This document shows positions 1-64,000 of a stretch of 64,000 bases of DNA, piece after piece. The first letter of the stretch is position 1; every line of letters starts with the position of its first letter. The stretch spans positions 4,079,501-4,143,500 of the forward strand of contig CP000781.1 of assembly GCA_000017645.1 (NCBI GenBank), read 5' to 3'. The translations under genes were made by a program, and so were the position numbers. Source of the stretch: Xanthobacter autotrophicus Py2 (GTDB lineage Bacteria > Pseudomonadota > Alphaproteobacteria > Rhizobiales > Xanthobacteraceae). Under the pieces are notes generated by a model, which was not told the origin of the DNA, made no database searches, and worked only from the letters and a program-made list of their open reading frames with translations.

Positions 1-1017
1 ACGCAGAAGCCGGAAAGGGGCGGGCCTTTTACCCTTCCCGAAGGCCATGTGGTCAAGGGCGTGTCGGCGCTCATAGATGCTGATGGCAGGGTATCGGCAC
101 AGTGGGTGAAAACGCGAGAGGGCATCGAACCACTTGATGTTGTCGAAGCGCTCAAGGCCGGACTGGAAAGCTACTCTGGCCCCAAGAAGCCATCGGCAGC
201 GCCTCGCGGCTGTAACGACGACCTCCTCACGCTCCTGCCCCTAGCCGACTGGCACCTGGGGCTCTACACATGGAGGCGAGAGGTCGGAGAAAACTGGGAT
301 CTGAATATAGCGGAACAGCTATATACCGAGACCATCGAAGACCTCATGTCGCGCACCCCTCGCGCGGGAACCGCCATTGTGCTTGGGGGTGGTGATCTTG
401 TCCACTCGGACAACTTCGACAACCGCACCGCGCGCTCTGGCAATTCGCTGGACGTGGACGGGCGATACCCCAAGGTTGTCGAGACGGCCGGCCGGATGGT
501 CGTGCGCACCGTAGACACCTGCCTCCGCACCCACGCCCATGTAGTGGTGCGCATCCTCCCCGGAAATCACGACGAACACACCTCTGTCGCCATCGCCTAC
601 TTCCTGAGCGCATGGTTTCGGCATGAGCCTCGCGTGACGGTGGACACAGACCCCTCCCTCTTTTTCTGGCACCGCTTCGGCAAGGTGTTCCTTGGGGCTA
701 CCCACGGCCACACCGTCAAGGCCCGGCAGATGCCGGCTATCATGGCGGCACGTCGTCCTGAAGATTGGGGCGCCTCCCGCTTCCGCCATATCCATTGCTT
801 CCACGTTCATCATACCGAGAAGCTGACAGACGAAGCCGGCGGGGCCACAGTCCATGTGCACCGCTCGCCAGCCCCTCAGGACGCATGGCACTTCGGTGCG
901 GGGTTCGTCTCTGGCCGGTCCATGGAAACGACCACCTATCACCAGTCCAAGGGCGAGCATGGCAGCTCGTTTTCCCCGGTTCGCTCGCATGACGCGGGCG
1001 TGGATGTCCCCGCATAG
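1..1017 (+). CDS. Phage metallophosphoesterase, 5' end outside window
   Basis: Calcineurin-like metallophosphoesterase. Counted from the in-frame GTG at 49, the metal-binding motifs appear in order: DWHLG near residue 68, GGGDLVHSD near 113, GNHDEH near 172, THGH near 219 and FHVHH near 250. These are the usual two-metal hydrolase blocks. The reading frame is open to base 1, and the residues before the GTG fit the family, so the gene almost certainly starts upstream. Relatives in alphaproteobacterial phages often carry an N-terminal winged helix, which would lie outside the window. The substrate is unknown; a nuclease or phosphodiesterase role in phage DNA metabolism is plausible. It leads a four-gene plus-strand cluster that converges on the early-left operon. 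Confidence 0.85.
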   Translation, partial: TQKPERGGPFTLPEGHVVKGVSALIDADGRVSAQWVKTREGIEPLDVVEALKAGLESYSGPKKPSAAPRGCNDDLLTLLPLADWHLGLYTWRREVGENWDLNIAEQLYTETIEDLMSRTPRAGTAIVLGGGDLVHSDNFDNRTARSGNSLDVDGRYPKVVETAGRMVVRTVDTCLRTHAHVVVRILPGNHDEHTSVAIAYFLSAWFRHEPRVTVDTDPSLFFWHRFGKVFLGATHGHTVKARQMPAIMAARRPEDWGASRFRHIHCFHVHHTEKLTDEAGGATVHVHRSPAPQDAWHFGAGFVSGRSMETTTYHQSKGEHGSSFSPVRSHDAGVDVPA

Positions 1018-1026
1018 GAGCGCGCC

Positions 1027-1254
1027 ATGGAAGACGACGATGATTTCGGGGCGGTACCGTGCGATGTCGTTTACGAGCGTGTGCAGGCGATTAGAAATAT
1101 CGCCATGGATCTAGAGACGATCACAGACCGTAAGGCGCGCGATCTACTCTTGAGGGCGGGTGAATTGGCCCTCCAACACCTCACCCTTAAATCTGCCGTC
1201 CCTGTTGAACTCGTGGCGGAGGATGGTAGAATTGTGAGCAGGAGGCCGCTGTGA
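1027..1254 (+). CDS. Hypothetical phage protein (75 aa)
   Basis: Small acidic protein with no recognised domain. The N-terminus has an MEDDDD run, and the middle looks helical. It begins 9 bases after the metallophosphoesterase stop, and its stop overlaps the GTG of the next gene by four bases. That translational coupling is the main reason to accept it. Function unknown. Confidence 0.6.
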   Translation: MEDDDDFGAVPCDVVYERVQAIRNIAMDLETITDRKARDLLLRAGELALQHLTLKSAVPVELVAEDGRIVSRRPL

Positions 1255-1613
1255 ACCTTGAAGAGCTTCGCGATATCGGTGGCATCACCTACGTCTCCGT
1301 GCCTTATACGGCTCATCTATACGGCCTGTCCGCCGCGGCCTACGATGCCGACCGGCACGCCGCCCACCTGATCAAGATGGGCTTCATCCCGTTCTCCCCC
1401 ATCTCGCACTCCCACCCCATCGCCCGCGTCGGGGGCATCGACCCTCGCTCCCACGAAATCTGGATGGCGCAGAACGACGCTTTCATGGAAGCCTGCTCAG
1501 CCATGGTCGCAGTCCATATCCCAGGTTGGGAAGACAGCATTGGCATGAAAATGGAGCGGGAGGCGTTCGCCCGGATGGGGAAGCCTGTTGTGGAAATGGA
1601 GATGCTGCCTTGA
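1251..1613 (+). CDS. DUF1937 family protein
   Basis: 120-aa protein with the DUF1937 pattern: a strand followed by SVPYTAH, then a helix, FSPISHSHPIA near residue 50, W and D in the WMAQND segment, and PGWEDSIGMKMERE near residue 93. The family is thought to share the nucleoside 2-deoxyribosyltransferase / Rossmann-like fold and may act on nucleotides; the reaction is not established. The start is a GTG overlapping the upstream stop. The stop overlaps the TTG start of the next gene. Frequent in phages. Confidence 0.8.
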   Translation: MNLEELRDIGGITYVSVPYTAHLYGLSAAAYDADRHAAHLIKMGFIPFSPISHSHPIARVGGIDPRSHEIWMAQNDAFMEACSAMVAVHIPGWEDSIGMKMEREAFARMGKPVVEMEMLP

Positions 1614-1900
1614 GCGACGGGTACGAAACCCTGAAGGACATTCTTGACGCGGCCTATGCTCAGGCGTCCAAGGGAAAAGGCAAGGAACGCCACGCGAACG
1701 ACAAGCCTTTCCACGATCAACCCATCATGCACATCGCCCGCAAGCGCGGCATCGGCTTCCCGCTAGGCCAAGCCGACAAGAAGTCGGAAGAGGCCCAAGG
1801 CATGCTGGAGCGCGGCCAGAAAGACGCCGCGATCCGGGAATTGCTCGGGAGCATCGTCTACCTCTCAGCGGCGATTTTGCTCATTCGGGAGAGGGAGTGA
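1610..1900 (+). CDS. Hypothetical phage protein (96 aa)
   Basis: The best start is TTG at 1610, which overlaps the DUF1937 stop (TTGA). An in-frame ATG at 1526 would overlap the previous gene by 88 bases and give a non-protein-like N-terminus. The protein (SDGYETLKDILDAAY, then KGKERHAN, then GQADKKSEEA) resembles a recurrent phage ORFan that ends in a hydrophobic helix, ELLGSIVYLSAAILL. Function unknown. Last gene of the plus-strand cluster; it converges with the early-left operon 15 bases later. Confidence 0.6.
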   Translation: MSDGYETLKDILDAAYAQASKGKGKERHANDKPFHDQPIMHIARKRGIGFPLGQADKKSEEAQGMLERGQKDAAIRELLGSIVYLSAAILLIRERE

Positions 1901-1914
1901 CGGCTACATACTGC

Positions 1915-2244
1915 TCAGACTAGATTGTCTGTATAGAAGCGCTCGTGCAGCGCACCGCCCAATTCCATTCCTGGCTCAAACCAGTTTTCCCCCTCGGAGC
2001 GGCGGAACCCCTTGTCATCCGGGTGGGGGGCCAGCTTGAGCGTGATGGCAGGCATACCCGAGCCGCCGTCTAATAGGATCAAGATAGAATAGGCCACGCC
2101 CTCGCACCTGTCCTTGATCGTAAGGACATCCCCTGTGGCGGGGTCAACATCCGGTAGCTTAGCCCAATAATTGGCGGCCCTCCGCACATGCGCCAGGATC
2201 ATGTCCAGCACCTCTTCCTCGGTGTAGGCTCGCGGCCCGCTCAT
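1915..2244 (-). CDS. Hypothetical phage protein (109 aa)
   Basis: Begins YTEEEVLDMILAHVRRAANYW and contains RCEGVAYSILILLDGGS, then APHPDDKGFRRSEGENWF, and ends GGALHERFY. This is a recognisable ORFan family of alphaproteobacterial phages without assigned function. I prefer ATG at 2244, preceded by GGAG at good spacing, over the ATG at 2256. It is the last gene of the early-left operon and is bracketed by 14-bp direct repeats. Confidence 0.7.
   Translation of the reverse strand: MSGPRAYTEEEVLDMILAHVRRAANYWAKLPDVDPATGDVLTIKDRCEGVAYSILILLDGGSGMPAITLKLAPHPDDKGFRRSEGENWFEPGMELGGALHERFYTDNLV
1920..1933. repeat. Direct repeat copy A (CTAGATTGTCTGTA)
   Basis: Exact 14-bp direct repeat with copy B at 2260-2273. 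This copy lies in the last codons of the 1915-2244 gene. The two copies bracket that single gene, as if it had been inserted or duplicated as a cassette. Confidence 0.7.
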
Positions 2245-2259
2245 TCGGATCTCCATAAG

Positions 2260-2273
2260 CTAGATTGTCTGTA
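2260..2273. repeat. Direct repeat copy B (CTAGATTGTCTGTA)
   Basis: Second exact copy of the 14-bp repeat. It lies in the 35-bp intergenic space upstream of the 1915-2244 gene (transcribed leftward). The copies are 340 bp apart. Confidence 0.7.
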
Positions 2274-2279
2274 GCGGGA

Positions 2280-2423
2280 TTAGCCTTCTGGCGACAGAGC
2301 TGCCGCAAGCGCCCTGTCCGCCTTATCGGCCAAGTCCGGACGATCCTCATAGTGGTAGCGCCAAATCCAGTCCCGGCACTCTCTTAGCGCCTCAGCCAGA
2401 CGCCTTTCGCTATCGGTTGTCAT
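2280..2423 (-). CDS. Hypothetical phage protein (47 aa)
   Basis: Short helical protein beginning MTTDSERRLAEALRECRDW with W and Y residues in the middle. The ATG at 2423 is preferred. A longer same-frame reading up to 2792 would run through the neighbouring gene and look non-coding. Function unknown. The SERRLAEALRE start is typical of small phage early proteins. Confidence 0.5.
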   Translation of the reverse strand: MTTDSERRLAEALRECRDWIWRYHYEDRPDLADKADRALAAALSPEG

Positions 2424-2436
2424 CGGGGCCGTCCTC

Positions 2437-2625
2437 TCAGGATGAGTGCTGCTTGCGGGCCATATCCCGCGCGTAGCGGATGTAGCGGTCTGAAAGCTCG
2501 GTCTGAGCGGCGACCTCTCGACTGCTGCCTGGCATCGCAATGATCTGGGCGACGCGGCCGGGGTCATAGCGCTGGCTCGCACGCCGCGCCTCATCAATGC
2601 GAGAGCTGCGGCCCTTCTCATCCAT
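2437..2625 (-). CDS. Small HTH-like phage protein (62 aa)
   Basis: Basic protein whose second half (SREVAAQTELSDRYIRYARDM) has the spacing of a helix-turn-helix with a recognition helix. It could be a small DNA-binding regulator, but this is inference from pattern only. The 169 bases upstream (2626-2794) hold no other convincing gene and may carry a local promoter. A GCGTAC motif occurs twice near 2674-2697. Confidence 0.45.
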   Translation of the reverse strand: MDEKGRSSRIDEARRASQRYDPGRVAQIIAMPGSSREVAAQTELSDRYIRYARDMARKQHSS

Positions 2626-2794
2626 GTCGTTGACGTTCGCCTTCTGATCCCCAAGCCTAAGGTGGCGGGGGTTGCGTACGACAGTATGCTAGCGTACACC
2701 ACAAGGTCTCCCGACCCACAGAAGGGGCACCCCACCGGGTGTAGCCCGAGCATATTCGGCGATACATGACGTGATGTCAGAAAATATCTCATTT

Positions 2795-3160
2795 TTACTT
2801 ATCCAGTTCCATAATGCGGGCGCGGATGGCGGCCTCTATAAAGACCGTCGCGTCCGTGAATCCGGCCTCCCATCCGTCCTTGCATGTCGCGCTGGGGCCG
2901 CCGAAGTCAGGGGCTACGTGATAACGCTCCAAGTTGCTGCCCAAAATCGACTGCGCCTCCTTCAGCCCGGCGAGCATGCCGGCGCGGTGGGCCTCTGCAC
3001 GGGCGATTTCAACAAGATCAGATCGGATATATTCGGTAGGCTCCCCATCCTCTTTATCGGCCGGCCAAACTTTATCCGAGCACCACATCCGCCCTTCCAT
3101 GGCGTGGAATGCATCCTCTGCGTTTTGGAGCCAAATGCTCTTGTGATCTTCTGTGCTCAC
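2795..3160 (-). CDS. Hypothetical phage protein (121 aa)
   Basis: Contains WCSDKVWPADKEDGEPTEYIRSDL near residue 26, the kind of short motif seen in Lar/Ead-type phage early proteins. An Ala/Glu-rich helix and a second W..GF segment follow. The start overlaps the stop of the upstream gene (3157) by four bases. Function unknown. Confidence 0.6.
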   Translation of the reverse strand: MSTEDHKSIWLQNAEDAFHAMEGRMWCSDKVWPADKEDGEPTEYIRSDLVEIARAEAHRAGMLAGLKEAQSILGSNLERYHVAPDFGGPSATCKDGWEAGFTDATVFIEAAIRARIMELDK

Positions 3161-3411
3161 GGCTTCGGCCCCCCGATCCTCGCCATGATGGCGTTGGCCG
3201 CGTCAACACGGGAGCGGCAGTAGATTGAGACAAATGCTTCGCTCTTGCCGGCAAGAATTTCCGGGTCGATGCCGTTTGCGGCATCCGCCGCTTCTTCCAG
3301 CGCCTCGCGGCGAGCTTCTGCGTGAGCGCTGGCGATAGCTTTTTGCAACGCCTTGTTGTAGCTGCGAACTATGTCATCAACAGCCACATCTATCGGGTCC
3401 TTCTGGGTCAC
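3157..3411 (-). CDS. Hypothetical phage protein (84 aa)
   Basis: The start is taken as GTG at 3411 (reading TQKDPIDVAVDDIV), which overlaps the upstream stop as GTGA. The longer frame to 3501 lies inside the upstream gene. The middle segment, AEARREALEEAADAANGID, is a common helical module in small phage proteins. Function unknown. Confidence 0.6.
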   Translation of the reverse strand: MTQKDPIDVAVDDIVRSYNKALQKAIASAHAEARREALEEAADAANGIDPEILAGKSEAFVSIYCRSRVDAANAIMARIGGPKP

Positions 3412-4067
3412 GGCTTCGGCTCCTGGTTCTTGAGGGCGGTGCGGGCAATCCCCTGCACGTTGAAAAACGCCCAGCCGACTGCGTATGAACCAGTTCTGCA
3501 ACTGCTCTTCTCCGGGTGCTCTGCGATATCGTGCAGCGCCTCCCGCAGCCTCCCCACCTCTTCCCTGAGCGAGGCGTTCTCTCTCGCGATATGCAAGATA
3601 TCGTCTTCGCGGCGCCCGATAAACTCTTCCAGTTGCCTGATTTCTCGCCGCGCTGCGTCCCGCTCACACATCATTTCTCCAATGCGCTCGGCGTACTTCG
3701 TGATGCGCACCTCATGCTTATTCGTCAGATCTCTGACGTAGCTTGCGTGACCCTCTCCGTCCAAGCGGAACAGTTCGCGCTGCCGCTCGATCTCAGCGGC
3801 CCCGGTCTCCACCTGCCCAGTCAGGGCCGCGCATCGCTCTTCAAGGCGGGCGATGTGGACGGCATAGTGCGCGTGGATGGCGTCGAGCGTGGCGGTGCAC
3901 ATGCTGACGGCGCTGGATCCCCAACCCATTTCGTCGTCCACCTCTTCGTCCGGATCGTCGAATGCGGCGCAGAGCGTGATCGCGAGATTGTCGCCATGCA
4001 TCGCGTCGATCTGCACGCCAGCAAGGTTTGCCCGCAGCCGCGCCTTGATATCGTCAGTCTCGGTCAT
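3408..4067 (-). CDS. Coiled-coil phage early protein (219 aa)
   Basis: Starts MTETDDIKARLRANLAG at the ATG at 4067. It has long charged helices from about residue 65 to 190 with heptad-like Leu/Ile spacing (for example REIRQLEEFIGRREDDILHI and ENASLREEVGRLREALHDIAEH). It ends in a conserved GWAFFNVQGIARTAL segment. Probably a structural or adaptor protein; function unknown. The start lies 13 bases inside the upstream gene's end. Confidence 0.65.
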   Translation of the reverse strand: MTETDDIKARLRANLAGVQIDAMHGDNLAITLCAAFDDPDEEVDDEMGWGSSAVSMCTATLDAIHAHYAVHIARLEERCAALTGQVETGAAEIERQRELFRLDGEGHASYVRDLTNKHEVRITKYAERIGEMMCERDAARREIRQLEEFIGRREDDILHIARENASLREEVGRLREALHDIAEHPEKSSCRTGSYAVGWAFFNVQGIARTALKNQEPKP

Positions 4068-4350
4068 GGCTGGGGTCCTCCGTGGTCGTAAGGGGAATGT
4101 GCTCGAAACGACATGCACGTCCCCACGCTTCATCCGTCGAGAGCCCTCGCCACGCTTCGAACCGGCTCTCGCTACTGCAATTGCCGATGTTCGCGAGCAG
4201 GATGAAGGTGAGCGGTCCGAGATCAAGCCGCCACTCGCCGCCGTAAACGTCCGCATCGCGGCCGGCGCGCAGCTTCCACATGAGCGGCCAGAACTGGACG
4301 CCGATCCCGATTTCTCGGCAGTTCCGCCAATGCCAACGCGGTTCTCTCAT
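4054..4350 (-). CDS. Hypothetical phage protein (98 aa)
   Basis: Begins MREPRWHWRNCREIGIGVQFWPLMW and has a Gly-rich middle segment, YGGEWRLDLGPLTFILLANIGN, with a hydrophobic beta-like stretch. This Trp-rich layout is a recurrent phage ORFan. The ATG at 4350 follows the upstream stop (4355) directly. Function unknown. Confidence 0.6.
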   Translation of the reverse strand: MREPRWHWRNCREIGIGVQFWPLMWKLRAGRDADVYGGEWRLDLGPLTFILLANIGNCSSESRFEAWRGLSTDEAWGRACRFEHIPLTTTEDPSHDRD

Positions 4351-4354
4351 CGCC

Positions 4355-4606
4355 TCAGCCCTCCCGCCCTTCGCGCTCGGCGAGGGCCGCGTACTTGGCT
4401 TGCCAGTCTGCTTCGGCCGTAGCCTTGGCGTGGTCGATGTTGTCGCACTGCACCCAGACGAACGGGTCATGTGCCCACCAGAGCAGCCCATCAGGCGCGA
4501 TCGCGTAGATCCCGCCGATGCCATCAGCGAGCCATTCGGCATCATCGTGCCCGTAGTCCTGGCCGTCATCCTTCGGGCGGCGCCACGTGAGCGGTTTTGC
4601 TACCAT
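4355..4606 (-). CDS. Phage protein with KPLxW module (83 aa)
   Basis: The whole protein is one compact module: KPLTWRR near the start, GIGGIYAIAPDG in the middle, and a terminal AKATAEADWQAKYAAL helix. The ATG at 4606 is decided by a GAGGAGG ribosome site in the end of the upstream gene. The same module (KPLEW ... YGVDRNGV ... AKDAAEAD) is embedded in the next protein upstream, so the two are related by duplication. Function unknown. Confidence 0.65.
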   Translation of the reverse strand: MVAKPLTWRRPKDDGQDYGHDDAEWLADGIGGIYAIAPDGLLWWAHDPFVWVQCDNIDHAKATAEADWQAKYAALAEREGREG

Positions 4607-4608
4607 CG

Positions 4609-6012
4609 TCACGCCTCCTCGCCGGGGAGAGGAAGGGCGCGCGCCCCATGATCTGCTCGGATTTGGGCAAGCAGAGCGGCATCTTCGTCCTGAAGGGACT
4701 CGCCCGTGCACTCGGCCAGCCAGTCGATTTGCGCAATGAGGATGCCGATATCGCGATCTAGCTCCGCCGCGCTCCGGGCCGCCGCAGGGGCGGTGGGTGG
4801 GGTGGCGAGGGTGGAGAGGATGCCGATCTCTTCCGCTTTCAGCAGCACCAGCCGGCGATGATCTGCCTCGGCCGCGTCTTTCGCGGTCATCGCATCCGCA
4901 TGGTCTGCGCCGCGTCCCGCAGCCTGATGATAGGCGACCCCGTTGCGATCGACGCCATAGGTGAAGAAGCCGACAGCAGAGCTTGCGGTGAAGAGGACAT
5001 AATCGTCCGCGCTCTCGTCCATCCACTCCAGCGGCTTGACCACCACCTCGGCCTTCGCGGGCTCCGGGGGCGGGGCGGGGATCTTGAAGTCAGCTTCGAT
5101 TTCCCGGAGCGCCTGCTTCGCGGCCACTGCCCCCGCATCACTGCCAACGCGGAATGCCATGGCGCGCTCGATACGGGCGACCATTTCATCGAGCGACGGA
5201 GCACCGTTCGTGAAGCCGATGTGATGGTTTACGGCCTCGCCCTGGATGACCTCGACTTCGAGGCAGAAGTCGATTGCCGGATCGGGATGATGGCCGAAGC
5301 GGCCAAGCACTTCCCCGCTCTCGGCGGGAGGGGCGGCACGATAGAGCGGCGTTTGGAAATTTCCTTCCGGCGCCAGCCGGAAGGGGAGATAGGCGCTGGG
5401 CAACCCGGCGGCATTGTCGAGCTGGCTTGCACTGACGTAGATCGCCGGCGCCGCCACCGGCCACTCCTGCGGCATGGCGGAGCCGGTGGGCTTGGCGGCC
5501 TGCTTGGCGCGGATCTTCTCAACCTTCGTCCAGATACGCGCCAGCTCGGTCTCGCCCGCCTCGTGCATATCAACCCCATGGGCAAGGCAGTAGGCGGCGA
5601 GGGTCACCATGACGCCGCCAACTTCTTGCGACGGCTCTCCGGCCGGGCGGCTCCAGACGTAGCCGGTGAGGGCGCTGACGCGCTCGGCGGGGTAGCCACC
5701 AGATTGCAGAAGCTCCAGAACCTCTTCAAGCAGGCGGTCGCCACGCTCCAGCCTGTCGGCCGAAATCGCAGGGCCGAAGCACGCCTTCATCCAAGGATCA
5801 ACGCGGGATTGAAAGCTTTCACCCGGCACCGCCGCCGGATCGCTATGCGCGCGGGCGCGCTCGTGGGCGAGGGCGGCTTGCCAGCCCTGCCACATCCACT
5901 GCGTGTCGCTGTCGTCGTACATGCTGGTCTCGTCGTCCCACGTTCCTGGGGCGAGTCCGTCTTCGCGAGCTTCGGCCTCGAAGTCCTCGCGGTCCTGGTC
6001 ACGCTGGGTCAT
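4609..6012 (-). CDS. Multidomain phage protein with MazG-like segment (467 aa)
   Basis: Starts MTQRDQDREDFEAEARED. Three parts are visible. The first is an N-terminal QWMWQGWQAALAHERAR segment typical of Ead/Lar-like phage proteins. The second, at about residues 75-180, has RGDRLLEEVLELL and GGVMVTLAAYCLAHGVDM, the helix pattern and paired glutamates of MazG-like NTP pyrophosphohydrolases. The third, near residue 345, is a KPLEW module shared with the next gene. Between them is an IYVSASQL...LPFRLAPEGNF block. A role in hydrolysing nucleotides is inference. Domain stacking is the notable feature. Confidence 0.6.
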   Translation of the reverse strand: MTQRDQDREDFEAEAREDGLAPGTWDDETSMYDDSDTQWMWQGWQAALAHERARAHSDPAAVPGESFQSRVDPWMKACFGPAISADRLERGDRLLEEVLELLQSGGYPAERVSALTGYVWSRPAGEPSQEVGGVMVTLAAYCLAHGVDMHEAGETELARIWTKVEKIRAKQAAKPTGSAMPQEWPVAAPAIYVSASQLDNAAGLPSAYLPFRLAPEGNFQTPLYRAAPPAESGEVLGRFGHHPDPAIDFCLEVEVIQGEAVNHHIGFTNGAPSLDEMVARIERAMAFRVGSDAGAVAAKQALREIEADFKIPAPPPEPAKAEVVVKPLEWMDESADDYVLFTASSAVGFFTYGVDRNGVAYHQAAGRGADHADAMTAKDAAEADHRRLVLLKAEEIGILSTLATPPTAPAAARSAAELDRDIGILIAQIDWLAECTGESLQDEDAALLAQIRADHGARALPLPGEEA

Positions 6013-6331
6013 TGTGCGGCTCCTCTGCGGCTGCGATTTCGTGGGAGAGCATGGCGCGGAATAGCTCGCGCGCGCCGGTCTCGCGGCCTTTGATATTCCA
6101 CGGCGGTCCACGGTCTTCGGTGTGCATGCAGTCAATGCCGCCGACTTCCAACACATATTCCCCGCCTGCCGTGGTCATGACGGATGTCGGCTCCAGCATC
6201 TCCTTCATCGCGGCGAGGGCTCTCTCTCTGAGGATGTCCTTCTGGAACCGAGAAAGTATCTTCCACGGTCTATTCCGTGGCGTCGCCTCATAGATCGCCC
6301 GCGCGATCCGCTCCTGCATTTCGCTGGCCAT
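5999..6331 (-). CDS. Hypothetical phage protein (110 aa)
   Basis: Begins MASEMQERIARAIYEATP and continues RERALAAMKEMLEPT, a recurrent small helical module of phage early proteins. The second half has a Tyr/Val-rich beta-like part. Its stop overlaps the start of the 467-aa gene by 14 bases. Function unknown. Confidence 0.6.
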   Translation of the reverse strand: MASEMQERIARAIYEATPRNRPWKILSRFQKDILRERALAAMKEMLEPTSVMTTAGGEYVLEVGGIDCMHTEDRGPPWNIKGRETGARELFRAMLSHEIAAAEEPHNDPA

Positions 6332-6334
6332 CCC

Positions 6335-6931
6335 TCAGCCCTCCTTCGTGGTGGAGAGAGGTGGGGCGGGGAGAAGCATCCAGTGGGTGGGCGACAGCTC
6401 TGTGAACTCCTCGTAGCCCCAAGACGCGACCGTGAAATCCGACCACGCCCCGCGGTACAGAGGCCCGTCGTCCGGGTAGGAAGCGATTTCGAACTCCGGA
6501 ACCCACTGCCCCACGGATATGGTCCACTCGGCCGGCTTGCCAGCCTCCGAGACCGCACTGGACGCGAGCAAGATGCGTGTCCCGTCCTTCGGCGCGGTCT
6601 CGATAGGCTGCCACACCACCCCACGCAGGAGCGTGGTGAGCGCGTCCCTTAAGTCGCGCAGCTGGCGCGCTTCAGTGATGACACCGTCTTCGGCTTGCTC
6701 GTCATGCCACTTAGTGGCTGCGGCCAGCAGCATCCCTTGGCCATATTGGTCAGGGGCGGACTGCTGCCACTGCCATTCGACCCCCATCTCGCGGGGCTCC
6801 GTGTACCCATCCCCGCCGCTGTATAAGCAGGCATTGAGCAAGTACTCGCCGACTTCGGCGAGGCGAATAGCCTCTTCCAAGTCGTCCACCCGCTTCGCCA
6901 GCGCGGCGGTGTCGATGGTCTCATTCGTCAT
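6335..6931 (-). CDS. DUF551-containing phage protein (198 aa)
   Basis: The C-terminal 80 residues match DUF551: WQPIETAPKDGTRILL near residue 115, a VGQW strand, and the closing PTHWMLLPAPP. DUF551 is a small beta-rich domain of unknown function in phage early regions. The N-terminal part is a charged helix (DDLEEAIRLAEVGEYLL). The first residues (MTNETIDTAA) repeat those of the 7135-7353 gene, with a 20-bp exact DNA repeat. Confidence 0.75.
   Translation of the reverse strand: MTNETIDTAALAKRVDDLEEAIRLAEVGEYLLNACLYSGGDGYTEPREMGVEWQWQQSAPDQYGQGMLLAAATKWHDEQAEDGVITEARQLRDLRDALTTLLRGVVWQPIETAPKDGTRILLASSAVSEAGKPAEWTISVGQWVPEFEIASYPDDGPLYRGAWSDFTVASWGYEEFTELSPTHWMLLPAPPLSTTKEG
6903..6922. repeat. 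20-bp repeat at gene start, copy A
   Basis: GCGGCGGTGTCGATGGTCTC occurs exactly here and at 7322-7341. Both copies encode the ETIDTAA start of otherwise different proteins. Confidence 0.7.
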
Positions 6932-7145
6932 GGGTCTCTTCCCGCGCCTTGAGTAGAGCATCGGCCACCTGATAGGAGCGTCCGGCAATATCGTCGGGGC
7001 CGAAGCTGACACCTGCCGTTCCAGAATGGGCGGCCATGCCGGCCGCAATCTGACCGGCGAACCAGTCGCGCAGGGTCATCCCTGCCGAACCCCAGCCCTG
7101 CCCTTCATCCGGGACCGGGAAGGCGAAACCGCCGTCATTCGTCAT
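6921..7145 (-). CDS. Hypothetical phage protein (74 aa)
   Basis: MTNDGGFAFPVPDEG followed by GMTLRDWFAGQIAAGMAA is a very common small phage protein pattern (DGGxAFP ... GMSLRDWFAGQ). No biochemical function is known. The ATG at 7145 sits inside the end of the upstream gene, and the stop overlaps the next start. Confidence 0.7.
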   Translation of the reverse strand: MTNDGGFAFPVPDEGQGWGSAGMTLRDWFAGQIAAGMAAHSGTAGVSFGPDDIAGRSYQVADALLKAREETHDE

Positions 7146-7353
7146 CGGGATATTCCCTTTCCATCCGCTGGCGCTCGTGAGCGTCGTCGCGAAGAAGATC
7201 CGGGTCAGGCTCGCTATCTTCCCAAGGGCACGACCCCATTTCTTCCTCAAGCTCACAGGAGCGCGAGGAATAGGCGCCGCAGAACGGGCAGATCGTGTTT
7301 GGCGCTGCGACACGATACGGAGCGGCGGTGTCGATGGTCTCGGTCATGGTCAT
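7135..7353 (-). CDS. Small Cys-rich protein (72 aa)
   Basis: A CPFCG pair near residue 23, followed by CELEEEMGSC, suggests a small zinc-binding site. The rest is acidic. The ATG at 7353 overlaps the upstream stop (ATGA). The N-terminus MTETIDTAA is shared with the 6335-6931 protein through an exact 20-bp DNA repeat. Function unknown. Confidence 0.6.
   Translation of the reverse strand: MTMTETIDTAAPYRVAAPNTICPFCGAYSSRSCELEEEMGSCPWEDSEPDPDLLRDDAHERQRMEREYPDDE
7322..7341. repeat. 20-bp repeat at gene start, copy B
   Basis: Second exact copy of GCGGCGGTGTCGATGGTCTC (see 6903-6922). Confidence 0.7.
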
Positions 7354-7838
7354 TTTCCCGCCTCAGCTCTGGCTTTGTTCACGATGGCGGTGAGCGCATG
7401 CACGATTTCCGCTTCCGGCCGGCCTAGCCCACGAAGGGCCTCAGACAGGTCATAGAGTCGCTCCGCGACCCGAAGGGGGTCGATGCCGATGATTGACCAC
7501 CAAAGCTCCTCCCCGTTGGCGTGCTGGGAATACTTGTCGCCCTGGTGGACATCGGGGGCCAACGGCACGGTCCATCTGTCGTCCGGCTTCGCGCTTCCAG
7601 GGCCTGCCTTCCCCATGGCCGCGCTCGAATAGCGGATATGAGCCGCATCATTCCTCCGGGATGCAGTCGGGAGCGCGCCGGTGGCAAGGCACGGCAAGTT
7701 CCGGATGAGGTCGAGGTGGCCCGCATCCTTCTGCCGGCCGCGCTCGCGCTTAGGCTTCCGCCCCTGCCTCTCTAGAGGATGATCAGGCTTCAGGCGGTTT
7801 GTGTTCCAGCCGCCATCCGGCTCAATGCGGGCGGCCAT
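7350..7838 (-). CDS. HNH-nuclease-like phage protein (DUF968-type)
   Basis: Contains HLDLIRNLPCLATG near residue 40, then AAHIRY, KPDDRWTVPL and HQGDKYSQHANGEELWW. This order of His/Asp/Cys residues resembles the putative HNH family DUF968 (Roi-like) of phage recombination regions. One expected Cys pair is incomplete (only PCLATG), so nuclease activity is uncertain. It then has GIDPLRVAERLYDLSEAL. The ATG at 7838 is preferred over GTG at 7841. Confidence 0.6.
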   Translation of the reverse strand: MAARIEPDGGWNTNRLKPDHPLERQGRKPKRERGRQKDAGHLDLIRNLPCLATGALPTASRRNDAAHIRYSSAAMGKAGPGSAKPDDRWTVPLAPDVHQGDKYSQHANGEELWWSIIGIDPLRVAERLYDLSEALRGLGRPEAEIVHALTAIVNKARAEAGK

Positions 7839-8005
7839 CACGCGCGCTCCATCTCTACGACAGGCTCTTCAGGAACCGATCCGTTGTTGATGTAGATTGC
7901 GACATTCACCCCAGTCTTGTAGACGCATAGGCATCGGCCCATGCGCACGACGCGGTAGCCGGAGCGGATGAGGCGGGCGCGGGCGTCGTGGATTTCGAGG
8001 CGCAT
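7838..8005 (-). CDS. Hypothetical phage protein (55 aa)
   Basis: MRLEIHDARARLIRSGYRVVRMG and a following beta-like YKTGVNVAIYI segment. The ATG at 8005 lies 2 bases downstream of the previous gene's stop. Function unknown. Confidence 0.5.
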   Translation of the reverse strand: MRLEIHDARARLIRSGYRVVRMGRCLCVYKTGVNVAIYINNGSVPEEPVVEMERA

Positions 8006-8007
8006 GG

Positions 8008-8334
8008 TCACTTCCCCTCCTTCAGGAGGCGGCGGCCGGCGTCGGTGATACCCACCGTGTGGTACCGGTACGCAAATGGGCGGGATGACGTGATGAGCCC
8101 AGCATGCCGCAGGCGATCGAGCAGCGCCGTAGTGGTGCAAATCTTCGCCCGGTCCCATGTGCCGCCGGCAAGCACTTCATCAATCGCCTGCAAGACACGG
8201 TACTGTGCGGGCGTCAGCTTCCCCCTCCCAGCGGGCGGCACAGCCACTTCGACTGCACCGCCCGCGTCCGCCGGGCTGGGGGAGGAGGGGGCTTCCAGAG
8301 GCCCCGGCGGATTGGTGTTCGTGTGATCGGTCAT
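8008..8334 (-). CDS. Winged-helix-like phage protein (108 aa)
   Basis: After a Pro/Ala-rich first third, the segment TPAQYRVLQAIDEVLAGGTWD...ALLDRLRHAGLITSS...YHTVGITDAGRRLL has the helix-turn-helix plus wing order of MarR/ArsR-like winged helices. Probably a DNA-binding protein; target unknown. The start overlaps the upstream stop by four bases. Confidence 0.6.
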   Translation of the reverse strand: MTDHTNTNPPGPLEAPSSPSPADAGGAVEVAVPPAGRGKLTPAQYRVLQAIDEVLAGGTWDRAKICTTTALLDRLRHAGLITSSRPFAYRYHTVGITDAGRRLLKEGK

Positions 8335-8774
8335 GCTGCCCTCTCGGTGAGGCGGGCCTTGCCAAGCGCGAGGATGTCCTCAACGGTCAGGCCCGGCAGA
8401 ATTTCAGTGGTGATCGTCAGCATTGCTGCATCGAAATATTCGCGGAACTTGGCGGCATCCATCCGGTCGAACGCCGTCGATTGCGCGCGGGTATCAACCT
8501 CTCCATGGACAGACGCATAGCTCTCGAAATATCCGAGGTGCATCTTCAGGGCGTGGTGCAGGACCTCGCTGGACGACCACTTCCCGGTTGCCGCGCACAC
8601 GGCCGACAGGACGGACCAGTAGAGGCGATTGACGCCACCAGATCGCGGCTCGGTAAGTTCGGCGCGGAGCGTCACGCCCTCCCTGTAGCGGGTGAGCGCT
8701 TCGGCATCGAACCGGGCGCGGGGCAAGAGCAGTTCACCCTTGCGCACCAGCCATATGGAGGGCTTGTCGCTCAT
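8331..8774 (-). CDS. Hypothetical phage recombination-region protein (147 aa)
   Basis: Begins MSDKPSIWLVRKGELLLP. The middle segment, GVNRLYWSVLSAVCAATGKWSSSEVLHHALKMHLG..., and the closing ILPGLTVEDIL resemble NinB/DUF1367-like proteins that sit beside phage exonucleases, but I cannot assign a family with confidence. Translationally coupled to the exonuclease (stop/start overlap at 8771-8774). Confidence 0.55.
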   Translation of the reverse strand: MSDKPSIWLVRKGELLLPRARFDAEALTRYREGVTLRAELTEPRSGGVNRLYWSVLSAVCAATGKWSSSEVLHHALKMHLGYFESYASVHGEVDTRAQSTAFDRMDAAKFREYFDAAMLTITTEILPGLTVEDILALGKARLTERAA

Positions 8775-9400
8775 GCCGCGGCCTTCCCGCCGCCGTAGGC
8801 GCGGATCTGCTCCACCACCTCCTGCAGCTCGGCGTTGAAGTCGGAGACGGCCTTGGACAGGGCCGCGATGTAGAGTTCATCGCGATGGGTGCGCTTGATG
8901 AAGGGCGGGAGCTTCGGCCAATAGACGCAGATGTCCAGCCATTCGCGCTCGGCCACCCATAGCGCGCCCTGGCATTGGGCGACGTGCTCGCTCGGGAACT
9001 CATCCTTCAACAAGCATTCGATCAGAAGTGATGGGATCTTCGTCTTGATCTCCAGCATGCCATCAGTTCCGATGAGGCTGTCCGGGCTGCACCCCTTCTG
9101 CCCATTGCGGATGAAGCCGACCAATTCCGGCTCAACATCGCGCTGGAAGGCATAGAAATTCCGCGCCTCTGGCTCCATGATGTGCCCGCGCTCCATATGC
9201 GCGTTGCTGTAGGTTTCTGCCGGCTCTCCGGTCAAAATTTCGCCCGCCAACTGAAGCATGTACTTCCGGCGCGTGACGCTTTCTCCGCCGCCCTTGCCTT
9301 TTGCCATGACGGTGGAGAACATGCTGGCGGTCGGGATACCGGCCCTGGCCTGCATCCACTCAGGCGAGTTCTGCGGAACGTCGATTATCTCTAGGCTCAT
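8771..9400 (-). CDS. YqaJ/lambda-type viral exonuclease
   Basis: RecB-like exonuclease that resects linear DNA ends for phage recombination. Seen in order: SPEWMQARAGIPTAS near residue 12 (W..R...TAS motif), ERGHIMEPEA near 75, the nuclease core DSLIGTDGMLEIKTK near 110 (Asp...Glu-x-Lys), and AQCQGALWVAE near 141 (Gln motif). Length 209 aa is normal. The ATG at 9400 is chosen; a longer frame to 9439 adds non-conserved residues. It should act with the Erf-type annealing protein upstream in the same operon. Confidence 0.9.
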   Translation of the reverse strand: MSLEIIDVPQNSPEWMQARAGIPTASMFSTVMAKGKGGGESVTRRKYMLQLAGEILTGEPAETYSNAHMERGHIMEPEARNFYAFQRDVEPELVGFIRNGQKGCSPDSLIGTDGMLEIKTKIPSLLIECLLKDEFPSEHVAQCQGALWVAEREWLDICVYWPKLPPFIKRTHRDELYIAALSKAVSDFNAELQEVVEQIRAYGGGKAAA

Positions 9401-9957
9401 TCTACATGGCTCCAGTGCTTGCCGCTTCGGATGAACCAAATGGCACCTGGGTGAACTCCAAATGAGGCCGCTATGGCCGTATCTGGCTCTCCGTCTGCAA
9501 TACGGAGTTTGATCGTGCGTACGTCCTGTTCCGTGAGCTTCGCCTTATTATTCTCGGCGCCGCATTTGTGGCTCTTGACGATGTTGCAGCGCGCTACGGC
9601 TGCGGCGCGCTCAGGGTCACGCTTCGTCCAGTGATTCTGCCCACGTGGAAGATTGTGGTCTTGGCGATAGCCTCCTTTGTTTCGCTGTTGCTCAGAACGA
9701 GTTGCCCATCGACAGTTAGAAGGCTCGTAGTGCCCATCGTTGTCGATGCGATCAATCGAATGTTCACTGGATGGGCGCGGACCCATATCATCGAAGAACG
9801 CGGAAAAGTCTTGCCATCTCTCGCAAATCACAATCCCACGCGCACCGTACCGCGCGTAACGAACGCTGTTAGGGTTCTCACAACGCTGGATCATGCTTGC
9901 CCACGCCCGGTACTCTGGCGTCTTCGTCATGCCGTGAGTAACGACCCCTCTACGCAT
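9397..9957 (-). CDS. HNH homing-endonuclease-like protein
   Basis: The N-terminal half carries a well-known free-standing endonuclease pattern: THGMTKTPEYRAWASMIQRC, then YGARGIVICERW, DFSAFFDDMG, SIDRIDNDGHYEPSNCRWAT and EQQRNK. The C-terminal 50 residues (KLTEQDVRTIKLRIADGE ... IAASFGVHPGAIWFIRSGKHW) form a NUMOD-like DNA-binding helix-turn-helix. It lies between two nuclease genes and overlaps the upstream gene by 8 bases. That is typical of a selfish endonuclease gene riding in a phage operon. Confidence 0.8.
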   Translation of the reverse strand: MRRGVVTHGMTKTPEYRAWASMIQRCENPNSVRYARYGARGIVICERWQDFSAFFDDMGPRPSSEHSIDRIDNDGHYEPSNCRWATRSEQQRNKGGYRQDHNLPRGQNHWTKRDPERAAAVARCNIVKSHKCGAENNKAKLTEQDVRTIKLRIADGEPDTAIAASFGVHPGAIWFIRSGKHWSHVE

Positions 9958-10552
9958 TATCCGCCTCCATGCTTTTGAGGTGGAAGTAGACGCGGCGGCA
10001 GGCGGCCACATCAACCATCGCGTCGTGGGCGCCATCCAGGTCCTCTCCGAAGAAGTGCCGGATGCATTCTTCCAGCTTCGGCGGCTTCGGCTTGTTGAAC
10101 CCGGCGGCGCGCATCCGATCGGTCGGCGGAAGGTTGATGATGGGGGTGGCGGACTCCATCGTGCAGAAGACCGGCTTGCGAAGCGGCATGACGCGGCCGT
10201 AGTGCCGGGAGATCGCCGTCTCAGTGACGCCCTTGTCGAACTTGGCGTTGTGGGCGCACACCATGTCCGCGCGCTGGTAGAGATGGGTGAAAGCCGACAG
10301 GGCGAACTCGGTCGAAACCCCGAACTGCACGGCCCTCTCGTTGGTGATCCCATGCACAGCGGCGGCGCGCTCCGGAATATTGATGCCGTCGCCAATGCCG
10401 GGATCGATGATGAAGGAAAAACCGGCGATGGGCCGTCCATCGTCTTCGCAGAGTTGGGCCGCCAACTGCACGATATAGGGCTGGGCTTTATGGTCGACTG
10501 GCAGGCGATCATCGAAGAAGCCAGTAGTTTCCGTATCCCAAAAGAGGATCAT
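9950..10552 (-). CDS. DnaQ-like DEDDh 3'-5' exonuclease
   Basis: Exo I motif FWDTETTGF at residues 4-12 (D6, E8), Exo II AHNAKFD near 100, and Exo III GAHDAMVDVAA near 175 with the His of the DEDDh class. Length 200 aa suits a stand-alone proofreading-type or RNase T-like exonuclease. The ATG at 10552 has GAGG at good spacing; a TTG at 10564 overlapping the upstream stop is an alternative. It sits between the coiled-coil protein and the endonuclease. Confidence 0.85.
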   Translation of the reverse strand: MILFWDTETTGFFDDRLPVDHKAQPYIVQLAAQLCEDDGRPIAGFSFIIDPGIGDGINIPERAAAVHGITNERAVQFGVSTEFALSAFTHLYQRADMVCAHNAKFDKGVTETAISRHYGRVMPLRKPVFCTMESATPIINLPPTDRMRAAGFNKPKPPKLEECIRHFFGEDLDGAHDAMVDVAACRRVYFHLKSMEADNA

Positions 10553-10560
10553 GGCGCGCC

Positions 10561-11571
10561 TCAATATTTGATCGAGATGTTGGGGATTTCGCCCGCGATG
10601 ATCCGCCTGAGGGCCGTCTTCGCAGCCCCTTCCGGCACGCCGCCAGCGACGAGCGCGTTCAGGGCGGCGACGTTGACCGCGCGACGGTGTTCCTTGTCCT
10701 GCTCTCGGCGCTTGGCCTCGGCCGTTTCGGCGGCCTTCTCCTGCTCCTGCCGGAGACGCGCGTTCTCTTCCGCCTCGGCGGCCCGGCGCTCCGCATCCTC
10801 GGCAGCGCGCTTCAGATCCTGCTCGCGGCGTTCTGCGGCTTCCCGTTCGCGCTGGGCAGCTTCCTCCGCACGGCGGACGGCGGCTTGGGCCTGCTCTTCG
10901 GCGACGCGCTTGGCACGCTCCGCCGCCTCACGGGCGATCTGCTCCTCACGGTCCTTCTTGGCGCGCTCTTCCGCCAGGCGCCGCAGCTCGGCGAGTTCGG
11001 CCTGTTCCGCCTCATAGCGCTGGCGCGCTGCGATGCCGGTAGTCAGCGCCTGAACGGCCGAGTCCTTGGCCTTGGCGTAAGCGGCCTCATATTCCTCGCA
11101 CTTTGGCCCGACTACGACGGCCTCGACCTCGGCAAGGGCGAGCTGAAGCGCATCGACGGCCACATTTTGCTTGCCCATATCGGCGAGCTGATCAAGCCGC
11201 AGGATTGCGCGCTCATGGGCTTGGACGCGCTCTTTCTCCGCATTCTCCCAGCCGGTAAGGGGCTTGCGGACTTCGTCCCGCCATGTTTCCAGCGTGTCGC
11301 GGACATGCTTCCGGCACGCGTCAATCTTCTTCGGGATCTCCTTTTGCTCGGCGGCAAGGGTCTTCCCGACCTCATCATCAAGGTAGACCTTCACCTTGCT
11401 GATTTTGGCAGCAAAGGACGCGATATCTTTCCGCCCCTTGGCGGTGGATACATCGGCAGTAAACGCATCGATCTCCCCACGCACCTTGGAAAGGAACGGG
11501 TCAATGGCGCCGGCCGTGGTGAATACGGAAAGGGCATCGGCCTTCGGGATAGTGACAAGATCAAGGTTCAT
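10561..11571 (-). CDS. Coiled-coil phage protein (336 aa)
   Basis: Long helical protein. From about residue 190 to 300 it is an almost uninterrupted Ala/Glu/Arg/Lys coiled coil (AEERAKKDREEQIAREAAER and similar). It closes with HRRAVNVAALNALVAGGVPE and IAGEIPNISIKY. This C-terminal block recurs in phage proteins encoded next to recombinases. The N-terminal 150 residues resemble a nuclease- or single-strand-associated helper, but no function is established. TolA-like annotations for such proteins reflect only the coiled coil. Confidence 0.7.
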   Translation of the reverse strand: MNLDLVTIPKADALSVFTTAGAIDPFLSKVRGEIDAFTADVSTAKGRKDIASFAAKISKVKVYLDDEVGKTLAAEQKEIPKKIDACRKHVRDTLETWRDEVRKPLTGWENAEKERVQAHERAILRLDQLADMGKQNVAVDALQLALAEVEAVVVGPKCEEYEAAYAKAKDSAVQALTTGIAARQRYEAEQAELAELRRLAEERAKKDREEQIAREAAERAKRVAEEQAQAAVRRAEEAAQREREAAERREQDLKRAAEDAERRAAEAEENARLRQEQEKAAETAEAKRREQDKEHRRAVNVAALNALVAGGVPEGAAKTALRRIIAGEIPNISIKY

Positions 11572-12425
11572 CACTTCGTCCTCTTGCGTTCGAGGGCAGT
11601 TTTCGCGTCATTGAAGCGGGCCGCTGGAAGGTCGCTGAGGCGGTCAACCCTCATGAAGGTACAGAAACGCTTTTCATCGGCTTCGACGCTGGCGGCGAGG
11701 TCGCGCAGCACTAGCACTTGGTCTTCGGTGATCGTCTCGACACCTCCGGCTGCGCGGCCGTCGTCGTCCCGGTCTTCGCGCGCCCGGCTCTGGAAATTCA
11801 GAAGGGCGCGCGCCGTGTAGCGCTGGCCGTAGCTGATCGTGCTGCCGACGGCCTGAACCGAGTTCTTGGACCCGGTACTGTCGTGCATCAGCGTGATGGT
11901 GGTTTCTTCCTGGTGCCCTTCGTTGTGGCTCAGGACGGCAGTGGTGTTCTGCTTCCCATCGGCGGCGACGCCCAGGCGGAAGGAGAGCCCGAAGCCATGG
12001 GCGCGGAGCACCGGCTGGATCGCCTCGTTGATGTCCTCCCACTTGGCGTAGCGGGTGGATTGGATGACCTTCGTGCCGCCCTTCTCGCGGATCTCAATCT
12101 GCCCGTTCTGGTTGATCACTGGAAGTTCGGCCTGCATCTCCGGGAACGCGGCGAGATAGGCGCGCTTCGCTTCATCCGCTCGGATCGTCCGGTACATCGC
12201 CATGAGCCGCTCGACCTTGTCGGCGTCGATCTCCGGGTTGCTGGCGGCCTGCATAATGGCGCCGAGGATCGAGCCGGCGTCGGATTTGGCCGAAGACCGG
12301 GGCGCGGGGCGGCGGGCGGGCGCCTGCCGCGCCTGGCGCGTGGCCGGGACATTCAACTTCGGCGCCGGCTTCGGTACGGTGATGTCCAGATCGTCGATTT
12401 CGTCGGCATATGCGATTTCAGACAT
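11571..12425 (-). CDS. erf: Erf-family single-strand annealing protein
   Basis: ERF superfamily recombinase that anneals complementary single strands exposed by the exonuclease. Visible family blocks: FPEMQAELPVINQNG near residue 98, YAKWEDINEAIQPVLRAHGFGLSF near 128, TTAVLSHNEGHQEETT, and QAVGSTISYGQRYTARALLN near 195 followed by an acidic EDRDDDG stretch. The N-terminal 50 residues are a Pro/Ala/Arg-rich linker. The ATG at 12425 has a GGAG site; GTG at 12428 is possible. Confidence 0.9.
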   Translation of the reverse strand: MSEIAYADEIDDLDITVPKPAPKLNVPATRQARQAPARRPAPRSSAKSDAGSILGAIMQAASNPEIDADKVERLMAMYRTIRADEAKRAYLAAFPEMQAELPVINQNGQIEIREKGGTKVIQSTRYAKWEDINEAIQPVLRAHGFGLSFRLGVAADGKQNTTAVLSHNEGHQEETTITLMHDSTGSKNSVQAVGSTISYGQRYTARALLNFQSRAREDRDDDGRAAGGVETITEDQVLVLRDLAASVEADEKRFCTFMRVDRLSDLPAARFNDAKTALERKRTK

Positions 12426-12706
12426 CACTTATCTCCCACGGCATAGACCGGGATTTCAGGGCGAATGGAGAAGTCGCCTACAATTTCGTCATCCGCCGCG
12501 CTCTCCAGAGCCACACGGCAGGTATTCGCGAGCTTCCAGCGCGCCTCTTGCGTCTCCATCCCGTGCAGGACTGCACGGACTACAGCTTCAAGCACAGCGG
12601 CCCGGAACTTCGCCTCAGCGATCTTCCCAGAGCACACCACGCATCCAATGATGCAGCCCATGCCAGCAGAGGCAAAGAAGAGGGGGATGACGATGTAGGT
12701 GGGCAT
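12425..12706 (-). CDS. Small membrane-anchored protein (93 aa)
   Basis: One clear N-terminal transmembrane segment (YIVIPLFFASAGMGCIIGCVV, residues 4-24), then a soluble helical part with VLHGMETQEARWKLA. Operon position between Erf and small ORFans suggests an accessory early function. No family recognised. Confidence 0.6.
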   Translation of the reverse strand: MPTYIVIPLFFASAGMGCIIGCVVCSGKIAEAKFRAAVLEAVVRAVLHGMETQEARWKLANTCRVALESAADDEIVGDFSIRPEIPVYAVGDK

Positions 12707-12709
12707 GGG

Positions 12710-12928
12710 TTATGCCCCCGCCTTGGCCGCGGCGTTCTGGCGGGCGGCCTTCCTTCCAAAGATGTCACAGCGCCGAATTTCTTGCGCTCCGACAAGCTTC
12801 TTCAAGCGACCAACTGTAGTGTTGTGCCAATCGCTCTCAATGACCTTCCCGTCAGCCACATAGAGATATCCGGCGTAGACAGGATAATCATCGGAAAGGA
12901 TCGGCTCGTTCAATTTAGCTTCGCTCAT
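12710..12928 (-). CDS. Hypothetical phage protein (72 aa)
   Basis: ATG at 12928. The pattern DDYPVYAGYLYVADGKVIESD, then TVGRLKKLVGAQEIRRCDI, is a small beta-rich phage family seen beside Erf genes. Function unknown. A longer frame to 13000 would add a hydrophobic leader but lacks support. Confidence 0.6.
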   Translation of the reverse strand: MSEAKLNEPILSDDYPVYAGYLYVADGKVIESDWHNTTVGRLKKLVGAQEIRRCDIFGRKAARQNAAAKAGA

Positions 12929-13006
12929 CTCACCACCCCATCCAGTCAAAAGCAGAGTTGCGAACGAAAGCGCGGACAAGGCGCCAGAAGAGATAAGCAA
13001 GGATCA

Positions 13007-13222
13007 TCACTCAGCCGCCTCCCGCACCACACCGGCCTCGGAAATGACAGCCCCGGTCCACTCATGGATGGCGCGGATATCATCCATGGATAGATCCCGC
13101 CAAGAAACGGACTGCACAGAGACTATCTTGATGGCGTACCCGTCTTCCCACTTCCGGTCTGGGGACACAAACTTGAGAACGGGCTGACGGTCTGAGCCAT
13201 CCAAGCGAAGATCCTCGACCAT
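13007..13222 (-). CDS. Hypothetical phage protein (71 aa)
   Basis: MVEDLRLDGSDRQPVLKFVSPD, then SWRDLSMDDIRAIHEWTGAV. The ATG at 13222 is decided by a GGAGG site 6 bases upstream; GTG at 13228 is an alternative. No domain recognised. Confidence 0.55.
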   Translation of the reverse strand: MVEDLRLDGSDRQPVLKFVSPDRKWEDGYAIKIVSVQSVSWRDLSMDDIRAIHEWTGAVISEAGVVREAAE

Positions 13223-13224
13223 GA

Positions 13225-13491
13225 TCACCTCCGATATGCGATGTAATCGCGCCGGGCCTGCGCCATGCGGGCAATCATCTGCTCTTCGGCGTGGGCGTCC
13301 GCTGCCCGTATGGCGGCTGCACGGAAAGCAGCGGCGATGTCCGCGAACGCATCATTGAGCGCGTCGCTGTAGTCCTTGAGCGCGAAGGGATTGATCGGCG
13401 TCCCGCCCTCGCGTTGCACCGTGATCGCGTCGGCCACGGCTTTTAGGTGTCTGTCGCGATCTGCCGCCAGCGCGGCGATGATGTCTTGCAT
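13225..13491 (-). CDS. Hypothetical phage protein (88 aa)
   Basis: Ala-rich helical protein beginning MQDIIAALAADRDRHLKAVADA and ending RMAQARRDYIAYRR. It lies between two coupled ORFans of the early-left operon. Function unknown. Confidence 0.55.
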   Translation of the reverse strand: MQDIIAALAADRDRHLKAVADAITVQREGGTPINPFALKDYSDALNDAFADIAAAFRAAAIRAADAHAEEQMIARMAQARRDYIAYRR

Positions 13492-13508
13492 GATCCCCTC
13501 CCGGTGAA

Positions 13509-13532
13509 GAGGGCCAGCCGATGCCGGCCCTC
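13509..13532 (-). promoter_or_regulatory. Intergenic 7-bp stem-loop
   Basis: GAGGGCC (13509-13515) pairs perfectly with GGCCCTC (13526-13532) around a 10-base loop, in the 50-bp gap of the leftward operon. It has no T-run, so it is more likely an mRNA processing or stability hairpin than a terminator. Confidence 0.4.
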
Positions 13533-13541
13533 CGGTCGTCG

Positions 13542-13913
13542 TCAGTCCATCTGCTGGCGGGCCAGCTTCTCGTAAGGGTCGTATTCGCGGGTCACGCGGA
13601 TTTCGTATTCGCCCGGCCCGAACATGATCGGCTCATGCGTGTCGTGGTCCCGCAGATGCACCAGCGGCGTATCGCTCTCCACGACGGCGCGGAGGATGCG
13701 CATGCCCTCCGGCGGCCGGTCCATGACCGCGACCGAGCATGCAGGTCCATCGAGAACATGGTAGTGACCCGTCCCGGAATGGCCGACGATCAGCTTCCCG
13801 TCTTCCCGAGAAAGCTCGGTGTATCCCGAGGGAATGCCCCGGTTCTTCGGCAGATCTCCGACGCGGCGGATATAGAGCTCGCCCTGCGCCGCACGGATCT
13901 TGAACGTCTTCAT
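13542..13913 (-). CDS. Hypothetical partner of DUF6745 protein (123 aa)
   Basis: MKTFKIRAAQGELYIRRVGDLPKN at the start, GKLIVGHSGTGHYHVLDG in the middle, and PGEYEIRVTREYDPYEKLARQ at the end. Directly downstream of the DUF6745 gene, spaced 2 bases. As I recall, the pair travels together in other genomes, which suggests a joint function. No mechanism is known. Confidence 0.65.
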   Translation of the reverse strand: MKTFKIRAAQGELYIRRVGDLPKNRGIPSGYTELSREDGKLIVGHSGTGHYHVLDGPACSVAVMDRPPEGMRILRAVVESDTPLVHLRDHDTHEPIMFGPGEYEIRVTREYDPYEKLARQQMD

Positions 13914-13915
13914 AT

Positions 13916-15337
13916 TCAGCTCCTCACTTCAGGTTTCATGAAATCCTTCGTCGAGAGACCGGCAATCCACGCCTGACCTTCGAGCGCTGACGTGATGGTG
14001 GGTGGAACCCCGATGGCGAACTCTCGCCCTGTCCCGCAGCGGACCCTCACGAAGCGGGCTTCTCCAACATCAGGAAGCTTCACTTCTACGAGCGTTCCGA
14101 TTTCCGGGTCCCCGTCTTCGTCGATTGTTTTTGCGTCAAGATCCTGGAGCATCTTCGCCCAGCCGATGATTTCGACGCCGGCCTGGCGCTGCTCCATATT
14201 TTCATGCCGGAGGATATCTGCCGGGCCCACAGAGCCCTTGTCTTCGATCCATTGGGCCGGGATCCTTGTCCCGTGCCATGCATGGCATCCCCAGCCATCT
14301 GAATACCTTACCGCTGGCCCCGTTTCACAATGCAGGCGCCGCTCTCCGTCGAAGTGCACTTCGCGAGGGCGGTCACTCACGAAGCAGATCCCGTCCCAAG
14401 GAGCCCACCACCCGACGCTTTTCGAAAGTCGAGCCCATTCGAGCAGCAGGGCGATATTCTCGGGCTCATACCGAACCCCGATTTCATGCCCGAACAGATA
14501 GAACGCCTCCCATGCACACCAATGTTGGGATCCCCAACGATTGGTGAGAAAATAGGATCGTAGGCCGTCGAGCTGGCTGTCGAGCTGGCTGCGGAGCTGG
14601 CTGTAGAGCTGGCTGTCGAGCTGGCTGCCGAGCTGGCTGTAGAGCTGGCTGCCGAGCTGGCTGCGGAGCTGGCTGCGGAGCTGGCCGCCGAGCTGGCTGT
14701 AGAGCTGGCTGTCGAGCTGGCTGCCGAGCTGGCTGTAGAGCTGGCTGCCGAGCTGGCTGCCGAGCTGGCTGCCGAGCTGGCTGTAGAGCTGGCTGCCGAG
14801 CTGGCTGCCGAGCTGGCTGCCGAGCTGGCTGCGGAGCTGGCCGTCGAGCTGGCTGTAGAGCTGGCTGCCGAGCTGGCTGTAGAGCTGGCTGCCGAGCTGG
14901 CTGCCGAGCTGGCTGCCGAGCTGGCTGCGGAGCTGGCCGTCGAGCTGGCTGTAGAGCTGGCTGCCGAGCTGGCTGTAGAGCTGGCTGCCGAGCTGGCTGC
15001 GGAGCTGGCTGCGGAGCTGGCCGCCGAGCTGGCTGTAGAGCTGGCTGCCGAGCTGGCTGCGGAGCTGGCTGCCGAGCTGGCTGCCGAGCTGGCTGCCGAG
15101 CTGGCTGTCCTTGAGCATCAGAAAGACGAAGTTCACGGCCAGCTCGCACATCGCCGGAGATGAAAAGTGCAGGATCATAGGGGCCGGCTTGCCCAGCCGC
15201 TTGTAGAAACCCCTGATAACCTCATCCCCAGTCTCGAAATCAGCCGGGTCACAACAGAGGCCGACTTGCCGCCACTCTTCCCGGAACTCCTCCAGCCTGC
15301 GTTCCCGCGCGGCGGTGAGCTTGTTGATCTTCGCCAT
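13916..15337 (-). CDS. DUF6745 protein with tetrapeptide repeats (473 aa)
   Basis: Three parts are visible. Residues 1-76 are a non-repetitive N-terminal part (GFYKRLGKPAPMILHFSSPA). Residues 77-256 are 45 tandem units of the form xSQL with x = G, Y, R or D (some xGQL). Residues 257-473 have the DUF6745 signatures WDGICFVSDRPREVHFD, GPAVRYSDGWGCHAWHGTRI, ENMEQRQAGVEIIGW, EIGTLVEVKLPD and VRVRCGTGREFAIGVPP. Function unknown. The repeat is coded by a 12-bp DNA unit, so gains or losses of units would keep the frame. It is coupled to the 123-aa gene downstream. Confidence 0.8.
   Translation of the reverse strand: MAKINKLTAARERRLEEFREEWRQVGLCCDPADFETGDEVIRGFYKRLGKPAPMILHFSSPAMCELAVNFVFLMLKDSQLGSQLGSQLGSQLRSQLGSQLYSQLGGQLRSQLRSQLGSQLYSQLGSQLYSQLDGQLRSQLGSQLGSQLGSQLYSQLGSQLYSQLDGQLRSQLGSQLGSQLGSQLYSQLGSQLGSQLGSQLYSQLGSQLDSQLYSQLGGQLRSQLRSQLGSQLYSQLGSQLDSQLYSQLRSQLDSQLDGLRSYFLTNRWGSQHWCAWEAFYLFGHEIGVRYEPENIALLLEWARLSKSVGWWAPWDGICFVSDRPREVHFDGERRLHCETGPAVRYSDGWGCHAWHGTRIPAQWIEDKGSVGPADILRHENMEQRQAGVEIIGWAKMLQDLDAKTIDEDGDPEIGTLVEVKLPDVGEARFVRVRCGTGREFAIGVPPTITSALEGQAWIAGLSTKDFMKPEVRS
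14570..15109. repeat. 45 x 12-bp in-frame tandem repeat
   Basis: 540 bp built from a 12-bp unit (plus strand about GCCGAGCTGGCT), with variation almost only at two or three bases that set the first residue of each xSQL tetrapeptide. A higher-order unit of eight tetrapeptides (Y,G,Y,D,R,G,G,G) occurs twice in succession. This indicates growth by unequal exchange or slippage. Confidence 0.95.
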
Positions 15338-15390
15338 GGTATCCCCTCGGATTGGATGTAGAGGAGCGGCCCGGAGGCCGCCCCGTTGGC

Positions 15391-15681
15391 TCAGCCCGGC
15401 CGCTTCACGTCATCGACGAGGTGGGCTTGTTTGCCGGTGATGCGGCGGGGGCGGGCGGGTTCAAGTGCGTCCAGTTCCGCCAGCAGATCTTCGACGGTCG
15501 GCTCGGAGACGACGACGCCGCGCGCGGCCAAGAATGCCAGTTCGTTTTCCCGCTCACGTTCGATCATCGAAACTTCGTGGGCGAAATACGCCTTCTGGTC
15601 AGGGCGAGAAGACCGGTCGCGCCTTCCCCTGGCGTGCGCCAAGCGCTCGGTGATCGCGTTGAGATGATCGGTGGTGGTCAT
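15391..15681 (-). CDS. First gene of early-left operon (96 aa)
   Basis: Helical, charged protein beginning MTTTDHLNAITERLAHARGR, with FAHEVSMIERERENELAFLAARG in the middle and PTVEDLLAELDALEPARP near the end. It is the promoter-proximal gene after the left operator cluster, where phages often encode a regulator or antiterminator, but no such motif is evident. Function unknown. Confidence 0.6.
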   Translation of the reverse strand: MTTTDHLNAITERLAHARGRRDRSSRPDQKAYFAHEVSMIERERENELAFLAARGVVVSEPTVEDLLAELDALEPARPRRITGKQAHLVDDVKRPG

Positions 15682-15714
15682 GTCGGTGTCCCCTCGTTTT
15701 CGATGGGGAGACAG

Positions 15715-15777
15715 TAGGACTATTCCTATCGGGCGGTCAATAGGAAAATGCCTATACCAGAAAATTTTTCGTTCCTA
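15715..15777 (-). promoter_or_regulatory. Left operator cluster and early-left promoter
   Basis: Two 14-bp imperfect palindromes, TAGGACTATTCCTA (15715-15728) and TAGGAAAATGCCTA (15741-15754), plus a half site TTCCTA (15772-15777). They match the sites between the repressor and Cro genes. On the minus strand a TTGACC -35-like hexamer (15740-15735) sits between them, and the 15715 site covers the expected -10. This is a PL/OL-type arrangement for the leftward operon. Confidence 0.7.
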
Positions 15778-15790
15778 TTGGCCGGGCGCG

Positions 15791-15815
15791 AAAAAGCCCG
15801 GCATTTCGCCGGGCT
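15791..15815 (-). terminator. Rho-independent terminator after the repressor gene
   Basis: On the minus strand, AGCCCGGC and GCCGGGCT form an 8-bp perfect stem around a 5-base loop, followed by TTTTT. It lies directly after the repressor stop at 15824 and separates the repressor transcript from the early-left promoter. Confidence 0.85.
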
Positions 15816-15823
15816 GTGAGTGC

Positions 15824-16507
15824 TTAATCGGCTCCGCGCAAACGGTGCCACTCATCGGCGGGAAGATGGAATCGATAGCGCGCCGCCCACTCGATATCCA
15901 CGTCCTCAATGTCTCTGGCATTGGCGCTAACCAGGGTATAGAGGCCCGGCTCGGTCCCGCGCTTGAGACGCTTAATATAGGTAGGGCCGTCAACGACCTT
16001 CACGACGCAAATTTTGCCGATCAGTTGCTCCGGCCCGGATGCGTCTCGGATATAGCCGATCAGGTCGCCATCCTCGAACATCGGCAGCATCGAATCGCCG
16101 CGCACGATGACGCCAACGGTCCCGTGCTTTACGGGGAAGTCCACCTGCACCAGGTCAAGGCCGGCGCCCTTCTCGTGGTCATCGACGGTGTGGACCTCTG
16201 CGCCGGCGCCGATATAGCCGACGACGCGGACTTCCTGATCTGGCTTGCGTTTCTTCGATCGATCTACGAGCGACGCGACATCCATGCTGTCAATGTGCTC
16301 GACCGGGCGCGACCGGAGATGCTCATCGTTTACCTTCAAGATAATGGCGAGCTTTTTGCGGTCGCGCTCGCCTAGTTCGCCAGGCACCCCCCGCGAAATG
16401 AACTGTTGCAGATAGGCGTGGTTGCGCCCCAGCGCGAGGGACACGGCTTTCAGGTCCGTCCCAAGGTCTGCGATGCGGTCGAGGATCAGTTGGCGGGCTG
16501 CGTCCAT
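15824..16507 (-). CDS. CI-like repressor with S24 self-cleavage domain
   Basis: Lysogeny repressor, 227 aa. Residues 10-60 form a helix-turn-helix (LKAVSLALGRNHAYLQQFI). Residues 95-220 are a LexA/CI peptidase: likely cleavage at Ala101-Gly102 in YIGAGAE, catalytic Ser139 in GDSMLPMFEDGD, and Lys179 in TYIKRLKRG. SOS-stimulated self-cleavage would induce the prophage. It is divergent from the Cro-like gene. A TATAAA element ends 6 bases before the ATG, so its transcript may be leaderless. Both flanking intergenic regions carry its presumed operators. Confidence 0.92.
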   Translation of the reverse strand: MDAARQLILDRIADLGTDLKAVSLALGRNHAYLQQFISRGVPGELGERDRKKLAIILKVNDEHLRSRPVEHIDSMDVASLVDRSKKRKPDQEVRVVGYIGAGAEVHTVDDHEKGAGLDLVQVDFPVKHGTVGVIVRGDSMLPMFEDGDLIGYIRDASGPEQLIGKICVVKVVDGPTYIKRLKRGTEPGLYTLVSANARDIEDVDIEWAARYRFHLPADEWHRLRGAD

Positions 16508-16517
16508 GACACCTTTA

Positions 16518-16580
16518 TAGGAAATCCCCTACGCTAGGGGCGAATAGGAAATTGCCTCTTGCGCGGTAGGCAAATTCCTA
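16518..16580. promoter_or_regulatory. Right operator cluster with divergent promoters
   Basis: Three 14-bp sites: TAGGAAATCCCCTA (16518-16531), TAGGAAATTGCCTC (16545-16558) and TAGGCAAATTCCTA (16567-16580). The first overlaps TATAAA of the repressor promoter (minus strand, 16519-16514). The third overlaps TATAGA (16579-16584), the likely -10 for the Cro-like gene. A CCCCTA-CGC-TAGGGG palindrome (16526-16540) overlaps the first site. This is a classic OR layout with three operators and two promoters. Confidence 0.75.
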
Positions 16581-16592
16581 TAGATTGGCGGC

Positions 16593-16802
16593 ATGATCGA
16601 GCCGAACGCATTCAAGGCCGAAATTGAGGCCTTCATCAAAAAGCACGGGATCGCCGCAACGCGCTTCGGCAAGGAAGCCGTGGGTGATCCGAAATTTGTG
16701 TTCGACATCCGCGAGGGCCGCTCGCCCAGCTGGCGCACAGCGGAACGCGTGAAGGCGTTCATGTCGGACTTCCAGCCCGGACCGACTGAGGCATCGCAAT
16801 GA
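16593..16802 (+). CDS. Cro-like HTH regulator (69 aa)
   Basis: First gene of the early-right operon. FIKKHGIAATRFGKEAVGDP followed by FDIREGRSPSWRTAERVKAFM has the two-helix DNA-binding layout of small Cro/XRE proteins. Only 8 bases separate a TATAGA -10 box from the ATG, so a leaderless or very short-leader mRNA is likely. The stop overlaps the next start (ATGA). Confidence 0.75.
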   Translation: MIEPNAFKAEIEAFIKKHGIAATRFGKEAVGDPKFVFDIREGRSPSWRTAERVKAFMSDFQPGPTEASQ

Positions 16803-17299
16803 CAGGCTACGTATATGCGATCCGCAGCGAATGCGGACTGGTGAAGATCGGCTGGTCTTCCGACCCCATCCGCCGTCTTAGCAAGATCCAGTCCGATACG
16901 CCTAACAGGTGCGTTCTCGTAGGGGCTTATGTCGGCGGCCGGGATCTTGAGGCAGAAATCCATGACCAGTTGCGCCCTTGGCGCGTGCGAGGGGAGTGGT
17001 TCCGTAATGACGGCGGGGTGTCCCGCATGCTTTCCTCAATGCCGCGATACATTCCGCCTGTTAAGTCAGAGGCCGCGCGTAATTCAATGGAGTACATCCG
17101 GAAGAACGTGCTTCAAATTTCCCAAGCGCAGATGGCTTCCATTGCACAAACATCGCAGGCCAACGTGTCGCGATGGGAGTGCGGAAAAGTTTTCCCGTAT
17201 TTGAACCAACTGGAGCATATCCGGGAAGAGGCGCAGGCGCGTGGCATAGAATGGAACGATAGTCTCTTTTTCGGGGACAGATCGGAGGCGGCCCAATGA
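16799..17299 (+). CDS. GIY-YIG (T5orf172-like) / XRE HTH fusion
   Basis: Residues 1-75 form a GIY-YIG-superfamily nuclease module of the T5orf172 type: GYVYAIRSECGLVKIGWSSDPIRRL, then EAEIHDQL and GEWFR. Residues 98-155 are an XRE-type helix-turn-helix (QAQMASIAQTSQANVSRWECG). The HTH part alone resembles a stand-alone phage regulator, so this looks like a fusion. It could be a sequence-directed nuclease or a regulator with a decayed nuclease domain. Overlaps both neighbours by four bases. Confidence 0.7.
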   Translation: MTGYVYAIRSECGLVKIGWSSDPIRRLSKIQSDTPNRCVLVGAYVGGRDLEAEIHDQLRPWRVRGEWFRNDGGVSRMLSSMPRYIPPVKSEAARNSMEYIRKNVLQISQAQMASIAQTSQANVSRWECGKVFPYLNQLEHIREEAQARGIEWNDSLFFGDRSEAAQ

Positions 17300-17442
17300 A
17301 CCGGTCGCCCCGCATCTATTTCATTCGCCCCATCGCGCTTCCCGGCCCGGTAAAGATCGGGTTTTCCGAATGCCCGCAGGCGAGGCTCGAAGTGTTGATG
17401 ACGTGGTCTCCTTCCTTGGACGTGGAAGGTGCGGATTTCTGA
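17296..17442 (+). pseudogene. Truncated GIY-YIG-like gene (48 codons)
   Basis: ATG overlaps the preceding stop. The 48 residues (RIYFIRPIALPGPVKIGFSE, then LMTWSPSLD) match the N-terminus of small phage GIY-YIG proteins. Those normally continue for about 40 more residues with an E...H and a GEWF motif; here a TGA follows. Reading on in another frame gives no such motifs. It may be a remnant of a tandem duplicate of the previous gene's nuclease module. Confidence 0.5.
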
Positions 17443-17506
17443 ATTCTACTCGGCGTCTGCCGACTACCGCGAACGTTTGTCAAGATGGTTGATCGGGAGA
17501 TGAGAG

Positions 17507-18244
17507 ATGGGCAGCGTCAGGGCGAACCCGTGCTTTCAGGCTCTGAAAGAGGTCTGTGATGAATACGGCCTCGCCTTTGAAGTCGAAGACGGCGGGAAGC
17601 ATCCGAAGCTCGTCGTGCACGCTGGCGAACACCCGCTGCGCATGACGTTCCCGAGCACCCCATCCGATGTGCGGTCGCCAATCAACAGCGCGGCCCAGCT
17701 CCGCCGGAAGATCGAAGCCGCTACCGCCCTAAACCGTGAGGCACACATGCACCATGAAGTCGTGACCGTCCTCGGTAAGGACGTGGTGAAGGTGGAATAC
17801 AAGGGTTTGCGCGTCGTGACGCTGAAGCAGATCGACGCCATCCACGGGAAGCCAGAGGACGCGGCATACAAGCAGTTTGCCCGCCACGAACAGCGCTATG
17901 TCGATGGCACCGACTTCATCACGGTGAACGCCTCCGAATTCCGGAACCGTTTCCCCGAACTGATCGGGGCGCGAGGTGGCACCGCGATCAAACTCTTCAC
18001 CGAGCGCGGCTACGGCAAGATCGTCAAGGGCTGGAACGACGACCTCGCGTGGTCGCTGCACGACGCGATGCAGGATGCCTACTTCGTCGTCCGTGAGATT
18101 GCCAAGGCTGTCTCGGATGGCGAGGTGACCCTTCCGGAATCCGTCTGGCGCCGCATTGGCGGTGTCGTGAAGTCCGTGACGCACAAGAGCACTGAGGATT
18201 TGCGGGCCGGGTCGAATTGGTTTTGGACGAAGTGTCCCGTCTGA
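17507..18244 (+). CDS. ORF6N-type antirepressor, N-terminal part (frameshifted)
   Basis: Residues 1-75 form a HicA-like phage module (FEVEDGGKHPKLVVHAG). Residues 95-200 are an ORF6N domain (VEYKGLRVVTLKQIDAIHG, then FARHEQRYVDGTDFITV), a DNA-binding class typical of phage antirepressors. After KSVTHKSTEDLRAG the frame runs into a short non-conserved tail and stops. The expected continuation is found in the -1 frame starting near 18208, so one base appears lost in the GGGCCGGG run at 18204-18211. Confidence 0.75.
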   Translation: MGSVRANPCFQALKEVCDEYGLAFEVEDGGKHPKLVVHAGEHPLRMTFPSTPSDVRSPINSAAQLRRKIEAATALNREAHMHHEVVTVLGKDVVKVEYKGLRVVTLKQIDAIHGKPEDAAYKQFARHEQRYVDGTDFITVNASEFRNRFPELIGARGGTAIKLFTERGYGKIVKGWNDDLAWSLHDAMQDAYFVVREIAKAVSDGEVTLPESVWRRIGGVVKSVTHKSTEDLRAGSNWFWTKCPV

Positions 18245-18609
18245 GCCGCGAGCTGGACAAGGTGAAAGCCGCCCCGATTGTCCCTGCATTTGACCTCTCC
18301 GGCACGGTCACCTCGCGCGACATCATGGATATGGCCGGCATCCCCCGCGACGGGCGCGTCAGGGGCACCACTGGCGGCATCATCACCCGCGCCATGAAGG
18401 ACTATTGCCTGGGGCATGGCTTCTGCGCTCAGCGTGCTCCGGAAGCGATTGATCCTGACCGACGCTGGCGCTTTCCCCGTCAGGCGGCCTTGGACTGGCT
18501 CACCGGCCCGACGATGGGCGGCGAGATCATCCGCAATCACATCACCCGAGCAAATGCGCGGCGCGCGGCTAAGGGCCAGCGCCAGTTCACGCTCGTTCCC
18601 ACTATCTGA
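18217..18609 (+). CDS. Displaced C-terminal part of the ORF6N protein
   Basis: In the -1 frame, VELVLDEVSRLSRELDKVK (a helix) continues the upstream protein. It leads to the C-terminal domain common in ORF6N/Rha-type phage proteins: FDLSGTVTSRDIMDMAGIP, RWRFPRQAALDWL, RNHITRANARRAAKGQ. It could be made separately from TTG at 18217, but a frameshifted single gene is more likely. Confidence 0.65.
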   Translation: MVLDEVSRLSRELDKVKAAPIVPAFDLSGTVTSRDIMDMAGIPRDGRVRGTTGGIITRAMKDYCLGHGFCAQRAPEAIDPDRRWRFPRQAALDWLTGPTMGGEIIRNHITRANARRAAKGQRQFTLVPTI

Positions 18610-18632
18610 CCGTCAACCACAGGAGAACCACC

Positions 18633-18929
18633 ATGTTTGCCGACACCTATACCGAGGCTTCTACGCATTCCTCCGACGTGTCCGATGCTCCGGCCGGCTT
18701 CGCCAAGGAACAGCTCAAGTCCTTCATTGAGAGGGTGGAGCGGCTTGAGGACGAGAAGAAGGCCATTGCCGAGGATATTAAGGAAGTGTTCGCGGAAGCC
18801 AAGGCCAATGGCTTTGATGTCGCCGCGCTGAAGGAAATCCTGAAGATCCGCAAGGCCGATGCCGACGAGCGGAAGGAGCATGAGGCCATCGTGGAGCTTT
18901 ACGCTCAGGCCCTCGGCATCTTCCTCTGA
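18633..18929 (+). CDS. gapR: GapR-like DUF2312 nucleoid protein
   Basis: 98 aa. From residue 26 it matches the DUF2312/GapR core: QLKSFIERVERLEDEKKAIA, EDIKEVFAEAKANGFDV, LKEILKIRKAD and a closing VELYAQALG. Alphaproteobacterial GapR binds overtwisted DNA ahead of replication and transcription and stimulates topoisomerases. A phage copy just before RusA and a DnaA-like gene suggests help with phage DNA replication or chromatin. It has an AGGAGA ribosome site. Confidence 0.9.
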   Translation: MFADTYTEASTHSSDVSDAPAGFAKEQLKSFIERVERLEDEKKAIAEDIKEVFAEAKANGFDVAALKEILKIRKADADERKEHEAIVELYAQALGIFL

Positions 18930-18940
18930 GATCCTCCGGC

Positions 18941-19348
18941 ATGAGCGCGCCCATCACCATCATCCTCGCAGGTGAGCCTCGCGGAAAGGGCCGGCCACGC
19001 TTTGGCAACGGCCGATCCTACACTGACGAGAAAACTGAGAATTACGAGGCAGCGCTTCGTATTGCCGCAATGGGTGCGATGGGCGCGCGCCGACCAATTG
19101 AAGGGCCGGTAGCCGTGGACATAGAAGCCCGCGTCCCGGTGCCTGCGTCGTGGTCGCAGAAGAAGCGCCTTTCTGCTCTCGCCGGAGATGTTCTGCCGAC
19201 GACAAAGCCGGACATCGACAACATCGTGAAGACATGGGACGCGCTTAACCACGTAGTGTTCAACGATGACCGCCAGATCGTGCAGGCATCAGTACGCAAA
19301 GTGTACCACGAAAAGCCCGCTCTCATCATCACCGTTTCCGAGGTTTGA
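18941..19348 (+). CDS. rusA: RusA-family Holliday-junction resolvase
   Basis: 135 aa. GEPRGKGRPRF near residue 11 (substrate-binding motif), then TTKPDIDNIVKTWDALN near 87 with the catalytic aspartates (KPDIDN, WDAL) and VFNDDRQIV near 107. RusA cleaves four-way junctions made by phage recombination and helps resolve DNA before packaging. The start follows the GapR stop by 11 bases. Confidence 0.92.
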   Translation: MSAPITIILAGEPRGKGRPRFGNGRSYTDEKTENYEAALRIAAMGAMGARRPIEGPVAVDIEARVPVPASWSQKKRLSALAGDVLPTTKPDIDNIVKTWDALNHVVFNDDRQIVQASVRKVYHEKPALIITVSEV

Positions 19349-19350
19349 TA

Positions 19351-19872
19351 ATGAGCACCATTTACAGCGCCGAAGAAGACCGGCTTATCGCCAAGCTCTT
19401 TCATGCTGGTCTACGTGACAATGAGATCGCCAGCGAGATGCTGAAGTCCGGCTATTCCCGGACTGTGACGGCTATTCAGTGCCGGCGCTCCGACCTGAAT
19501 ATGCTGCGCAAGCGCGGTAGTGGCGGGCCAGGCTCGGCGTGGATCGATGCCGAGAAGGACATTGCGAAGGCCGGGCTGGATAGTGGGAAGGCTGCTTCCG
19601 AAATCGCCAAAGACCTTCGTGAAGCTGGATACATGAGGGGCAGCCATTCTGTCCGCCGCCTGCTTGAAGTTCTGCGTCTGGATGAGCCTCAAGGCGCAAG
19701 GAAGGCTGCGGAAAAGCGGATGGCGATGAAGGCAGATGAAGCGTTCCGCGCGGCCATGAAAGCCGCTCATCCCAATATCAAGGACGGCTTTGCCGCTACA
19801 GAGCCCAGCCGCTCTGTCCCGCTTCGCTCTCTTCCGGCCACTATCTTCTCTTCTACGGGGGTGATGTCGTGA
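19351..19872 (+). CDS. Protein with two tandem HTH modules (173 aa)
   Basis: Two similar segments, YSAEEDRLIAKLFHAGL...NEIASEMLKSGYSR (residues 5-40) and DAEKDIAKAGLDSGK...EIAKDLREAGYMRG (residues 65-98), look like a duplicated SANT/GcrA-like helix-turn-helix module. Probably DNA-binding; target unknown. The ATG at 19351 follows the rusA stop by two bases; a TTG at 19345 is possible. Its stop overlaps the next start. Confidence 0.6.
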   Translation: MSTIYSAEEDRLIAKLFHAGLRDNEIASEMLKSGYSRTVTAIQCRRSDLNMLRKRGSGGPGSAWIDAEKDIAKAGLDSGKAASEIAKDLREAGYMRGSHSVRRLLEVLRLDEPQGARKAAEKRMAMKADEAFRAAMKAAHPNIKDGFAATEPSRSVPLRSLPATIFSSTGVMS

Positions 19873-20456
19873 ACATGCACATTAACCGGGAAGAACCTCA
19901 GAGGCAGCATCGGGAACACAAGCTGAGGCAAGAGCGTCTTGGCGGTATGGCGCGCCGGAAGGAATGGCTTCGTTTGCTCGATGAGCCCGCTGACGTTCCT
20001 GCCCCGACTCCCGCTCCCGTCCCCGTTGCAGCTATCGCGCCCGCACCTGAGCCTGAGCCGGTATCCTACCATGATCACGGCTTCGACCTTCACGTCTCCG
20101 CATGGCGCGAAGCTATGTGGGAAAAGCCGCAGGTCGATATGAGGCCGACGGTAGGCAAGATCATTGCCACGGTATGCGAGTTCTACGGCATCCCGAAGGT
20201 CGAGTTGCTTGCTCACCGCCGCCTCAAGTCATTCGCGAAAGCGCGTCAGGTTGCGATGTACCTGTCGCGGGAGCTTACGACGAAGTCTCTTCCTGTGATC
20301 GGGGCAGCAATTGGCGGCCGAGACCATACCACGATACTACACGGGGTCGGAAAGATTTCGGCGGAGATTGAGACTAACGCGCGCCTCGCCTCCGAAGTCG
20401 AAACCATCCGCCTTAAGCTGATCGGAGGCGACGATGCCGACGCCACAGGAGCTTGA
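19869..20456 (+). CDS. Phage protein with DnaA domain IV
   Basis: GTG start overlapping the previous stop. An N-terminal charged part and a Pro/Ala linker (residues 40-65) are followed by a DnaA C-terminal DNA-binding domain from about residue 95: PTVGKIIATVCEFYGI, LAHRRLKSFAKARQVAMYL, and the DnaA-box signature GGRDHTTILHGVGKI. The AAA+ ATPase domain is absent. It may mark or block DnaA boxes or recruit the host replisome to the phage origin. Length 195 aa. Confidence 0.85.
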   Translation: MNMHINREEPQRQHREHKLRQERLGGMARRKEWLRLLDEPADVPAPTPAPVPVAAIAPAPEPEPVSYHDHGFDLHVSAWREAMWEKPQVDMRPTVGKIIATVCEFYGIPKVELLAHRRLKSFAKARQVAMYLSRELTTKSLPVIGAAIGGRDHTTILHGVGKISAEIETNARLASEVETIRLKLIGGDDADATGA

Positions 20457-20619
20457 GAGCGCAGCCAAAGCTATCGAGGACGCATGGCGCCTTCTGGAGC
20501 GCGGCGAGAAGCTGAAGAAGTCAGCGAAGGACTACCTCGGGCCTCGTGTCGTTGATGGCATCCGCTATCTGGAGACTGGCGCGAGGAACATGCGGACAAA
20601 GCAAGGGCGCTCAGAATGA
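20434..20619 (+). CDS. Hypothetical phage protein (61 aa)
   Basis: MPTPQELESAAKAIEDAWRLL and a charged remainder. It overlaps the previous gene by 23 bases and the next by four bases. No family recognised; the coupling supports it as real. Confidence 0.5.
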   Translation: MPTPQELESAAKAIEDAWRLLERGEKLKKSAKDYLGPRVVDGIRYLETGARNMRTKQGRSE

Positions 20620-21965
20620 ATGCGCATATCCTCACCGGCGGCGAGGTCACCACCGGCCGGCGGAAGCCGTCGGACCTGGTGGCCGAGTACGAGATGAAGG
20701 TGGCCAGCGTGCCGGCGGCTCTGGCCGAGTTCAACGCCGCACGGGACGCCGTGAAGATGGCGGCGACGGTCGGCGGCGAGTGGGGGCACCGCACGCTGGA
20801 CACCGGGCGGCTGGACGAGCGGGACATGGTGGCGAGTTTGCTCGGCTCGGCGTGGCGCCACTGCTACCGGCTGTATGCGCTGGAGAACTTCGCATCGGCG
20901 GCCGACAAGAAGCGCATCGAGCAGATGTTCGCGGCCCCGCCGCCATTCACCGTTGAGAACATCCGCGAGCACTTCGGCGCCTACATCAAGGACCCCTGGG
21001 GATCGATCCTGCGGGGGCTGGCCGAGCAATTCGCGGACCTGGACCCTGCGTTCAAGTCCCACGAGAAGATGAAGATCGGGGTCAAGGGCCTGCCGAAGCG
21101 GGTCATCCTGCACGGCTTCAACGGCTATTCCTCGTGCTACGGGATGGAGCGGACACGCGACATCGTCAACGCGCTGGCGGCCTATCAGGGCAAACCGCTC
21201 CTCACCTGGCCGGAACTGGCGTTGCTGGAGAAGAACGGCGATGCGCTGAACGCCGGGGGGACATTCCCAAGCCCCTTCAACGGCCGCCATGACGATAAGA
21301 CCATCGACGTGATCGGCCGCGGCGTCTGGCTGAAGCGCTTCAAGAACGGACGCGGGCACCTGTTCTTCGGCCCCGAGGCTCTACGCGACGTGAACCGCGC
21401 GCTGGCGGAGTTCTACGGGGAGGTCCTTCCGGATGCGGCGGAGGAGCGCCCCGCCACCCCACGCGCCAGCACCGCGGTGGCGAAGGACCTGCAGTATTAT
21501 CCGACGCCGGCGACGGTGGTGGAGCGGGTGCTGGGCGACCTATACGTCAAGCCCGGCGACCGGGTTCTTGAGCCATCCTGCGGCTGCGGACGGTTCATGG
21601 ACGCGCTGCGTGCACGCGGCGCCCGCGCGCTCGGGATTGAGGTGGACCCAGGCCGGGCGGCGCAATGCCGGGCGCGTGGCCACAGCGTGCTCACGGCCAA
21701 TTTTCTTGAGACCGAACCGACCGGCGACTTCGACCACGTGGTGATGAACCCGCCCTTCTACGGGCGGCACTATGCGAAGCACGTCGAGCACGCTCTCCGC
21801 TTCCTGAAGCCGGGCGGCTGGCTCACCGCCATCCTTCCTGCGACGGCCCGCTATGACCACGGGCTGCTCGAGGGCCGGTGGGACGACCTCCCGGTGGGCT
21901 CGTTCTCCGAGAGCGGCACCAACATCAACACGACCGTGCTGACCATTTGGCGGGGGCGGGAATGA
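20616..21965 (+). CDS. DUF4942 / N6-adenine DNA methyltransferase fusion
   Basis: 449 aa. Residues 40-270 match DUF4942 (GSAWRHCYRLYALENFASAA...). From about residue 290 comes a class I methyltransferase: YYPTPATVVERVL, SAM motif VLEPSCGCGRFMDALRARGA, the IEVD acidic loop, and catalytic MNPPFYG (NPPF, N6-adenine type). It probably methylates phage DNA to evade restriction. It is the first of two methyltransferases in the operon. Confidence 0.85.
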   Translation: MNAHILTGGEVTTGRRKPSDLVAEYEMKVASVPAALAEFNAARDAVKMAATVGGEWGHRTLDTGRLDERDMVASLLGSAWRHCYRLYALENFASAADKKRIEQMFAAPPPFTVENIREHFGAYIKDPWGSILRGLAEQFADLDPAFKSHEKMKIGVKGLPKRVILHGFNGYSSCYGMERTRDIVNALAAYQGKPLLTWPELALLEKNGDALNAGGTFPSPFNGRHDDKTIDVIGRGVWLKRFKNGRGHLFFGPEALRDVNRALAEFYGEVLPDAAEERPATPRASTAVAKDLQYYPTPATVVERVLGDLYVKPGDRVLEPSCGCGRFMDALRARGARALGIEVDPGRAAQCRARGHSVLTANFLETEPTGDFDHVVMNPPFYGRHYAKHVEHALRFLKPGGWLTAILPATARYDHGLLEGRWDDLPVGSFSESGTNINTTVLTIWRGRE

Positions 21966-22177
21966 ACCGATCGAAACGCCCCGGTCCCCGCCACCTCTGC
22001 CCGGTCTGCGGCAGCGCCGCCGTGCACCCTCGCGGCCGTGACTTCGCCTGCGGCAGATGCGGCCACGCGGCCCGCAAGTTCCCACTCTCCACTGATCCTG
22101 TCCCGGCCATTGAGGAATGGGACAGCCGCCCTCGCTGCGCCGGTCAGGTGCTGCCGGTCCGGAGCAACGACGAATGA
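21962..22177 (+). CDS. Small zinc-ribbon protein (71 aa)
   Basis: CPVCG near residue 13 and CGRCG near residue 30 form a four-Cys zinc ribbon. It is wedged between the two methyltransferase genes with ATGA overlaps on both sides. Function unknown; the coupling suggests a role with them. Confidence 0.65.
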   Translation: MNRSKRPGPRHLCPVCGSAAVHPRGRDFACGRCGHAARKFPLSTDPVPAIEEWDSRPRCAGQVLPVRSNDE

Positions 22178-23913
22178 AAACGCCCTTCCTGCTCGACAAC
22201 CGCATCACGGTCGTCCTGTTCGCCGGCATGGGCGGCGGGTGCGATGGGCTGGAGGAGGCCGGCTTCCACGTTCATGTTGCGATCAACCATGACCCGGTGG
22301 CTGTGGCGGTTCACGAGCGCCGGCACCCTCACACCAAGCATCTACGTTGTGACGTGTTCGAAGCGGACCCACGGGAGGTTTGCCGCGGGCGCGGCGTGCG
22401 CGCGCTCCACGCATCTCCCGACTGCACCCACTTTTCGGTGGCCAAGGGCAGCAAGCCCGTCTCGTCGAGGCGCCGGTCTCTCGCATGGGTGATCTGTCGG
22501 TGGGCGGGCACGGTGCGCCCTGAGACGATCACCCTGGAGAACGTGCAGGAGATCACCACCTGGTGTCCGCTGATCGCGAAGCGCGACCCCGCGACCGGCC
22601 GGGTGCTTCGGCTGGATGGCACGGTGGCGGCCAAGGGCGAGCGGGTGCCGGTGCAGGAGCAATGGCTCATCCCGGATCCGAAGCACAAGGGGCGCATCTG
22701 GCGCGCCTGGCTGAAGCACCTGCGTGGGCTCGGCTACAGCTTTGAACACCGCGTGCTGGTCTGCGCTGACTATGGCGTGCCCACGATCCGGAAGCGGCTC
22801 TTCGGTGTCGCCCAGGCCGACGGCCGACCGATCGTCTGGCCGGCGCGCACCCACGCGCCGCGCAAGGATGCCAAGCGGCTGGGCCTGAAGCCTTGGGTCG
22901 GCGCCCACACCATCATCGACTGGTCGCTGCCGGTGAAGAGCATCTTCGACCGGGCCAAGGCCCTGGCGGATGCCAGCCACCGGCGGATCGCGCATGGCGT
23001 CGTTCGGCACGTCCTGGAGGCGGTCCAACCGTTCATCGTGCCGATTACCCACACGCAGGGCGGCAACAGCGCCCGCTCCACCTCCGAGCCTCTGTGCACC
23101 ATCACCACGGCCAAGGGCGGCGAGAACATGGTGGCAGTCCCCACCCTGATCCAGAGCGGCTACGGCGAGCGGGAGGGACAGGCGCCGCGCGTCCTGGACC
23201 TGATGGAGCCTGCCGCCACGCAGGTGGGTGGCAGCAAGGCGGCGCTGGTTGCGGCGTTCCTCGCTCAACACAACGCAGGCCCCCGGCCCGGGGCTCCGGC
23301 GCGCGCTGCGATAGAGCCCGTCTCGACGATCACCACCACTGGCGCGCAGCAGTCCATCGCCGCCATCAGCCTCATGCGCCAGTTCGGGACCGGCCTTTCA
23401 CGCGACGCCCGAGAGCCAGTGCCAACCATCACGGTAGAGGGGCAGACCAAGACCGGCTTGGTGGCGGCCACGCTGGGCGAGATGCGCGGGCGAAGCCGTG
23501 GTGGGCGGGACGTCCGCGAGCCGCTCGCGGCGGTCTCGGCCAAAAGCCACGCCCACCTGATCTTGCCCTTCCTTCAGCACTACTACAGTAACGGGAAGAC
23601 CGATGACGACGTGCAGAGCCCGCTGGGCGCGCTCACCAGCAAGGCTCGATACGGCATCGTCGAGGTCAAGGTGCGCGGCGAGACCTTCATCATCGACGAC
23701 ATCGGCACACGCATGCTGGAGCCGGAGGAGGGGGCCGCAGCCCACGGCTTCAAGCCCGGCGCCCTCCCAGACGAGGTCACCGTCGACGGCGAGACCCGCC
23801 GCCTGACGAAGACCCAGAAATATCACCTCGTCGGCAACAGCGTGCCGCCGCGAATGATCCAGTTGCTCGCCGAATGCAACGTGCGGCGTGCCTTAGCAGA
23901 GGCCGCAGAGTGA
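22174..23913 (+). CDS. C5-cytosine DNA methyltransferase
   Basis: 579 aa from the ATG at 22174. Motif I VVLFAGMGGGCDGLEEAG (residues 13-30), motif IV SPDCTHFSVAKG with catalytic Cys84, motif VI TLENVQE near 118, motif VIII ADYGVPTIRKRLFG, and the C-terminal HLVGNSVPPRMIQLLA. The middle (about 275-500) is an unusually long target-recognition region with about five degenerate repeats of the form EPxxTIT followed by a hydrophobic strand. A phage orphan enzyme, probably for self-modification against host restriction. Confidence 0.9.
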   Translation: MKTPFLLDNRITVVLFAGMGGGCDGLEEAGFHVHVAINHDPVAVAVHERRHPHTKHLRCDVFEADPREVCRGRGVRALHASPDCTHFSVAKGSKPVSSRRRSLAWVICRWAGTVRPETITLENVQEITTWCPLIAKRDPATGRVLRLDGTVAAKGERVPVQEQWLIPDPKHKGRIWRAWLKHLRGLGYSFEHRVLVCADYGVPTIRKRLFGVAQADGRPIVWPARTHAPRKDAKRLGLKPWVGAHTIIDWSLPVKSIFDRAKALADASHRRIAHGVVRHVLEAVQPFIVPITHTQGGNSARSTSEPLCTITTAKGGENMVAVPTLIQSGYGEREGQAPRVLDLMEPAATQVGGSKAALVAAFLAQHNAGPRPGAPARAAIEPVSTITTTGAQQSIAAISLMRQFGTGLSRDAREPVPTITVEGQTKTGLVAATLGEMRGRSRGGRDVREPLAAVSAKSHAHLILPFLQHYYSNGKTDDDVQSPLGALTSKARYGIVEVKVRGETFIIDDIGTRMLEPEEGAAAHGFKPGALPDEVTVDGETRRLTKTQKYHLVGNSVPPRMIQLLAECNVRRALAEAAE

Positions 23914-23947
23914 TATTAAAATGGAAATTACACGATATACAATATTC

Positions 23948-24592
23948 TTAAAAAGACAGCGGGCGACGCTCAATGAACGTCGTCGCTCTGATTTTATCGA
24001 CGGGGGTGCCGCTCTCAAGGAGCCGTATTCTTTTCAAGATGCTGTCTGCAATATCAAAGTAAGGGTTAAATGCATCCGGGGGGCCGTTTCGTGCCCACTG
24101 AGGATTTGTGTAGTATCCTGCTATTGCAACCAAATCCATTACCCAAGAGCCGACGGCATCTCCGTCCCCACCAAGAAGAGTATCGTTTTGCAGGACTATA
24201 AGCTCTGGGGCAGATGTGCTTTCTATGAGGGAGCGGAAGCGCTCCCTTCTGGCTTCAGGGCGCCCGTCTTCCTGATCTCCGATGGCTTCGACGAGCTGTC
24301 GGAACAAGCGCCTGAGTTGAATGTCATAGTTCTTAAGACGTTCCACAGCATTTATGTTTTCGGAAGTGAGAATTTGCCTCTGCGCGGCGAGCCATGCAAT
24401 GCCGCCGGCTGCTATGGTCGCCGCCGCGCCAATGATTGCTCCCCAGAACCCAAGCCAGTCGCTGCGGCCATCCGCTTTGATCCAGTTAACTGGGGTGTCC
24501 CCCGCGACAAACGCTATCGAGACGCCAAGGATACCTCCGAAAATCAAGCAGGCTGCGCCCAGCACGAGCGAGTTTCGATTCTCCGTATTCAT
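23948..24592 (-). CDS. Two-TM membrane protein, likely moron
   Basis: Opposite strand to the surrounding early-right operon and visibly AT-richer at its 3' end. From the ATG at 24592, two transmembrane segments lie at about residues 7-28 (LVLGAACLIFGGILGVSIAF) and 46-66 (GFWGAIIGAAATIAAGGIAW). They are followed by AQRQIL and a soluble domain of about 140 residues (RRLFRQLVEAIG...). No family assigned. Strand, composition and fit between two phage genes point to a lysogeny-expressed accessory gene, possibly superinfection exclusion. Confidence 0.6.
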   Translation of the reverse strand: MNTENRNSLVLGAACLIFGGILGVSIAFVAGDTPVNWIKADGRSDWLGFWGAIIGAAATIAAGGIAWLAAQRQILTSENINAVERLKNYDIQLRRLFRQLVEAIGDQEDGRPEARRERFRSLIESTSAPELIVLQNDTLLGGDGDAVGSWVMDLVAIAGYYTNPQWARNGPPDAFNPYFDIADSILKRIRLLESGTPVDKIRATTFIERRPLSF

Positions 24593-24636
24593 ATCGCAAC
24601 GCTGCCCGCTCTCGCTCAAGTTGTCGAGAGGGCAGC

Positions 24637-25665
24637 ATGACCGTTGATGTCCGCTGCCTACCCTATATGCCGCTGCACATCGAACGCCTGCGCCGGTCCA
24701 AGGCGTGGCTCCGATGCAAGCGCAGGCCCGAACTTGCCTTCTACCTCATGAACCTCTGGATGCGCGCCTGGCACGAGGTGCCGGCCGGCTCGATCGAGGC
24801 CGATGACGATGTGCTCGCCGACGCTGCCATGTGCTCGCCGGAGGCATGGGAGCGGATCAAGGGCGACGTGCTGCAGGGCTGGGAGGAACGCGACGGCCGT
24901 TGGCACCACCACGTCGTCACAGAACTTGCCGCAGAAGGCTTGGAGAAGGTTGAGGCGAGCCGGCGTCGCACGGAAGCGGCGCGACAGGCACGGTCACAGC
25001 AGCGCGCCGTGTCTGCCACTTCGAATGCGACATCGTCTGTAACAGAGAATGTGACAGAGCGTGTCGCTGACGATGTAACAGGCTCCAAAGAGAAGAAGAA
25101 GGGAAGGGAAGAGGTTTCTGATGCTGCCGCATCAGACGCGGGCGAGATACAGCCGGAGGTGGAAACTACGCCCCGGTTGCAGCCTGCATCTGTCAGCATG
25201 TCGCCGTCTCCCGCGATCCGCTCTCATGCCGATGACTTCGCGCGCTTCTGGCAGGCCTACCCCCACAAGGTCGGCAAGCAAGACGCTGAGAAGGCATTCA
25301 TTTCCGTGATGAAGCGCGGCGCCGTTCCGCTCGATCAGATGCTGGCGGCGCTCGATCGCTACGTTCGCACCAAGCCGCCCGACCGGTCTTGGTGCAACCC
25401 GGGAACGTGGCTTCGACAAGGACGATGGGACGATGAGCCAGGAACTGATCCAGCACCGAGAGGACCAATCCCGCCAGCGCCTCCGGGCTCTTCTGGACCC
25501 TCTCACCGCCTCGCCGCCGTGGCTGATTGGGTGCGTGAAAGCACTGGGGGAGGGCCTGCGCCCGAAGATCCCGAAGGCCTTCGCTTTGACGACAGAGCAG
25601 CGGGCCACCGTGATGGAGATGTCCTCCCGCTTGGCCCAGCACCTCGCGCCCGCTTCACCGGCTGA
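24637..25665 (+). CDS. DUF1376 replication-module protein
   Basis: Residues 8-95 match DUF1376: LPYMPLHIERLRRSKAWL, AFYLMNLWMRAWHEVPAGSI, DGRWHHHVV. A low-complexity linker is followed near residue 200 by FARFWQAYPHKVGKQDAEKAF and RSWCNPGTWLRQGRWDDEP, a tail seen in phage replisome-organiser proteins. The last 75 residues are Pro/Gly-rich and overlap the next gene by 233 bases in another frame, so the natural stop may originally have been near 25440. Confidence 0.75.
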   Translation: MTVDVRCLPYMPLHIERLRRSKAWLRCKRRPELAFYLMNLWMRAWHEVPAGSIEADDDVLADAAMCSPEAWERIKGDVLQGWEERDGRWHHHVVTELAAEGLEKVEASRRRTEAARQARSQQRAVSATSNATSSVTENVTERVADDVTGSKEKKKGREEVSDAAASDAGEIQPEVETTPRLQPASVSMSPSPAIRSHADDFARFWQAYPHKVGKQDAEKAFISVMKRGAVPLDQMLAALDRYVRTKPPDRSWCNPGTWLRQGRWDDEPGTDPAPRGPIPPAPPGSSGPSHRLAAVADWVRESTGGGPAPEDPEGLRFDDRAAGHRDGDVLPLGPAPRARFTG

Positions 25666-26029
25666 CATCGGTGCCGCGCTGGCTCTCCTGCAGTGCGCCT
25701 TCCCTGCTGCCCCGATGGACGCTGTCACGGCCAAGGCGAACGTTCGGGCATATGCACTGGCACTCGAGGGCATTCCTGCGTTTGCCTTGGACGAAGCGGC
25801 TCGGCGGATTCTGAGGGGCGAGGCTGGGCTGAAGCACGCCTTCATGCCGACCCCGCCGCAATTGCGGGATATCGCCAATGAGGCTTCCCGTCCGGCGCGC
25901 TGGCACGCGGTGCAACTGCGGCGGCTCCTTGATGCAGAGGTAGAGCGAGAGATCTCCGAGGAGGAGCGCGCCAGGGTGGCGGAACGGTTCCGCGCGATCG
26001 TCTGGCCGGAAGCGGAGGAGCGCCGGTGA
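25433..26029 (+). CDS. Hypothetical replication-module protein (198 aa)
   Basis: Starts MSQELIQHREDQSRQRLRALL. The rest is helical with AKANVRAYALALEGIPAFALDEAARRIL and HAFMPTPPQLRDIANE. The latter is a pattern of phage proteins that follow DUF1376 genes and may act in helicase loading (inference). It overlaps the DUF1376 frame by 233 bases and is coupled to the next gene. Confidence 0.65.
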   Translation: MSQELIQHREDQSRQRLRALLDPLTASPPWLIGCVKALGEGLRPKIPKAFALTTEQRATVMEMSSRLAQHLAPASPADIGAALALLQCAFPAAPMDAVTAKANVRAYALALEGIPAFALDEAARRILRGEAGLKHAFMPTPPQLRDIANEASRPARWHAVQLRRLLDAEVEREISEEERARVAERFRAIVWPEAEERR

Positions 26030-26316
26030 CTGGCAGCATTTTCGAGCGCTTCGGCTGGCACGTCGACGCTGATGGGATCATCCGCCACGACGATCGGCCG
26101 TGCTCCTGGGAGCGCGGTGACGAACTGGCCGGCCGGCACCTGGATCGGAGGCGGTCCTATGCCGTCATCGAGGGAGCAATCTGCGAACTCGCATCTTGGT
26201 CGTATGCCTGCAGCGGTTGCTACGAGGGAATGTACGGCCACACCGAGCGTGGATGCGGCTGTTCCGAATGCGGGTTCACCGGCCGGCGGCGCAACCGCGA
26301 GTTCGTGCCGGTCTGA
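26026..26316 (+). CDS. Cys-rich hypothetical protein (96 aa)
   Basis: GTGA overlap with the previous gene. The C-terminal third has CSGCYEGM...GCGCSECG, a plausible zinc-binding cluster. The N-terminal part (IFERFGWHVDADGIIRHDDRP) is beta-like. Function unknown. Confidence 0.6.
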   Translation: MTGSIFERFGWHVDADGIIRHDDRPCSWERGDELAGRHLDRRRSYAVIEGAICELASWSYACSGCYEGMYGHTERGCGCSECGFTGRRRNREFVPV

Positions 26317-26381
26317 ACCACCACGCGCCGAGGCCAGCGACACCCCGGCGGCATCCACACCACACGACCAATGGGGCTCCA

Positions 26382-27038
26382 ATGGCAGGGCGTAAGCGTA
26401 AGGCAGGGCGGCGGACGGCGGACGGTCGGTTAGCGAAGAAGCCGCGCCCGCAGCGCGTCAGGGACATCACCGACGTGGCAACCAGCCAGCCGCACCGCAG
26501 CTGGCTCAAGGAAGGCCAGCGCCGCGATCAGCGCGCCGAGAGCACCCTTGGCAGGATGTTCCTCGCCGACCTGATCACGGAGCCCGAGTGCTGGGCGGGT
26601 GAGCGGCTCCGCTCCATCATCCGGGAATTCCATGTCGTGATCGCCGCACCGATCACAGCGTCAACGGCGGCAATCATGGTCGCCGAGGGGATGGAGATCC
26701 CGGCCGAGGCCGACCACCTGGCGGCGGAGCGCCCGGAAACCGAGGAAGAGAAACGGGATCGGGTTCTCGCGCAGCACGCTGGCGCCATGGCGGTCCTCGA
26801 TCGGCTCGAATGGGGGCGGCAAATCACCAGTGAACTGGACGCCCTGCTTATGCGGGACGCCGAGCCCGAGCACCTCCGCCTGGTGAAGGCGGGCCTGCAC
26901 GCCCTCGCCGCCTTCTGGCGCATGGCCGAGCCTCCGGAAAACCCCAACGATCGCGAGGTCAAGGTGAAGGGGGTCCGCTATGGCGAGGAGGCCGAATGGC
27001 CTCACGAAGAGAAGGTGGTGAGCATCGTCTATAAGTAA
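26382..27038 (+). CDS. Hypothetical phage protein upstream of the packaging module (218 aa)
   Basis: Starts MAGRKRKAGRRTADGRLAKK, a basic nucleic-acid-like tail. It continues as a helical protein with ESTLGRMFLADLITEPECW, HVVIAAPITASTAAIMVAEG and LEWGRQITSELDALL. It is the last coding gene before the 0.9-kb RNA-like region. A late-gene regulator would be expected around here, but I see no diagnostic motif. Confidence 0.6.
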   Translation: MAGRKRKAGRRTADGRLAKKPRPQRVRDITDVATSQPHRSWLKEGQRRDQRAESTLGRMFLADLITEPECWAGERLRSIIREFHVVIAAPITASTAAIMVAEGMEIPAEADHLAAERPETEEEKRDRVLAQHAGAMAVLDRLEWGRQITSELDALLMRDAEPEHLRLVKAGLHALAAFWRMAEPPENPNDREVKVKGVRYGEEAEWPHEEKVVSIVYK

Positions 27039-27949
27039 AATTTCGGCTCCCTGCGCCATAGGCGCAAATCAGCCATGGTGTGCCCGAAATGCAGGGTGAA
27101 GTGTTGCGCCCTGATTTGGCATAGCAGTTTACGGCTCCGGCCCCTTCGGGCAAGTCGTTCCAAGTCCTACCGGCCGGATACGTCGGACTTGGTAGAAGCG
27201 GGGATCGGTCACAAACGCGTAGCTTGCCGGGGGCGAACAGAAGCCCCGTAGAAATTCCCGGCACCCATTCGCGCTTCGGCGCGCAACCAGGTGCGGACCG
27301 ACCAGCAGGCCTCCGGGCGCAAAGGCGGCGAGCACGGCGCTAAAGGCAAGCATCTGGCCCGCGCCGGCTGAGAGGCCGGCAACTGTGATCCCTGAGCGAA
27401 AGCTCGTGTTGAAGCAAGGCGCGCGATAGTGCCGAGTGGAGCGGGTGAGTAGGTGGCGCGGCACGGCCCCGCGATGGACCGCCGGGAAGCTACGGCGACA
27501 GGGTGAGGACGGCGCAAGCCGGTGGCCCAGGCCTTTGCCTCTCCCAAGTTTCGCGCTTCGGCGCGCACGAGTTCGACGCGGCAGCTTGTTGCTGTGAAGG
27601 TTGGGGCGGCCCGGCCGTCCCGCGTCGATCAGCTTCGAGAGGGCAAGCCAGCTCGCGCCTTGTGTGCCCCGGTAGGAAACGGCTTCCGTTCGAAGGGGAA
27701 AGCAACGATTGCCCAGCGGTGCGTAGGCGTTCGGCAAGCCGGCGCTTTGGCATTCGCTCTAGGGACCGCACAACGCGGGGATGGCGCCCCGCCCGCAGGG
27801 CGGCTGGGGTCGCGCCCGGCCTCTCACGAAAGCAACTCTCCGCCACGGCAGGCTTGAAGTCCGTGGCACGTCCACTGCCGCGGGGCTAGCCTCCGGGGCC
27901 CGTGTTCATCATCCGCCCGCCCGGTTCTGCCGAGGCGGGTTTTTCATTG
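27039..27949 (+). ncRNA. Candidate large structured non-coding RNA (about 0.9 kb)
   Basis: No convincing gene on either strand, but dense perfect hairpins. Examples: GCGCC-ATA-GGCGC (27053-27065); CCAAGTCC/GGACTTGG (27160-27192); TGCCGGG/CCCGGCA (27225-27263) with an inner stem; CGCGC-UUCG-GCGCG twice (27270-27283, 27552-27565); GCCGGC-6-GCCGGC (27363-27380); GAGC-GAAA-GCUC (27394-27405); CGGC-GCAA-GCCG (27510-27521); GGGGCGGC-3-GCCGUCCC (27603-27621); AACGG-CUU-CCGUU (27678-27690); CGCCC-GCA-GGGCG (27790-27802). UNCG and GNRA loops, plus a terminator at the 3' end, argue for a plus-strand functional RNA. Size and phage context recall the GOLLD/ROOL class, but I cannot show homology. Confidence 0.65.
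27916..27945 (+). terminator. Rho-independent terminator ending the RNA region
   Basis: CCCGCCCGG (27916-27924), loop TTCTG, then CCG-A-GGCGGG (27930-27939) with one bulged A, followed by TTTTT (27940-27944). It would define the 3' end of the structured RNA and separate it from terS. Confidence 0.85.
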
Positions 27950-27955
27950 GGCGAG

Positions 27956-27979
27956 TGAGCCCTTATTGAGGCGGGCTCA
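27956..27979 (+). promoter_or_regulatory. Stem-loop holding the terS ribosome site
   Basis: TGAGCCC (27956-27962) pairs with GGGCTCA (27973-27979). The only Shine-Dalgarno-like GAGG (27968-27971) sits in the loop, 11 bases before the GTG at 27983. This could tune terS translation. Confidence 0.45.
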
Positions 27980-27982
27980 GGC

Positions 27983-28600
27983 GTGACCGAGAAGCGAAAG
28001 ACGGATTGGGAGGCGATCGAGCGCGAATACCGCGCGGGCCAGCATTCCATCCGCGAAATTGCCAAGAAACACGGCGTCAGCGATACCGCCATTCGCAAGG
28101 AGGCCAAGGCCAAGGGCTGGGAACGGGCCCTTGCCGATCAGGTCCGCAAGGCAGTTCGCGAGAAGCTGGTTCGCAGTGATGGTTCGCAGTCAGGTTCGCA
28201 CCCTCAACGTGCGAACGACCGGGAGATCATCGAAGGGGCTTCGCTCCTCGGTTTCGAGGTCGTCCAGTCGCACCGGCGCGATATCTCGCAGCTCACCGCC
28301 ATCTCCAACATCCTCGCCACGAGGCTCGCAGCGGTCCTGAACAGCGACCCTGTGGAAGGCCGTTGCCTTGGTGACAAGGAAAGCCCCGGCGACCTTCTGG
28401 AGAAGCTGACGCGGGTTCGTGCGCGGCTGATCCCCCTGGAGCGGCAGGCCTACAACCTTGACGCCGAGGAGCGCGACCCCAGCGACCCTGATAGCCATGA
28501 CGGTTCCGCAATCGACCTTCTCGCTCGCCGCCTCGATCGCATCGCTTCCCGTAGCGGAGAGGGCCCGGGTTCTGGCGGGACTGACGAAGAAGCAGGCTGA
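27983..28600 (+). CDS. terS: Terminase small subunit
   Basis: GTG start. Residues 8-45 form an HTH (WEAIEREYRAGQHSIREIAKKHGVSDTAIRKEA) followed by AKGWERALADQVRKAVREKL, a standard small-terminase DNA-recognition head. The C-terminal half is helical (DLLEKLTRVRARLIPLERQAY) for ring assembly and motor contact. It overlaps terL by 104 bases. Recognises the packaging site and hands DNA to the large subunit. Confidence 0.85.
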   Translation: MTEKRKTDWEAIEREYRAGQHSIREIAKKHGVSDTAIRKEAKAKGWERALADQVRKAVREKLVRSDGSQSGSHPQRANDREIIEGASLLGFEVVQSHRRDISQLTAISNILATRLAAVLNSDPVEGRCLGDKESPGDLLEKLTRVRARLIPLERQAYNLDAEERDPSDPDSHDGSAIDLLARRLDRIASRSGEGPGSGGTDEEAG

Positions 28601-29837
28601 ACAGCTCCTTTGGGACTGGAAGTTCTGGGCACGGCCCAATCAGCTGCCGCCGCCAGGGGACTGGCTCACGTGGCTCATCCTCGCTGGGCGGGGATATGGC
28701 AAGACCCGCACTGGGGCCGAGTGGGTTCGCTCCGTCGTTTGCGGGGCAACACCGCTATCGCGGGGCATCCTGGGGCGGATTGCCCTTGTGGCCGAGACCG
28801 CTGCCGATGCCCGCGACGTGATGGTCGAAGGCGAGAGCGGCATTCTCTCGGTGCATCCGAAAGCCTTCAGGCCGCTCTATGAGCCGTCGAAGCGGCGTCT
28901 GACTTGGCCGAATGGCGCCGTGGCGACGCTCTACAATGCGGTTGAGCCTGATCAGCTTCGTGGGCCGCAGCACGATGGCGCCTGGTGCGACGAGCTTGCG
29001 AAATGGCGTTACGCGGGCGAGACGTGGGATCAGCTGCAGTTCGGTCTGCGCCTCGGCGACAAGCCCCGCCAAGTGGTGACGACGACGCCCCGGCCGATCC
29101 CGGTGCTGAAGCAGATCATCGCGGCTGGAACGAGCCGGGTCACGCGCGGATCGACCCATGAAAACCGGGCGAACCTCGCCTCCACCTTCCTCGCGGAAGT
29201 GGTGAAAAAATACGAGGGCACCAGACTCGGAAGGCAGGAACTGAACGCCGAGATCCTCGACGATGTGCCTGGCGCGCTTTGGACGCGGGACATGCTGGAT
29301 ATGTCGAGGGTCGGGTTTCCTCCCGATCTGGTCCGGGTCGTCGTCGCCGTTGACCCATCTGGCACCAAGGGCGCCGAGGACGACGGCGACGCCATCGGAA
29401 TCGTCGCCGCTGGCTGCGGGGTGGATGGACGGGCCTACTTGCTTGAAGACGCGAGTTGCAAGCTGCCGCCTGCCGGCTGGGGCCGCCGAGCCATCGAAGT
29501 TTTCAAGAGATGGGACGCCGATCGTCTGATCGCCGAGCGCAATTTCGGCGGCGCCATGGTGGAGCACGTCATCAGGTCCATCGACCCCGACGTCTCGTTT
29601 CGAGAAGTGACCGCGAGCCGCGGGAAGGTGGCGCGCGCGGAGCCGATCGCCGCTCTTTACGAGCAGAAGAAGGTGTCCCACGTCGGGTCGTTCCCTGATC
29701 TGGAAGACCAGATGTGCTCGTTCACCCCGAGTGGATACATCGGCGCGGGTTCGCCGGATCGAGCTGATGCGGCGGTGTGGGCGCTCACCGAATTGATGCT
29801 CGGGCCGTCCCCCTTCACCTGGTTCGTCGGAAACTGA
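28497..29837 (+). CDS. terL: Terminase large subunit
   Basis: Packaging ATPase and nuclease, 446 aa from ATG 28497. Walker A LAGRGYGKTRTG (residues 62-73), adenine/Q region PPGDWLTWL before it, Walker B-like GAWCDELAKW, and coupling TTTPRP. The C-terminal RNase H-like nuclease has VAVDPSG...EDDGDAIGI, LIAERNFGGAMVE and a final DRADAAVWALTELML with the metal-binding Asp. It belongs to the Terminase_6 type. The prophage copy looks intact. Confidence 0.95.
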   Translation: MTVPQSTFSLAASIASLPVAERARVLAGLTKKQAEQLLWDWKFWARPNQLPPPGDWLTWLILAGRGYGKTRTGAEWVRSVVCGATPLSRGILGRIALVAETAADARDVMVEGESGILSVHPKAFRPLYEPSKRRLTWPNGAVATLYNAVEPDQLRGPQHDGAWCDELAKWRYAGETWDQLQFGLRLGDKPRQVVTTTPRPIPVLKQIIAAGTSRVTRGSTHENRANLASTFLAEVVKKYEGTRLGRQELNAEILDDVPGALWTRDMLDMSRVGFPPDLVRVVVAVDPSGTKGAEDDGDAIGIVAAGCGVDGRAYLLEDASCKLPPAGWGRRAIEVFKRWDADRLIAERNFGGAMVEHVIRSIDPDVSFREVTASRGKVARAEPIAALYEQKKVSHVGSFPDLEDQMCSFTPSGYIGAGSPDRADAAVWALTELMLGPSPFTWFVGN

Positions 29838-29848
29838 AGGGCCACTAC

Positions 29849-31282
29849 ATGGCATCCTGGTGGCCCTTCGGCCGGCGTTCGCAAACCAAGGCGAGCGCCG
29901 CCGGCTCGGTGATTTCGGCGTGGAATGTCGGCCAGCCCGTCTGGACTGATCGCCGCTACGACCGGATCGCCGATGAGGCCTATGTCAGGAACGCGGTCGC
30001 GCACCGCTGCGTGAAGATGATCGCCTCCGCCGCCGCGACGATCCCCTGGCTCCTGGCGGACACCAAGGGGCGGGAGGTGGAGGAAAGCCCCCTTCTCGAC
30101 CTGCTCAGGCGCCCGGCGCCCGGCATCGGCGGGCATTCGCTGTTCGAGGCGTTCTACGCCTACCTGCTGCTCGCCGGGAACACCTACCTCGAGGCGGTCG
30201 CTCCCGCCGACGGCAAACCGCCGCGCGAGCTTTGGACGCTCCGCCCTGATCGGACACGGGTGATCCCCGGCGCCTATGGCCGCCCGGAGGCCTACGAATA
30301 CGAGGCCAACGGCCAGAAGATGACGTGGCAGGTGGACCCGCTGACCGGAGAGGGCCCGATCCTGCATCTGAAGGAGTTCCACCCGATCAACGACTGGTAT
30401 GGCCTGTCGCGGGTGGACCCGGCCGCCTATGCGGTGGACCGCCATAACGCCGCGAGCGCCCACAACATGGCGCTCCTGCAGAACGGCGCCCGGCCGAGCG
30501 GTGCGCTGATCTTCAAGCCGGTGGTGGTGAACGGCTCGGCACAGTCCGCGCCCAAGGAGGCGGTGGAGGCGGCCGAGGCGAGGCTGAAGGAGCGACATGG
30601 CGGCTTCGAGAACGCCGGCCGGCCCATGGTGCTGGGCGGGAACGTAGACTGGCAGGAAATGGGGATCACGCCCAAGGACATGGACTTCGGCGCCGGCAAG
30701 GACGATGCGGCGCGGGACATCTGCACCGCCTTTGGGGTGCCCCACATCCTGATCGTGCCGGGGGCGAGCACCTACAACAACGTCCGCGAGGCAACTTTGG
30801 GCCTCTACGAGGACACGGTCCTGCCCCTGGTGGACAAGGCCGTGGACGCGCTCGATGCCTGGCTCACCCCGCGGTTCGACGACCGCCTGCGTCTCGGCGT
30901 GGACCTCGACGAGGTGCCGGCGCTGGAGCCTCGGCGAGAGTCGAAGCGGAAGGCGACAATCGAACTGTTTGAGAAGCGCCTCATCACCCGCGACGAGGCG
31001 CGGGACGCGCTGCAATACGAGCCGCTCCCAGACGCCACGCAGTTCGACCCCGACGCGCAAGTGCTCTCTGCCCTCGTTGACGCCTACACGAAGGACGCGC
31101 TGCCGATCGAGATGCTCTGGCGCTATGCCAGATCCATCGGCCTGAGCGTCCAGACGGACGAGGAGCTTCTCGCCGCCCTCACGGCTGAGCGCGATCTGCG
31201 CGCCGCCGAGGAAGCCGGCGCGTCCTTGGGCGACACCGGGCAACCGGCGGCCGATACCCAGGCCGATCCGGCCGCTCCCTGA
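29849..31282 (+). CDS. HK97-type portal protein
   Basis: 477 aa from the ATG at 29849. Typical portal blocks: AYVRNAVAHRCVKMIASAAATIPW near residue 45, SLFEAFYAYLLLAGNTYLEAV near 95, WTLRPDRTRVIPG, ILHLKEFHPINDWYGLSRVDPA near 175, DARDICTAFGVPHILI-like segment near 290, and STYNNVREA. It forms the dodecameric DNA gate at one capsid vertex. The C-terminal extension is acidic. Overlaps the next start. Confidence 0.93.
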   Translation: MASWWPFGRRSQTKASAAGSVISAWNVGQPVWTDRRYDRIADEAYVRNAVAHRCVKMIASAAATIPWLLADTKGREVEESPLLDLLRRPAPGIGGHSLFEAFYAYLLLAGNTYLEAVAPADGKPPRELWTLRPDRTRVIPGAYGRPEAYEYEANGQKMTWQVDPLTGEGPILHLKEFHPINDWYGLSRVDPAAYAVDRHNAASAHNMALLQNGARPSGALIFKPVVVNGSAQSAPKEAVEAAEARLKERHGGFENAGRPMVLGGNVDWQEMGITPKDMDFGAGKDDAARDICTAFGVPHILIVPGASTYNNVREATLGLYEDTVLPLVDKAVDALDAWLTPRFDDRLRLGVDLDEVPALEPRRESKRKATIELFEKRLITRDEARDALQYEPLPDATQFDPDAQVLSALVDAYTKDALPIEMLWRYARSIGLSVQTDEELLAALTAERDLRAAEEAGASLGDTGQPAADTQADPAAP

Positions 31283-33153
31283 TGGCGAAGCCGACCAAGA
31301 AGTACCTGCTCGAGCTGGTGGCGCAGCACGGGCCCGAGATCGCAAAGGCGTTCAAGGCATCCATCACGTCGATCAAGGGCTCGGCGCAGGTCGGCGCCCT
31401 GACCACGATGTTGGAGAAGGGAGACATCAACGGCGCCCTGCTGGCCATCGGTCTCGATCCGGCGGCGTTCCGGAAGCTGGACCAGTCGATTTCCGATGCC
31501 TTTGAGGATGGGGGTGGGAAGACGGCCCAGACCATCCCGCCGGTGAAAACCCCGGACGGGCTGCGCATGGTGGTGCAGTTCAATGCCCGGAACGACCGCG
31601 CCGAGCAGTGGCTGAAGGACCAATCCTCGACGTTGATCCGCGAGATCATTGAAGACCAGCGGCAGGTGATCCGGGCCGTTCTCGCCGACGGCATGGCCCG
31701 CGGGCTTAACCCGCGCGACGTTGCCCTGGACCTGGTCGGGCGTCTCGACCCCGTGACGAGGACGCGCCAGGGCGGCGTGATCGGGCTGACCTCACAGCAA
31801 CTGGATTATGTCCAGCGCTACCGGTCCGAACTGCTTTCCGGAGATCCGGCCCAGCTTCGCAAAGCGCTGGCGCGGGTGCGGCGCGACCGCAAGTTCGACG
31901 GTGCGATCCGCAAGGCCATCGCCGCCGGCAAGCCGATCGACGCCGCCGCGGCGGAGAAGATGGTCGGCCGATATTCCGACCGGCTGCTGCTCCTGCGCGG
32001 CGAGACCATCGGCCGGACCGAGGCAATGACGGCCCTGCACCAGTCGCAGGAGGAGGCATACCAGCAGGCGATCGACAAGGGAGCCCTGCAGAGCAACCAC
32101 GTCCGCTATTTCTGGCGAACGGCGGCGGACGAGCGGGTGCGCCACTCGCACGCGATGATCCCCGGCATGAACGAGAAGGGGGCACCGCACGGCACGCCGT
32201 TCTCGTCCCCGCTGGGCCCGATCCGCTTTCCCGGCGATCCCAACGCCTCTGCGGCCAACAGGATCGGATGCCGCTGCTGGCGCGAGGCAAAGGTTGACTT
32301 CCTCGCCCAGGCCGTGGAGGCAGAGCAGAAGCCGAAGCCAGCACCTAAGCCGAAGGCGCCGCCCAAACCGAAGAAGCCGCTGCCACCGGAACCGGTCCTG
32401 CTGCCTCAGCGCTATGGCCCGGACGGGGCGGCGTGGCCCCGTGTGCCGTCGGAACTTGCAGATCGCGTCGCTGATGAACTGCTCACTCCGACCCATCCGG
32501 CTTGGCGCAAGGAGATCGAGACCATCCTCAAGAGTGCGCCCGCGCCGTACAAGCGGCTTTCGATTGGGCAGGCTGGGCTCATCAACTGGTACACCGGCAG
32601 TGGCTACCGCCGGCTGAACAAGGATCTGCGGGAAGGGACGGGGAATTGGCTCACCCCGATGATCTCCGATGCGCTGAATGGCGCGCTGGACGCCGTCACC
32701 CGGAAGGCAACCGGCCTCGTGACCAGAGGTCTCAACGTCTACAGCGATGCCGAAATCACGTCGACCTATGCTGTCGGCGCCGCTGTCGAGTTCCCGGCCT
32801 TCACGTCGACGGGCCGAGGGTTTTCCTTCGGTGGCAATGTCCGGATGATCATCGATGGATCGTCCGGCGTGGACGTGAAGCCCCTGTCTCGCTTTCGTAA
32901 TGAGAACGAGGTGTTGTTCAAGGCGGGCACGCGGTTTATCGTGACCGGCATGGCAAAGCGCGGGAACGTCTACGAGATCACGCTCAAGGAGGTCGCGGAC
33001 GACAAAAAGTCCGACGATCGCGTCATGCTGGGCGGAGGGTTCTCGGACGAGGCGAAGCGGATCTTCGATCAGTGGCGTGAGCCGCAATCGGACGCGGAAC
33101 ACCGACTGGCGGACAAGATGCAGTCTGGTGGCGCCGGGCGGCGCATTCGCTGA
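31282..33153 (+). CDS. Head morphogenesis protein fused to ADP-ribosyltransferase
   Basis: 623 aa. Residues 105-340 form an SPP1 gp7 / Mu gpF-like head-morphogenesis domain ending in IGRTEAMTALHQSQEEAY, FWRTAADERVRHSHAMIPGM and NRIGCRCW. A Lys/Pro linker spans about 348-375. Residues 400-575 look like an ART toxin fold: TRGL with Arg482, FTSTG (Thr508-Ser509-Thr510), and the ExE pair Glu541/Glu543 in NENEVLFKAG followed by the RFIV strand. This R-S-E order is the catalytic layout of arginine-type ADP-ribosyltransferases. As a virion protein it could be injected and modify host targets early, as T4 Alt does; that is inference. Confidence 0.85.
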   Translation: MAKPTKKYLLELVAQHGPEIAKAFKASITSIKGSAQVGALTTMLEKGDINGALLAIGLDPAAFRKLDQSISDAFEDGGGKTAQTIPPVKTPDGLRMVVQFNARNDRAEQWLKDQSSTLIREIIEDQRQVIRAVLADGMARGLNPRDVALDLVGRLDPVTRTRQGGVIGLTSQQLDYVQRYRSELLSGDPAQLRKALARVRRDRKFDGAIRKAIAAGKPIDAAAAEKMVGRYSDRLLLLRGETIGRTEAMTALHQSQEEAYQQAIDKGALQSNHVRYFWRTAADERVRHSHAMIPGMNEKGAPHGTPFSSPLGPIRFPGDPNASAANRIGCRCWREAKVDFLAQAVEAEQKPKPAPKPKAPPKPKKPLPPEPVLLPQRYGPDGAAWPRVPSELADRVADELLTPTHPAWRKEIETILKSAPAPYKRLSIGQAGLINWYTGSGYRRLNKDLREGTGNWLTPMISDALNGALDAVTRKATGLVTRGLNVYSDAEITSTYAVGAAVEFPAFTSTGRGFSFGGNVRMIIDGSSGVDVKPLSRFRNENEVLFKAGTRFIVTGMAKRGNVYEITLKEVADDKKSDDRVMLGGGFSDEAKRIFDQWREPQSDAEHRLADKMQSGGAGRRIR

Positions 33154-33178
33154 CTGGACCGGAAATCGCTGAGAAATG

Positions 33179-33199
33179 GCCCGCTTCGGCGGGCTTTTT
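33179..33199 (+). terminator. Rho-independent terminator (UUCG loop)
   Basis: GCCCGC-TTCG-GCGGGC (33179-33194) followed by TTTTT (33195-33199), between the head-morphogenesis gene and the next gene. In the middle of a late operon it may be partial or bypassed by antitermination. Confidence 0.85.
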
Positions 33200-33215
33200 C
33201 ATTGGGGAGGCGGGT

Positions 33216-33695
33216 GTGGCTGACCAGAACCTCAGCTTCGCAGCCCAGGTCGATGCTTGGGCGAAAAAGGTGAAGACGCGTCAGGTTGCAGTCTTCCGCG
33301 AGAGCGCGCAACGGGTGATCGGCGACATGCAGACGCCGGAGGGCGCGGGTGGCCGGATGCCGGTCGACACGGGCTTCATGCGCGCCAGCCTTCAGGCGAC
33401 GCTCGGCACCCCAGCATCGGGCACTCTGAAGCCCCCACTTGAGGGCGCCGTCCAGGCCTTCGATGCCGGGCAGGTTGCCCTGGTGATCGCGGGTGCTGAA
33501 CTGGGCGATACGATCTATGCGACCTACGGCGCCGCCTATGCCCGCCGGTTGGAATATGGCTTCGTTGGGCAGGACAGCCTCGGGCGGACCTACAATCAGG
33601 CCGGGAAAGCCTTCGTGCGCTCGGCGGCCCAGAAGTGGGGGCAGATCGTCGGCGAGGTGACCGGCGAGCTCAAGGCCCGCCTCGGTCAGTCCTGA
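33216..33695 (+). CDS. HK97 gp10-like head-tail / tail completion protein
   Basis: GTG start. 159 aa with RMPVDTGFMRASLQATLG near residue 47, YGAAYARRLEYGF near 105 and AGKAFVRSAAQKWGQIV near the end. This is the layout of HK97-gp10-type neck or minor tail proteins (VDTG-x-L-R-S). It is earlier in the operon than usual, before the protease and capsid genes. Confidence 0.7.
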   Translation: MADQNLSFAAQVDAWAKKVKTRQVAVFRESAQRVIGDMQTPEGAGGRMPVDTGFMRASLQATLGTPASGTLKPPLEGAVQAFDAGQVALVIAGAELGDTIYATYGAAYARRLEYGFVGQDSLGRTYNQAGKAFVRSAAQKWGQIVGEVTGELKARLGQS

Positions 33696-33898
33696 TTTCG
33701 CACGCCGTCCAGTTTGTCGGTGCTCTCTTCCATCGCCTTGACGAGGCTGAGCTGGAGCATCACGAGCGCTCGCCGCGCCGTCGCGATGGCGGTGTTTCCG
33801 CGCGTGGTCTCCCCCGGAGCGTCCCCGAGGGCTTCAGCAGCGGCGACCAGACGGTCGTGAACCTCGGTGTCGCTGAGGGGGCGGTGTTTTCGTGCCAT
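33686..33898 (-). CDS. Small antisense-strand gene in the late operon (70 aa)
   Basis: MARKHRPLSDTEVHDRLVAA, then RGNTAIATARRALVMLQLSLV: a protein-like helical sequence. It exactly fills the 196-bp gap between two late genes. Its stop overlaps the upstream gene's end by 10 bases, and its ATG at 33898 overlaps the next GTG at 33892. No family recognised. It may be a lysogenic accessory gene; a non-coding spacer cannot be excluded. Confidence 0.45.
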   Translation of the reverse strand: MARKHRPLSDTEVHDRLVAAAEALGDAPGETTRGNTAIATARRALVMLQLSLVKAMEESTDKLDGVRNQD

Positions 33899-35043
33899 CG
33901 GCCCAGACCATAGCGGAGATCGCAGCCATGGGGGACCCCCGGACGCTCTATGTCAGCCGGCCCCTGCTGAACGGCGCGGAACTGATCGATTGGGCGAAGG
34001 GGCAGGGGTTTACCAAGACGGTCCCCGCCGACGATCTGCATGTGACCATCGCCTACAGCCGCGATCCCGTGGACTGGGCGGCAGCCGGTGACCACTTCGA
34101 CCAGGTGCGGGCCCGGGCTGACGGGCCGCGTTCAGTGGAGCAACTCGGCGACAAGGGCGCGGTCGTGCTGCGGTTCGAGCATGCTGAACTCGCCCAGCGC
34201 TGGCAGGCCTTCCGCGACATTGGGGCGTCCTGGGACCACGACGGGTACCGCCCGCACGTGACGATCACCTACGACGCGGCGGGTGTCGACCTGAGCAAGG
34301 TCCAGCCGTTCAGCGGCGAGCTGGTCTTCGGACCCGAAGAGTTCGCGGAGATCGATGAGGATCGGGCCGACCGGGTCCGGGCGAGTGAGAAGGGGCGGCG
34401 CGCCATGGAGATCAAGAGCTTCGCTCTGGAACTGAAGGAGGTTGGCGACGCCGGCACCTTCACCGGCTACGGGGCAGCGTTCGGCAACGTCGACCAGGGG
34501 CGAGACCTCATCGCGCGCGGAGCCTTCGCGGATAGCCTGTCGGCGTGGCGTTCGAAGGGCAAGTTGCCCAAGCTCCTGTGGCAGCACGACGCGCGCAAGC
34601 CGATCGGCGTGTGGACCGAGATGCGCGAGGACGACTACGGGCTCTTCGTGAAGGGCCGGTTCACCGCCGGCGTGAAGCAGGCGGATGAGGCGTACGCGCT
34701 GCTCAAGGATGGTGCTCTGGATGGCCTTTCCATCGGCTACGCCACCATCGAGGACGAGATCGACCGGGCCGCAGGGATCCGGAAGCTGGTCAAGCTCGAC
34801 CTGATGGAGGTCAGCCTGGTCACCTTCGCGATGAACCCGGCCGCCGGCGTCACCGGCGTGAAGGCGGGCCCGCCGCGCACCATTCGAGAATTCGAGGCCG
34901 GGCTTCGGGAGAAGTTCGGTTTCTCGCACGCCCAGGCGAAGTCGATCGCTTCGTCCGGGTTCAAGTCGCTGGAGCCTCGGGATGAGGACGGCGCGATGAA
35001 CGACCTGCTGCGGACCATCAAGGGCATCCGGGCCGGTCTCTGA
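33892..35043 (+). CDS. Acb1-like 2H phosphoesterase fused to HK97 prohead protease
   Basis: 383 aa, one open frame. Residues 1-160: LYVSRPLLNGAELIDWAKGQ, first 2H motif LHVTIAYS (His50/Thr52), DPVDW, VVLRFEH, GASWDH, second 2H motif PHVTITYD (His122/Thr124), and ELVFGPEEF. The two HxT motifs and flanks match the Acb1 anti-CBASS phosphodiesterase family. Residues 172-383: S78 prohead protease with GYGAAFGNVDQGRDLIARGAF, WQHD (His232), DGLSIGY (Ser280) and LMEVSLVTFAMNP. An internal ATG at 34405 could also yield the protease alone. The protease matures the capsid; the 2H part may destroy cyclic-nucleotide immune signals. Confidence 0.88.
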   Translation: MPSAQTIAEIAAMGDPRTLYVSRPLLNGAELIDWAKGQGFTKTVPADDLHVTIAYSRDPVDWAAAGDHFDQVRARADGPRSVEQLGDKGAVVLRFEHAELAQRWQAFRDIGASWDHDGYRPHVTITYDAAGVDLSKVQPFSGELVFGPEEFAEIDEDRADRVRASEKGRRAMEIKSFALELKEVGDAGTFTGYGAAFGNVDQGRDLIARGAFADSLSAWRSKGKLPKLLWQHDARKPIGVWTEMREDDYGLFVKGRFTAGVKQADEAYALLKDGALDGLSIGYATIEDEIDRAAGIRKLVKLDLMEVSLVTFAMNPAAGVTGVKAGPPRTIREFEAGLREKFGFSHAQAKSIASSGFKSLEPRDEDGAMNDLLRTIKGIRAGL

Positions 35044-35072
35044 CATCACACCGCCGAAACAGGAGCACCCCT

Positions 35073-36425
35073 ATGGCTGGTGAAAACGACGTGCTGGAGC
35101 AGATCCAGCGCGAGGTGAAGGGCTTTGGCGACAACGTCTCCGGGCTGAAGTCCTCGATGGAGAAGGACCTCGCCGACGTGCGCAAGCTCGCCGAGGAGGC
35201 GAAGAAGTCCGCCGATCGTCCGGAGGTGAAGGCGCAGATCGACGCGCTCACCACCTCCGTTTCCGAGAAGCACGCCGCGATCGAGAAGACCGTCGCCGAG
35301 CTGAAGGCCCAGGCCGACCAGGTCGCGACCGCCATGCGCCGGGCGCCCCTCGGCGATCCCAAGGAGCAGGGCGAGGAGCAGAAGCACGCCCTGGCCTATT
35401 TCGAGACCAAGGCGGCCGCCGCCGGCTCGCTGAAGGTGGGCAGCCCCATCGACCCGGCCGGCCTCGACATGGACGGCTATCGGGCGTGGACCAAGTCGTT
35501 CCCGCTCTACCTGCGCCGGGATGACAAGCCGATCGAGGCGAAGGCCCTCTCCGTGGGCTCCGACCCGAACGGCGGCTATCTCGTGCCGACCGCGACCTCG
35601 GCGCGGATCCTGACCCGCATCTGGGAGACCTCCCCGCTGCGCCAGCTTTCGACCGTCGAGACGATCGGGACCGACAAGATCGAAATCCCGATCGATGACG
35701 ACGAGGCCTCGGCGGGCTGGGTCGGGGAGACCGAGGGCCGACCGGAGACCGGAACCCCGGCGATCGGCGTCCAGACGATCCCGGTCTTCGAGATCTATGC
35801 GAAGCCCCGGGCGACGCAGTCGATGCTCGAGGATGCCTCGATCAACATCGAGGGATGGCTCGCCACCAAGATCTCGGACAAGTTCGCCCGGATCGAGGCC
35901 TCCGCCTTCATCGTCGGCAACGGGGTCAAGAAGCCCCGCGGCATCCTGACCTATCCGGCTGCGCCGGCCGGAACTTACGCGCGGGGCAAGATCCTGCAGG
36001 TGAACTCCGGTCATGCGACCAACATCACCGCCGACGGCCTCGTGAACATGACCTTCTCGCTGAAGGAGGCCTACCTCGCCAACGGGTCCTGGCTGATGAA
36101 GCGTGGAACCGTAGGCTCGGTGGCGCTGCTCAAGGATGCTCAGGGCCAGTACCTGTGGCGCCCGGGGCTGGAGGCGGGCAAGCCGTCCATCCTGCTCGGC
36201 TATCCGGTGCGGCAGGCCGACGACATGCCGGTGGTGGGCGCCGGCGCGCTCCCGATCGCCTTCGGTGACTTCCGGGCCGGCTACACCGTCGTGGACCGTC
36301 TCGGCATCACCACCCTGCGCGACCCCTACAGCGCCAAGCCGTTCGTGGAGTTCTACTCCCGCCGGCGCGTGGGCGGCGACGTGACGAACTTCGAGGCCTT
36401 CGCCCTCATGGTCGTGAGCGCCTGA
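35073..36425 (+). CDS. HK97-fold major capsid protein
   Basis: 450 aa. Residues 1-95 are a coiled-coil scaffolding (delta) domain rich in Lys/Glu. The capsid fold begins near residue 155 (ALSVGSDPNGGYLVPTATSA), followed by TSPLRQLSTVETI, EASAGWVGETEGRPETGTP, EIYAKPRATQSMLEDASINI and the C-terminal DRLGITTLRDPYSAKPFVEF. The prohead protease just upstream should remove the delta domain. Confidence 0.95.
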   Translation: MAGENDVLEQIQREVKGFGDNVSGLKSSMEKDLADVRKLAEEAKKSADRPEVKAQIDALTTSVSEKHAAIEKTVAELKAQADQVATAMRRAPLGDPKEQGEEQKHALAYFETKAAAAGSLKVGSPIDPAGLDMDGYRAWTKSFPLYLRRDDKPIEAKALSVGSDPNGGYLVPTATSARILTRIWETSPLRQLSTVETIGTDKIEIPIDDDEASAGWVGETEGRPETGTPAIGVQTIPVFEIYAKPRATQSMLEDASINIEGWLATKISDKFARIEASAFIVGNGVKKPRGILTYPAAPAGTYARGKILQVNSGHATNITADGLVNMTFSLKEAYLANGSWLMKRGTVGSVALLKDAQGQYLWRPGLEAGKPSILLGYPVRQADDMPVVGAGALPIAFGDFRAGYTVVDRLGITTLRDPYSAKPFVEFYSRRRVGGDVTNFEAFALMVVSA

Positions 36426-36494
36426 TCCTGAGCTGACCGGGGGCCGCCGCGAGCGGCCCTCTCTCTTCATTCCCGCCCGGAGGAGGGCTTCCCA

Positions 36495-36929
36495 ATGCAT
36501 GGTCTTCTCAACAACGCCGAAGTGCGGTGGGTCAAGGCGGCCGTCGCCGCGGCGAACAACACCGACACCAACTCGGCCATCATCGACACCCAGGGCTATG
36601 AAAGCGTGATGTTCGTGGTGCCCGTCACCGCGAGCGTCGCGACTGGCGTGGCGAAGATCCAGCTCGAGGAAAACGACGCCAACGCCGATGCCGGCATGAC
36701 TGTGGTCGATGGGGCGGTGGCCTCGGCCGTATCGGGCGCCACCAACGACCTCGCCAGCAAGGTGCTGGTGGTCGAGTATTTCAAGCCCCGGAAGCGCTAC
36801 GTGCAGGCGGTCATCACCAGCACGGTGGCCAACATCGCCTTCGGCGAGATGGTCGCGATCCTCGTCCCGCTCCAGCGCCCGGCGCAGCAGGGCTCCACGG
36901 TGCTCGCCAAGGGCTTCGGCCAGAGCTGA
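36495..36929 (+). CDS. Probable capsid decoration or head-associated protein (144 aa)
   Basis: Beta-rich and Ala/Val-rich, with NNTDTNSAIIDTQGYESVMF at the start and FKPRKRYVQAVITSTVANIAF near residue 97. Proteins of this shape directly after the capsid gene often decorate capsids, but no specific family is certain. Confidence 0.6.
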   Translation: MHGLLNNAEVRWVKAAVAAANNTDTNSAIIDTQGYESVMFVVPVTASVATGVAKIQLEENDANADAGMTVVDGAVASAVSGATNDLASKVLVVEYFKPRKRYVQAVITSTVANIAFGEMVAILVPLQRPAQQGSTVLAKGFGQS

Positions 36930-36984
36930 CCGGATCCGGCGGGGGCTCGCAGGCCCCTGCCGATCGACGAGAGGAGCGTGAGCC

Positions 36985-37494
36985 ATGCGCGGTGTCGTTC
37001 TGAAGCCTTTCCCGTGGCTCGAAGACGGGATCAGGGCCGAGTATCTCTCCGGCGGCGAAGAGCGTGAGTTCGGGCCGCACTTCATGGGGCTGTACGCCAG
37101 CGGATTTGTGGCGGAGGTCAAGGCGCTGCCGGGCGCCCCCGAGATCCAGGCCTTCGAGGGTGCTCCGGAGAACAAGGCGAGTTCCGCCGAAGGCGCTGCT
37201 GGCACCGAACTCCAGACGGAGCCGGAGGCCGCTGCCGATGGGGCAGCATCGGTGGAGAGCACCTCCATTCCGGCTGATGTCGCTCAAGATCTGGACGCCA
37301 TCGGCCAGGGCGGCGAGGCCGGTCCGGCGGAGGACGCCGAAGGCGCTGCCGGCGCAGAGACCAACGCCGCGGAACTTTCTATCCGCCACGTCGGGCGCGG
37401 CAAGTGGGCGGTCTACCGTGGTGATGAGCGTCTCACCGAGGACGCACTGACCAAGGAAGAGGCTACGGCCAAGCTCGCCGAGATGCAGGGCTGA
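36985..37494 (+). CDS. Hypothetical virion-region protein (169 aa)
   Basis: N-terminal 50 residues (LKPFPWLEDGIRAEYLSGGE) are followed by a long acidic Ala/Glu/Gly-rich linker (55-125). The C-terminal small domain reads SIRHVGRGKWAVYRGDERLTE. The start is ATG with a GAGGAG site. Perhaps a head-tail joining accessory; not recognised further. Confidence 0.55.
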   Translation: MRGVVLKPFPWLEDGIRAEYLSGGEEREFGPHFMGLYASGFVAEVKALPGAPEIQAFEGAPENKASSAEGAAGTELQTEPEAAADGAASVESTSIPADVAQDLDAIGQGGEAGPAEDAEGAAGAETNAAELSIRHVGRGKWAVYRGDERLTEDALTKEEATAKLAEMQG

Positions 37495-37498
37495 TGCG

Positions 37499-38044
37499 AT
37501 GCTGATCGTCGAAGACGGCACGGGCATCGCTGGCGCGGAGAGCTATGCCACAGTGGCCGACACCGATGCGTATTGGGCCGCACAGCCGCAGGATGCGCTG
37601 GCGGCGGCTTGGGCGGCGGCAACCGAGGCCAGCAAGGAAGGCGCGCTCCGCGCCGCGTCGGCATATCTGGACGCGATTTACGGGGCATCCTACCGGGGCA
37701 TCCGGAAGGGCTGGGAGCAGGGGCTCGAATGGCCCCGCACCGGAGGGCTGGATGCCGCCGGCGACCCGCTCGCCGTCTTGGGGCCGGGGAACGTGCCGCT
37801 CCCCGCCCTGCCGCCGATGCTGAAGAGGGGCGCGGCGGAACTGGCGCCGCGGGCACTCTCGGGCCCCTTGGCACAGGACGCCGACCGCGGCGGCCGCGTG
37901 AAGCGGGAGAAGATCGAAGGCGCGGTCGAGGTCGAATATTTCGACGGTGCCCCGGCCGAAACGAGCTATGGCGTCGTCGCCGGGATTCTCGGCCCGATCC
38001 TCGATGGTTCGCAGGGCGGCCAGGCGACCTGGTACTGGGCATGA
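37499..38044 (+). CDS. Head-tail connector / DnaT-like adaptor
   Basis: 181 aa. LIVEDGTGIAGAESYATVADTDAYWA, ALRAASAYLDAIYGASYRGIR and LEWPRTGGLDAAGDPL match the DnaT-like adaptor family that sits between capsid and tail genes in many siphophages and likely forms the ring under the portal. Its stop overlaps the next ATG. Confidence 0.75.
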   Translation: MLIVEDGTGIAGAESYATVADTDAYWAAQPQDALAAAWAAATEASKEGALRAASAYLDAIYGASYRGIRKGWEQGLEWPRTGGLDAAGDPLAVLGPGNVPLPALPPMLKRGAAELAPRALSGPLAQDADRGGRVKREKIEGAVEVEYFDGAPAETSYGVVAGILGPILDGSQGGQATWYWA

Positions 38045-38397
38045 CGATCTACGATCGGGCGCGCCAGACCGCGTCGAAGCTCTTCACCAAGTTCGGCCAG
38101 GGCGTCGTCAGCCTGCAGCGCGACGTGCCGGGCGAGGGCGGCGACGCCTGGAACCCGCCCGTTGCGGTCCCGGTCAACTACGGCCTCAATGCCACGGTCA
38201 GCGGCGTGACGGCGCGCTATGTGGACGGAACGCTGGTCACGGCGAGCGACCTGATGCTCCGCTGCGCGGTGCCCGAGGTCGAGCCCCTCATCACGGACCG
38301 GATCGTGATCGACGGCACGCCGCGGGTCATCATGAAGATCCAACCCCTCCCCGCAGCCGGCACGCCGGCGGCCTACCTCATCTTCGTGAAGGGCTGA
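38041..38397 (+). CDS. Head closure / neck protein (118 aa)
   Basis: MTIYDRARQTASKLFTKFGQ, then VNYGLNATVSGVTARYVDG, TLVTASDLMLRCAV and DRIVIDGTPRVIMKIQ: the beta-sandwich pattern of small neck proteins that stop DNA leakage. ATG overlaps the upstream stop. Confidence 0.7.
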   Translation: MTIYDRARQTASKLFTKFGQGVVSLQRDVPGEGGDAWNPPVAVPVNYGLNATVSGVTARYVDGTLVTASDLMLRCAVPEVEPLITDRIVIDGTPRVIMKIQPLPAAGTPAAYLIFVKG

Positions 38398-38398
38398 C

Positions 38399-38824
38399 AT
38401 GGCCATTTCACATCCTGAGGCCCAGATCGCCGACGCTCTGATCTGGCACCTGTCGCAGCTCGTGCTGACGCCGGCCCGCCCGATCTCCTATCCCGGCATG
38501 ATCTTCTCGCCGACCGTGGGCGTGCCCTACCTGGCCGCCACGCACCTGCCCAACACGACTGGGGCGACGGGCCTTGCCTTCGACTCCGACCGTGAGTTTC
38601 GCGGCCTCTTCCAGGTTTCGGTCTTCTGGCCGGCGAGGAAGGGGATCATCGAGCCCTTCGACCTTGCAGGCGCTTTGGCAGTCCATTTCGCCAGCGGCAC
38701 GCGGATCCTGCGGCACGGTCGCGTCGTCGAGGTGAACCGCCCGCCCACGGTCGCGCCGGCAATCGAACAGCCGGATTGGGTGCAGGTGCCGGTCACCATC
38801 CGTTGGCGCTGCGTCGCGCCTTGA
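38399..38824 (+). CDS. Tail terminator-like protein (DUF4128 type)
   Basis: 141 aa. IADALIWHLSQLVLTPARPISYPG at the start, then YLAATHLPN, FQVSVFWPARKGIIEPFDLAGALA and a final VQVPVTIRWRCV. This matches the phage tail-terminator family that caps the tail tube and joins it to the head. Typical position after the neck gene. Confidence 0.75.
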   Translation: MAISHPEAQIADALIWHLSQLVLTPARPISYPGMIFSPTVGVPYLAATHLPNTTGATGLAFDSDREFRGLFQVSVFWPARKGIIEPFDLAGALAVHFASGTRILRHGRVVEVNRPPTVAPAIEQPDWVQVPVTIRWRCVAP

Positions 38825-38880
38825 TATCCCGCCTGCGGACCAGAGCAGGCGCTTCCCTCCACCCAACCAGAGAGGCTCCC

Positions 38881-39222
38881 ATGCCGGCGAACCCGGGCGA
38901 AGTCGAGGTCACCCTCGACGGAAAAGCATTTGTTCTGCGGTCCACATTGAGGGCCGCCAAGGAGGTCAGCGCTTCGGCGGGAGGCTTCATCGGAGCCTAC
39001 CAGCGCCTGGCCGCCTTCGACTTCTCGACCTATGTCGCGATCGTCGCGGCCGGCCTCGGCAAGAGATCTTCCGACGTGGAGGATGCGGTCTACGCAACTG
39101 GCATCGCCCCGCTTTCGGCTCCGCTCTCGCGCTTCGTTCAGCTCCTCGCGAACGGCGGTAAGGAGCCCGAGGAGCCGAAGGGGCTCGATGACGAGGAGGG
39201 CACCTCTTCGGGGGAAGCCTGA
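38881..39222 (+). CDS. Tail assembly chaperone (G-like), frameshift donor
   Basis: 113 aa. GEVEVTLDGKAFVLRSTLRA at the start, FIGAYQRLAAFDFSTYVAIVAAGLG and ATGIAPLSAPLSRFVQLLANG: the pattern of GTA-type tail assembly chaperones, which hold the tape measure during tail assembly. It ends in an acidic tail and TCG-GGG-GAA-GCC-TGA. A GGGGGAA stretch (39210-39216) allows a -1 shift into the next reading frame, as in the lambda G/GT system. Confidence 0.75.
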   Translation: MPANPGEVEVTLDGKAFVLRSTLRAAKEVSASAGGFIGAYQRLAAFDFSTYVAIVAAGLGKRSSDVEDAVYATGIAPLSAPLSRFVQLLANGGKEPEEPKGLDDEEGTSSGEA

Positions 39223-39455
39223 GCCAGTCGGAATACCACGACTGGCTCTTCAAGATCGGTACGGGATGGCTCGGCTGGACTGAGGCCGAAACGCTCGACG
39301 CGTCGATGCAGGGCATCGTCCTCGCCTACGAGGGCCGCCTTGACATGCTGAAGGCGATCTTCGGCGGGGCTGACAAGCCAAAGCCCATCGCAAACCTGAC
39401 CCCGGCGGCCTTCGACGCGGTGTTCGGCACGATGGCTCACGCAAATCGAACCTGA
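39210..39455 (+). CDS. Tail assembly chaperone extension (T-like) in the -1 frame
   Basis: No own start codon. In the -1 frame it reads SQSEYHDWLFKIGTGWLGWTEAETLDASM, then GRLDMLKAIFGGAD and a C-terminal NLTPAAFDAVFGTM. DWLFKI..GWLGWT..E resembles the T part of tail chaperones. It is most likely made only as a fusion with the upstream protein by -1 frameshifting at 39210-39216. Fusion residues are counted in the -1 frame. Confidence 0.7.
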   Translation, partial: GGSLSQSEYHDWLFKIGTGWLGWTEAETLDASMQGIVLAYEGRLDMLKAIFGGADKPKPIANLTPAAFDAVFGTMAHANRT

Positions 39456-39465
39456 GGAAAATCAA

Positions 39466-39957
39466 ATGTCTATCTATGGGATCAGCGGATCGAAGATCTA
39501 CATCGGCGGCGCCAAGGAGCCGGCCAACGGCGCGGACATGATCGCTACCGACTTCACGTCGCAGACCTGGACGGAAATCACGCCCGTCGAAAGCATCGGC
39601 GCCCTGGGCGATTCCGCGGAGGTCTCCTCGTTCAATGCCATCGGCATCGGCCGGACCCTGAAACGGAAGGGTGTTGCGAATGCCGGCTCCATGCAGGTGG
39701 TCATGGGTTGCGACTATGCCGACGCCGGCCAGCTCGCGCTCCGCGCGGCTGCTATTGCGAAGGGCGCCTATGCCTTCAAGATCGAATTCGCCGACAAGCC
39801 GGCGACGGGCGCCTCGCCCAAGAACTCGCTTCGCTATTTCACCGCCTTGGTGATGAGCGCGTCGGAGCAGCTCGACGACGCCAACGGCACCCTCAAGCTC
39901 AATTCGACGCTGGAGATCAACTCCAACGTGGTGGTGGTCCACGCCTCGGCGACCTGA
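39466..39957 (+). CDS. Major tail tube protein
   Basis: 163 aa, beta-rich: MSIYGISGSKIYIGG, TWTEITPVESIGALGD, VANAGSMQVVMGCDYADAGQ and YFTALVMSASEQLDDANG...LEINSNVV. This is the layout of siphophage tube subunits. It lies after the chaperone genes rather than before them, which is unusual. Confidence 0.75.
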   Translation: MSIYGISGSKIYIGGAKEPANGADMIATDFTSQTWTEITPVESIGALGDSAEVSSFNAIGIGRTLKRKGVANAGSMQVVMGCDYADAGQLALRAAAIAKGAYAFKIEFADKPATGASPKNSLRYFTALVMSASEQLDDANGTLKLNSTLEINSNVVVVHASAT

Positions 39958-40003
39958 CGAGGGCGGCGTGCGCCGCCGCCTCCCCATCACCGTGTGATCC
40001 GTA

Positions 40004-40032
40004 AAGCCGCCCGTCCATCGTGCGGCTTTTTT
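40004..40032 (+). terminator. Terminator-like hairpin before the tape-measure gene
   Basis: AAGCCGC (40004-40010) and GCGGCTT (40022-40028) with an 11-base loop, then a T-run to 40032. It probably lowers expression of the tape measure relative to the abundant tube protein. Confidence 0.75.
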
Positions 40033-40045
40033 CATGGGAGCTTCC

Positions 40046-43000
40046 ATGGCCGACGATATCGCCCGCCTCGGGCTTGCGATCGATTCCGGGCCGGCGGCCA
40101 AGGCCTCCCAGGAGCTGGACAAGCTCGCCAACTCGTCGAAACGGGCCCAGGCGGCGAACGATGACCTCGCCACTGCTGCGCAAGCGGCCGGCCGCGGTAT
40201 CGACCAGATCACGCGGGAGACGAAGGGCGCGCGGGCCGCGCTTGAACAGGCCGCCACGGCGGCACGGTCCGTCGAAGCGGCCGCGGTGGCGCTCGGCCGC
40301 AACGCGATTGCCCCGACCGTGGCCTATGTCCGGGCGATCGACCAGGTCAACAATGCGCTGCGCGTCCAGCAGCAGATCAATCGAACCGTGGGTGTCAGGC
40401 CCCTGGCTGATACGGCCGGCCGGGCCTCGGACATCGCGGCCTTCGGTGATGCACTCGATGACCTGCGGGCGAAATTCAACCCGCTGTTCGCGGCGGAGCG
40501 CCAGCACCGCGAGACCATTGGGGAGATTGCGGAAGCCGCGCGCGTCGGCGCGATCTCGGAGAAGGAGCGGGCGGACGCGATCACCCGGACGACGGCGGTC
40601 TATGAGGCCCAGGTCGCCCAGATCCGCAAGCTTGAAGGCGCGTTGTACAATCAGGCGGCAGCGGCCAAGGCCGCGGCGCAGGCGGCCGTGTCGCGCCAGA
40701 CCGTCATGCCCGACCGTGGGGCCGATGTTGCAGCCTATGGCTCTGAACTCGATCGGCTGCGCGCCAAGTACAATCCGCTCTATGCCGCCGGCCAGCAGTA
40801 CCGCCAAACCCTGTTGGAGATCAGTGAAGCGGCGAAGGTGGGCGCGATCAGCGAGCGCGAACGCGTAGCAGCGTTGGACCGGACGAAGACGGCATTCGCG
40901 CAACACGTCGTGAGCCTGAATGGAGTGGCTAAAGGGGCTGGGCTTGCCGGCTACCAGATGATGAATCTGTCTCGGCAGATGAACGACGTCGCCACCATGG
41001 CGCTCATGGGCGCCTCGCCGTTCCAAATCATCACGTCGCAGGCCGGACAGGTCTACCAGGTGCTGCAGGAGGGGCAGGGCGGCGTTACCGGGTCGCTGAA
41101 GTACCTCGGCGAGCGGCTCATGGGGCTGGTGACGCCGGCCCGTGCTGTCGTCGCCGGCCTGGCCGGTATCGGAATTGCGGCTGGCTTGGCCTATTCGAGC
41201 TATCTCGACGGTCAGTACCAGCTCCAGAGGTCGCTTCAGGGTCTCGGTGGCTCCACGAATGCGACAGTCTCGCAGCTTGAGGCGATCGCCGAAGCGGGAG
41301 CCGCGGCGAGCAAGATCTCAGTGAGTGCTTCCCGCGACCTCACCGCGGCTTTCGCTTCGACCGGCAAGATCGGGAAGGAGACCTATACTGGCCTGATCGA
41401 GGTAACGACGCGCTATGCCGCACTCACCCAGAAGGACCTCGCTGAGGCTGGAGCGGACTTGGCATCTGCATTCGCCGATCCGGCAAAGGGCGCGCAGGAC
41501 CTAGACCAGAAGCTCAACTTTTTGAACGTCGAGACCCTCCGGTACATTCGCAACCTGGCTGACACAAACCAGAAGGCACAGGCCCAGAAGATCCTACTGG
41601 ATGAACTCACCAAGGCGCTTCCGAGTGCGACGACCTATGTGACCGCGCTCGGCCGTGCGTGGCAGGGTGTCGCCGGTTTCGCCGATGGCGCTTATGTCGC
41701 CATGGGTAAGGCCATCAATTCCCTGTTCGAGGGACCGGACCTCGATGCGCAGATCAAGGCGCTTGAGAAGCTGGTCGCTGACCAGCGCATTGCCGCAGCG
41801 GGTCCTAGCGGGCGCGCCTCCGGAGTGGCAGCAGCCTCGCTGCAGGTGAACGAGCAGAAGCTGGCGGAACTCTACAAGAAGCAGGCCGACGAGAAGACGC
41901 GCGCAGTAAAGAAGCAGGATGAGCTTGCTGCCAAGGCTGCGCAGATCATCGCCCAGGAGCGCGACCCGCGCATCGATGAATTGGCGAACCTGACGAAACA
42001 GGCATCGGCCCTGCAGGCGGCCATCGACAAGGGAACCGGCAACACCCAGCTCTATCGCGAAACCTTGGAGGGGGTGAACAACCAAATCCAGGCGCTCACT
42101 GGGAACGACGGGCAACTGCTTTCCGTCGCTGAAAAGCTGCGCCGAGAGCGCGAGATGGAGCTGGCGGTCATCCGGGCCGCGACGCCGACCCAGCGCGCAG
42201 AAGCTCAGGCAGCATTGGACGCCTATCGCGCGAAGGAGCGCGGCGCGACCAACGCGGCGGCTGCGGCCGAAGCCGAGGACGGCAAGATCAAGGCGCTGGC
42301 GCAGGTCTATGCCGGTATGTCCCAGGCTGCGCGTCAGCGCGTGCAGGCAGCGCAGGAGGCCATCGCCCAGCAGCAGCTTGAAACCCAGCTCATCGGAAAG
42401 ACGGCCGAAGAGACGGCCCTGCTGCGGGCGAACTTCCAGACCTATTGGGAACTCCGGAAGGAGGCCGCACAGAACGGGACAGCGTTCAATGAGGCCGAAT
42501 ATGAGGCATTGAAGAAGAAGAACGAGGAGATCGCGCGCTCTGTTGGTCTAAGCGCCCAGCTGAAAGTGCTCAACGACGCGGCCTTCGAGCGCGACCAAAT
42601 TGGTCGATCGACCGGCGACCAGCAGATCGCATCTACCCTGCGCTCGGCGGGGCTGGCCGTTGATTTGAACTCGCCGACCGCGCAGGTCCTGCGCCTCAAC
42701 CAAGCCTTGAGCGAGACCAAGAGCCTTTCGGAAAGCGCCCTGACGGGGTTCCTCTCGGATATTCGCAGCGGTACCAGCCTATCCGATGCGTTCACGAACG
42801 CCGTGAACAAGTTTTACAACAAGCTGATGGAAATGGCCGCGAACCAAGCGATATCCAGCCTCTTCGCTGGGTTGACCGGCGGGTCGTCCGGCAGCGGTTT
42901 GCTCGGTGCGATCGCTTCCGTGCTTACCGGCTTCGGTGGCGCAGTCTCCGGCTCGGGAGGGATCGGGCATGCTGCGGCGGGTGGTTCGATTTATGGTCCT

Positions 43001-43429
43001 GGCACCGGCACATCGGACAGCATCCCGGTCATGCTCTCAAATGGGGAATTCGTTGTCCGAGCGGAGCAGGCACAGAAGTTCCGCCCCCTTCTGGAGGGGA
43101 TCAATGACAATCGCATCCCGCATTTTGCCGGCGGGGGAATGGTTGGGGGTGCGCTCGGCATGCGGATGTCGATGGACCGGGTGAGGCGGCCTGACTTCGG
43201 TGCATTCTCTGGCGGTCCATCGGTAAGCGTCACCACCCCGCCGACGCAGGTCACGTTCCACGGCGCGCCCGCCGGAACGCGGGCCGAAGAACGGGACGAC
43301 GGAAACGGCGGGCGCCGTCTCGACGTGTTCTTCGACGAGCAGGTGGCATCCACCATGCGCAAGCGCGGCTCGCGGACCGAGCAGGCCATGGGCGGCTATG
43401 GCGTGCGGCCATCTCTGGTGCGGCGATGA
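40046..43429 (+). CDS. Tape measure protein
   Basis: About 1127 aa from the ATG at 40046 (GGGAGC ribosome site; an ATG at 40034 lies in the terminator T-run). Helical and Ala-rich throughout. It contains the tail-length signature NLSRQMNDVATMALMGASPF, a hydrophobic segment AVVAGLAGIGIAAGLAYSSY, and a C-terminal GPGTGTSDSIPVMLSNGEFV domain typical of lambda-type tapes. The N-terminal part carries a duplicated module of about 80 residues (DLRAKFNPLFAAERQ and RLRAKYNPLYAAGQQ). Length sets tail length, roughly 150-170 nm by the usual 0.15 nm per residue rule. Confidence 0.93.
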   Translation: MADDIARLGLAIDSGPAAKASQELDKLANSSKRAQAANDDLATAAQAAGRGIDQITRETKGARAALEQAATAARSVEAAAVALGRNAIAPTVAYVRAIDQVNNALRVQQQINRTVGVRPLADTAGRASDIAAFGDALDDLRAKFNPLFAAERQHRETIGEIAEAARVGAISEKERADAITRTTAVYEAQVAQIRKLEGALYNQAAAAKAAAQAAVSRQTVMPDRGADVAAYGSELDRLRAKYNPLYAAGQQYRQTLLEISEAAKVGAISERERVAALDRTKTAFAQHVVSLNGVAKGAGLAGYQMMNLSRQMNDVATMALMGASPFQIITSQAGQVYQVLQEGQGGVTGSLKYLGERLMGLVTPARAVVAGLAGIGIAAGLAYSSYLDGQYQLQRSLQGLGGSTNATVSQLEAIAEAGAAASKISVSASRDLTAAFASTGKIGKETYTGLIEVTTRYAALTQKDLAEAGADLASAFADPAKGAQDLDQKLNFLNVETLRYIRNLADTNQKAQAQKILLDELTKALPSATTYVTALGRAWQGVAGFADGAYVAMGKAINSLFEGPDLDAQIKALEKLVADQRIAAAGPSGRASGVAAASLQVNEQKLAELYKKQADEKTRAVKKQDELAAKAAQIIAQERDPRIDELANLTKQASALQAAIDKGTGNTQLYRETLEGVNNQIQALTGNDGQLLSVAEKLRREREMELAVIRAATPTQRAEAQAALDAYRAKERGATNAAAAAEAEDGKIKALAQVYAGMSQAARQRVQAAQEAIAQQQLETQLIGKTAEETALLRANFQTYWELRKEAAQNGTAFNEAEYEALKKKNEEIARSVGLSAQLKVLNDAAFERDQIGRSTGDQQIASTLRSAGLAVDLNSPTAQVLRLNQALSETKSLSESALTGFLSDIRSGTSLSDAFTNAVNKFYNKLMEMAANQAISSLFAGLTGGSSGSGLLGAIASVLTGFGGAVSGSGGIGHAAAGGSIYGPGTGTSDSIPVMLSNGEFVVRAEQAQKFRPLLEGINDNRIPHFAGGGMVGGALGMRMSMDRVRRPDFGAFSGGPSVSVTTPPTQVTFHGAPAGTRAEERDDGNGGRRLDVFFDEQVASTMRKRGSRTEQAMGGYGVRPSLVRR

Positions 43430-43854
43430 CGGTCGCGTTCTGGCCCACTGATCTGCCCCAGCGCGTCCTGGTGGAGGGCTATTCCGAGGGCGTCGGGGAT
43501 GGGCGTCTCCGCCAGGCTATGGATGCCGGACCACCGAAGATGCGCCGTCGTTCTTCGGCTGCGACGCGCCCTGTCCGCGCCCGCCTGTGGGTCGACTTTG
43601 ACGGGATGGCGCGGCTCAAGCGGTTCTGGGCTGAGGGCGTTGCCGGCGGGTCTCTGCCCTTCTTGTTCCCGGACCAGACCGTGGACGGGCTGGCTTTGCT
43701 GACGGACGATAGCTCCCAGCTGCTAACGGAGAGCGGAGCGCCTCTCATCATCACCTCCTGGTGGCTGGTGATGTTCGGGCAGGAGGGTCTCGCCTTTGAT
43801 GCGCAAGGCCCTGCGTTGTTCGGTGCTTCCTTCGGCCTGGACATCCTGCCGTGA
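43426..43854 (+). CDS. Minor tail protein (142 aa)
   Basis: Begins MTVAFWPTDLPQRVLVEGYSE and contains RRRSSAATRPVRARLWVDFDG and LKRFWAEGVAGGSLPFLFPD. This is the gene usually found right after the tape measure in siphophages of this group, where distal-tail adaptors lie. The exact role is inferred from order. Confidence 0.65.
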   Translation: MTVAFWPTDLPQRVLVEGYSEGVGDGRLRQAMDAGPPKMRRRSSAATRPVRARLWVDFDGMARLKRFWAEGVAGGSLPFLFPDQTVDGLALLTDDSSQLLTESGAPLIITSWWLVMFGQEGLAFDAQGPALFGASFGLDILP

Positions 43855-44351
43855 GGTCGCTGTCGCTCACACTTCGGCAGGCGCTGACGGGGCAGGCGAC
43901 GGACGTGGTGCCGGTGGTGCTCGCCACCATCACCCATCCGATGCTTGATGAGCCGGTGCGGTTGTCCACGGACCCGACGCAGCGGCTTTCTGTGGACCCG
44001 CTGCAATACGGCACCGTGAGCCGGGGCGAGACCTATCTGTTTGCCCTCATACGGGCGGCATGGCCCGACGACAAGCAGGACGAGGCGCCGGCCTCGCAAC
44101 TGGTGTTCGAGAACGTGGCCGCCGATCAGGTGGCGCTGGTACGCAAGATGCGCGGCCCGGCCACGGTGCTGTTGGAAATCGTCACGTCCGCCGCGCCCGA
44201 CCATGTGGAGGCGCCCTTCGACGGGCTGCTCACGGTCGATGTGAGCTACGACGCCAACCAGATCACGCTCACGCTGTCCCGTGAGGCCTACATGAGCGAG
44301 CCGTGGCCCTGCGACCGCATGACCAAGGATCGCTTTCCGGGGTTGTTCTGA
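43851..44351 (+). CDS. DUF1833 family tail protein
   Basis: GTG start overlapping the previous stop. 166 aa with LTLRQALTGQATDVVPVVLAT, GETYLFALIRAAWPDD, SQLVFENVAADQVALVRKM and EPWPCDRMTKDRFPGLF: the DUF1833 pattern, a lambda gpL-type tail-tip component. Confidence 0.75.
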   Translation: MRSLSLTLRQALTGQATDVVPVVLATITHPMLDEPVRLSTDPTQRLSVDPLQYGTVSRGETYLFALIRAAWPDDKQDEAPASQLVFENVAADQVALVRKMRGPATVLLEIVTSAAPDHVEAPFDGLLTVDVSYDANQITLTLSREAYMSEPWPCDRMTKDRFPGLF

Positions 44352-44770
44352 TGCACTGGTCCGGGGGCTATCTCGGTCTGCCATTCGTGGCGCTCGGCCG
44401 GGATCGGGTCGGCCTCGACTGCTATGGGCTGGTGCGCCTGGTACTCGCCGAAGAGCGGGGTGTCGCGCTGCCCAGCCTCACCGAGGCCTATGCCTCGATG
44501 GAGGAGCGGGCGGAGATCGCGGCGGCCCTATCCGGCATCAGCGCGCAGAGCCCGTGGACGCCCGTCGCGCGCGGGAGCGAACAGCCATTCGACATTGCCA
44601 TGTTCTCGGTCTTCGGCCGCCCGCTCCATCTCGGGATCGTGGTGCAGCCCGGCTTGATGCTCCACGTCTCGGACGGCCACGACAGCCGGATCGAGGACTA
44701 TCGCGGCGCCGTCTGGTCGCGCCGTCTGATCGCCATCTATCGCCATGAGGCCCTATGTCCATCATCGTGA
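44351..44770 (+). CDS. NlpC/P60 family tail-tip peptidase
   Basis: 139 aa. GLDCYGLVRLVL holds the catalytic Cys24, and PLHLGIVVQPG holds the His, as in C40 peptidases and lambda gpK-like tail assembly proteins. These cut peptidoglycan cross-bridges or take part in tail-tip assembly. It overlaps the next gene by 16 bases. Confidence 0.85.
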   Translation: MHWSGGYLGLPFVALGRDRVGLDCYGLVRLVLAEERGVALPSLTEAYASMEERAEIAAALSGISAQSPWTPVARGSEQPFDIAMFSVFGRPLHLGIVVQPGLMLHVSDGHDSRIEDYRGAVWSRRLIAIYRHEALCPSS

Positions 44771-47079
44771 TGCAGCGCCTGGACCCGGCCGACCGTCTGT
44801 CGATGACGGCGCCGGCCGGGGCGAGCCTCGCCGAGATCGTGGGCCTGGCGCTGCCCACCGCGCCGGTGGAACATGTGCGGGTTCTGATCGGCGGCCATGT
44901 GATCGAGCGGGCCAACTGGCACGTGGTGCGCCCCAAGCCCGGCGCCGAGGTGCTGGTGCGCCTGCTGCCCGGCAACTCGGGCGCGCTGCGGGCGGTGCTC
45001 ACCATCGCGGTGGCCATCGCCGCCATCACGATCAGCGGCGGCCTGCTGGGGCCGCTCGCTCCCGGACTGCTCGCCGCCGGCACCCTTGGTGCCAGCCTTG
45101 CCGGTGCGGCGACGCTGGCAGTGGGCACGCTGCTGATCAACGCGCTGGTTCCGGTTCGGAAGGAACAGGCGGCCAGCGGCGACACCAGCCCGACCTATTC
45201 GATTTCCGGGATGCAAAATTCGCTCAACCCGGACGGCACCGTGCCGCGCCTTCTCGGCGAAATGCGCTGGGCGCCGGTCTATGCCGCCAAGCCCTACACG
45301 GAGGCGAGCGGGAACGACCGCTATATCATCGCCTTGTTCAACTGCGGCTACGGTCCCCTGGAGTTGCCGACCTCAGAGATGCGCATCGGCACCACGCCCA
45401 TATCCCAATATGACGGTGTGACGGTCGAGGTGCGCGAGGGCTATGCCACCGACAGCCCGGTGACGATCTACCCCAACCAGGTGTCCGAGGACGCCATCTC
45501 GATCCAGCTCCTCTACAATGAGGCGCATGTGCAGGTGACCGCGCCGGACGTGGACCGCGCCTCCATCGACATTGCCTTTGCCCAGGGCCTTTATGCGGTC
45601 AGCAAGGGCAGCACGACAGCCAAATATACCTGGGGTGTCAATTTCCAGCTGCGCTATCGCAAGGTCGGTGCCGTTGCGTGGACATCTACGGGCTTCAACA
45701 TCAGCGACAATCATGTGCAGCCGCTGTTGCGCACATACTATTTCAGCTTTCCGGAGCGGGGGCAGTATGAAGTCGAGGTGAAGCGGGTGGACATCAACTA
45801 TGATGATTTCACCGCCGATCCCAACTTTGCTTACACCACCCGCTCGGATTGGGTCGCTCTGCGCGGATACCGGCCGGAATACCCGCTTAATTTTGGTAAG
45901 CCGCTCGCGCTCGTGGCCGTCAAGATCAAGGCGACGGACCAGCTGAACGGCACCCTCGACAGCTTTTCGGTGCTCGGGCGCAGCGTGCTCCCGGACTGGG
46001 ATCGCGCGAGCGGGGCGTGGATCGCGCGGGCGACCCGCAATCCCGCCAGCCATTTCCGCCACGTGCTCACCGGCAACGCGACGACCTATCCGGTCTCGAC
46101 GGATGAGATGGAGGCAATCGAGGACTGGCACGAGTGGTGCGCGCTCAAGGGTCTCACCTATGACCGGGTCCACGACGCGGCAGGGTCCATGGCGGAGGTG
46201 CTGGCCGACATCGCCGCGGCGGGCCGGGCCTCGCCGCAGGACCGGGGCGGCCGGTGGGGCGTTGTGATCGACCGCATCATGGATGTGGTGCGCGGCCATA
46301 TCTCGCCCCGCAACTCGTGGGGGTTCTCCGGCCGGCGCCCGCTGGCGCGCCTGCCCGATGCCTTCCGGATCAAGTTCCGGGATGAGACCAACGATTACGA
46401 GGAAGCCCAGCGTGTGGTGCCGCTGCCCGGCTTTTACGGCGAACCGGGGGTGGTGGAGGATTTGGCGCTGCCGGGCATCACGGATCCGGACCTGATCTAT
46501 CGCGAGGCGCGCCGCCGCGGCTACGAACTGCTGCACCGCCCCGACACCTATGAGGTGCAGATGGATTGGGAGCACCTCGCCAACACCCGCGGCGACCTGG
46601 TGCGGCTCTCCCATGACGTGCTGGACCGCACGCAGGTCTCGGCGCGGGTGCGCACCGTCAGCGGCTTCACCGTGACCCTCGACGAGGTCGTCACCATGGA
46701 GGCGGGCAAGGCCTATGCCTGCCGCTTCCGGGCGGAGGATGGCACATCGATCCTGCGCAGCGTGCACACCGTTCCCGGTGAGACGCGAGCCATCTCGCTG
46801 ACCGGCGCCGGCCCCATGCCCGCGCCGGGCGACCTCGCCATGTTCGGGCATGCGGCCGAGGAATCGCTGGAGTGCATCGTGAAGGGGGTGGAGATCGGCG
46901 ACGACCTCACCGCCAAGCTGATCCTCATCGACCACGCGCCGCAGATCGAGGTCGAGACGGATGCAGAGACGCCGCCGGCCTGGAGCGGGCGCGTCGGCGC
47001 CGAGGCCGGCGTGAGCCTGATCACCCCGGCCGTGCCGGTGATCTTCGAGGTGCTCTCGGGCTCGATCATCGGCGGATAG
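44755..47079 (+). CDS. TipJ / host-specificity protein J-like tail hub
   Basis: 774 aa. A short N-terminal ubiquitin/MoaD-like part (residues 1-75) is followed by a hydrophobic glycine-rich segment (80-130, LTIAVAIAAITISGGLLGPL). The long TipJ body has NSLNPDGTVPRLLGEMRWAP, YIIALFNCGYGPLEL, WHEWCALKGLTYDRV and REARRRGYELLHRPDTYEV. It forms the central tail hub and baseplate that contacts the host surface. Confidence 0.88.
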   Translation: MSIIVMQRLDPADRLSMTAPAGASLAEIVGLALPTAPVEHVRVLIGGHVIERANWHVVRPKPGAEVLVRLLPGNSGALRAVLTIAVAIAAITISGGLLGPLAPGLLAAGTLGASLAGAATLAVGTLLINALVPVRKEQAASGDTSPTYSISGMQNSLNPDGTVPRLLGEMRWAPVYAAKPYTEASGNDRYIIALFNCGYGPLELPTSEMRIGTTPISQYDGVTVEVREGYATDSPVTIYPNQVSEDAISIQLLYNEAHVQVTAPDVDRASIDIAFAQGLYAVSKGSTTAKYTWGVNFQLRYRKVGAVAWTSTGFNISDNHVQPLLRTYYFSFPERGQYEVEVKRVDINYDDFTADPNFAYTTRSDWVALRGYRPEYPLNFGKPLALVAVKIKATDQLNGTLDSFSVLGRSVLPDWDRASGAWIARATRNPASHFRHVLTGNATTYPVSTDEMEAIEDWHEWCALKGLTYDRVHDAAGSMAEVLADIAAAGRASPQDRGGRWGVVIDRIMDVVRGHISPRNSWGFSGRRPLARLPDAFRIKFRDETNDYEEAQRVVPLPGFYGEPGVVEDLALPGITDPDLIYREARRRGYELLHRPDTYEVQMDWEHLANTRGDLVRLSHDVLDRTQVSARVRTVSGFTVTLDEVVTMEAGKAYACRFRAEDGTSILRSVHTVPGETRAISLTGAGPMPAPGDLAMFGHAAEESLECIVKGVEIGDDLTAKLILIDHAPQIEVETDAETPPAWSGRVGAEAGVSLITPAVPVIFEVLSGSIIGG

Positions 47080-47118
47080 CAGCCTGCTAGCCCAAAAATC
47101 TCAAATAGTAGGTGCGAT

Positions 47119-47538
47119 ATGGCAACATTCGTAAAATTCAACAGCTTTGTCGAAGCTGTGATGAAGGAAAAGCATAACTTTGGAACGGATACGCTCAAGG
47201 TCATGCTGACCAACACGTCGCCGTCGCCATCGAATGCCGTCAAGGCGGATATCACCGAGATCGCGGCAGGCAATGGATACCCTGCCGGCGGATTAGCCAT
47301 CACGACGACTTCGGCGGTTCAGACCAGTGGCGTTTTCAAGCTGGTGCTGGTGGATTCGACCTTCATGGCTTCCGGCGGGTCGTTTGCGGCGGCGCGCTGG
47401 GCAGTTGTTTACAACGACAGCGCACCCAGCAAGGAATTGATCTCCTATTTCGACTACGGATCGTCGTTCACTCTTCCGGATGGCGAGCCCTTGGTAGTCG
47501 ATTACAACGAGTCCGCTGGCTTCTTCACTCTGGCCTGA
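47119..47538 (+). CDS. Tail-tip or fibre accessory protein (139 aa)
   Basis: FVKFNSFVEAVMKEKHNFGTDT near the start, ITEIAAGNGYPAGGLAI and FAAARWAVVYNDSAPSKELI. This small beta-rich family is often found just after the tail hub gene in alphaproteobacterial phages. Precise role unknown. Base composition is slightly AT-richer than its neighbours. Confidence 0.65.
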   Translation: MATFVKFNSFVEAVMKEKHNFGTDTLKVMLTNTSPSPSNAVKADITEIAAGNGYPAGGLAITTTSAVQTSGVFKLVLVDSTFMASGGSFAAARWAVVYNDSAPSKELISYFDYGSSFTLPDGEPLVVDYNESAGFFTLA

Positions 47539-47550
47539 CGGAGTCGTAGC

Positions 47551-48954
47551 GTGCCGACTTACACGCTCACTGTCGGTACCGGAGACGGGTACATGATAGG
47601 GTACTACGGCCTCGTTCCAGCCGCCCCGGGCTTTTGGAGCGCGATGGGGAGCGTGTCGCCAAGTGGATCAGCCGTCGACACGTTTTTCTGGGCGCCGGAC
47701 GGGTCGGGGGTCTCCATCGTTGCGACCACACCAGGTGGTGACCTCTCCGTCGTTTGGAACGGCCAGACATATAGCCTGACGGACAATCTCGACGGCACGG
47801 CGGCGTACAACGATGTGGGGTTGGGCGGCCCCTATCCGACATCCGGAACGACGGCCTTCGATAGTGATGCGGCGAGCGGGGGCGGTGGCATCACGCTGGT
47901 TGCGAGCCGCGGTTCATTCGAGCTTACCGGATCGCCGGTCACGTTCGTCCGCAACCGCACCATCTTCGCCGAGACCGGTGTTTTCACCCTTACGGGCAAT
48001 GATATCGGCTTCGGCGGAGGCTACCGGGCAACGATCACGGTCGGCAATTTTTCCGGCATCACCTACGGCTACCAGAGCGGTACCTTTGGCTCCATCGCGT
48101 GGTCGGGATCACCGCCGCCGAACCCGCCGACGGCAATAAGCTGGACCTCTTCCGGCTTTTCCGTGCAGATGGCGGCGCCGGTCCCGGGTGATGTTGCCCT
48201 CAACGGACAGACGTACACCCTTGCCGGGAGCGACGGGTCTTACTCGTACAGCGCGGCCGGCAAGGGCGGCCCGTACCCGACTTCCGGGACCATCGACATC
48301 CTGTTCACACCCGGCGGCAGCGGGTACGTCCTGTCTGCCGGCGCGGGATCATTTGCCCTCACGGGCGGCGATGCCGGGTTCGTTTTCCCGGGGCCCGAGC
48401 CTGTCACCCCAGCCATCGCGGTGACGATGCGGCCCGGCGGCGGCCCGGTGGCGCCGGTCTCCTACGAGGTCGGCCATCGCCTTGCCGGCGCGGCCGATTG
48501 GAGTGTGAGGAGCCTTGCGGCCGTCACCGGCACGCTGTTTCTGCCTGGCTACACGGCGGGGCAATCGGTGGAGCTGCGGGCGCGGGCGGCCTCGGTGTCC
48601 GGCGCCTGGAGCGACTGGAGCGCGGTCACCACCCATGTGGTCGGCACCTCTGATCCGATGATCCGCGATGTGGCGACCTTCGCGGCCACCTGGACCGGCA
48701 CCGCATGGCACTACGCCTGGGCGCTGGAGGTGGGGCCTGTCTCGGTGGAGCCGGCCGGCATCAAGATCCGTCACGGCCTCGGCGCCGGGCTGGGGTGGGA
48801 CGATATGGACGATCTCCATACCGGCCTGCTGACTGTCTCCCCGTGGGACCTGAGCGCGCCGCCGGCGACGCCCGGCGCCCACACCTTCGGCGCCTGCGCC
48901 GTGACCGCGGCGGGTACCTACGGGACGCCGGTGCTGGTGACCGTGAGCGTCTGA
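47551..48954 (+). CDS. Tail fibre-like protein with repeated beta domains (467 aa)
   Basis: GTG start. Gly/Ser/Thr-rich with two copies of a module reading GQTYSLTDNLDG...GGPYPTSG and GQTYTLAGSDGS...GGPYPTSG, plus two GSFxLTG strands. The C-terminal 170 residues look like fibronectin-type modules (YEVGHRLAGAADWSVRSL). Probably a receptor-binding or decoration protein on the tail. Confidence 0.6.
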   Translation: MPTYTLTVGTGDGYMIGYYGLVPAAPGFWSAMGSVSPSGSAVDTFFWAPDGSGVSIVATTPGGDLSVVWNGQTYSLTDNLDGTAAYNDVGLGGPYPTSGTTAFDSDAASGGGGITLVASRGSFELTGSPVTFVRNRTIFAETGVFTLTGNDIGFGGGYRATITVGNFSGITYGYQSGTFGSIAWSGSPPPNPPTAISWTSSGFSVQMAAPVPGDVALNGQTYTLAGSDGSYSYSAAGKGGPYPTSGTIDILFTPGGSGYVLSAGAGSFALTGGDAGFVFPGPEPVTPAIAVTMRPGGGPVAPVSYEVGHRLAGAADWSVRSLAAVTGTLFLPGYTAGQSVELRARAASVSGAWSDWSAVTTHVVGTSDPMIRDVATFAATWTGTAWHYAWALEVGPVSVEPAGIKIRHGLGAGLGWDDMDDLHTGLLTVSPWDLSAPPATPGAHTFGACAVTAAGTYGTPVLVTVSV

Positions 48955-48980
48955 CCAATCCAGATTGAGGAGGGCCGATC

Positions 48981-49655
48981 ATGGCCGATGGAGTGCGCAC
49001 GCCGAACCTGCCGGCGGCGTCGAACGCTGCTGCGTTCCTGGTCAATGAGGACACGGGTGGCGGGGTGCTGGTGACCAGGGCCTTGCCAGCCAATGCCGTC
49101 AAGACGGCGGCCGGCCTCGGCAACGTGGACAATACCAGCGATACCAGCAAGCCCGTGAGCACGGCCCAGGCAGCAGCCATCGGGGCGGCTGTAGCCGCTG
49201 GCGTCGCCGGGAATGTGGTGCAGGTGGTCAATGCCAGCACCGGCGCTGTCGCTACCACCACGTCGCTCATCCCTTACGACGACACGGCCCCGCAGATCAA
49301 CGAGGGCGCCGAAGTCCTGACGGCGGCCATCACGCCGAAGTCTGCGACCAACATCCTGCGGATCGACGTGTCGCTGCAGTTGAGCCCCTCAGTCCAGTCG
49401 GGCGTCATCGTCGCCTTGTTCAAGGATGCCGCCGCCAATGCGCTGGCGGCCGGTGTCAGCCAGGCGCCCGCCGGCAGCAACACGCAATTGACCATCTCGT
49501 GCTTCGTGGCGGCGGGCTCGACCGCTGCCCAGACGTTCCGGGTCCGCATGGGAATGGTTTCGGCCGGCACGCTCACCCTCAACGGGTCGGGAGGGGCCCG
49601 GCGCTTCGGCGGCGTCTCCGCATCGACGATCTCCATTGTCGAGATCAAGGGGTAG
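48981..49655 (+). CDS. Tail fibre protein (224 aa)
   Basis: Carries the fibre-linker motif AAGLGNVDNTSDTSKPVSTAQ near residue 43, which recurs in phage tail fibres and collars, then a beta-rich C-terminal head (ITPKSATNILRIDVSLQL, TFRVRMGMVSAG). Likely trimeric and involved in host attachment. Confidence 0.75.
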   Translation: MADGVRTPNLPAASNAAAFLVNEDTGGGVLVTRALPANAVKTAAGLGNVDNTSDTSKPVSTAQAAAIGAAVAAGVAGNVVQVVNASTGAVATTTSLIPYDDTAPQINEGAEVLTAAITPKSATNILRIDVSLQLSPSVQSGVIVALFKDAAANALAAGVSQAPAGSNTQLTISCFVAAGSTAAQTFRVRMGMVSAGTLTLNGSGGARRFGGVSASTISIVEIKG

Positions 49656-49705
49656 CCGGGCCTTTCATCTGAACCATCCCTCAAACATCACGTCAGGTGG
49701 AAGCC

Positions 49706-51181
49706 ATGCCCTTCAATCCTCTCACGTTCGTCCGGTTCGCGGCGGGCCAGTATTCCTACCGCACGTCCGACCTCGGCGGCGAGGTGCAGGAACCCAGCTA
49801 TTTCAACCCGGCGCGGGGCATGTCCCTCAGCGTCGGCGACATGATCTTCGCGACGGTGGCGATCGGGGCCGGCGCGGAGACGCGGCGGATGGTCGTGACG
49901 CAGACCGATCCCATGGTGATCACCCGGCTGGCTGGCGATGTCGACACCGCTGTTGCCTCCTGTGCGCTCTTGGCGCCGATGGGCTTCAACCTCAATACGA
50001 TGGTCCTGGCTGGGGACAGCCGATTCGCGGGGTTCTACAACGACCCCAGCACCAAGCTGATGCGCCAGGGCGGCAATTTCCTGCGCTACGGCCTCGCCCT
50101 CTCGGGACAGCGGATGCGGGTGGAGAAATCCTTTGCCGTGTCCGGGCAGAGGTCCGATCAGTACCTGTCGGCCGCAAACATGGCTGCGATCTTGGCATGC
50201 AAGAGCAACTGGTTGCTTATCCCGGGCATTGTCAATGACATCGGCCTGAATGGAAACTCGATCGATTATTGGTCTGTGACTGTCAAGCCCGCCATTGAGC
50301 AGTGGATTGCCACGGGCCGGAGCGTCATCCTGTTTACGGAAACGGGGTCGAATACCTATACGACGGCTGCGCAGAAGGGCGCAGTCTTTAAGTACAACCA
50401 GCAGGTCCGCGACTATTGCAGGGCCAACAAGAATGCGATCCTGTTCGACGTGGCGGCGATCGTCATGCAGCCCGGCGCCGATATGACCATCAACCCGGCA
50501 TACTCCGGGGATGGTCTCCACATCGGTCTGGTCGCCGGCGCCTATGCGGTCGGCAGTAGGTTCGCCGACCTGGTCAAGCAGTTGGTTCCGCCGTGCGACA
50601 CCCTTTCCTATTCCGTTGGGCAGGTGATCGCCAACGGCGGAGTGCAGATCTTTTCGAACCCGTTGTGGGCCAACACCGCCGGCGGCACCGGCAGTGGCAT
50701 CATGACAGGTGTCATCCCGGCCGGGATCACCGGCATTTCCGCGCCCGCCGGCTCGTCCATCGTGGGCTCGGTGGCGGCGGGTGCCTATGGCAACGACCTC
50801 CAGTTCGCGCTCACGGCGGGGGCGGCGGGGGTCTTCAAGGTCAAGTGCGACTTCATCACCGAGCAGGAGATCGTCGGCGAAACCTACTTCGCCAACGGCG
50901 AGTTCGATGTGGCCGCGGGGGCGAGCAACTTCCAGTCCTGTGGCGTCCACTTGGAGTGCAACAGGGCCGGACTGACGACGCAGACCGAGGATGGCTTCGT
51001 CAGCACTGCCAACGGCAACCTGCCGTCTGGCGCCTATTCCTTTGTCTCCGAGACGGAGCGCATTGTCATCCCGTCCGGCGCCCGAGGCTGGCTCTCGGCC
51101 TGGCTGGTCTTCTACTTCTCGGCTGCCGGTAGTGCCACCATCAAGAACCGGCGCTTCGGCGTCTGGAAAATGCAGAGCTAA
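49706..51181 (+). CDS. SGNH/GDSL-hydrolase tail protein
   Basis: 491 aa. Catalytic blocks are in order: GDSRF with Ser105, VNDIG with Asn177, and DGLHIG with Asp269 and His272, the SGNH set. Two beta domains follow. Such tail enzymes deacetylate or de-esterify capsule or LPS sugars so that the phage can reach the membrane. The ATG at 49706 is preferred (AGGTGG site). Confidence 0.8.
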   Translation: MPFNPLTFVRFAAGQYSYRTSDLGGEVQEPSYFNPARGMSLSVGDMIFATVAIGAGAETRRMVVTQTDPMVITRLAGDVDTAVASCALLAPMGFNLNTMVLAGDSRFAGFYNDPSTKLMRQGGNFLRYGLALSGQRMRVEKSFAVSGQRSDQYLSAANMAAILACKSNWLLIPGIVNDIGLNGNSIDYWSVTVKPAIEQWIATGRSVILFTETGSNTYTTAAQKGAVFKYNQQVRDYCRANKNAILFDVAAIVMQPGADMTINPAYSGDGLHIGLVAGAYAVGSRFADLVKQLVPPCDTLSYSVGQVIANGGVQIFSNPLWANTAGGTGSGIMTGVIPAGITGISAPAGSSIVGSVAAGAYGNDLQFALTAGAAGVFKVKCDFITEQEIVGETYFANGEFDVAAGASNFQSCGVHLECNRAGLTTQTEDGFVSTANGNLPSGAYSFVSETERIVIPSGARGWLSAWLVFYFSAAGSATIKNRRFGVWKMQS

Positions 51182-51268
51182 CCGCCCTCCGCCCATCCCC
51201 CATCACACTCTGCGCCGGCCCGCCTCTCGCCAGGGAGCGCGGCCGTGCGCGCATGCAAGGACCCATCC

Positions 51269-52450
51269 ATGGCAAAACCCACGTATCCCATCGAGAAGGT
51301 GGCGCCCACCTATCGCCCGCTGTGGGACCGCGCCAAGATCAATGCGGCCGGCTCCCGTGTCACCGCCGCCGCGAATCTGGTGCTCGCCGGCAAGTCCCGT
51401 TACCTCGCTGTGGAGGCCGCTACCGGCGCGCCCTGGTGGTGGGTGGGTGTCATCCACTACCGCGAGAGCGCCTGTGATTTCGCCGGCGTCTTGCATAACG
51501 GCGAAGAGATCATCGGGACCGGACGGAAGACGACGCTGGTGCCCGAGGGCCGAGGCCCCTTCAAGACCTGGCAGGCCGGGGCGATCGACGCCCTCCTCAT
51601 CAAGGGGATCAAGCCCGGCTCTCACGTCTGGACGCTCGGCACCGCCCTCTACAAGGGGGAGGAGTTCAACGGCTTCGGTTACCGGGCGCGCCGGACGCCC
51701 AGCGCCTACCTGTGGAGCGGCACCACCATCTACATGGGCGGCAAGTACATCCGGGATCACGTCTGGTCTCCGACCGCCATGGACAAGCAGCTGGGGATCG
51801 TCCCCATCATCATGAAGCTGATGGAATTGGACGACAGCGTGCGCTTCGCGGATGAGGCGGAGGTCATCCCGGCTGGTCCGGCAGCGGCGTCGGCTACCGA
51901 TGCTCCGGCGCCGGCGGAGATCAACCCTGATGACGGTCTATCCAAGGGCGAGATCGAGGCGCTCCAGCAGCGCCTGCGCGACCTCGGCTATTCCGAGGTG
52001 GGGCGGGTGGATGGCAAGTGGGGTCCGCGCACCATCGCGGCGGTGAGCGCCTTTCAGGCGACCTCGGGCCTGCCGGTCACCGGAGAGTTGGACAAGGCCA
52101 CGGCCGCGGCGCTCACCACCTCCGGCCCGCGCCCCGTCTCGGCCGAGCGCAAGAGCACCACGGCGACGGACCTGCGCAAGGCGGGAGACCCGGTCGCCAA
52201 GGCCAGCTTCCTCAACAAGGTCTGTTCGGCGGTCGCGGGCTTCTTCGCGCTGATCTTCGGTGCGGCGCAGGAGAGCGGCACGGCGGTGGGCTACCTGTCG
52301 CCGGTGCGTGAGTTTGTCACCGACGTGCCGCCCATGGTCTGGTTCGGTGCCGTGGCGACTGTGGCGGCCGTCATCTGGTGGCAGGCCAACCGAGCCGAGC
52401 GCGCCGCCGTCGCCGATGTGCGCAGCGGGCGGGATGCGGGGCCGGCATGA
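51269..52450 (+). CDS. Endolysin with peptidoglycan-binding domain and TM tail
   Basis: 393 aa. Residues 20-200 form a lysozyme-like catalytic domain with VIHYRESACDFAGVLHNGE (Glu66 the likely acid) and FKTWQAGAIDALLIKG. Residues 225-285 are a peptidoglycan-binding type 1 domain (LQQRLRDLGYSEVGRVDGKW). Residues 320-375 hold two hydrophobic segments (SAVAGFFALIFGAA, PPMVWFGAVATVAAVIWW). A C-terminal membrane anchor on an endolysin is notable; it may be released through the holin or act from the membrane. Confidence 0.8.
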   Translation: MAKPTYPIEKVAPTYRPLWDRAKINAAGSRVTAAANLVLAGKSRYLAVEAATGAPWWWVGVIHYRESACDFAGVLHNGEEIIGTGRKTTLVPEGRGPFKTWQAGAIDALLIKGIKPGSHVWTLGTALYKGEEFNGFGYRARRTPSAYLWSGTTIYMGGKYIRDHVWSPTAMDKQLGIVPIIMKLMELDDSVRFADEAEVIPAGPAAASATDAPAPAEINPDDGLSKGEIEALQQRLRDLGYSEVGRVDGKWGPRTIAAVSAFQATSGLPVTGELDKATAAALTTSGPRPVSAERKSTTATDLRKAGDPVAKASFLNKVCSAVAGFFALIFGAAQESGTAVGYLSPVREFVTDVPPMVWFGAVATVAAVIWWQANRAERAAVADVRSGRDAGPA

Positions 52451-52824
52451 GCGCGCTGATCGCTGCCGCGCTTGCCTCGGTCTGGATCATCCCGGCCGTC
52501 TCGGGCCTCGCCGCCGGCATCGTCGCCGGCTGCTTCGGTGGGGATTGGGGGCTCGCCCTCATCGCCGCCCTGACGGTGGGCGCCGCCGTCCTCGCCTATC
52601 GCCTCCTCGGTCTCAAGGCCGCGCTCGCCGCGCTCGCCGCCGGGGCGGCCCTCTTCGCCTACCGATTTGGCGAGCGCAAAGGCGCTGCCAGCCAATCCGC
52701 CAAGGAGAAAGCCGATGCCGACCGCCGTGCGACCGCGCGCGAGCGCACCATTGACGAGGTCCGCAACCTTCCTGATGCTGAGCTGCGTCGCCGTGCTCGC
52801 CGCTGGGTGCGCGACGACCGGTAG
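52447..52824 (+). CDS. Inner-membrane spanin-like / holin-like protein
   Basis: 125 aa from ATG 52447 (overlaps the endolysin stop). Several hydrophobic segments at residues 3-80, then a charged helix KEKADADRRATARERTIDEV and a basic end. The position right after the endolysin and the nested lipoprotein gene in another frame fit an i-spanin (Rz-like). The extra membrane segments also allow a holin role. Confidence 0.6.
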   Translation: MSALIAAALASVWIIPAVSGLAAGIVAGCFGGDWGLALIAALTVGAAVLAYRLLGLKAALAALAAGAALFAYRFGERKGAASQSAKEKADADRRATARERTIDEVRNLPDAELRRRARRWVRDDR

Positions 52825-53029
52825 CGGAACGGCGCCCAGGGTGGAGTGCCGGGGGCGCGAGCCGATCCCCATCACTGAAGAGCAGGCGGCGACGGAGCCT
52901 CCGGAAATCCTCGCCCCCAAGGTCTCGCACAATGAGATCCTTGCACGGGAATGCGGCACGAAGCCGCCGAACCCGAGTGGGCAGGCGAAGGCCAAGGCGG
53001 CGGTAAAGACGAAGGGAGGCGGCCGATGA
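52715..53029 (+). CDS. Rz1-like outer-membrane spanin lipoprotein
   Basis: Starts inside the preceding gene in another frame and runs beyond it (Rz/Rz1 arrangement). From the ATG at 52715: basic start, hydrophobic core (TFLMLSCVAVLAAGC) and lipobox LAAGC with lipidated Cys32. The mature part is short and Pro/Lys-rich. It pairs with the inner-membrane partner to fuse membranes at lysis. Confidence 0.75.
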   Translation: MPTAVRPRASAPLTRSATFLMLSCVAVLAAGCATTGSGTAPRVECRGREPIPITEEQAATEPPEILAPKVSHNEILARECGTKPPNPSGQAKAKAAVKTKGGGR

Positions 53030-53463
53030 CGGGCGCCTTCAACATCCTGCGCCACAACGCTGACCGCTCGATCGAGTGGTTCAGCTCCATCGTCATGCTC
53101 AACTGGGCCTTCATCCTCAGCCTGCCGGGCGAGACGATGGCGGTGGAAGGCACCTTCTCCGAGTTCAACCACTATGGCATCGCTGAGGAACGGCTCGCCG
53201 TGGTCCTCGCTCTGGTGGGGGCCGTCCGGATCGTGGTCCTCTGGATCAACGGCCGGTGGCCGCGCGGCCCGCTCTTGCGAATCGGCGGTTGCGTGGTCGG
53301 CGCCATGATCTGGGGGCAGGTCGCGTGGCTCATGGCGCTGGGTACCATCGTTGACCGGGGGATCGTGGCAACGGGCACTGGCGTCTATGCCATGCTGGCC
53401 ATCGCCGAAATCCTGTCCATCTACAAGGCCGCATTCGACGCGCGTTACGAACGGGGGCGGTAG
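53026..53463 (+). CDS. Four-TM membrane protein, holin candidate (145 aa)
   Basis: ATGA overlap with the spanin gene. About four membrane segments: MLNWAFILSLPG, LAVVLALVGAVRIVVLWI, IGGCVVGAMIWGQVAWLMAL and TGVYAMLAIAEILSIY. Membership of the lysis cassette makes a holin or anti-holin role likely, but the family is not recognised. Confidence 0.6.
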   Translation: MTGAFNILRHNADRSIEWFSSIVMLNWAFILSLPGETMAVEGTFSEFNHYGIAEERLAVVLALVGAVRIVVLWINGRWPRGPLLRIGGCVVGAMIWGQVAWLMALGTIVDRGIVATGTGVYAMLAIAEILSIYKAAFDARYERGR

Positions 53464-53466
53464 CAC

Positions 53467-53727
53467 ATGCTGGGGATCACGGTGGCCGACAGCGTTCTTG
53501 TCGGCACGCTCATCCTGGCGGTCCTCGCGGCCTGGCAGGGAAAGAAGGACGGGGCAACAGCCGCCAAGGCAGCCCCCAGCAGCGACGGGACTAAGGAACT
53601 GGCCGAGGCGGTGAAGGATCTGGCCGAGGCCATCCGCGACGGCATCCAGGCTCAGCATGGGGCAGTGCAGCGGGAGACAGCGGAGCTGCTCAAGCAGGTG
53701 TCCTCTAGGCTGGAGCGGCCGAGGTGA
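53467..53727 (+). CDS. Single-TM lysis-cassette protein (86 aa)
   Basis: One N-terminal membrane segment (VADSVLVGTLILAVLAAW), then a hydrophilic helix KELAEAVKDLAEAIRDGI. It has the shape of small holins or Rz-like proteins. Last gene of the plus-strand late operon. The next 157 bases hold no gene I can support. Confidence 0.55.
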   Translation: MLGITVADSVLVGTLILAVLAAWQGKKDGATAAKAAPSSDGTKELAEAVKDLAEAIRDGIQAQHGAVQRETAELLKQVSSRLERPR

Positions 53728-53884
53728 GGCGCCGCGCAGCCTTAGATAAAGACACAGATGCCTCCAATTAACGTGACGAGAGGTCTTCGCCAAAGGGCTT
53801 AAAATGTAATTTGGTCCGAAAGCTGGAGTGGAGATAACGGTATGACTATATCCAAAATACTGGCAGTTAAACGTTCACTGCAAT

Positions 53885-54688
53885 TCATTGTTGCAGCCCT
53901 TCCTCGTACAAAAGCGCCTCTAGCTCTCTCCGAATAACCAGGCCCCTCGAATCTGGTGTCGTCCAAAGCCTTTTCATTTTTCTAAGCTGCTCTGGCACTT
54001 CGCTAAATTTTTGTTCGAGCATCAAATCGTAAATTGCTACCATTTCGGCACGCCTTGGAGATTTTCGCTCCATGGAGCTACCTCTATTATAAATCAAAGA
54101 CGCAAGTGCCCCAAGGCTATCGTCGCTGAGCATTTTCGTATTTGGAAAAGCTCGCTCCGTCTCAGCAACGAGATAGGGTATATACCGGCTAAATTGAGTA
54201 AGGGCTGACTGCCAAGGAATCTCAACACCTTGTACTTCGGAAAGTCGCTTCTCTGCGTTCTGACCGCCAGCTCCTAGAGCAGTAGAAAGTATAATCAAAT
54301 TTTCCTGTGAAATGATGTCCTTCCAATCTCTATAAAGGATATCCTGATTCGAAAATCGCAGGTCATATCCGATACCTATCGTTACACCAGACTCACCGCG
54401 CGGCCAAATTGGTTTCGTATACTTTGCGTCGTAACGCTTCTGCCCGCCTACTTCCAATTGGATAATCAAATCGATGGCGCGGCGCGAGATCGCTCGCGTT
54501 GAAGGCGTTCCACGGCCGACACCGCGAAAAGCACCTTGCTCGCGAAATCTCCACGCATTCTCTAGAACGCCAGGGGTTTGTTCATATTCAACAATAAGAT
54601 CAGAAAATTGATTAGCGTTTGCAGGTCTATTCATACAAAAGCCAAATATTAAAAATGTCAGAGCTCCGATCGCCGACCTTCTATCCAT
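53885..54688 (-). CDS. GH24-type lysozyme-like protein, Tat-like leader
   Basis: 267 aa from ATG 54688. An RR-containing leader (MDRRSAIGALTFLIFGF) precedes a lysozyme domain: IDLIIQLEVGG with Glu79, YTKPIWPRGESGVTIGIGYD, a hydrophobic IPWQSALTQF and GALASLIYNRGS, then RRAEMVAIYDL. It resembles pesticin / GH24-like muramidases. Much AT-richer than the phage and on the other strand. Operon partner of the caspase-like gene (45 bases apart). It could act in the periplasm. Confidence 0.75.
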   Translation of the reverse strand: MDRRSAIGALTFLIFGFCMNRPANANQFSDLIVEYEQTPGVLENAWRFREQGAFRGVGRGTPSTRAISRRAIDLIIQLEVGGQKRYDAKYTKPIWPRGESGVTIGIGYDLRFSNQDILYRDWKDIISQENLIILSTALGAGGQNAEKRLSEVQGVEIPWQSALTQFSRYIPYLVAETERAFPNTKMLSDDSLGALASLIYNRGSSMERKSPRRAEMVAIYDLMLEQKFSEVPEQLRKMKRLWTTPDSRGLVIRRELEALLYEEGLQQ

Positions 54689-54732
54689 CGTCCTTGCTCC
54701 TAGATTTCCGATTATTTCGAATTTTAAAGCAC

Positions 54733-56673
54733 CTATTGCCTCACAAAAGATGCGTACTTTTTTGACAATCGAGGAACGAAAGCCTTTATGTTCATCCATT
54801 CGGATTCAAATAACCGCATGCCGCCGTTGCCGATTAATGAGAATTTTAGGACGTGATCCGAGGTTTGATCTGGGATCAATGGCATCAGAAATCTATAAGT
54901 TTTAACGTCCGAATCTAAGAGATATTCAATATTCTTCCTAACTTGATAGTCCGCGCCGTCAGTTTTTAGTTTGATCGAGTTCACGGCATTGTACATTAAA
55001 AAGCCGCCTCCAAGCCCTGCTGGCGCATAAATCGGTAGCTTTCCAACGACATCAATCGTTGAAACTCCCTGTGTTTCGTCGCTAGGCCGCAAGACCATCT
55101 TTCCGATGATGTAGACAGCTAAAGCCGAGTCTTGCTTCTCGACGTCGAAAATATGCGGATTCCTCGACAGCCAGGCGCTGTATCCTTGAGGCGCCTTCCC
55201 GCGTTGCGGCCGCTCATCTGATGGGGAATTGTAAAATGCATACTTATAAAAGCTAAATTGCTTCAATTCCTTAGAAATATCCACCTCGAAATTGATAGAC
55301 CTGTACTCGCTAAAGCCGTCGATATTTTTAGTATATCTAAACTGCCCGTCCTTTTTATCGATAATTAGCTTTTCGATATCGTTATCGTCCTCAACAACAA
55401 ATACATCGAAATCTAAACGTGCAGACTTAACTGACGTCCATCCCTGATTGTATACGACAAGCTCACAGAATTTGTCTGATGGAGCAGCGAGTCCAATATA
55501 CAGTTGTCGATCAGGCTTGCTTCTCTTGACGTCCACAACTAGCTCAGAAATACTTATAGTCGTTTCACGGTTTCGGCGCGCAACTACATCGATCAAAGGA
55601 AATGAGATCCCCCAGCCGGTAGTCCCTTCTTCGAGATCAAAATAGCCGCAGTCCTGGGCTTCAACCCGCGGAGTTCGCCCCTCCGCAAGGGAGTCAAAGT
55701 ACGGGTCGTCGGGGCGGATTATTCGCAGTCCATCTGCGTCTAGGCCAGAAAATTTATATGAAAAATCATACTCCACTAGATCTTTAACAGTAACATCGTC
55801 ATAGTCTGCAACTTGGAGATCGACAATTGTGTCTGCGGACAGCAGTGGCGATTTCCTGCTAGGATTTAAGGATAGCGTCTGATCAGATACGCTGCCGCTA
55901 AAATAAGGAGATTGAGTATTTGCTGTCTGACTCTGGACGTCCTTTATGACGTACTGCATTGACTGAACTACTGGGATGTCTTTTGAAGATAACGCCGACG
56001 CAAAAGATCTCGCAAATGGACTCGCTTCAGACCCGTTTCCATCTGACGCAACTTGACCGGGAGCGGCTGAGTATTGTATCAAAATATTTTTTGCTGGGAT
56101 ATATGGCGCTAACCCTACACTGAAATGCCTATTAACATTTCCGTCAGATTTCATCTGTTCAACAAACGGATTATTGCGGCAGGCGTCCAAAACAACGACT
56201 CCAAAAGTCCTTGCGAATCCTACAGCCTGCATGATCATGGATAGCTCAATTGTAGTTGCGCTCGCAGAAAATCCGTCCTCCATATCTGCATCGACGGGCA
56301 GTACAAAATTTCGACCCTCAACCTCCACCGCGTGTCCGGCGTAATATATCATTGCTATATCTGCGAGGCGTGCATCTTTGCGAAACTCGCAAATTTCGCG
56401 GGTCATTTTGTCCCGATCTGCATTTAATAGTAATTCCTTTGTGGAAAAACCAATATTTTTTAGTGTCCTTTCGATTAATTTCGCGTCAAACGCGACCCCG
56501 GACAATGGGCGTTCTTTAACGTATTGATCATTTGCGATTACTAGCGCGGCTCTAGACCGAATATTGCGTTCATCGATATTTTGAGCTAGGGCGGCCCAGT
56601 TTAATGCCGGCAGAAACAATGGTGTTCCTGTGAGAAATTGAACGACTCTCCGCCTTGTTATCCGAGTTTCCAT
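54733..56673 (-). CDS. Tat-exported caspase-family (C14) protein
   Basis: 646 aa from the ATG at 56673 (AAGGGGA site). Twin-arginine leader TRRRVVQFL then a hydrophobic stretch. The caspase p20-like domain spans residues 38-250: ALVIANDQY, catalytic YYAGHAVE (His114), FVLPVDADM and VVVLDACRNNPF (Cys165). The C-terminal 400 residues form an unassigned beta-rich domain (DLQVADYDDVTVKD...). AT-rich, with codon use unlike the phage. Export argues against the usual cytoplasmic abortive-infection caspase role. Confidence 0.8.
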   Translation of the reverse strand: METRITRRRVVQFLTGTPLFLPALNWAALAQNIDERNIRSRAALVIANDQYVKERPLSGVAFDAKLIERTLKNIGFSTKELLLNADRDKMTREICEFRKDARLADIAMIYYAGHAVEVEGRNFVLPVDADMEDGFSASATTIELSMIMQAVGFARTFGVVVLDACRNNPFVEQMKSDGNVNRHFSVGLAPYIPAKNILIQYSAAPGQVASDGNGSEASPFARSFASALSSKDIPVVQSMQYVIKDVQSQTANTQSPYFSGSVSDQTLSLNPSRKSPLLSADTIVDLQVADYDDVTVKDLVEYDFSYKFSGLDADGLRIIRPDDPYFDSLAEGRTPRVEAQDCGYFDLEEGTTGWGISFPLIDVVARRNRETTISISELVVDVKRSKPDRQLYIGLAAPSDKFCELVVYNQGWTSVKSARLDFDVFVVEDDNDIEKLIIDKKDGQFRYTKNIDGFSEYRSINFEVDISKELKQFSFYKYAFYNSPSDERPQRGKAPQGYSAWLSRNPHIFDVEKQDSALAVYIIGKMVLRPSDETQGVSTIDVVGKLPIYAPAGLGGGFLMYNAVNSIKLKTDGADYQVRKNIEYLLDSDVKTYRFLMPLIPDQTSDHVLKFSLIGNGGMRLFESEWMNIKAFVPRLSKKYASFVRQ

Positions 56674-56800
56674 CGAGACGTCCCCTTTCAAAGGTTGAAC
56701 TATCGTCTCACATCAATCAAAAGATGACTAGGCGGCGGGCCCACAAATTTGTGTGGTCGGACTTGTCGTGATTCAAGTTCCCGAACCGGGAGCCTGAGAG
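56674..56800. other. Gene-free leader of the caspase/lysozyme pair
   Basis: 127 bases between the caspase start and IS-derived sequence. It probably holds the promoter for the leftward pair. No clear motif picked out by eye. Confidence 0.4.
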
Positions 56801-57282
56801 ATGTGCCGCCACGAGCTGACCGGTCACGAATTGGCGATCATCGCGCCCCTGTTGCTGAACCAGGTGTGCGGTGTTTGCACGGCTATATGACCGTCGGGTG
56901 ATCAACGGCGTTCTCTGGTGCTTCCGTCCCGGGGTACCGCCGCTGGATGTGCCGGAACACTAAGGTCTGCGCACAACCCTCTAAAATCGGATCGTGCACC
57001 AGCGGGGCGCGGGTTGCTCCCCCACCTCGGCTTGGGAGGCATCCTGCTCGCAGATTGGGCCTACAACCGACGCCATCCGCGCCGAGATGGCTGAAAGCGG
57101 TACCTTTGGCAATATCCCGTCCCGCGTCATCCGCAAGCGTCCCTTCGCCTTCTGGCCGTAGCTCTACCGCCAGAGGAGTGCCATCGAGCGCTTCTTCAAC
57201 CGTATTGCGCCTTCGCGACGCGTTATAATCGCCGTCTGGACGACTTCCTCGTAATCCTCAAGCTCGCCGCAACAGGCGTCTA
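56801..57282 (+). pseudogene. Degraded IS5-family transposase
   Basis: Starts MCRHELTGHELAIIAPLLLNQ, matching the N-terminus of IS5/IS427-type transposases. It breaks at a TGA and continues in shifted frames with NGVLW-FRPG, LLADWAYN and finally RYNRRLDDFLVILKLA, the usual C-terminal helix. Several stops and shifts, and only about 480 bp remain of a roughly 750-bp gene. Inactive. Confidence 0.75.
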
Positions 57283-57291
57283 GATCGATGC

Positions 57292-57520
57292 GTTAGGAGC
57301 CCACCCACTGGTGTAATCTCGGCGCGTTAGAGGGGATGGCCAACGGCTGGTCCTTCCTTTCGCCGCGCGCCACGATCTCCAGCGCGCCGTCCGGCAAGGG
57401 CCGCTGAAGCGCCTTCGCCTCGTCCCCACGGCGCCAGCATCCAAATCTCGAGCTCCTCCCGGTTCTGTCAGAACGACGGGCATAAACTGGCCAGCCGAGG
57501 AACTTAGCAGTTTACCTATT
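57292..57520 (-). pseudogene. SRAP (YedK/HMCES-like) C-terminal remnant
   Basis: On the minus strand, across one frameshift: [39 protein letters not shown]. These are the C-terminal blocks of SOS-response-associated peptidase proteins that shield abasic sites. The N-terminal catalytic Cys part is missing, so this is a broken chromosomal gene. Confidence 0.7.
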
Positions 57521-57608
57521 GGCAACGCTCCAGTCATCCCCGTGGTGGCGGATGACGAGAGTTTCTCCGCATCGCAGCATTAGCAATGTCCGCGGTGTGG
57601 GGGATGTA

Positions 57609-57818
57609 ATGACTCGGCCTGAGGTATCTGAATACATTTCTGAAATGGCGTGCGAACTCCGCCGCATAGCTGCGCGAGCGGTTCTGTCGTCGGTAGCCTA
57701 TTTCTTGGAATTGGCGGAAGCGGTAGCGCGATCGTCTGGTCCCCATGAAGTCGTGCAGGCCGGCGACCTACGCTCAACGCGGGCATTAAAATGGGACGCT
57801 CTGGTCCTGCCATCGTGA
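57609..57818 (+). CDS. Small hypothetical protein (69 aa)
   Basis: MTRPEVSEYISEMACELRRIAARAV then FLELAEAVARSS: a helical small protein pattern common in Hyphomicrobiales chromosomes. The ATG at 57609 is preferred. Function unknown; it survives among degraded genes. Confidence 0.55.
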   Translation: MTRPEVSEYISEMACELRRIAARAVLSSVAYFLELAEAVARSSGPHEVVQAGDLRSTRALKWDALVLPS

Positions 57819-58099
57819 ACGGGGCGATTCAGGCCGTTCTGGCAGACGCTGCCCGGCTGTGCTTCATCGGGGTGTTGGCAGAGTTGACGCGCGCCGCCGC
57901 CGGCAAGCCGCGCGTGGTAGTGGACGATGTGCGATTCCCGAATGAGGTCGAGGCCATCCGTGTGCTCGGCGGCGTGGTGATCGAGGTCACGCCGGCGGCG
58001 GCCGCCAATCCGGCGACGCTGCAGCACGTTTCTGAGCAGGGCGGGCTCGACTGGGACTTCTCGATCATCAACCCGATGGGCCCGTCCTTCTTCGGCTAG
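57791..58099 (+). pseudogene. Fragment of phage-type dNMP kinase
   Basis: VVDDVRFPNEVEAIRVLGGVVIEV near residue 43, then LQHVSEQGG, match the C-terminal half of T4 gp1-like deoxynucleoside monophosphate kinases. The N-terminal P-loop is missing. A remnant, probably of another phage. Confidence 0.6.
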
Positions 58100-58581
58100 C
58101 TCGACCTGCTGGTGGGGGAGCCGAGGCGGCCAGCTGGTGCAAACCTCATTGGCGCGATGGGGGAGTGAGGGCTTTATGGTGGGGAGTGCTAAGAGCCGAC
58201 ATTAGCGTCCGGCGAAGAAGCAAACCTTCGCGTCATCGGGCGCTCTAAGCCCGAACTCGGCCCACTGCGCGCGCATGACAGCTCTGCCGACGGTTCTCGT
58301 GCGAGGTCCTACCGACCATCCATGTGGTTACCGTCGGAATCTAAAGGGTGCATCCAGGTGATCGCGGAACGGCTTGCCGAGTGGTAGGACGGCACGCCCC
58401 ACGAGCCCAGGTGCGTTGCCGATCTCGAAGCGTGCGGTGAGTTGAGGCGTCTACCCTTTACCGGAAGAGGTTTGGATGCCACATGGAGGAAGGCGATCAA
58501 ACAGTTCGTCGAACCAGTCAGTTCCGGTTGCCTTGCCCGATACAAGCGTTAATGTTTGAGGGACAACTCATGAGATGAACC
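58100..58581. other. Gene-poor stretch
   Basis: 482 bases with no gene or repeat I can support. Short open frames on both strands look random or are decayed coding sequence. Confidence 0.4.
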
Positions 58582-59796
58582 TTGGACGTTAAACTGCTGA
58601 CCGGATCGGCTGTCGAAACTGAGCTCGAAGCCCTGCTCAAACGACACGACGAAGTGCACTGGGCTGTGGCCTGGGGGACCTGGACGCAGTTGGCCAAGGC
58701 CCTGCTCAGCCGACCCAAAAAGATCCGGGCTGTGACGTTCGGGCTGGCGTTCGCGCAAACCGATCCTGACCTGGTGAACGCGCTCGTTGGAAAGGCGGGC
58801 TGCAGGGTCGTCACGAACTTTCCCAAAGGCACCTATCACCCCAAGGTCTACGCGTTCCGGTCCGGAGACGTCGTCGAGGCGGTGGTGGGCAGCGCCAATT
58901 TCACGCACGGGGGGCTAGGTCAGAATCACGAAGCCTCACTTCATCTTAGCGGAACGATCAAGGACAAGGTCCTCGCGGACCTGCTGTCCTTCACCAAGAA
59001 AAGCGCGAAGCTCGGAGAGGCTGTCACCCAAACTCTCGCGGATCGATACCGCGTCAGCTGCAAGATCGCCGCCCGCAAACCCAAGGCGGCCCGCGATCCG
59101 CTCGACGAGGCGCCGGCGAAGAACATCGCCGGCCTCACATCCCCGATAACGCGGATGAGCTGGGAGCAATACATCCGTGCTCTGGATCGCTCCGTCCATC
59201 ACGACATCGACCAGAGCCTTGTCCTGCTGAGGACCGCCCAGGCCTGGCTGTCCGCCGGAGCGACCTTCCATGGGCTGTCGACGCCCCGGCGAAAGGCCAT
59301 CGCCGGCTTCATCGGCACGACGGAACGCAGCCTCGACGCGGAGCTGAATCAGGACTGGGGGTGGTTCGGCTCAATGCGGGGAGCCGGCTGCTTCATGAAC
59401 CGCATTTCGGAAAACGACCACTATATCGCCAAGGCGGTCGACATCATTCCTCACAAGGGCGAGATCACGCGCGACCACTATGAGCGGTTCACGAACCTCT
59501 TCCTGAAAGCGTTCAAGGATTCGGAGCGCGTCGGAAACGTGTCGACCGCATCCCGACTTCTGGCCATGAAGCGACCGGACGTCTTCCTCTGCATCTCCAA
59601 ACCGAACCGGACCGAGGCTTCGGAGCAGATGTGTTTCGGCAAGACGACGCTACGCCTTGAGAACTACTGGGATCGAGTGGTGGAGGTGATCCGCGCATCG
59701 GACTGGTACAATACGCAGAAACCGGACGGGCGTGAGGGCCAGATCTGGGAGTGTCGTGCAGCGATGCTCGATGCTCTGCTCTACCGTCCGGATTGA
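58582..59796 (+). CDS. PLD-superfamily nuclease-like protein (404 aa)
   Basis: TTG start. One HKD-type active site: TYHPKVYAFRSGD (His86, Lys88), AVVGSANFTHGGLGQNHEAS (Asn106, Glu117). Single-motif PLD nucleases usually act as dimers. The C-terminal 200 residues (NRISENDHYIAKAVDIIPH, LLAMKRPDVFLCIS) are a conserved but unassigned domain. Candidates are a restriction or defence nuclease; no methyltransferase or helicase partner is visible nearby. GC-rich, host-like composition. Confidence 0.75.
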   Translation: MDVKLLTGSAVETELEALLKRHDEVHWAVAWGTWTQLAKALLSRPKKIRAVTFGLAFAQTDPDLVNALVGKAGCRVVTNFPKGTYHPKVYAFRSGDVVEAVVGSANFTHGGLGQNHEASLHLSGTIKDKVLADLLSFTKKSAKLGEAVTQTLADRYRVSCKIAARKPKAARDPLDEAPAKNIAGLTSPITRMSWEQYIRALDRSVHHDIDQSLVLLRTAQAWLSAGATFHGLSTPRRKAIAGFIGTTERSLDAELNQDWGWFGSMRGAGCFMNRISENDHYIAKAVDIIPHKGEITRDHYERFTNLFLKAFKDSERVGNVSTASRLLAMKRPDVFLCISKPNRTEASEQMCFGKTTLRLENYWDRVVEVIRASDWYNTQKPDGREGQIWECRAAMLDALLYRPD

Positions 59797-60196
59797 TCGA
59801 CCGTAGACTTGCCGCAATAGCTATCCGGCGGGGCGGTGCCCGGCTTGAGCGCCTCCAGGATGGCACAATGCTGCGCGGCTCGTCGGCGGTGCCGGGGCCG
59901 AACAGCCAGGGCGGGTGCGAGATCGCGGTTCGATCGCCCTCCGCCCGCTCTCTACAAATATCCGGTCGCAGGCGGCCGGTTCGCGCGAGTTCACCCAAGA
60001 CATCGTCGTGAACAGCCCGCGCTGGTTCGGCCGGGCCGTCTCGTTCAGCCCCGATGTAAGCTAACGCTATAGATCGGACAACCGGAACAGATCGAAGTCC
60101 CCCATGCGCCGAGAACGGCTCTTGGCTGTTCTCCGGGAAGCGGGCCGTCGGCTTTGCGCGCCCAAGTTAGCCGTTGGACGTGACAATTAGTTCGTC
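59797..60196. other. Gene-poor stretch before the IS element
   Basis: 400 bases with no supported gene. It ends in the left target-site copy CGTC (60193-60196). Confidence 0.4.
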
Positions 60197-60208
60197 TGAC
60201 GTTGCCCC
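60197..60208. repeat. Left terminal inverted repeat of the IS3-family element
   Basis: TGACGTTGCCCC, perfect complement of 62792-62803. Confidence 0.85.
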
Positions 60209-60260
60209 TCTGAGGTAATCCAGCTTGAAGTTTGTTCTGGCCGATCGAGAGGACCAGGAC

Positions 60261-60287
60261 ATGAGGCGCAGCCGGTTCACGGAAGAG
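60261..60287 (+). pseudogene. 5' stub of IS3 orfA
   Basis: ATG plus eight codons (MRRSRFTEE) of the IS3-type OrfA before the IS110 insertion. The natural continuation ([12 protein letters not shown]) resumes at about 61621. Confidence 0.7.
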
Positions 60288-61620
60288 ATGGGGTATTCGG
60301 TCCCGATCTCTTGAGCCGTTTGCGGCGTTCGGCGGCGAAGAGGACGATCAGGGCCTGAACCCAGCGCTGGGAGGTCCCCATGGTGTACGTCGGCCTTGAT
60401 GTCTCTCTGAACTCCGTAGCCGTCTGCGTCATCGACCGGGAAGGTCAAATCCTTAAGGAGGCAAGCGTGGCGTCGGAGGCGTCCGCCATCTCGCAGTGCC
60501 TCCAGCCCTGGCGGGATCGGATTGCGAAGATTGGGCTTGAGGCTGGGCCGATGTCAGAATGGCTGACTGCGGGCTTGGCGGAGCTTGGTTTCCCCGCCAT
60601 CAGTCTGGAGGCGCGGCAGGTGAAGGCGGCGTTGTCGGCGATGCCGGTCAAGACGGATCGGAACGACGCGCGTGGCATTGCCCAGGTGGTCAGGGCAGGC
60701 TGGTACAAGGTCGTGCACGTGAAGAGCATCGGCAGCCAGCATGCCCGAACGCTGGTGGCGGCACGCAAGCATCTGATCCGCTCCATCGCCGCGTCAGAGC
60801 AGACACTTCGCGGATTGCTCCGTCCCTTCGGCTTGAAGGTCGGCATCGTGTCGCGGGCCGGATTTGCCTCCCGTGTCCGAGAACTGGTTGGAAACAACGC
60901 CATCCTGGCTGAAGTGATGGCTCCCCTGTTGGCAGCCCGGGACGCACTGATGCAGGAGTACCAGCGCCTTCACCGCCTGGTCGTCCAGGCTGTCCGGAAT
61001 GATCCGGTCTGCCGCCTGTTGACGACCATGCCCGGGATCGGGCCGGTTTCCGCCCTGACATTCAGAGCAACGATCGATGCGCCCGAGCGTTTCGCCCGCT
61101 CCCGGTCCGTCGGGGCTTATCTCGGGCTCACACCTCGGCGGTATCAATCGGGCGAGATCGATCGGACCGGACGGATCACCAAAGTGGGCGATGGGGAGAC
61201 ACGAACTGCACTGTTCGAGGCCGCCAACGTCATCCTGCGACCGAGCACACGCTGGTCACCGATGAAGGCCTGGGCGGTGCGCATCGCTCAGCGTCAGGGA
61301 AGCAAGAGGGCGAAGGTCGCTCTGGCTCGCAAGATGGCGGTCGTTCTTCACAGCATGTGGCGGAGCGGCACGGAATTTCGATGGACTGCGACCGCGGCGT
61401 GATCGACCCGGCTGTGGTTCCCTGAACGCCCGTCGCGGGGCGTGGGATGATTGAGTTCGCATGATCTGTCGTCGCAGCCGCTGACGCGGCCGAGCACGCC
61501 GAAGAGCTTGAACCGGTCATTCCATCGAACACCATCATGTGGCGATCCTCGACCACGGACAGAAGCAAAGAACCCGCGACGTGCCATCATCGGGGTTGAC
61601 GACACCGGACCGAATACAGA
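60288..61620 (+). mobile_element. IS110-family element inserted in orfA
   Basis: About 1.33 kb between the two halves of orfA. The junctions are inferred: GGAAGAG on the left and AGCAGATC on the right rebuild GGAAGAGCAGATC, leaving a 2-bp AG duplication or ambiguity. There are no terminal inverted repeats, as expected for IS110. Confidence 0.75.
60380..61402 (+). CDS. IS110-family transposase
   Basis: 340 aa, full length. N-terminal RuvC-like DEDD domain: YVGLDVSLNSVAVCV, GLEAGPMSEWL, MPVKTDRNDARGIAQ. C-terminal Tnp_20 domain with the catalytic Ser region: LTTMPGIGPVSALTF, RSVGAYLGLTPRRYQSGEID and ITKVGDGETRTALFEAA. IS110 enzymes are now known to use element-encoded bridge RNAs, so the non-coding ends of this element (60288-60379, 61403-61620) may encode one. 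Confidence 0.92.
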   Translation: MVYVGLDVSLNSVAVCVIDREGQILKEASVASEASAISQCLQPWRDRIAKIGLEAGPMSEWLTAGLAELGFPAISLEARQVKAALSAMPVKTDRNDARGIAQVVRAGWYKVVHVKSIGSQHARTLVAARKHLIRSIAASEQTLRGLLRPFGLKVGIVSRAGFASRVRELVGNNAILAEVMAPLLAARDALMQEYQRLHRLVVQAVRNDPVCRLLTTMPGIGPVSALTFRATIDAPERFARSRSVGAYLGLTPRRYQSGEIDRTGRITKVGDGETRTALFEAANVILRPSTRWSPMKAWAVRIAQRQGSKRAKVALARKMAVVLHSMWRSGTEFRWTATAA

Positions 61621-61862
61621 AGCAGATCATCGCGATCCTGAAGGAGCAGGAGGCCGGGGTGCCAGTCTCCGACCTGTGCCGCAAGCACGGGGTCAGTGAC
61701 GCCAGCATTTACAAGTGGAAGGCCCGTTTCGGCGGGATGGAGGTGTCGGAGACCAAGCGGCTGCGGGCGCTCGAGGACGAGAATGCCAAGCTCAAGCGCA
61801 TGCTCGCCGACGCGATGCTGGACAATGTGGCGCTGAAGGATCTCCTGGGAAAGAAGTGGTGA
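61539..61862 (+). CDS. IS3 OrfA, 5' end replaced by IS110 sequence
   Basis: From codon 28 onward the frame is genuine Orf[42 protein letters not shown] (helix-turn-helix) and leucine-zipper [21 protein letters not shown]. The first 25 or so codons come from the IS110 end. It may still be expressed from an ATG there. The end carries the slippery heptamer GGGAAAG (61847-61853) for -1 frameshifting into orfB. Confidence 0.8.
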
Positions 61863-62785
61863 CGCCCGCTGCCGAGCGCAAAGCCGTCGCCCATCTCATG
61901 GGGCACCACGGGATGAGCGAACGGCGGGCGTGTAAAGCCACCGGCTTCTGCCGCATGACCATGAGATACCAAGCGAAGCGGGCCGACGACGGCGCCCTGC
62001 GCCAGCGCATGAAGGCCATCGCCCACGAGCGGCGGCGCTTCGGCTATCGGCGTCTGCACGTGCTGCTCAGGCGGGAGGGCTTCACGGTCAACCACAAGCG
62101 CCTGTTCCGGCTCTATCGCGAGGAGCGCCTCAAGGTGCGGCGCCGTGGTGGCCGCAAGCGGGCCATCGGGACACGGGCGCCCATGACGATCCCGATGCGG
62201 CCGAACGAGCGCTGGTCGCTCGACTTCGTGTCGGACCAGTTCACCTGCGGCCGCCGCTTCCGCATCCTCACCGTTGTGGATGACTGCACCCGGGAATGCC
62301 TCACCCTGGTGGCGGACACATCGCTGTCCGGCGTCCGTGTCGCGCGCGAACTCGATCGCCTTGTGGCCGAGCGTGGCAGGCCGAAAATGATCGTCAGCGA
62401 CAACGGCAGCGAGTTCACCTCGAATGCCATCCTCGCCTGGGCGGACGCGGCACAAGTCGAGTGGCACTACATCGCGCCGGGCAAGCCCATGCAGAACGCC
62501 TTCATCGAGAGCTTCAACGGCCGCCTGCGCGACGAGCTTCTCAACGAAACGCTGTTCTCGGCGCTCACCCAAGCCAGAGCGGCCCTGAGCAGGTGGCGGT
62601 CCGACTACAATGGAGCGCGCCCCCACTCCGCCCTCGGCTGGCAGACCCCGTCCGCCTTCGCAGCCACCTTCCACCCGCGACGGGATCTGCCGCTGCGCCA
62701 GGCCAAAAGCTCCGCGCCAGATCCCGCCGCTCACCCGGCCGACAAGGCCAGATCCAACCGTCAGAACGAACTCACCGTTGGATAA
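61856..62785 (+). CDS. IS3-family transposase OrfB (DDE integrase domain)
   Basis: In the -1 frame relative to OrfA. HTH_21-like [20 protein letters not shown], then an rve core with DDE residues in [19 protein letters not shown] and [16 protein letters not shown], ending in [15 protein letters not shown]. Made as an OrfAB fusion by frameshifting at 61847-61853. The catalytic part looks intact, but the OrfA start is disrupted. Confidence 0.9.
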
Positions 62786-62791
62786 AACTTG

Positions 62792-62803
62792 GGGGCAACG
62801 TCA
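62792..62803. repeat. Right terminal inverted repeat of the IS3-family element
   Basis: GGGGCAACGTCA, perfect complement of 60197-60208, followed by the CGTC target duplicate. Confidence 0.85.
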
Positions 62804-63018
62804 CGTCCTAAGGCGGATATTTTCTCTACAATAACCCGGTGACAGAGATGTGGTACGAATAAGGTTGTTCAGAACTAGAGTCTGAATTGTGGCATGCAGC
62901 CACCTTTAACGTTGACCGCGTCAAGTACTTTCGCAATTTCGTGTATGAAAAAGTCGAAAGGGAGCAAGCCGGTAAACGCCTATTTCGCAGCATAGCGCAA
63001 GTTAGACGCGGCGTTTCG

Positions 63019-63711
63019 TTAACGCACCGACCAATCCACCCGATTCCATTTAACGTGTCGGCGGCTCCAATGCTCGTCGATCGCTTGAGTAAAATCGGCA
63101 TGGACGAGTTTGGCGCGGCTCTTGCTCCAATCTAAATTTTCGCTCCGGACAATCACACCTTCCATCGGCCCGGCTCGATAGCGGCTCGATCTTTCGGCCA
63201 ATAAGTGCTCGAGTTCGGCTAAATTGGTCAGCCCTCTCAGCAGAGTTGGCACTATCTTTAACCCGGCCGCAGAGGCCAAGGCGTTCCGCCGGCTGGTGCT
63301 CCAGAACCGTGCCGCCTCGCGGTCGTAAACATCGAACACGAGGAGCCAATCAGGTAGGCGATTATATTCGATGGAATGACGGGCAGCGCTCCACTCGCCG
63401 AAAAGAAGGAGCGATGCATCGAGTTGATCGCGGATTCTCTCTCCGTGGTGAGCCAGCCATTCAGGCAACCGCGCGAACTGGCCCGTATAGGGGGACGTCA
63501 GATATTGACCTCGATTTTGAACCAGCAGCGTCCCATCCTTGGCCAGCGAGAATCCGACGTTAGCACCGTCAATTTTTTCCTCAACCACCACTTCGCCCGC
63601 AAGAAGGGCTCGCGCATGGGATGGGGACAGCAGTTTGTCCTCGCGCGGAACGGTGGCTCCGCCTAGCCAAGCAAGATGTGGCGTCGACGGGAAGCGAAAG
63701 AAGTCCGTCAT
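63019..63711 (-). CDS. ATP-dependent RNA-ligase-like protein
   Basis: 230 aa. Nucleotidyltransferase motifs in order: I VVVEEKIDGANVGF with Lys46, III LLFGEW near 106, IV PMEGVIVRSE near 186, V SRAKLVHADF near 200. The order and short length fit the RNA ligase (Rnl2-like, PF09414) family rather than replicative DNA ligases. It may repair cleaved RNA or tRNA. Its start is coupled to the upstream gene by a four-base overlap. Confidence 0.8.
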   Translation of the reverse strand: MTDFFRFPSTPHLAWLGGATVPREDKLLSPSHARALLAGEVVVEEKIDGANVGFSLAKDGTLLVQNRGQYLTSPYTGQFARLPEWLAHHGERIRDQLDASLLLFGEWSAARHSIEYNRLPDWLLVFDVYDREAARFWSTSRRNALASAAGLKIVPTLLRGLTNLAELEHLLAERSSRYRAGPMEGVIVRSENLDWSKSRAKLVHADFTQAIDEHWSRRHVKWNRVDWSVR

Positions 63712-64000
63712 CTGGCGGCTCGGTACTTTCTCGCCTGCTTCTCAGCATGCTTAGCGCGAGACCAATCTTCGATGATTGGTTCAACGGAAATATTATGATT
63801 AAAAAGGTCGTCCTCCCAGTCGTGCCAATCGGTATCACCTGCAAAAGCAATGCAGCCGTCACCAAATTCTGCAATGGATGCTAACGATGCCGCAACCATT
63901 TTTCGGTCGGCTAGGTCATGGATTGCGGACATTAGGACTTCAGGTAATACTCCGTGTCCATGTTCGTCGTAGGTCACCGTAACTCCATCGACGGCGCATT
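63708..64000 (-). CDS. Hypothetical partner of the RNA ligase, 5' end outside window
   Basis: From GTG 63977: TYDEHGHGVLPEVLMSAIHDL, then DGCIAFAGDTDWHDWEDDLFNH. The frame stays open to the window edge (CAVDGVTVTYDEHG), so the true start is probably beyond 64000. Coupled to the ligase gene, suggesting one operon. No family recognised. Confidence 0.55.
   Translation of the reverse strand, partial: CAVDGVTVTYDEHGHGVLPEVLMSAIHDLADRKMVAASLASIAEFGDGCIAFAGDTDWHDWEDDLFNHNISVEPIIEDWSRAKHAEKQARKYRAAR

Follow-up and report, generated by a model that had tools for sequence, protein, structure and literature searches.

A non-coding stretch of a Xanthobacter autotrophicus prophage is a mosaic of separately recurring modules, one of which has a covarying RNA fold

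The tRNA islands of phage genomes are generally interpreted as collections of tRNAs. The tRNA cluster of phage T4 carries extra stable RNAs, RNA C and RNA D. GOLLD and ROOL are described as phage and prophage RNAs of several hundred nucleotides that often lie near tRNA islands and whose function is still open; GOLLD has a universally conserved 3´ region and a linker that sometimes contains tRNAs (PMC12286853). The manA and wcaG motifs of cyanophages are found in potential 5´ UTRs of metabolic genes (PMC2864571). Here, we describe a non-coding stretch at positions 27039-27950 of a 64,000-nt window, i.e. the whole piece of DNA that was analysed, from X. autotrophicus Py2. The stretch lies in a prophage between an ORF stopping at 27038 and the gene for the terminase small subunit (27983-28600, + strand; E 3.4e-41), and portal, head, and tail genes follow downstream, in agreement with an earlier note that had placed it before the packaging genes. 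The same note had read it as a single, highly structured 0.9-kb RNA that recalls GOLLD and ROOL in size, phage context, and location and may be a new class.

The claim that the ~900 bases hold no credible gene is upheld. A codon-usage gene caller found 0 genes in 27039-27950, which is weak evidence because the same caller misses the terminase small-subunit gene. Nine ORFs of at least 60 aa overlap the stretch, and none of the seven that were searched against Pfam reached a cut-off (the highest score being 14.9 bits where 26.9 were required); on the lack of codon signal and of Pfam matches, a hidden gene was rejected. ARAGORN found no tRNA or tmRNA in the window. The proposed check by cmscan (including GOLLD, ROOL, RNase P, and tmRNA) was run and found no family: 0 families of Rfam 15 reached the gathering score in the window, a search of 26900-28100 at E up to 10 returned 3 unrelated weak matches only, and the loci of 15 relatives gave tRNA only. 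Known Rfam 15 families (introns, RNase P, tmRNA, riboswitches, ribozymes) were rejected as candidates, the curated score never being reached. The stretch is without a recognisable gene and foreign to Rfam 15, and it is probably not one giant RNA.

The signs of structure read from the letters of the window fared less well. At least ten perfect stem-loops had been claimed and 11 were counted, but shuffled sequences have 8.5 +/- 2.6 and reach 11 in 65 of 300 cases. The folding energy of the stretch is likewise that of shuffles (z -0.21 on the + strand and -0.31 on the - strand; 20 shuffles per strand), and stem-loop number and folding energy were both rejected as evidence, neither being above shuffles for the window. 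The closing rho-independent terminator has the expected shape, a hairpin followed by a T-run at 27916-27944 (+), which is the presumed 3´ end, but the pattern is not in excess (1 site against 1.2 in shuffles). The crossing strings proposed as pseudoknots at 27041-27117 exist, but one partner of each pair is missing from the sole homologue of that part, locus L011 (loci are numbered L and genomes G), in the first 110 bases of which TTTCGG, CCCTGC, and AAATCAG are absent and their three partners kept.

The organization of the stretch emerged from a similarity search of its own genome and 100 relatives, followed by comparison of the homologous non-coding gaps with each other. Matches were obtained in 10 of the 101 genomes, several of them by chance, and they recovered pieces, never the whole stretch. 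In coordinates counted from the start of the stretch (W346 = window 27384), W14-346 is 96% identical to a prophage of X. autotrophicus DSM 432 (G005, L011), W346-543 is 96% identical to a second prophage of the same genome, and W247-346 matches a third prophage, in genome G012, at 91%; the three comparisons thus meet at W346. With a looser alignment the L011 match extends to W386. In L011 (oriented, ~7740-8600), module A is followed instead by DNA with reverse-strand ORFs.

All blocks delimited in this way are on the + strand. The 5´ part, block U (27052-27266), is near-identical only in X. autotrophicus DSM 432 (L011), with a weak likeness in L099 from 27212 on. Module A (27288-27384), for which there is covariation, is common to 18 loci. 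Module C (27385-27548) is common to L012 and L095 and present in part in L015. Module B (27567-27640), which reads ACGAGTTCGACGCGG ... CCGCGTCG, is found at 7 loci, and module D (27664-27796) was recovered by a plasmid search from the megaplasmid of Methylorubrum extorquens AM1 (71.6%, E 8e-14). Block F (27816-27906) is weakly similar to L029 (67%, E 2.8e-7). With the window counted, A occurs at 18 loci, B at 7, C at 4, and D at 2. Besides the window, B is found in L012, L014, L015, L016, L029, and L030, in all but L014 without A, and among the 18 A loci the pattern used for B places the two together in the window and L014 only. The order and neighbours of the modules change between loci, and no block is common to all, 27797-27950 matching L029 only, and weakly. 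These alignments show the stretch to be a mosaic. It comprises at least four modules, each of which is also met in the absence of the others in further phages and prophages.

Matches that did not qualify were left out. These were L003 and L019-L022, which fall in a glnE-type gene (read in L020), and L024, in coding sequence, all G+C-rich chance; L027, with pattern B inside an ORF; L049, with pattern A in A+T-rich DNA; and the short matches L023, L025, L097, and L098. L018 is a CRISPR array. Duplicates were merged (L039 and L082 of L011; L028 and L083 of L014; L026 of L016; L035 of L033; L084/L096 of L046; L085 of L032). Patterns for C and D had 0 matches in viral contigs. Phage records gave no match to the whole stretch and, with module A as the query, one match at E 1e-4, the other nine being weaker and read as chance. 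The titles and abstract starts of the open-licence PMC papers retrieved contained nothing describing these modules or the hairpin discussed below.

The mosaic bears directly on the single 0.9-kb RNA of the earlier note. On such a reading, the stretch would encode a large ornate RNA forming a class of its own, and the modules would be its domains, exchanged between phages, in a molecule that folds, and perhaps multimerises, as a whole. Size, phage, and tRNA-gene setting are as given for GOLLD and ROOL (PMC12286853), there is a single terminator-like hairpin at the end, and positions 27369-27379 and 27816-27826 are the two arms of a perfect inverted repeat of 11 nt. This repeat, however, overlaps hairpin P3 of module A and would open it. 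The parts occur apart in other phages, with A and B mostly separate, order and neighbours changing, and no module in all loci; close similarity ends at module borders. An excess of folding energy or stem-loops is missing, as are the pseudoknot partners in L011. We consider a single large RNA unlikely.

The best characterized part of the stretch is module A. Pattern scans, BLAST, and model R1 yielded 18 distinct loci including the window, from Xanthobacter, Mesorhizobium loti, Pleomorphomonas oryzae, a phage recorded under Microcystis, other genomes, and viral contigs, with one copy per stretch searched. The module has a near-invariant 25-nt core (27336-27360) of the form GGCGC(U/G/C)AAAGGCAAGCAUC(U/C)GGCCC, from which L037, L095, and L099 deviate. 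The constancy of the core is partly by choice because most loci were found through it; looser core patterns brought few or no further contigs, and none among viral contigs beyond the known ones. Next to the core are the stem P1 (27291-27294 with 27332-27335) and the hairpin P3 (27363-27380), both of which are absent from all search patterns.

P3 was assessed in 16 distinct loci, a set that excludes L099 and the near copy L011. Its covariation score is 0.660 against 0.196 +/- 0.044 in shuffles, 0 of 500 of which score as high, and 91.7% of the cells are paired against 64.5%. Both-side changes occur at all six pairs, a number reached by 3 of 500 shuffles, and the score falls to 0.282 or 0.244 when the partner is slid by one column. 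The number of additional pair types, 9, does not stand out from the 7.9 of shuffles (169 of 500). For P1, all 12 anchored loci (of 16) pair at 4/4 positions, with the types AUGC/GCAU, GUGC/GCAC, AUCC/GGAU, and GUCC/GGAC, and 0 of 100,000 shuffles reach 12; the anchor motif fixing the 5´ strand was chosen after looking, and in L032, L037, and L045, which have more than one anchor in reach, the pairing one was taken. This count does not include L031, L034, L046, and L086, where complementarity served to choose P1. By eye, L099 has P1 as AUGC/GCAU together with a 6-bp P3.

Module A has a covarying RNA fold. The covariation looked for in the stretch was accordingly found in one part of it, P1 and P3 of module A, and this RNA-level support applies to module A alone, not to B, C, and D. 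The window's own modules have unremarkable folding energies (z -0.91 for A, 0.85 for C, -1.13 for B, and -0.03 for D), the predicted minimum-energy fold of the window's module A is without P1, and among the energies of 12 module A stretches only L032 and L037 come near z -3. Model R1, run over 385 class genomes, returned 87 matches with E <= 0.01, in which the window scored 81.5 bits and no other listed match exceeded 30, these being read as noise, in contrast to L099, which scores 39.5 bits. The same model found no module A in 3.1-kb stretches of the phages phiLM21 and R6L.

In module B, a stem formed by 27574-27581 and 27620-27627 encloses an inside that varies between loci; across the 7 loci there is no covariation to speak of, and the letters of the stem hardly vary. 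Loci with B, C, and D are too few or too similar for an analysis of compensatory changes. On the AM1 megaplasmid, module D adjoins a gene like phage Mom. A non-coding gap with a tRNA-Met before the terminase is also seen in Sinorhizobium phage phiLM21 (L100, 1371-1900), where GGGAAGCCAACCGCGAC by eye recalls the core of module C. The reverse complement of L095 contains, at 7776-8130, at least two further inter-hairpin segments without a match to anything compared, and these are likely to be more modules.

The borders between modules often carry a tetraloop hairpin after an A/U-rich leader. The two C(UUCG)G hairpins with identical stems in the earlier note are indeed present, and both are part of one 18-nt direct repeat, the copies of which lie 282 nt apart. 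The first (27265-27287, +) consists of the leader CATTC, a stem-loop at 27270-27283, and CAACCAG, and the second (27547-27566, +) of the leader AGTTTC and a stem-loop at 27552-27565, the loop being UUCG in both. The first 15 bases of the repeat occur twice in the window (0.08 expected), both times in the stretch, and nowhere else in the 5.6-Mb genome; a host-genome repeat was rejected on this count. The loops differ between arrays: UUCG in the window and L014, UACG in L012 and L030, GCAA and GAAC in L046, and GAAC and GAAU in L095, where seven copies stand between tRNA-Met, A, C, and further segments. The A/C border has no hairpin in the window, whereas L012 and L095 have one there.

A hairpin rule, written after seeing examples, finds 24 copies in the 16.3 kb of 19 arrays against 38 in 212 kb elsewhere. 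By this rule, 12 of the 19 arrays have at least one hairpin and seven have none, and two or more are found in only six. In these six arrays, mismatches between copies amount to 0.68 of 12 positions within an array and 4.16 between arrays (1 of 20,000 label shuffles as extreme). The leader was examined in 21 copies from seven arrays, taken by the stem-loop alone with stems named by the analyst: the six preceding bases include 4.29 A/T against 2.29 expected (0 of 20,000), and 18 of the 21 leaders contain TT. The punctuation element thus consists of an A/U-rich leader and a tetraloop hairpin, and its copies resemble each other inside one array but not from one array to the next. It likely marks sites at which a transcript would be cut to yield separate small RNAs.

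A CRISPR array, or a mimic of one, was rejected as an explanation of the repeats. What lies between the hairpins are conserved modules, unequal in length. The stretch has two repeats 282 nt apart, not a regular series of them with spacers of similar size, and to the eye the window's hairpin is unlike the repeat of the X. agilis array in L018 (G013:C27:14000-30000). That array, ~5.8-7.3 kb into the locus, has 24 repeats and 23 spacers, and its spacer 20 matches the window at 31 of 32 positions of a protospacer (27351-27382, +) inside module A, and the module A of relatives at 30/32 or 29/31. Directly before the protospacer in the window is AAG, the usual type I-E motif. The match implies that DNA with module A has met a Xanthobacter.

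The company kept by the modules is that of tRNA and virion genes. ARAGORN calls tRNAs within 500 nt of a module at 11 of 22 loci, or 14 in the 21.9 kb near modules against 1 in the other 254.5 kb; the relatives mix modules with tRNA genes, and the window itself has no tRNA. Among phage records like the L095 array, the best 20 of 155 match at its tRNA-Met. Two loci show tRNA-like pieces by eye. In L012 (~7760-7860), a T-arm precedes a D-arm as in a permuted tRNA, and ARAGORN calls only a tRNA-Trp at 8276-8350. In L086 (~4170-4310), from phage Mwe-JY13, acceptor-stem halves and a T-arm are seen with a punctuation-like hairpin between the halves, and ARAGORN calls no tRNA. Mwe-JY13 is recorded under Microcystis and carries a GcrA-like gene, which suggests an alphaproteobacterial host. 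As a separate observation, one ORF of the window (33892-35043) fuses a phage RNA-ligase family (29-160) to a head maturation protease (157-380).

Such pieces, together with a window free of tRNA, would be expected if the stretch were a decaying tRNA island, with functionless leftovers of tRNA genes and spacers. The core of module A, nearly invariant in 18 loci (most of them found through it), and its covarying stems contradict decay for this module, not for blocks U and F, and we give decay hardly any credence. The terminase genes raise the question of a DNA packaging site (cos or pac), in which repeats would be bound by the terminase small subunit and no RNA genes would be involved. The stretch, with its 18-nt direct repeat, immediately precedes the gene for the terminase small subunit, module B has a nearly constant stem sequence, and a terminase is downstream by profile in the window, L012, L029, L030, L034, and L036 and by tblastn in L013, L014, and L016, i.e. 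in 5 further loci and 3 more. The covariation in A speaks for RNA, however; in L031 and L037 the genes around A are head genes, and head genes also flank the L095 array, which comes after the gene for the large terminase subunit. A packaging site is in our view distinctly improbable.

Transcript-borne antitermination, exemplified by HK022 put RNA, is another role that a small, folded RNA could have where it stands at the beginning of structural operons or within them, and module A with its hairpin might in this way help polymerase through untranslated or late operons. In phiLM21, which has a tRNA gene in a like place, a NusG-like antiterminator is annotated upstream. Yet phiLM21 lacks A in the 3.1 kb examined, and where A is found, there is one copy per stretch and it often follows a tRNA gene and is not at a promoter, making an antitermination element very improbable.

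We favour, at a probability of about 0.55, a model in which at least four separately recurring modules (A, with its covarying fold, C, B, and D) likely share one precursor, for which cleavage at the A/U-rich leaders into small stable RNAs is predicted. The stretch would be transcribed as a single precursor ending near 27945. A host enzyme such as RNase E may cut in the single-stranded leader, and the tetraloop hairpin would then shield the new 5´ end, much as tRNAs are released from polycistronic RNA. Held by P1, P2, and P3, the core of A may be the site at which a single conserved partner binds while the phage grows; a core that hardly changes amid stems that do looks like a binding site of this kind. 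Modules and tRNA genes would be swapped between phages as cassettes. We prefer this model because it accounts for the borders, the leaders, the tetraloops, the likeness of hairpins within arrays, and the company of tRNAs. Against it are the seven of 19 arrays that are hairpin-free by the rule and the mere six with two or more copies, the A/C border without a hairpin and the L011 match to W386 with looser alignment, the unremarkable number of pair types in P3 and the 3 of 500 shuffles that equal its doubly changed pairs, as well as the lack of a tRNA, the ordinary module energies, and the predicted fold of A without P1 in the window. More tentatively, and with slightly less than even confidence in the reading as a whole, alphaproteobacterial phages may assemble custom sets of host-directed RNAs as cassette arrays of interchangeable small RNAs and tRNAs, separated by a phage-specific hairpin that is copied and homogenised along the array, and module A with its nearly invariant 25-nt core may found a new RNA class. 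If so, some tRNA islands also carry structured RNAs that move like cassettes. The constancy of the core across 18 loci points to a fixed partner, and module A, at ~100 nt, offers a compact handle on the RNAs beside phage tRNA genes. A long non-coding stretch in a phage needs a test for modules before it is treated as one molecule.

In conclusion, the observation made in the earlier note is as a whole partly confirmed and its interpretation partly supported. The setting in phages or prophages is that of GOLLD and ROOL; tRNA genes are near modules at 11 of 22 loci, all of them in relatives, and the window has none. In contrast to GOLLD and ROOL, there is no match to the covariance models at the gathering score or at E 10, and the modules recur singly; with no block common to all loci, there is also no counterpart of the universally conserved 3´ region described for GOLLD. 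Like manA and wcaG, module A is a phage-borne structured RNA motif found by comparison, but those motifs are in potential 5´ UTRs of metabolic genes, and the window has no Rfam match. RNA C and RNA D of T4 are small RNAs that lie with tRNA genes in a phage genome, as many of the modules do. The modules differ in being common to phages of different hosts, in the exchange of blocks, and in the hairpin shared within an array, and the likeness is one of setting. By analogy, the nearest functional counterpart of the array would be a phage operon such as that of T4, in which a tRNA transcript is processed and additional stable RNAs are encoded.
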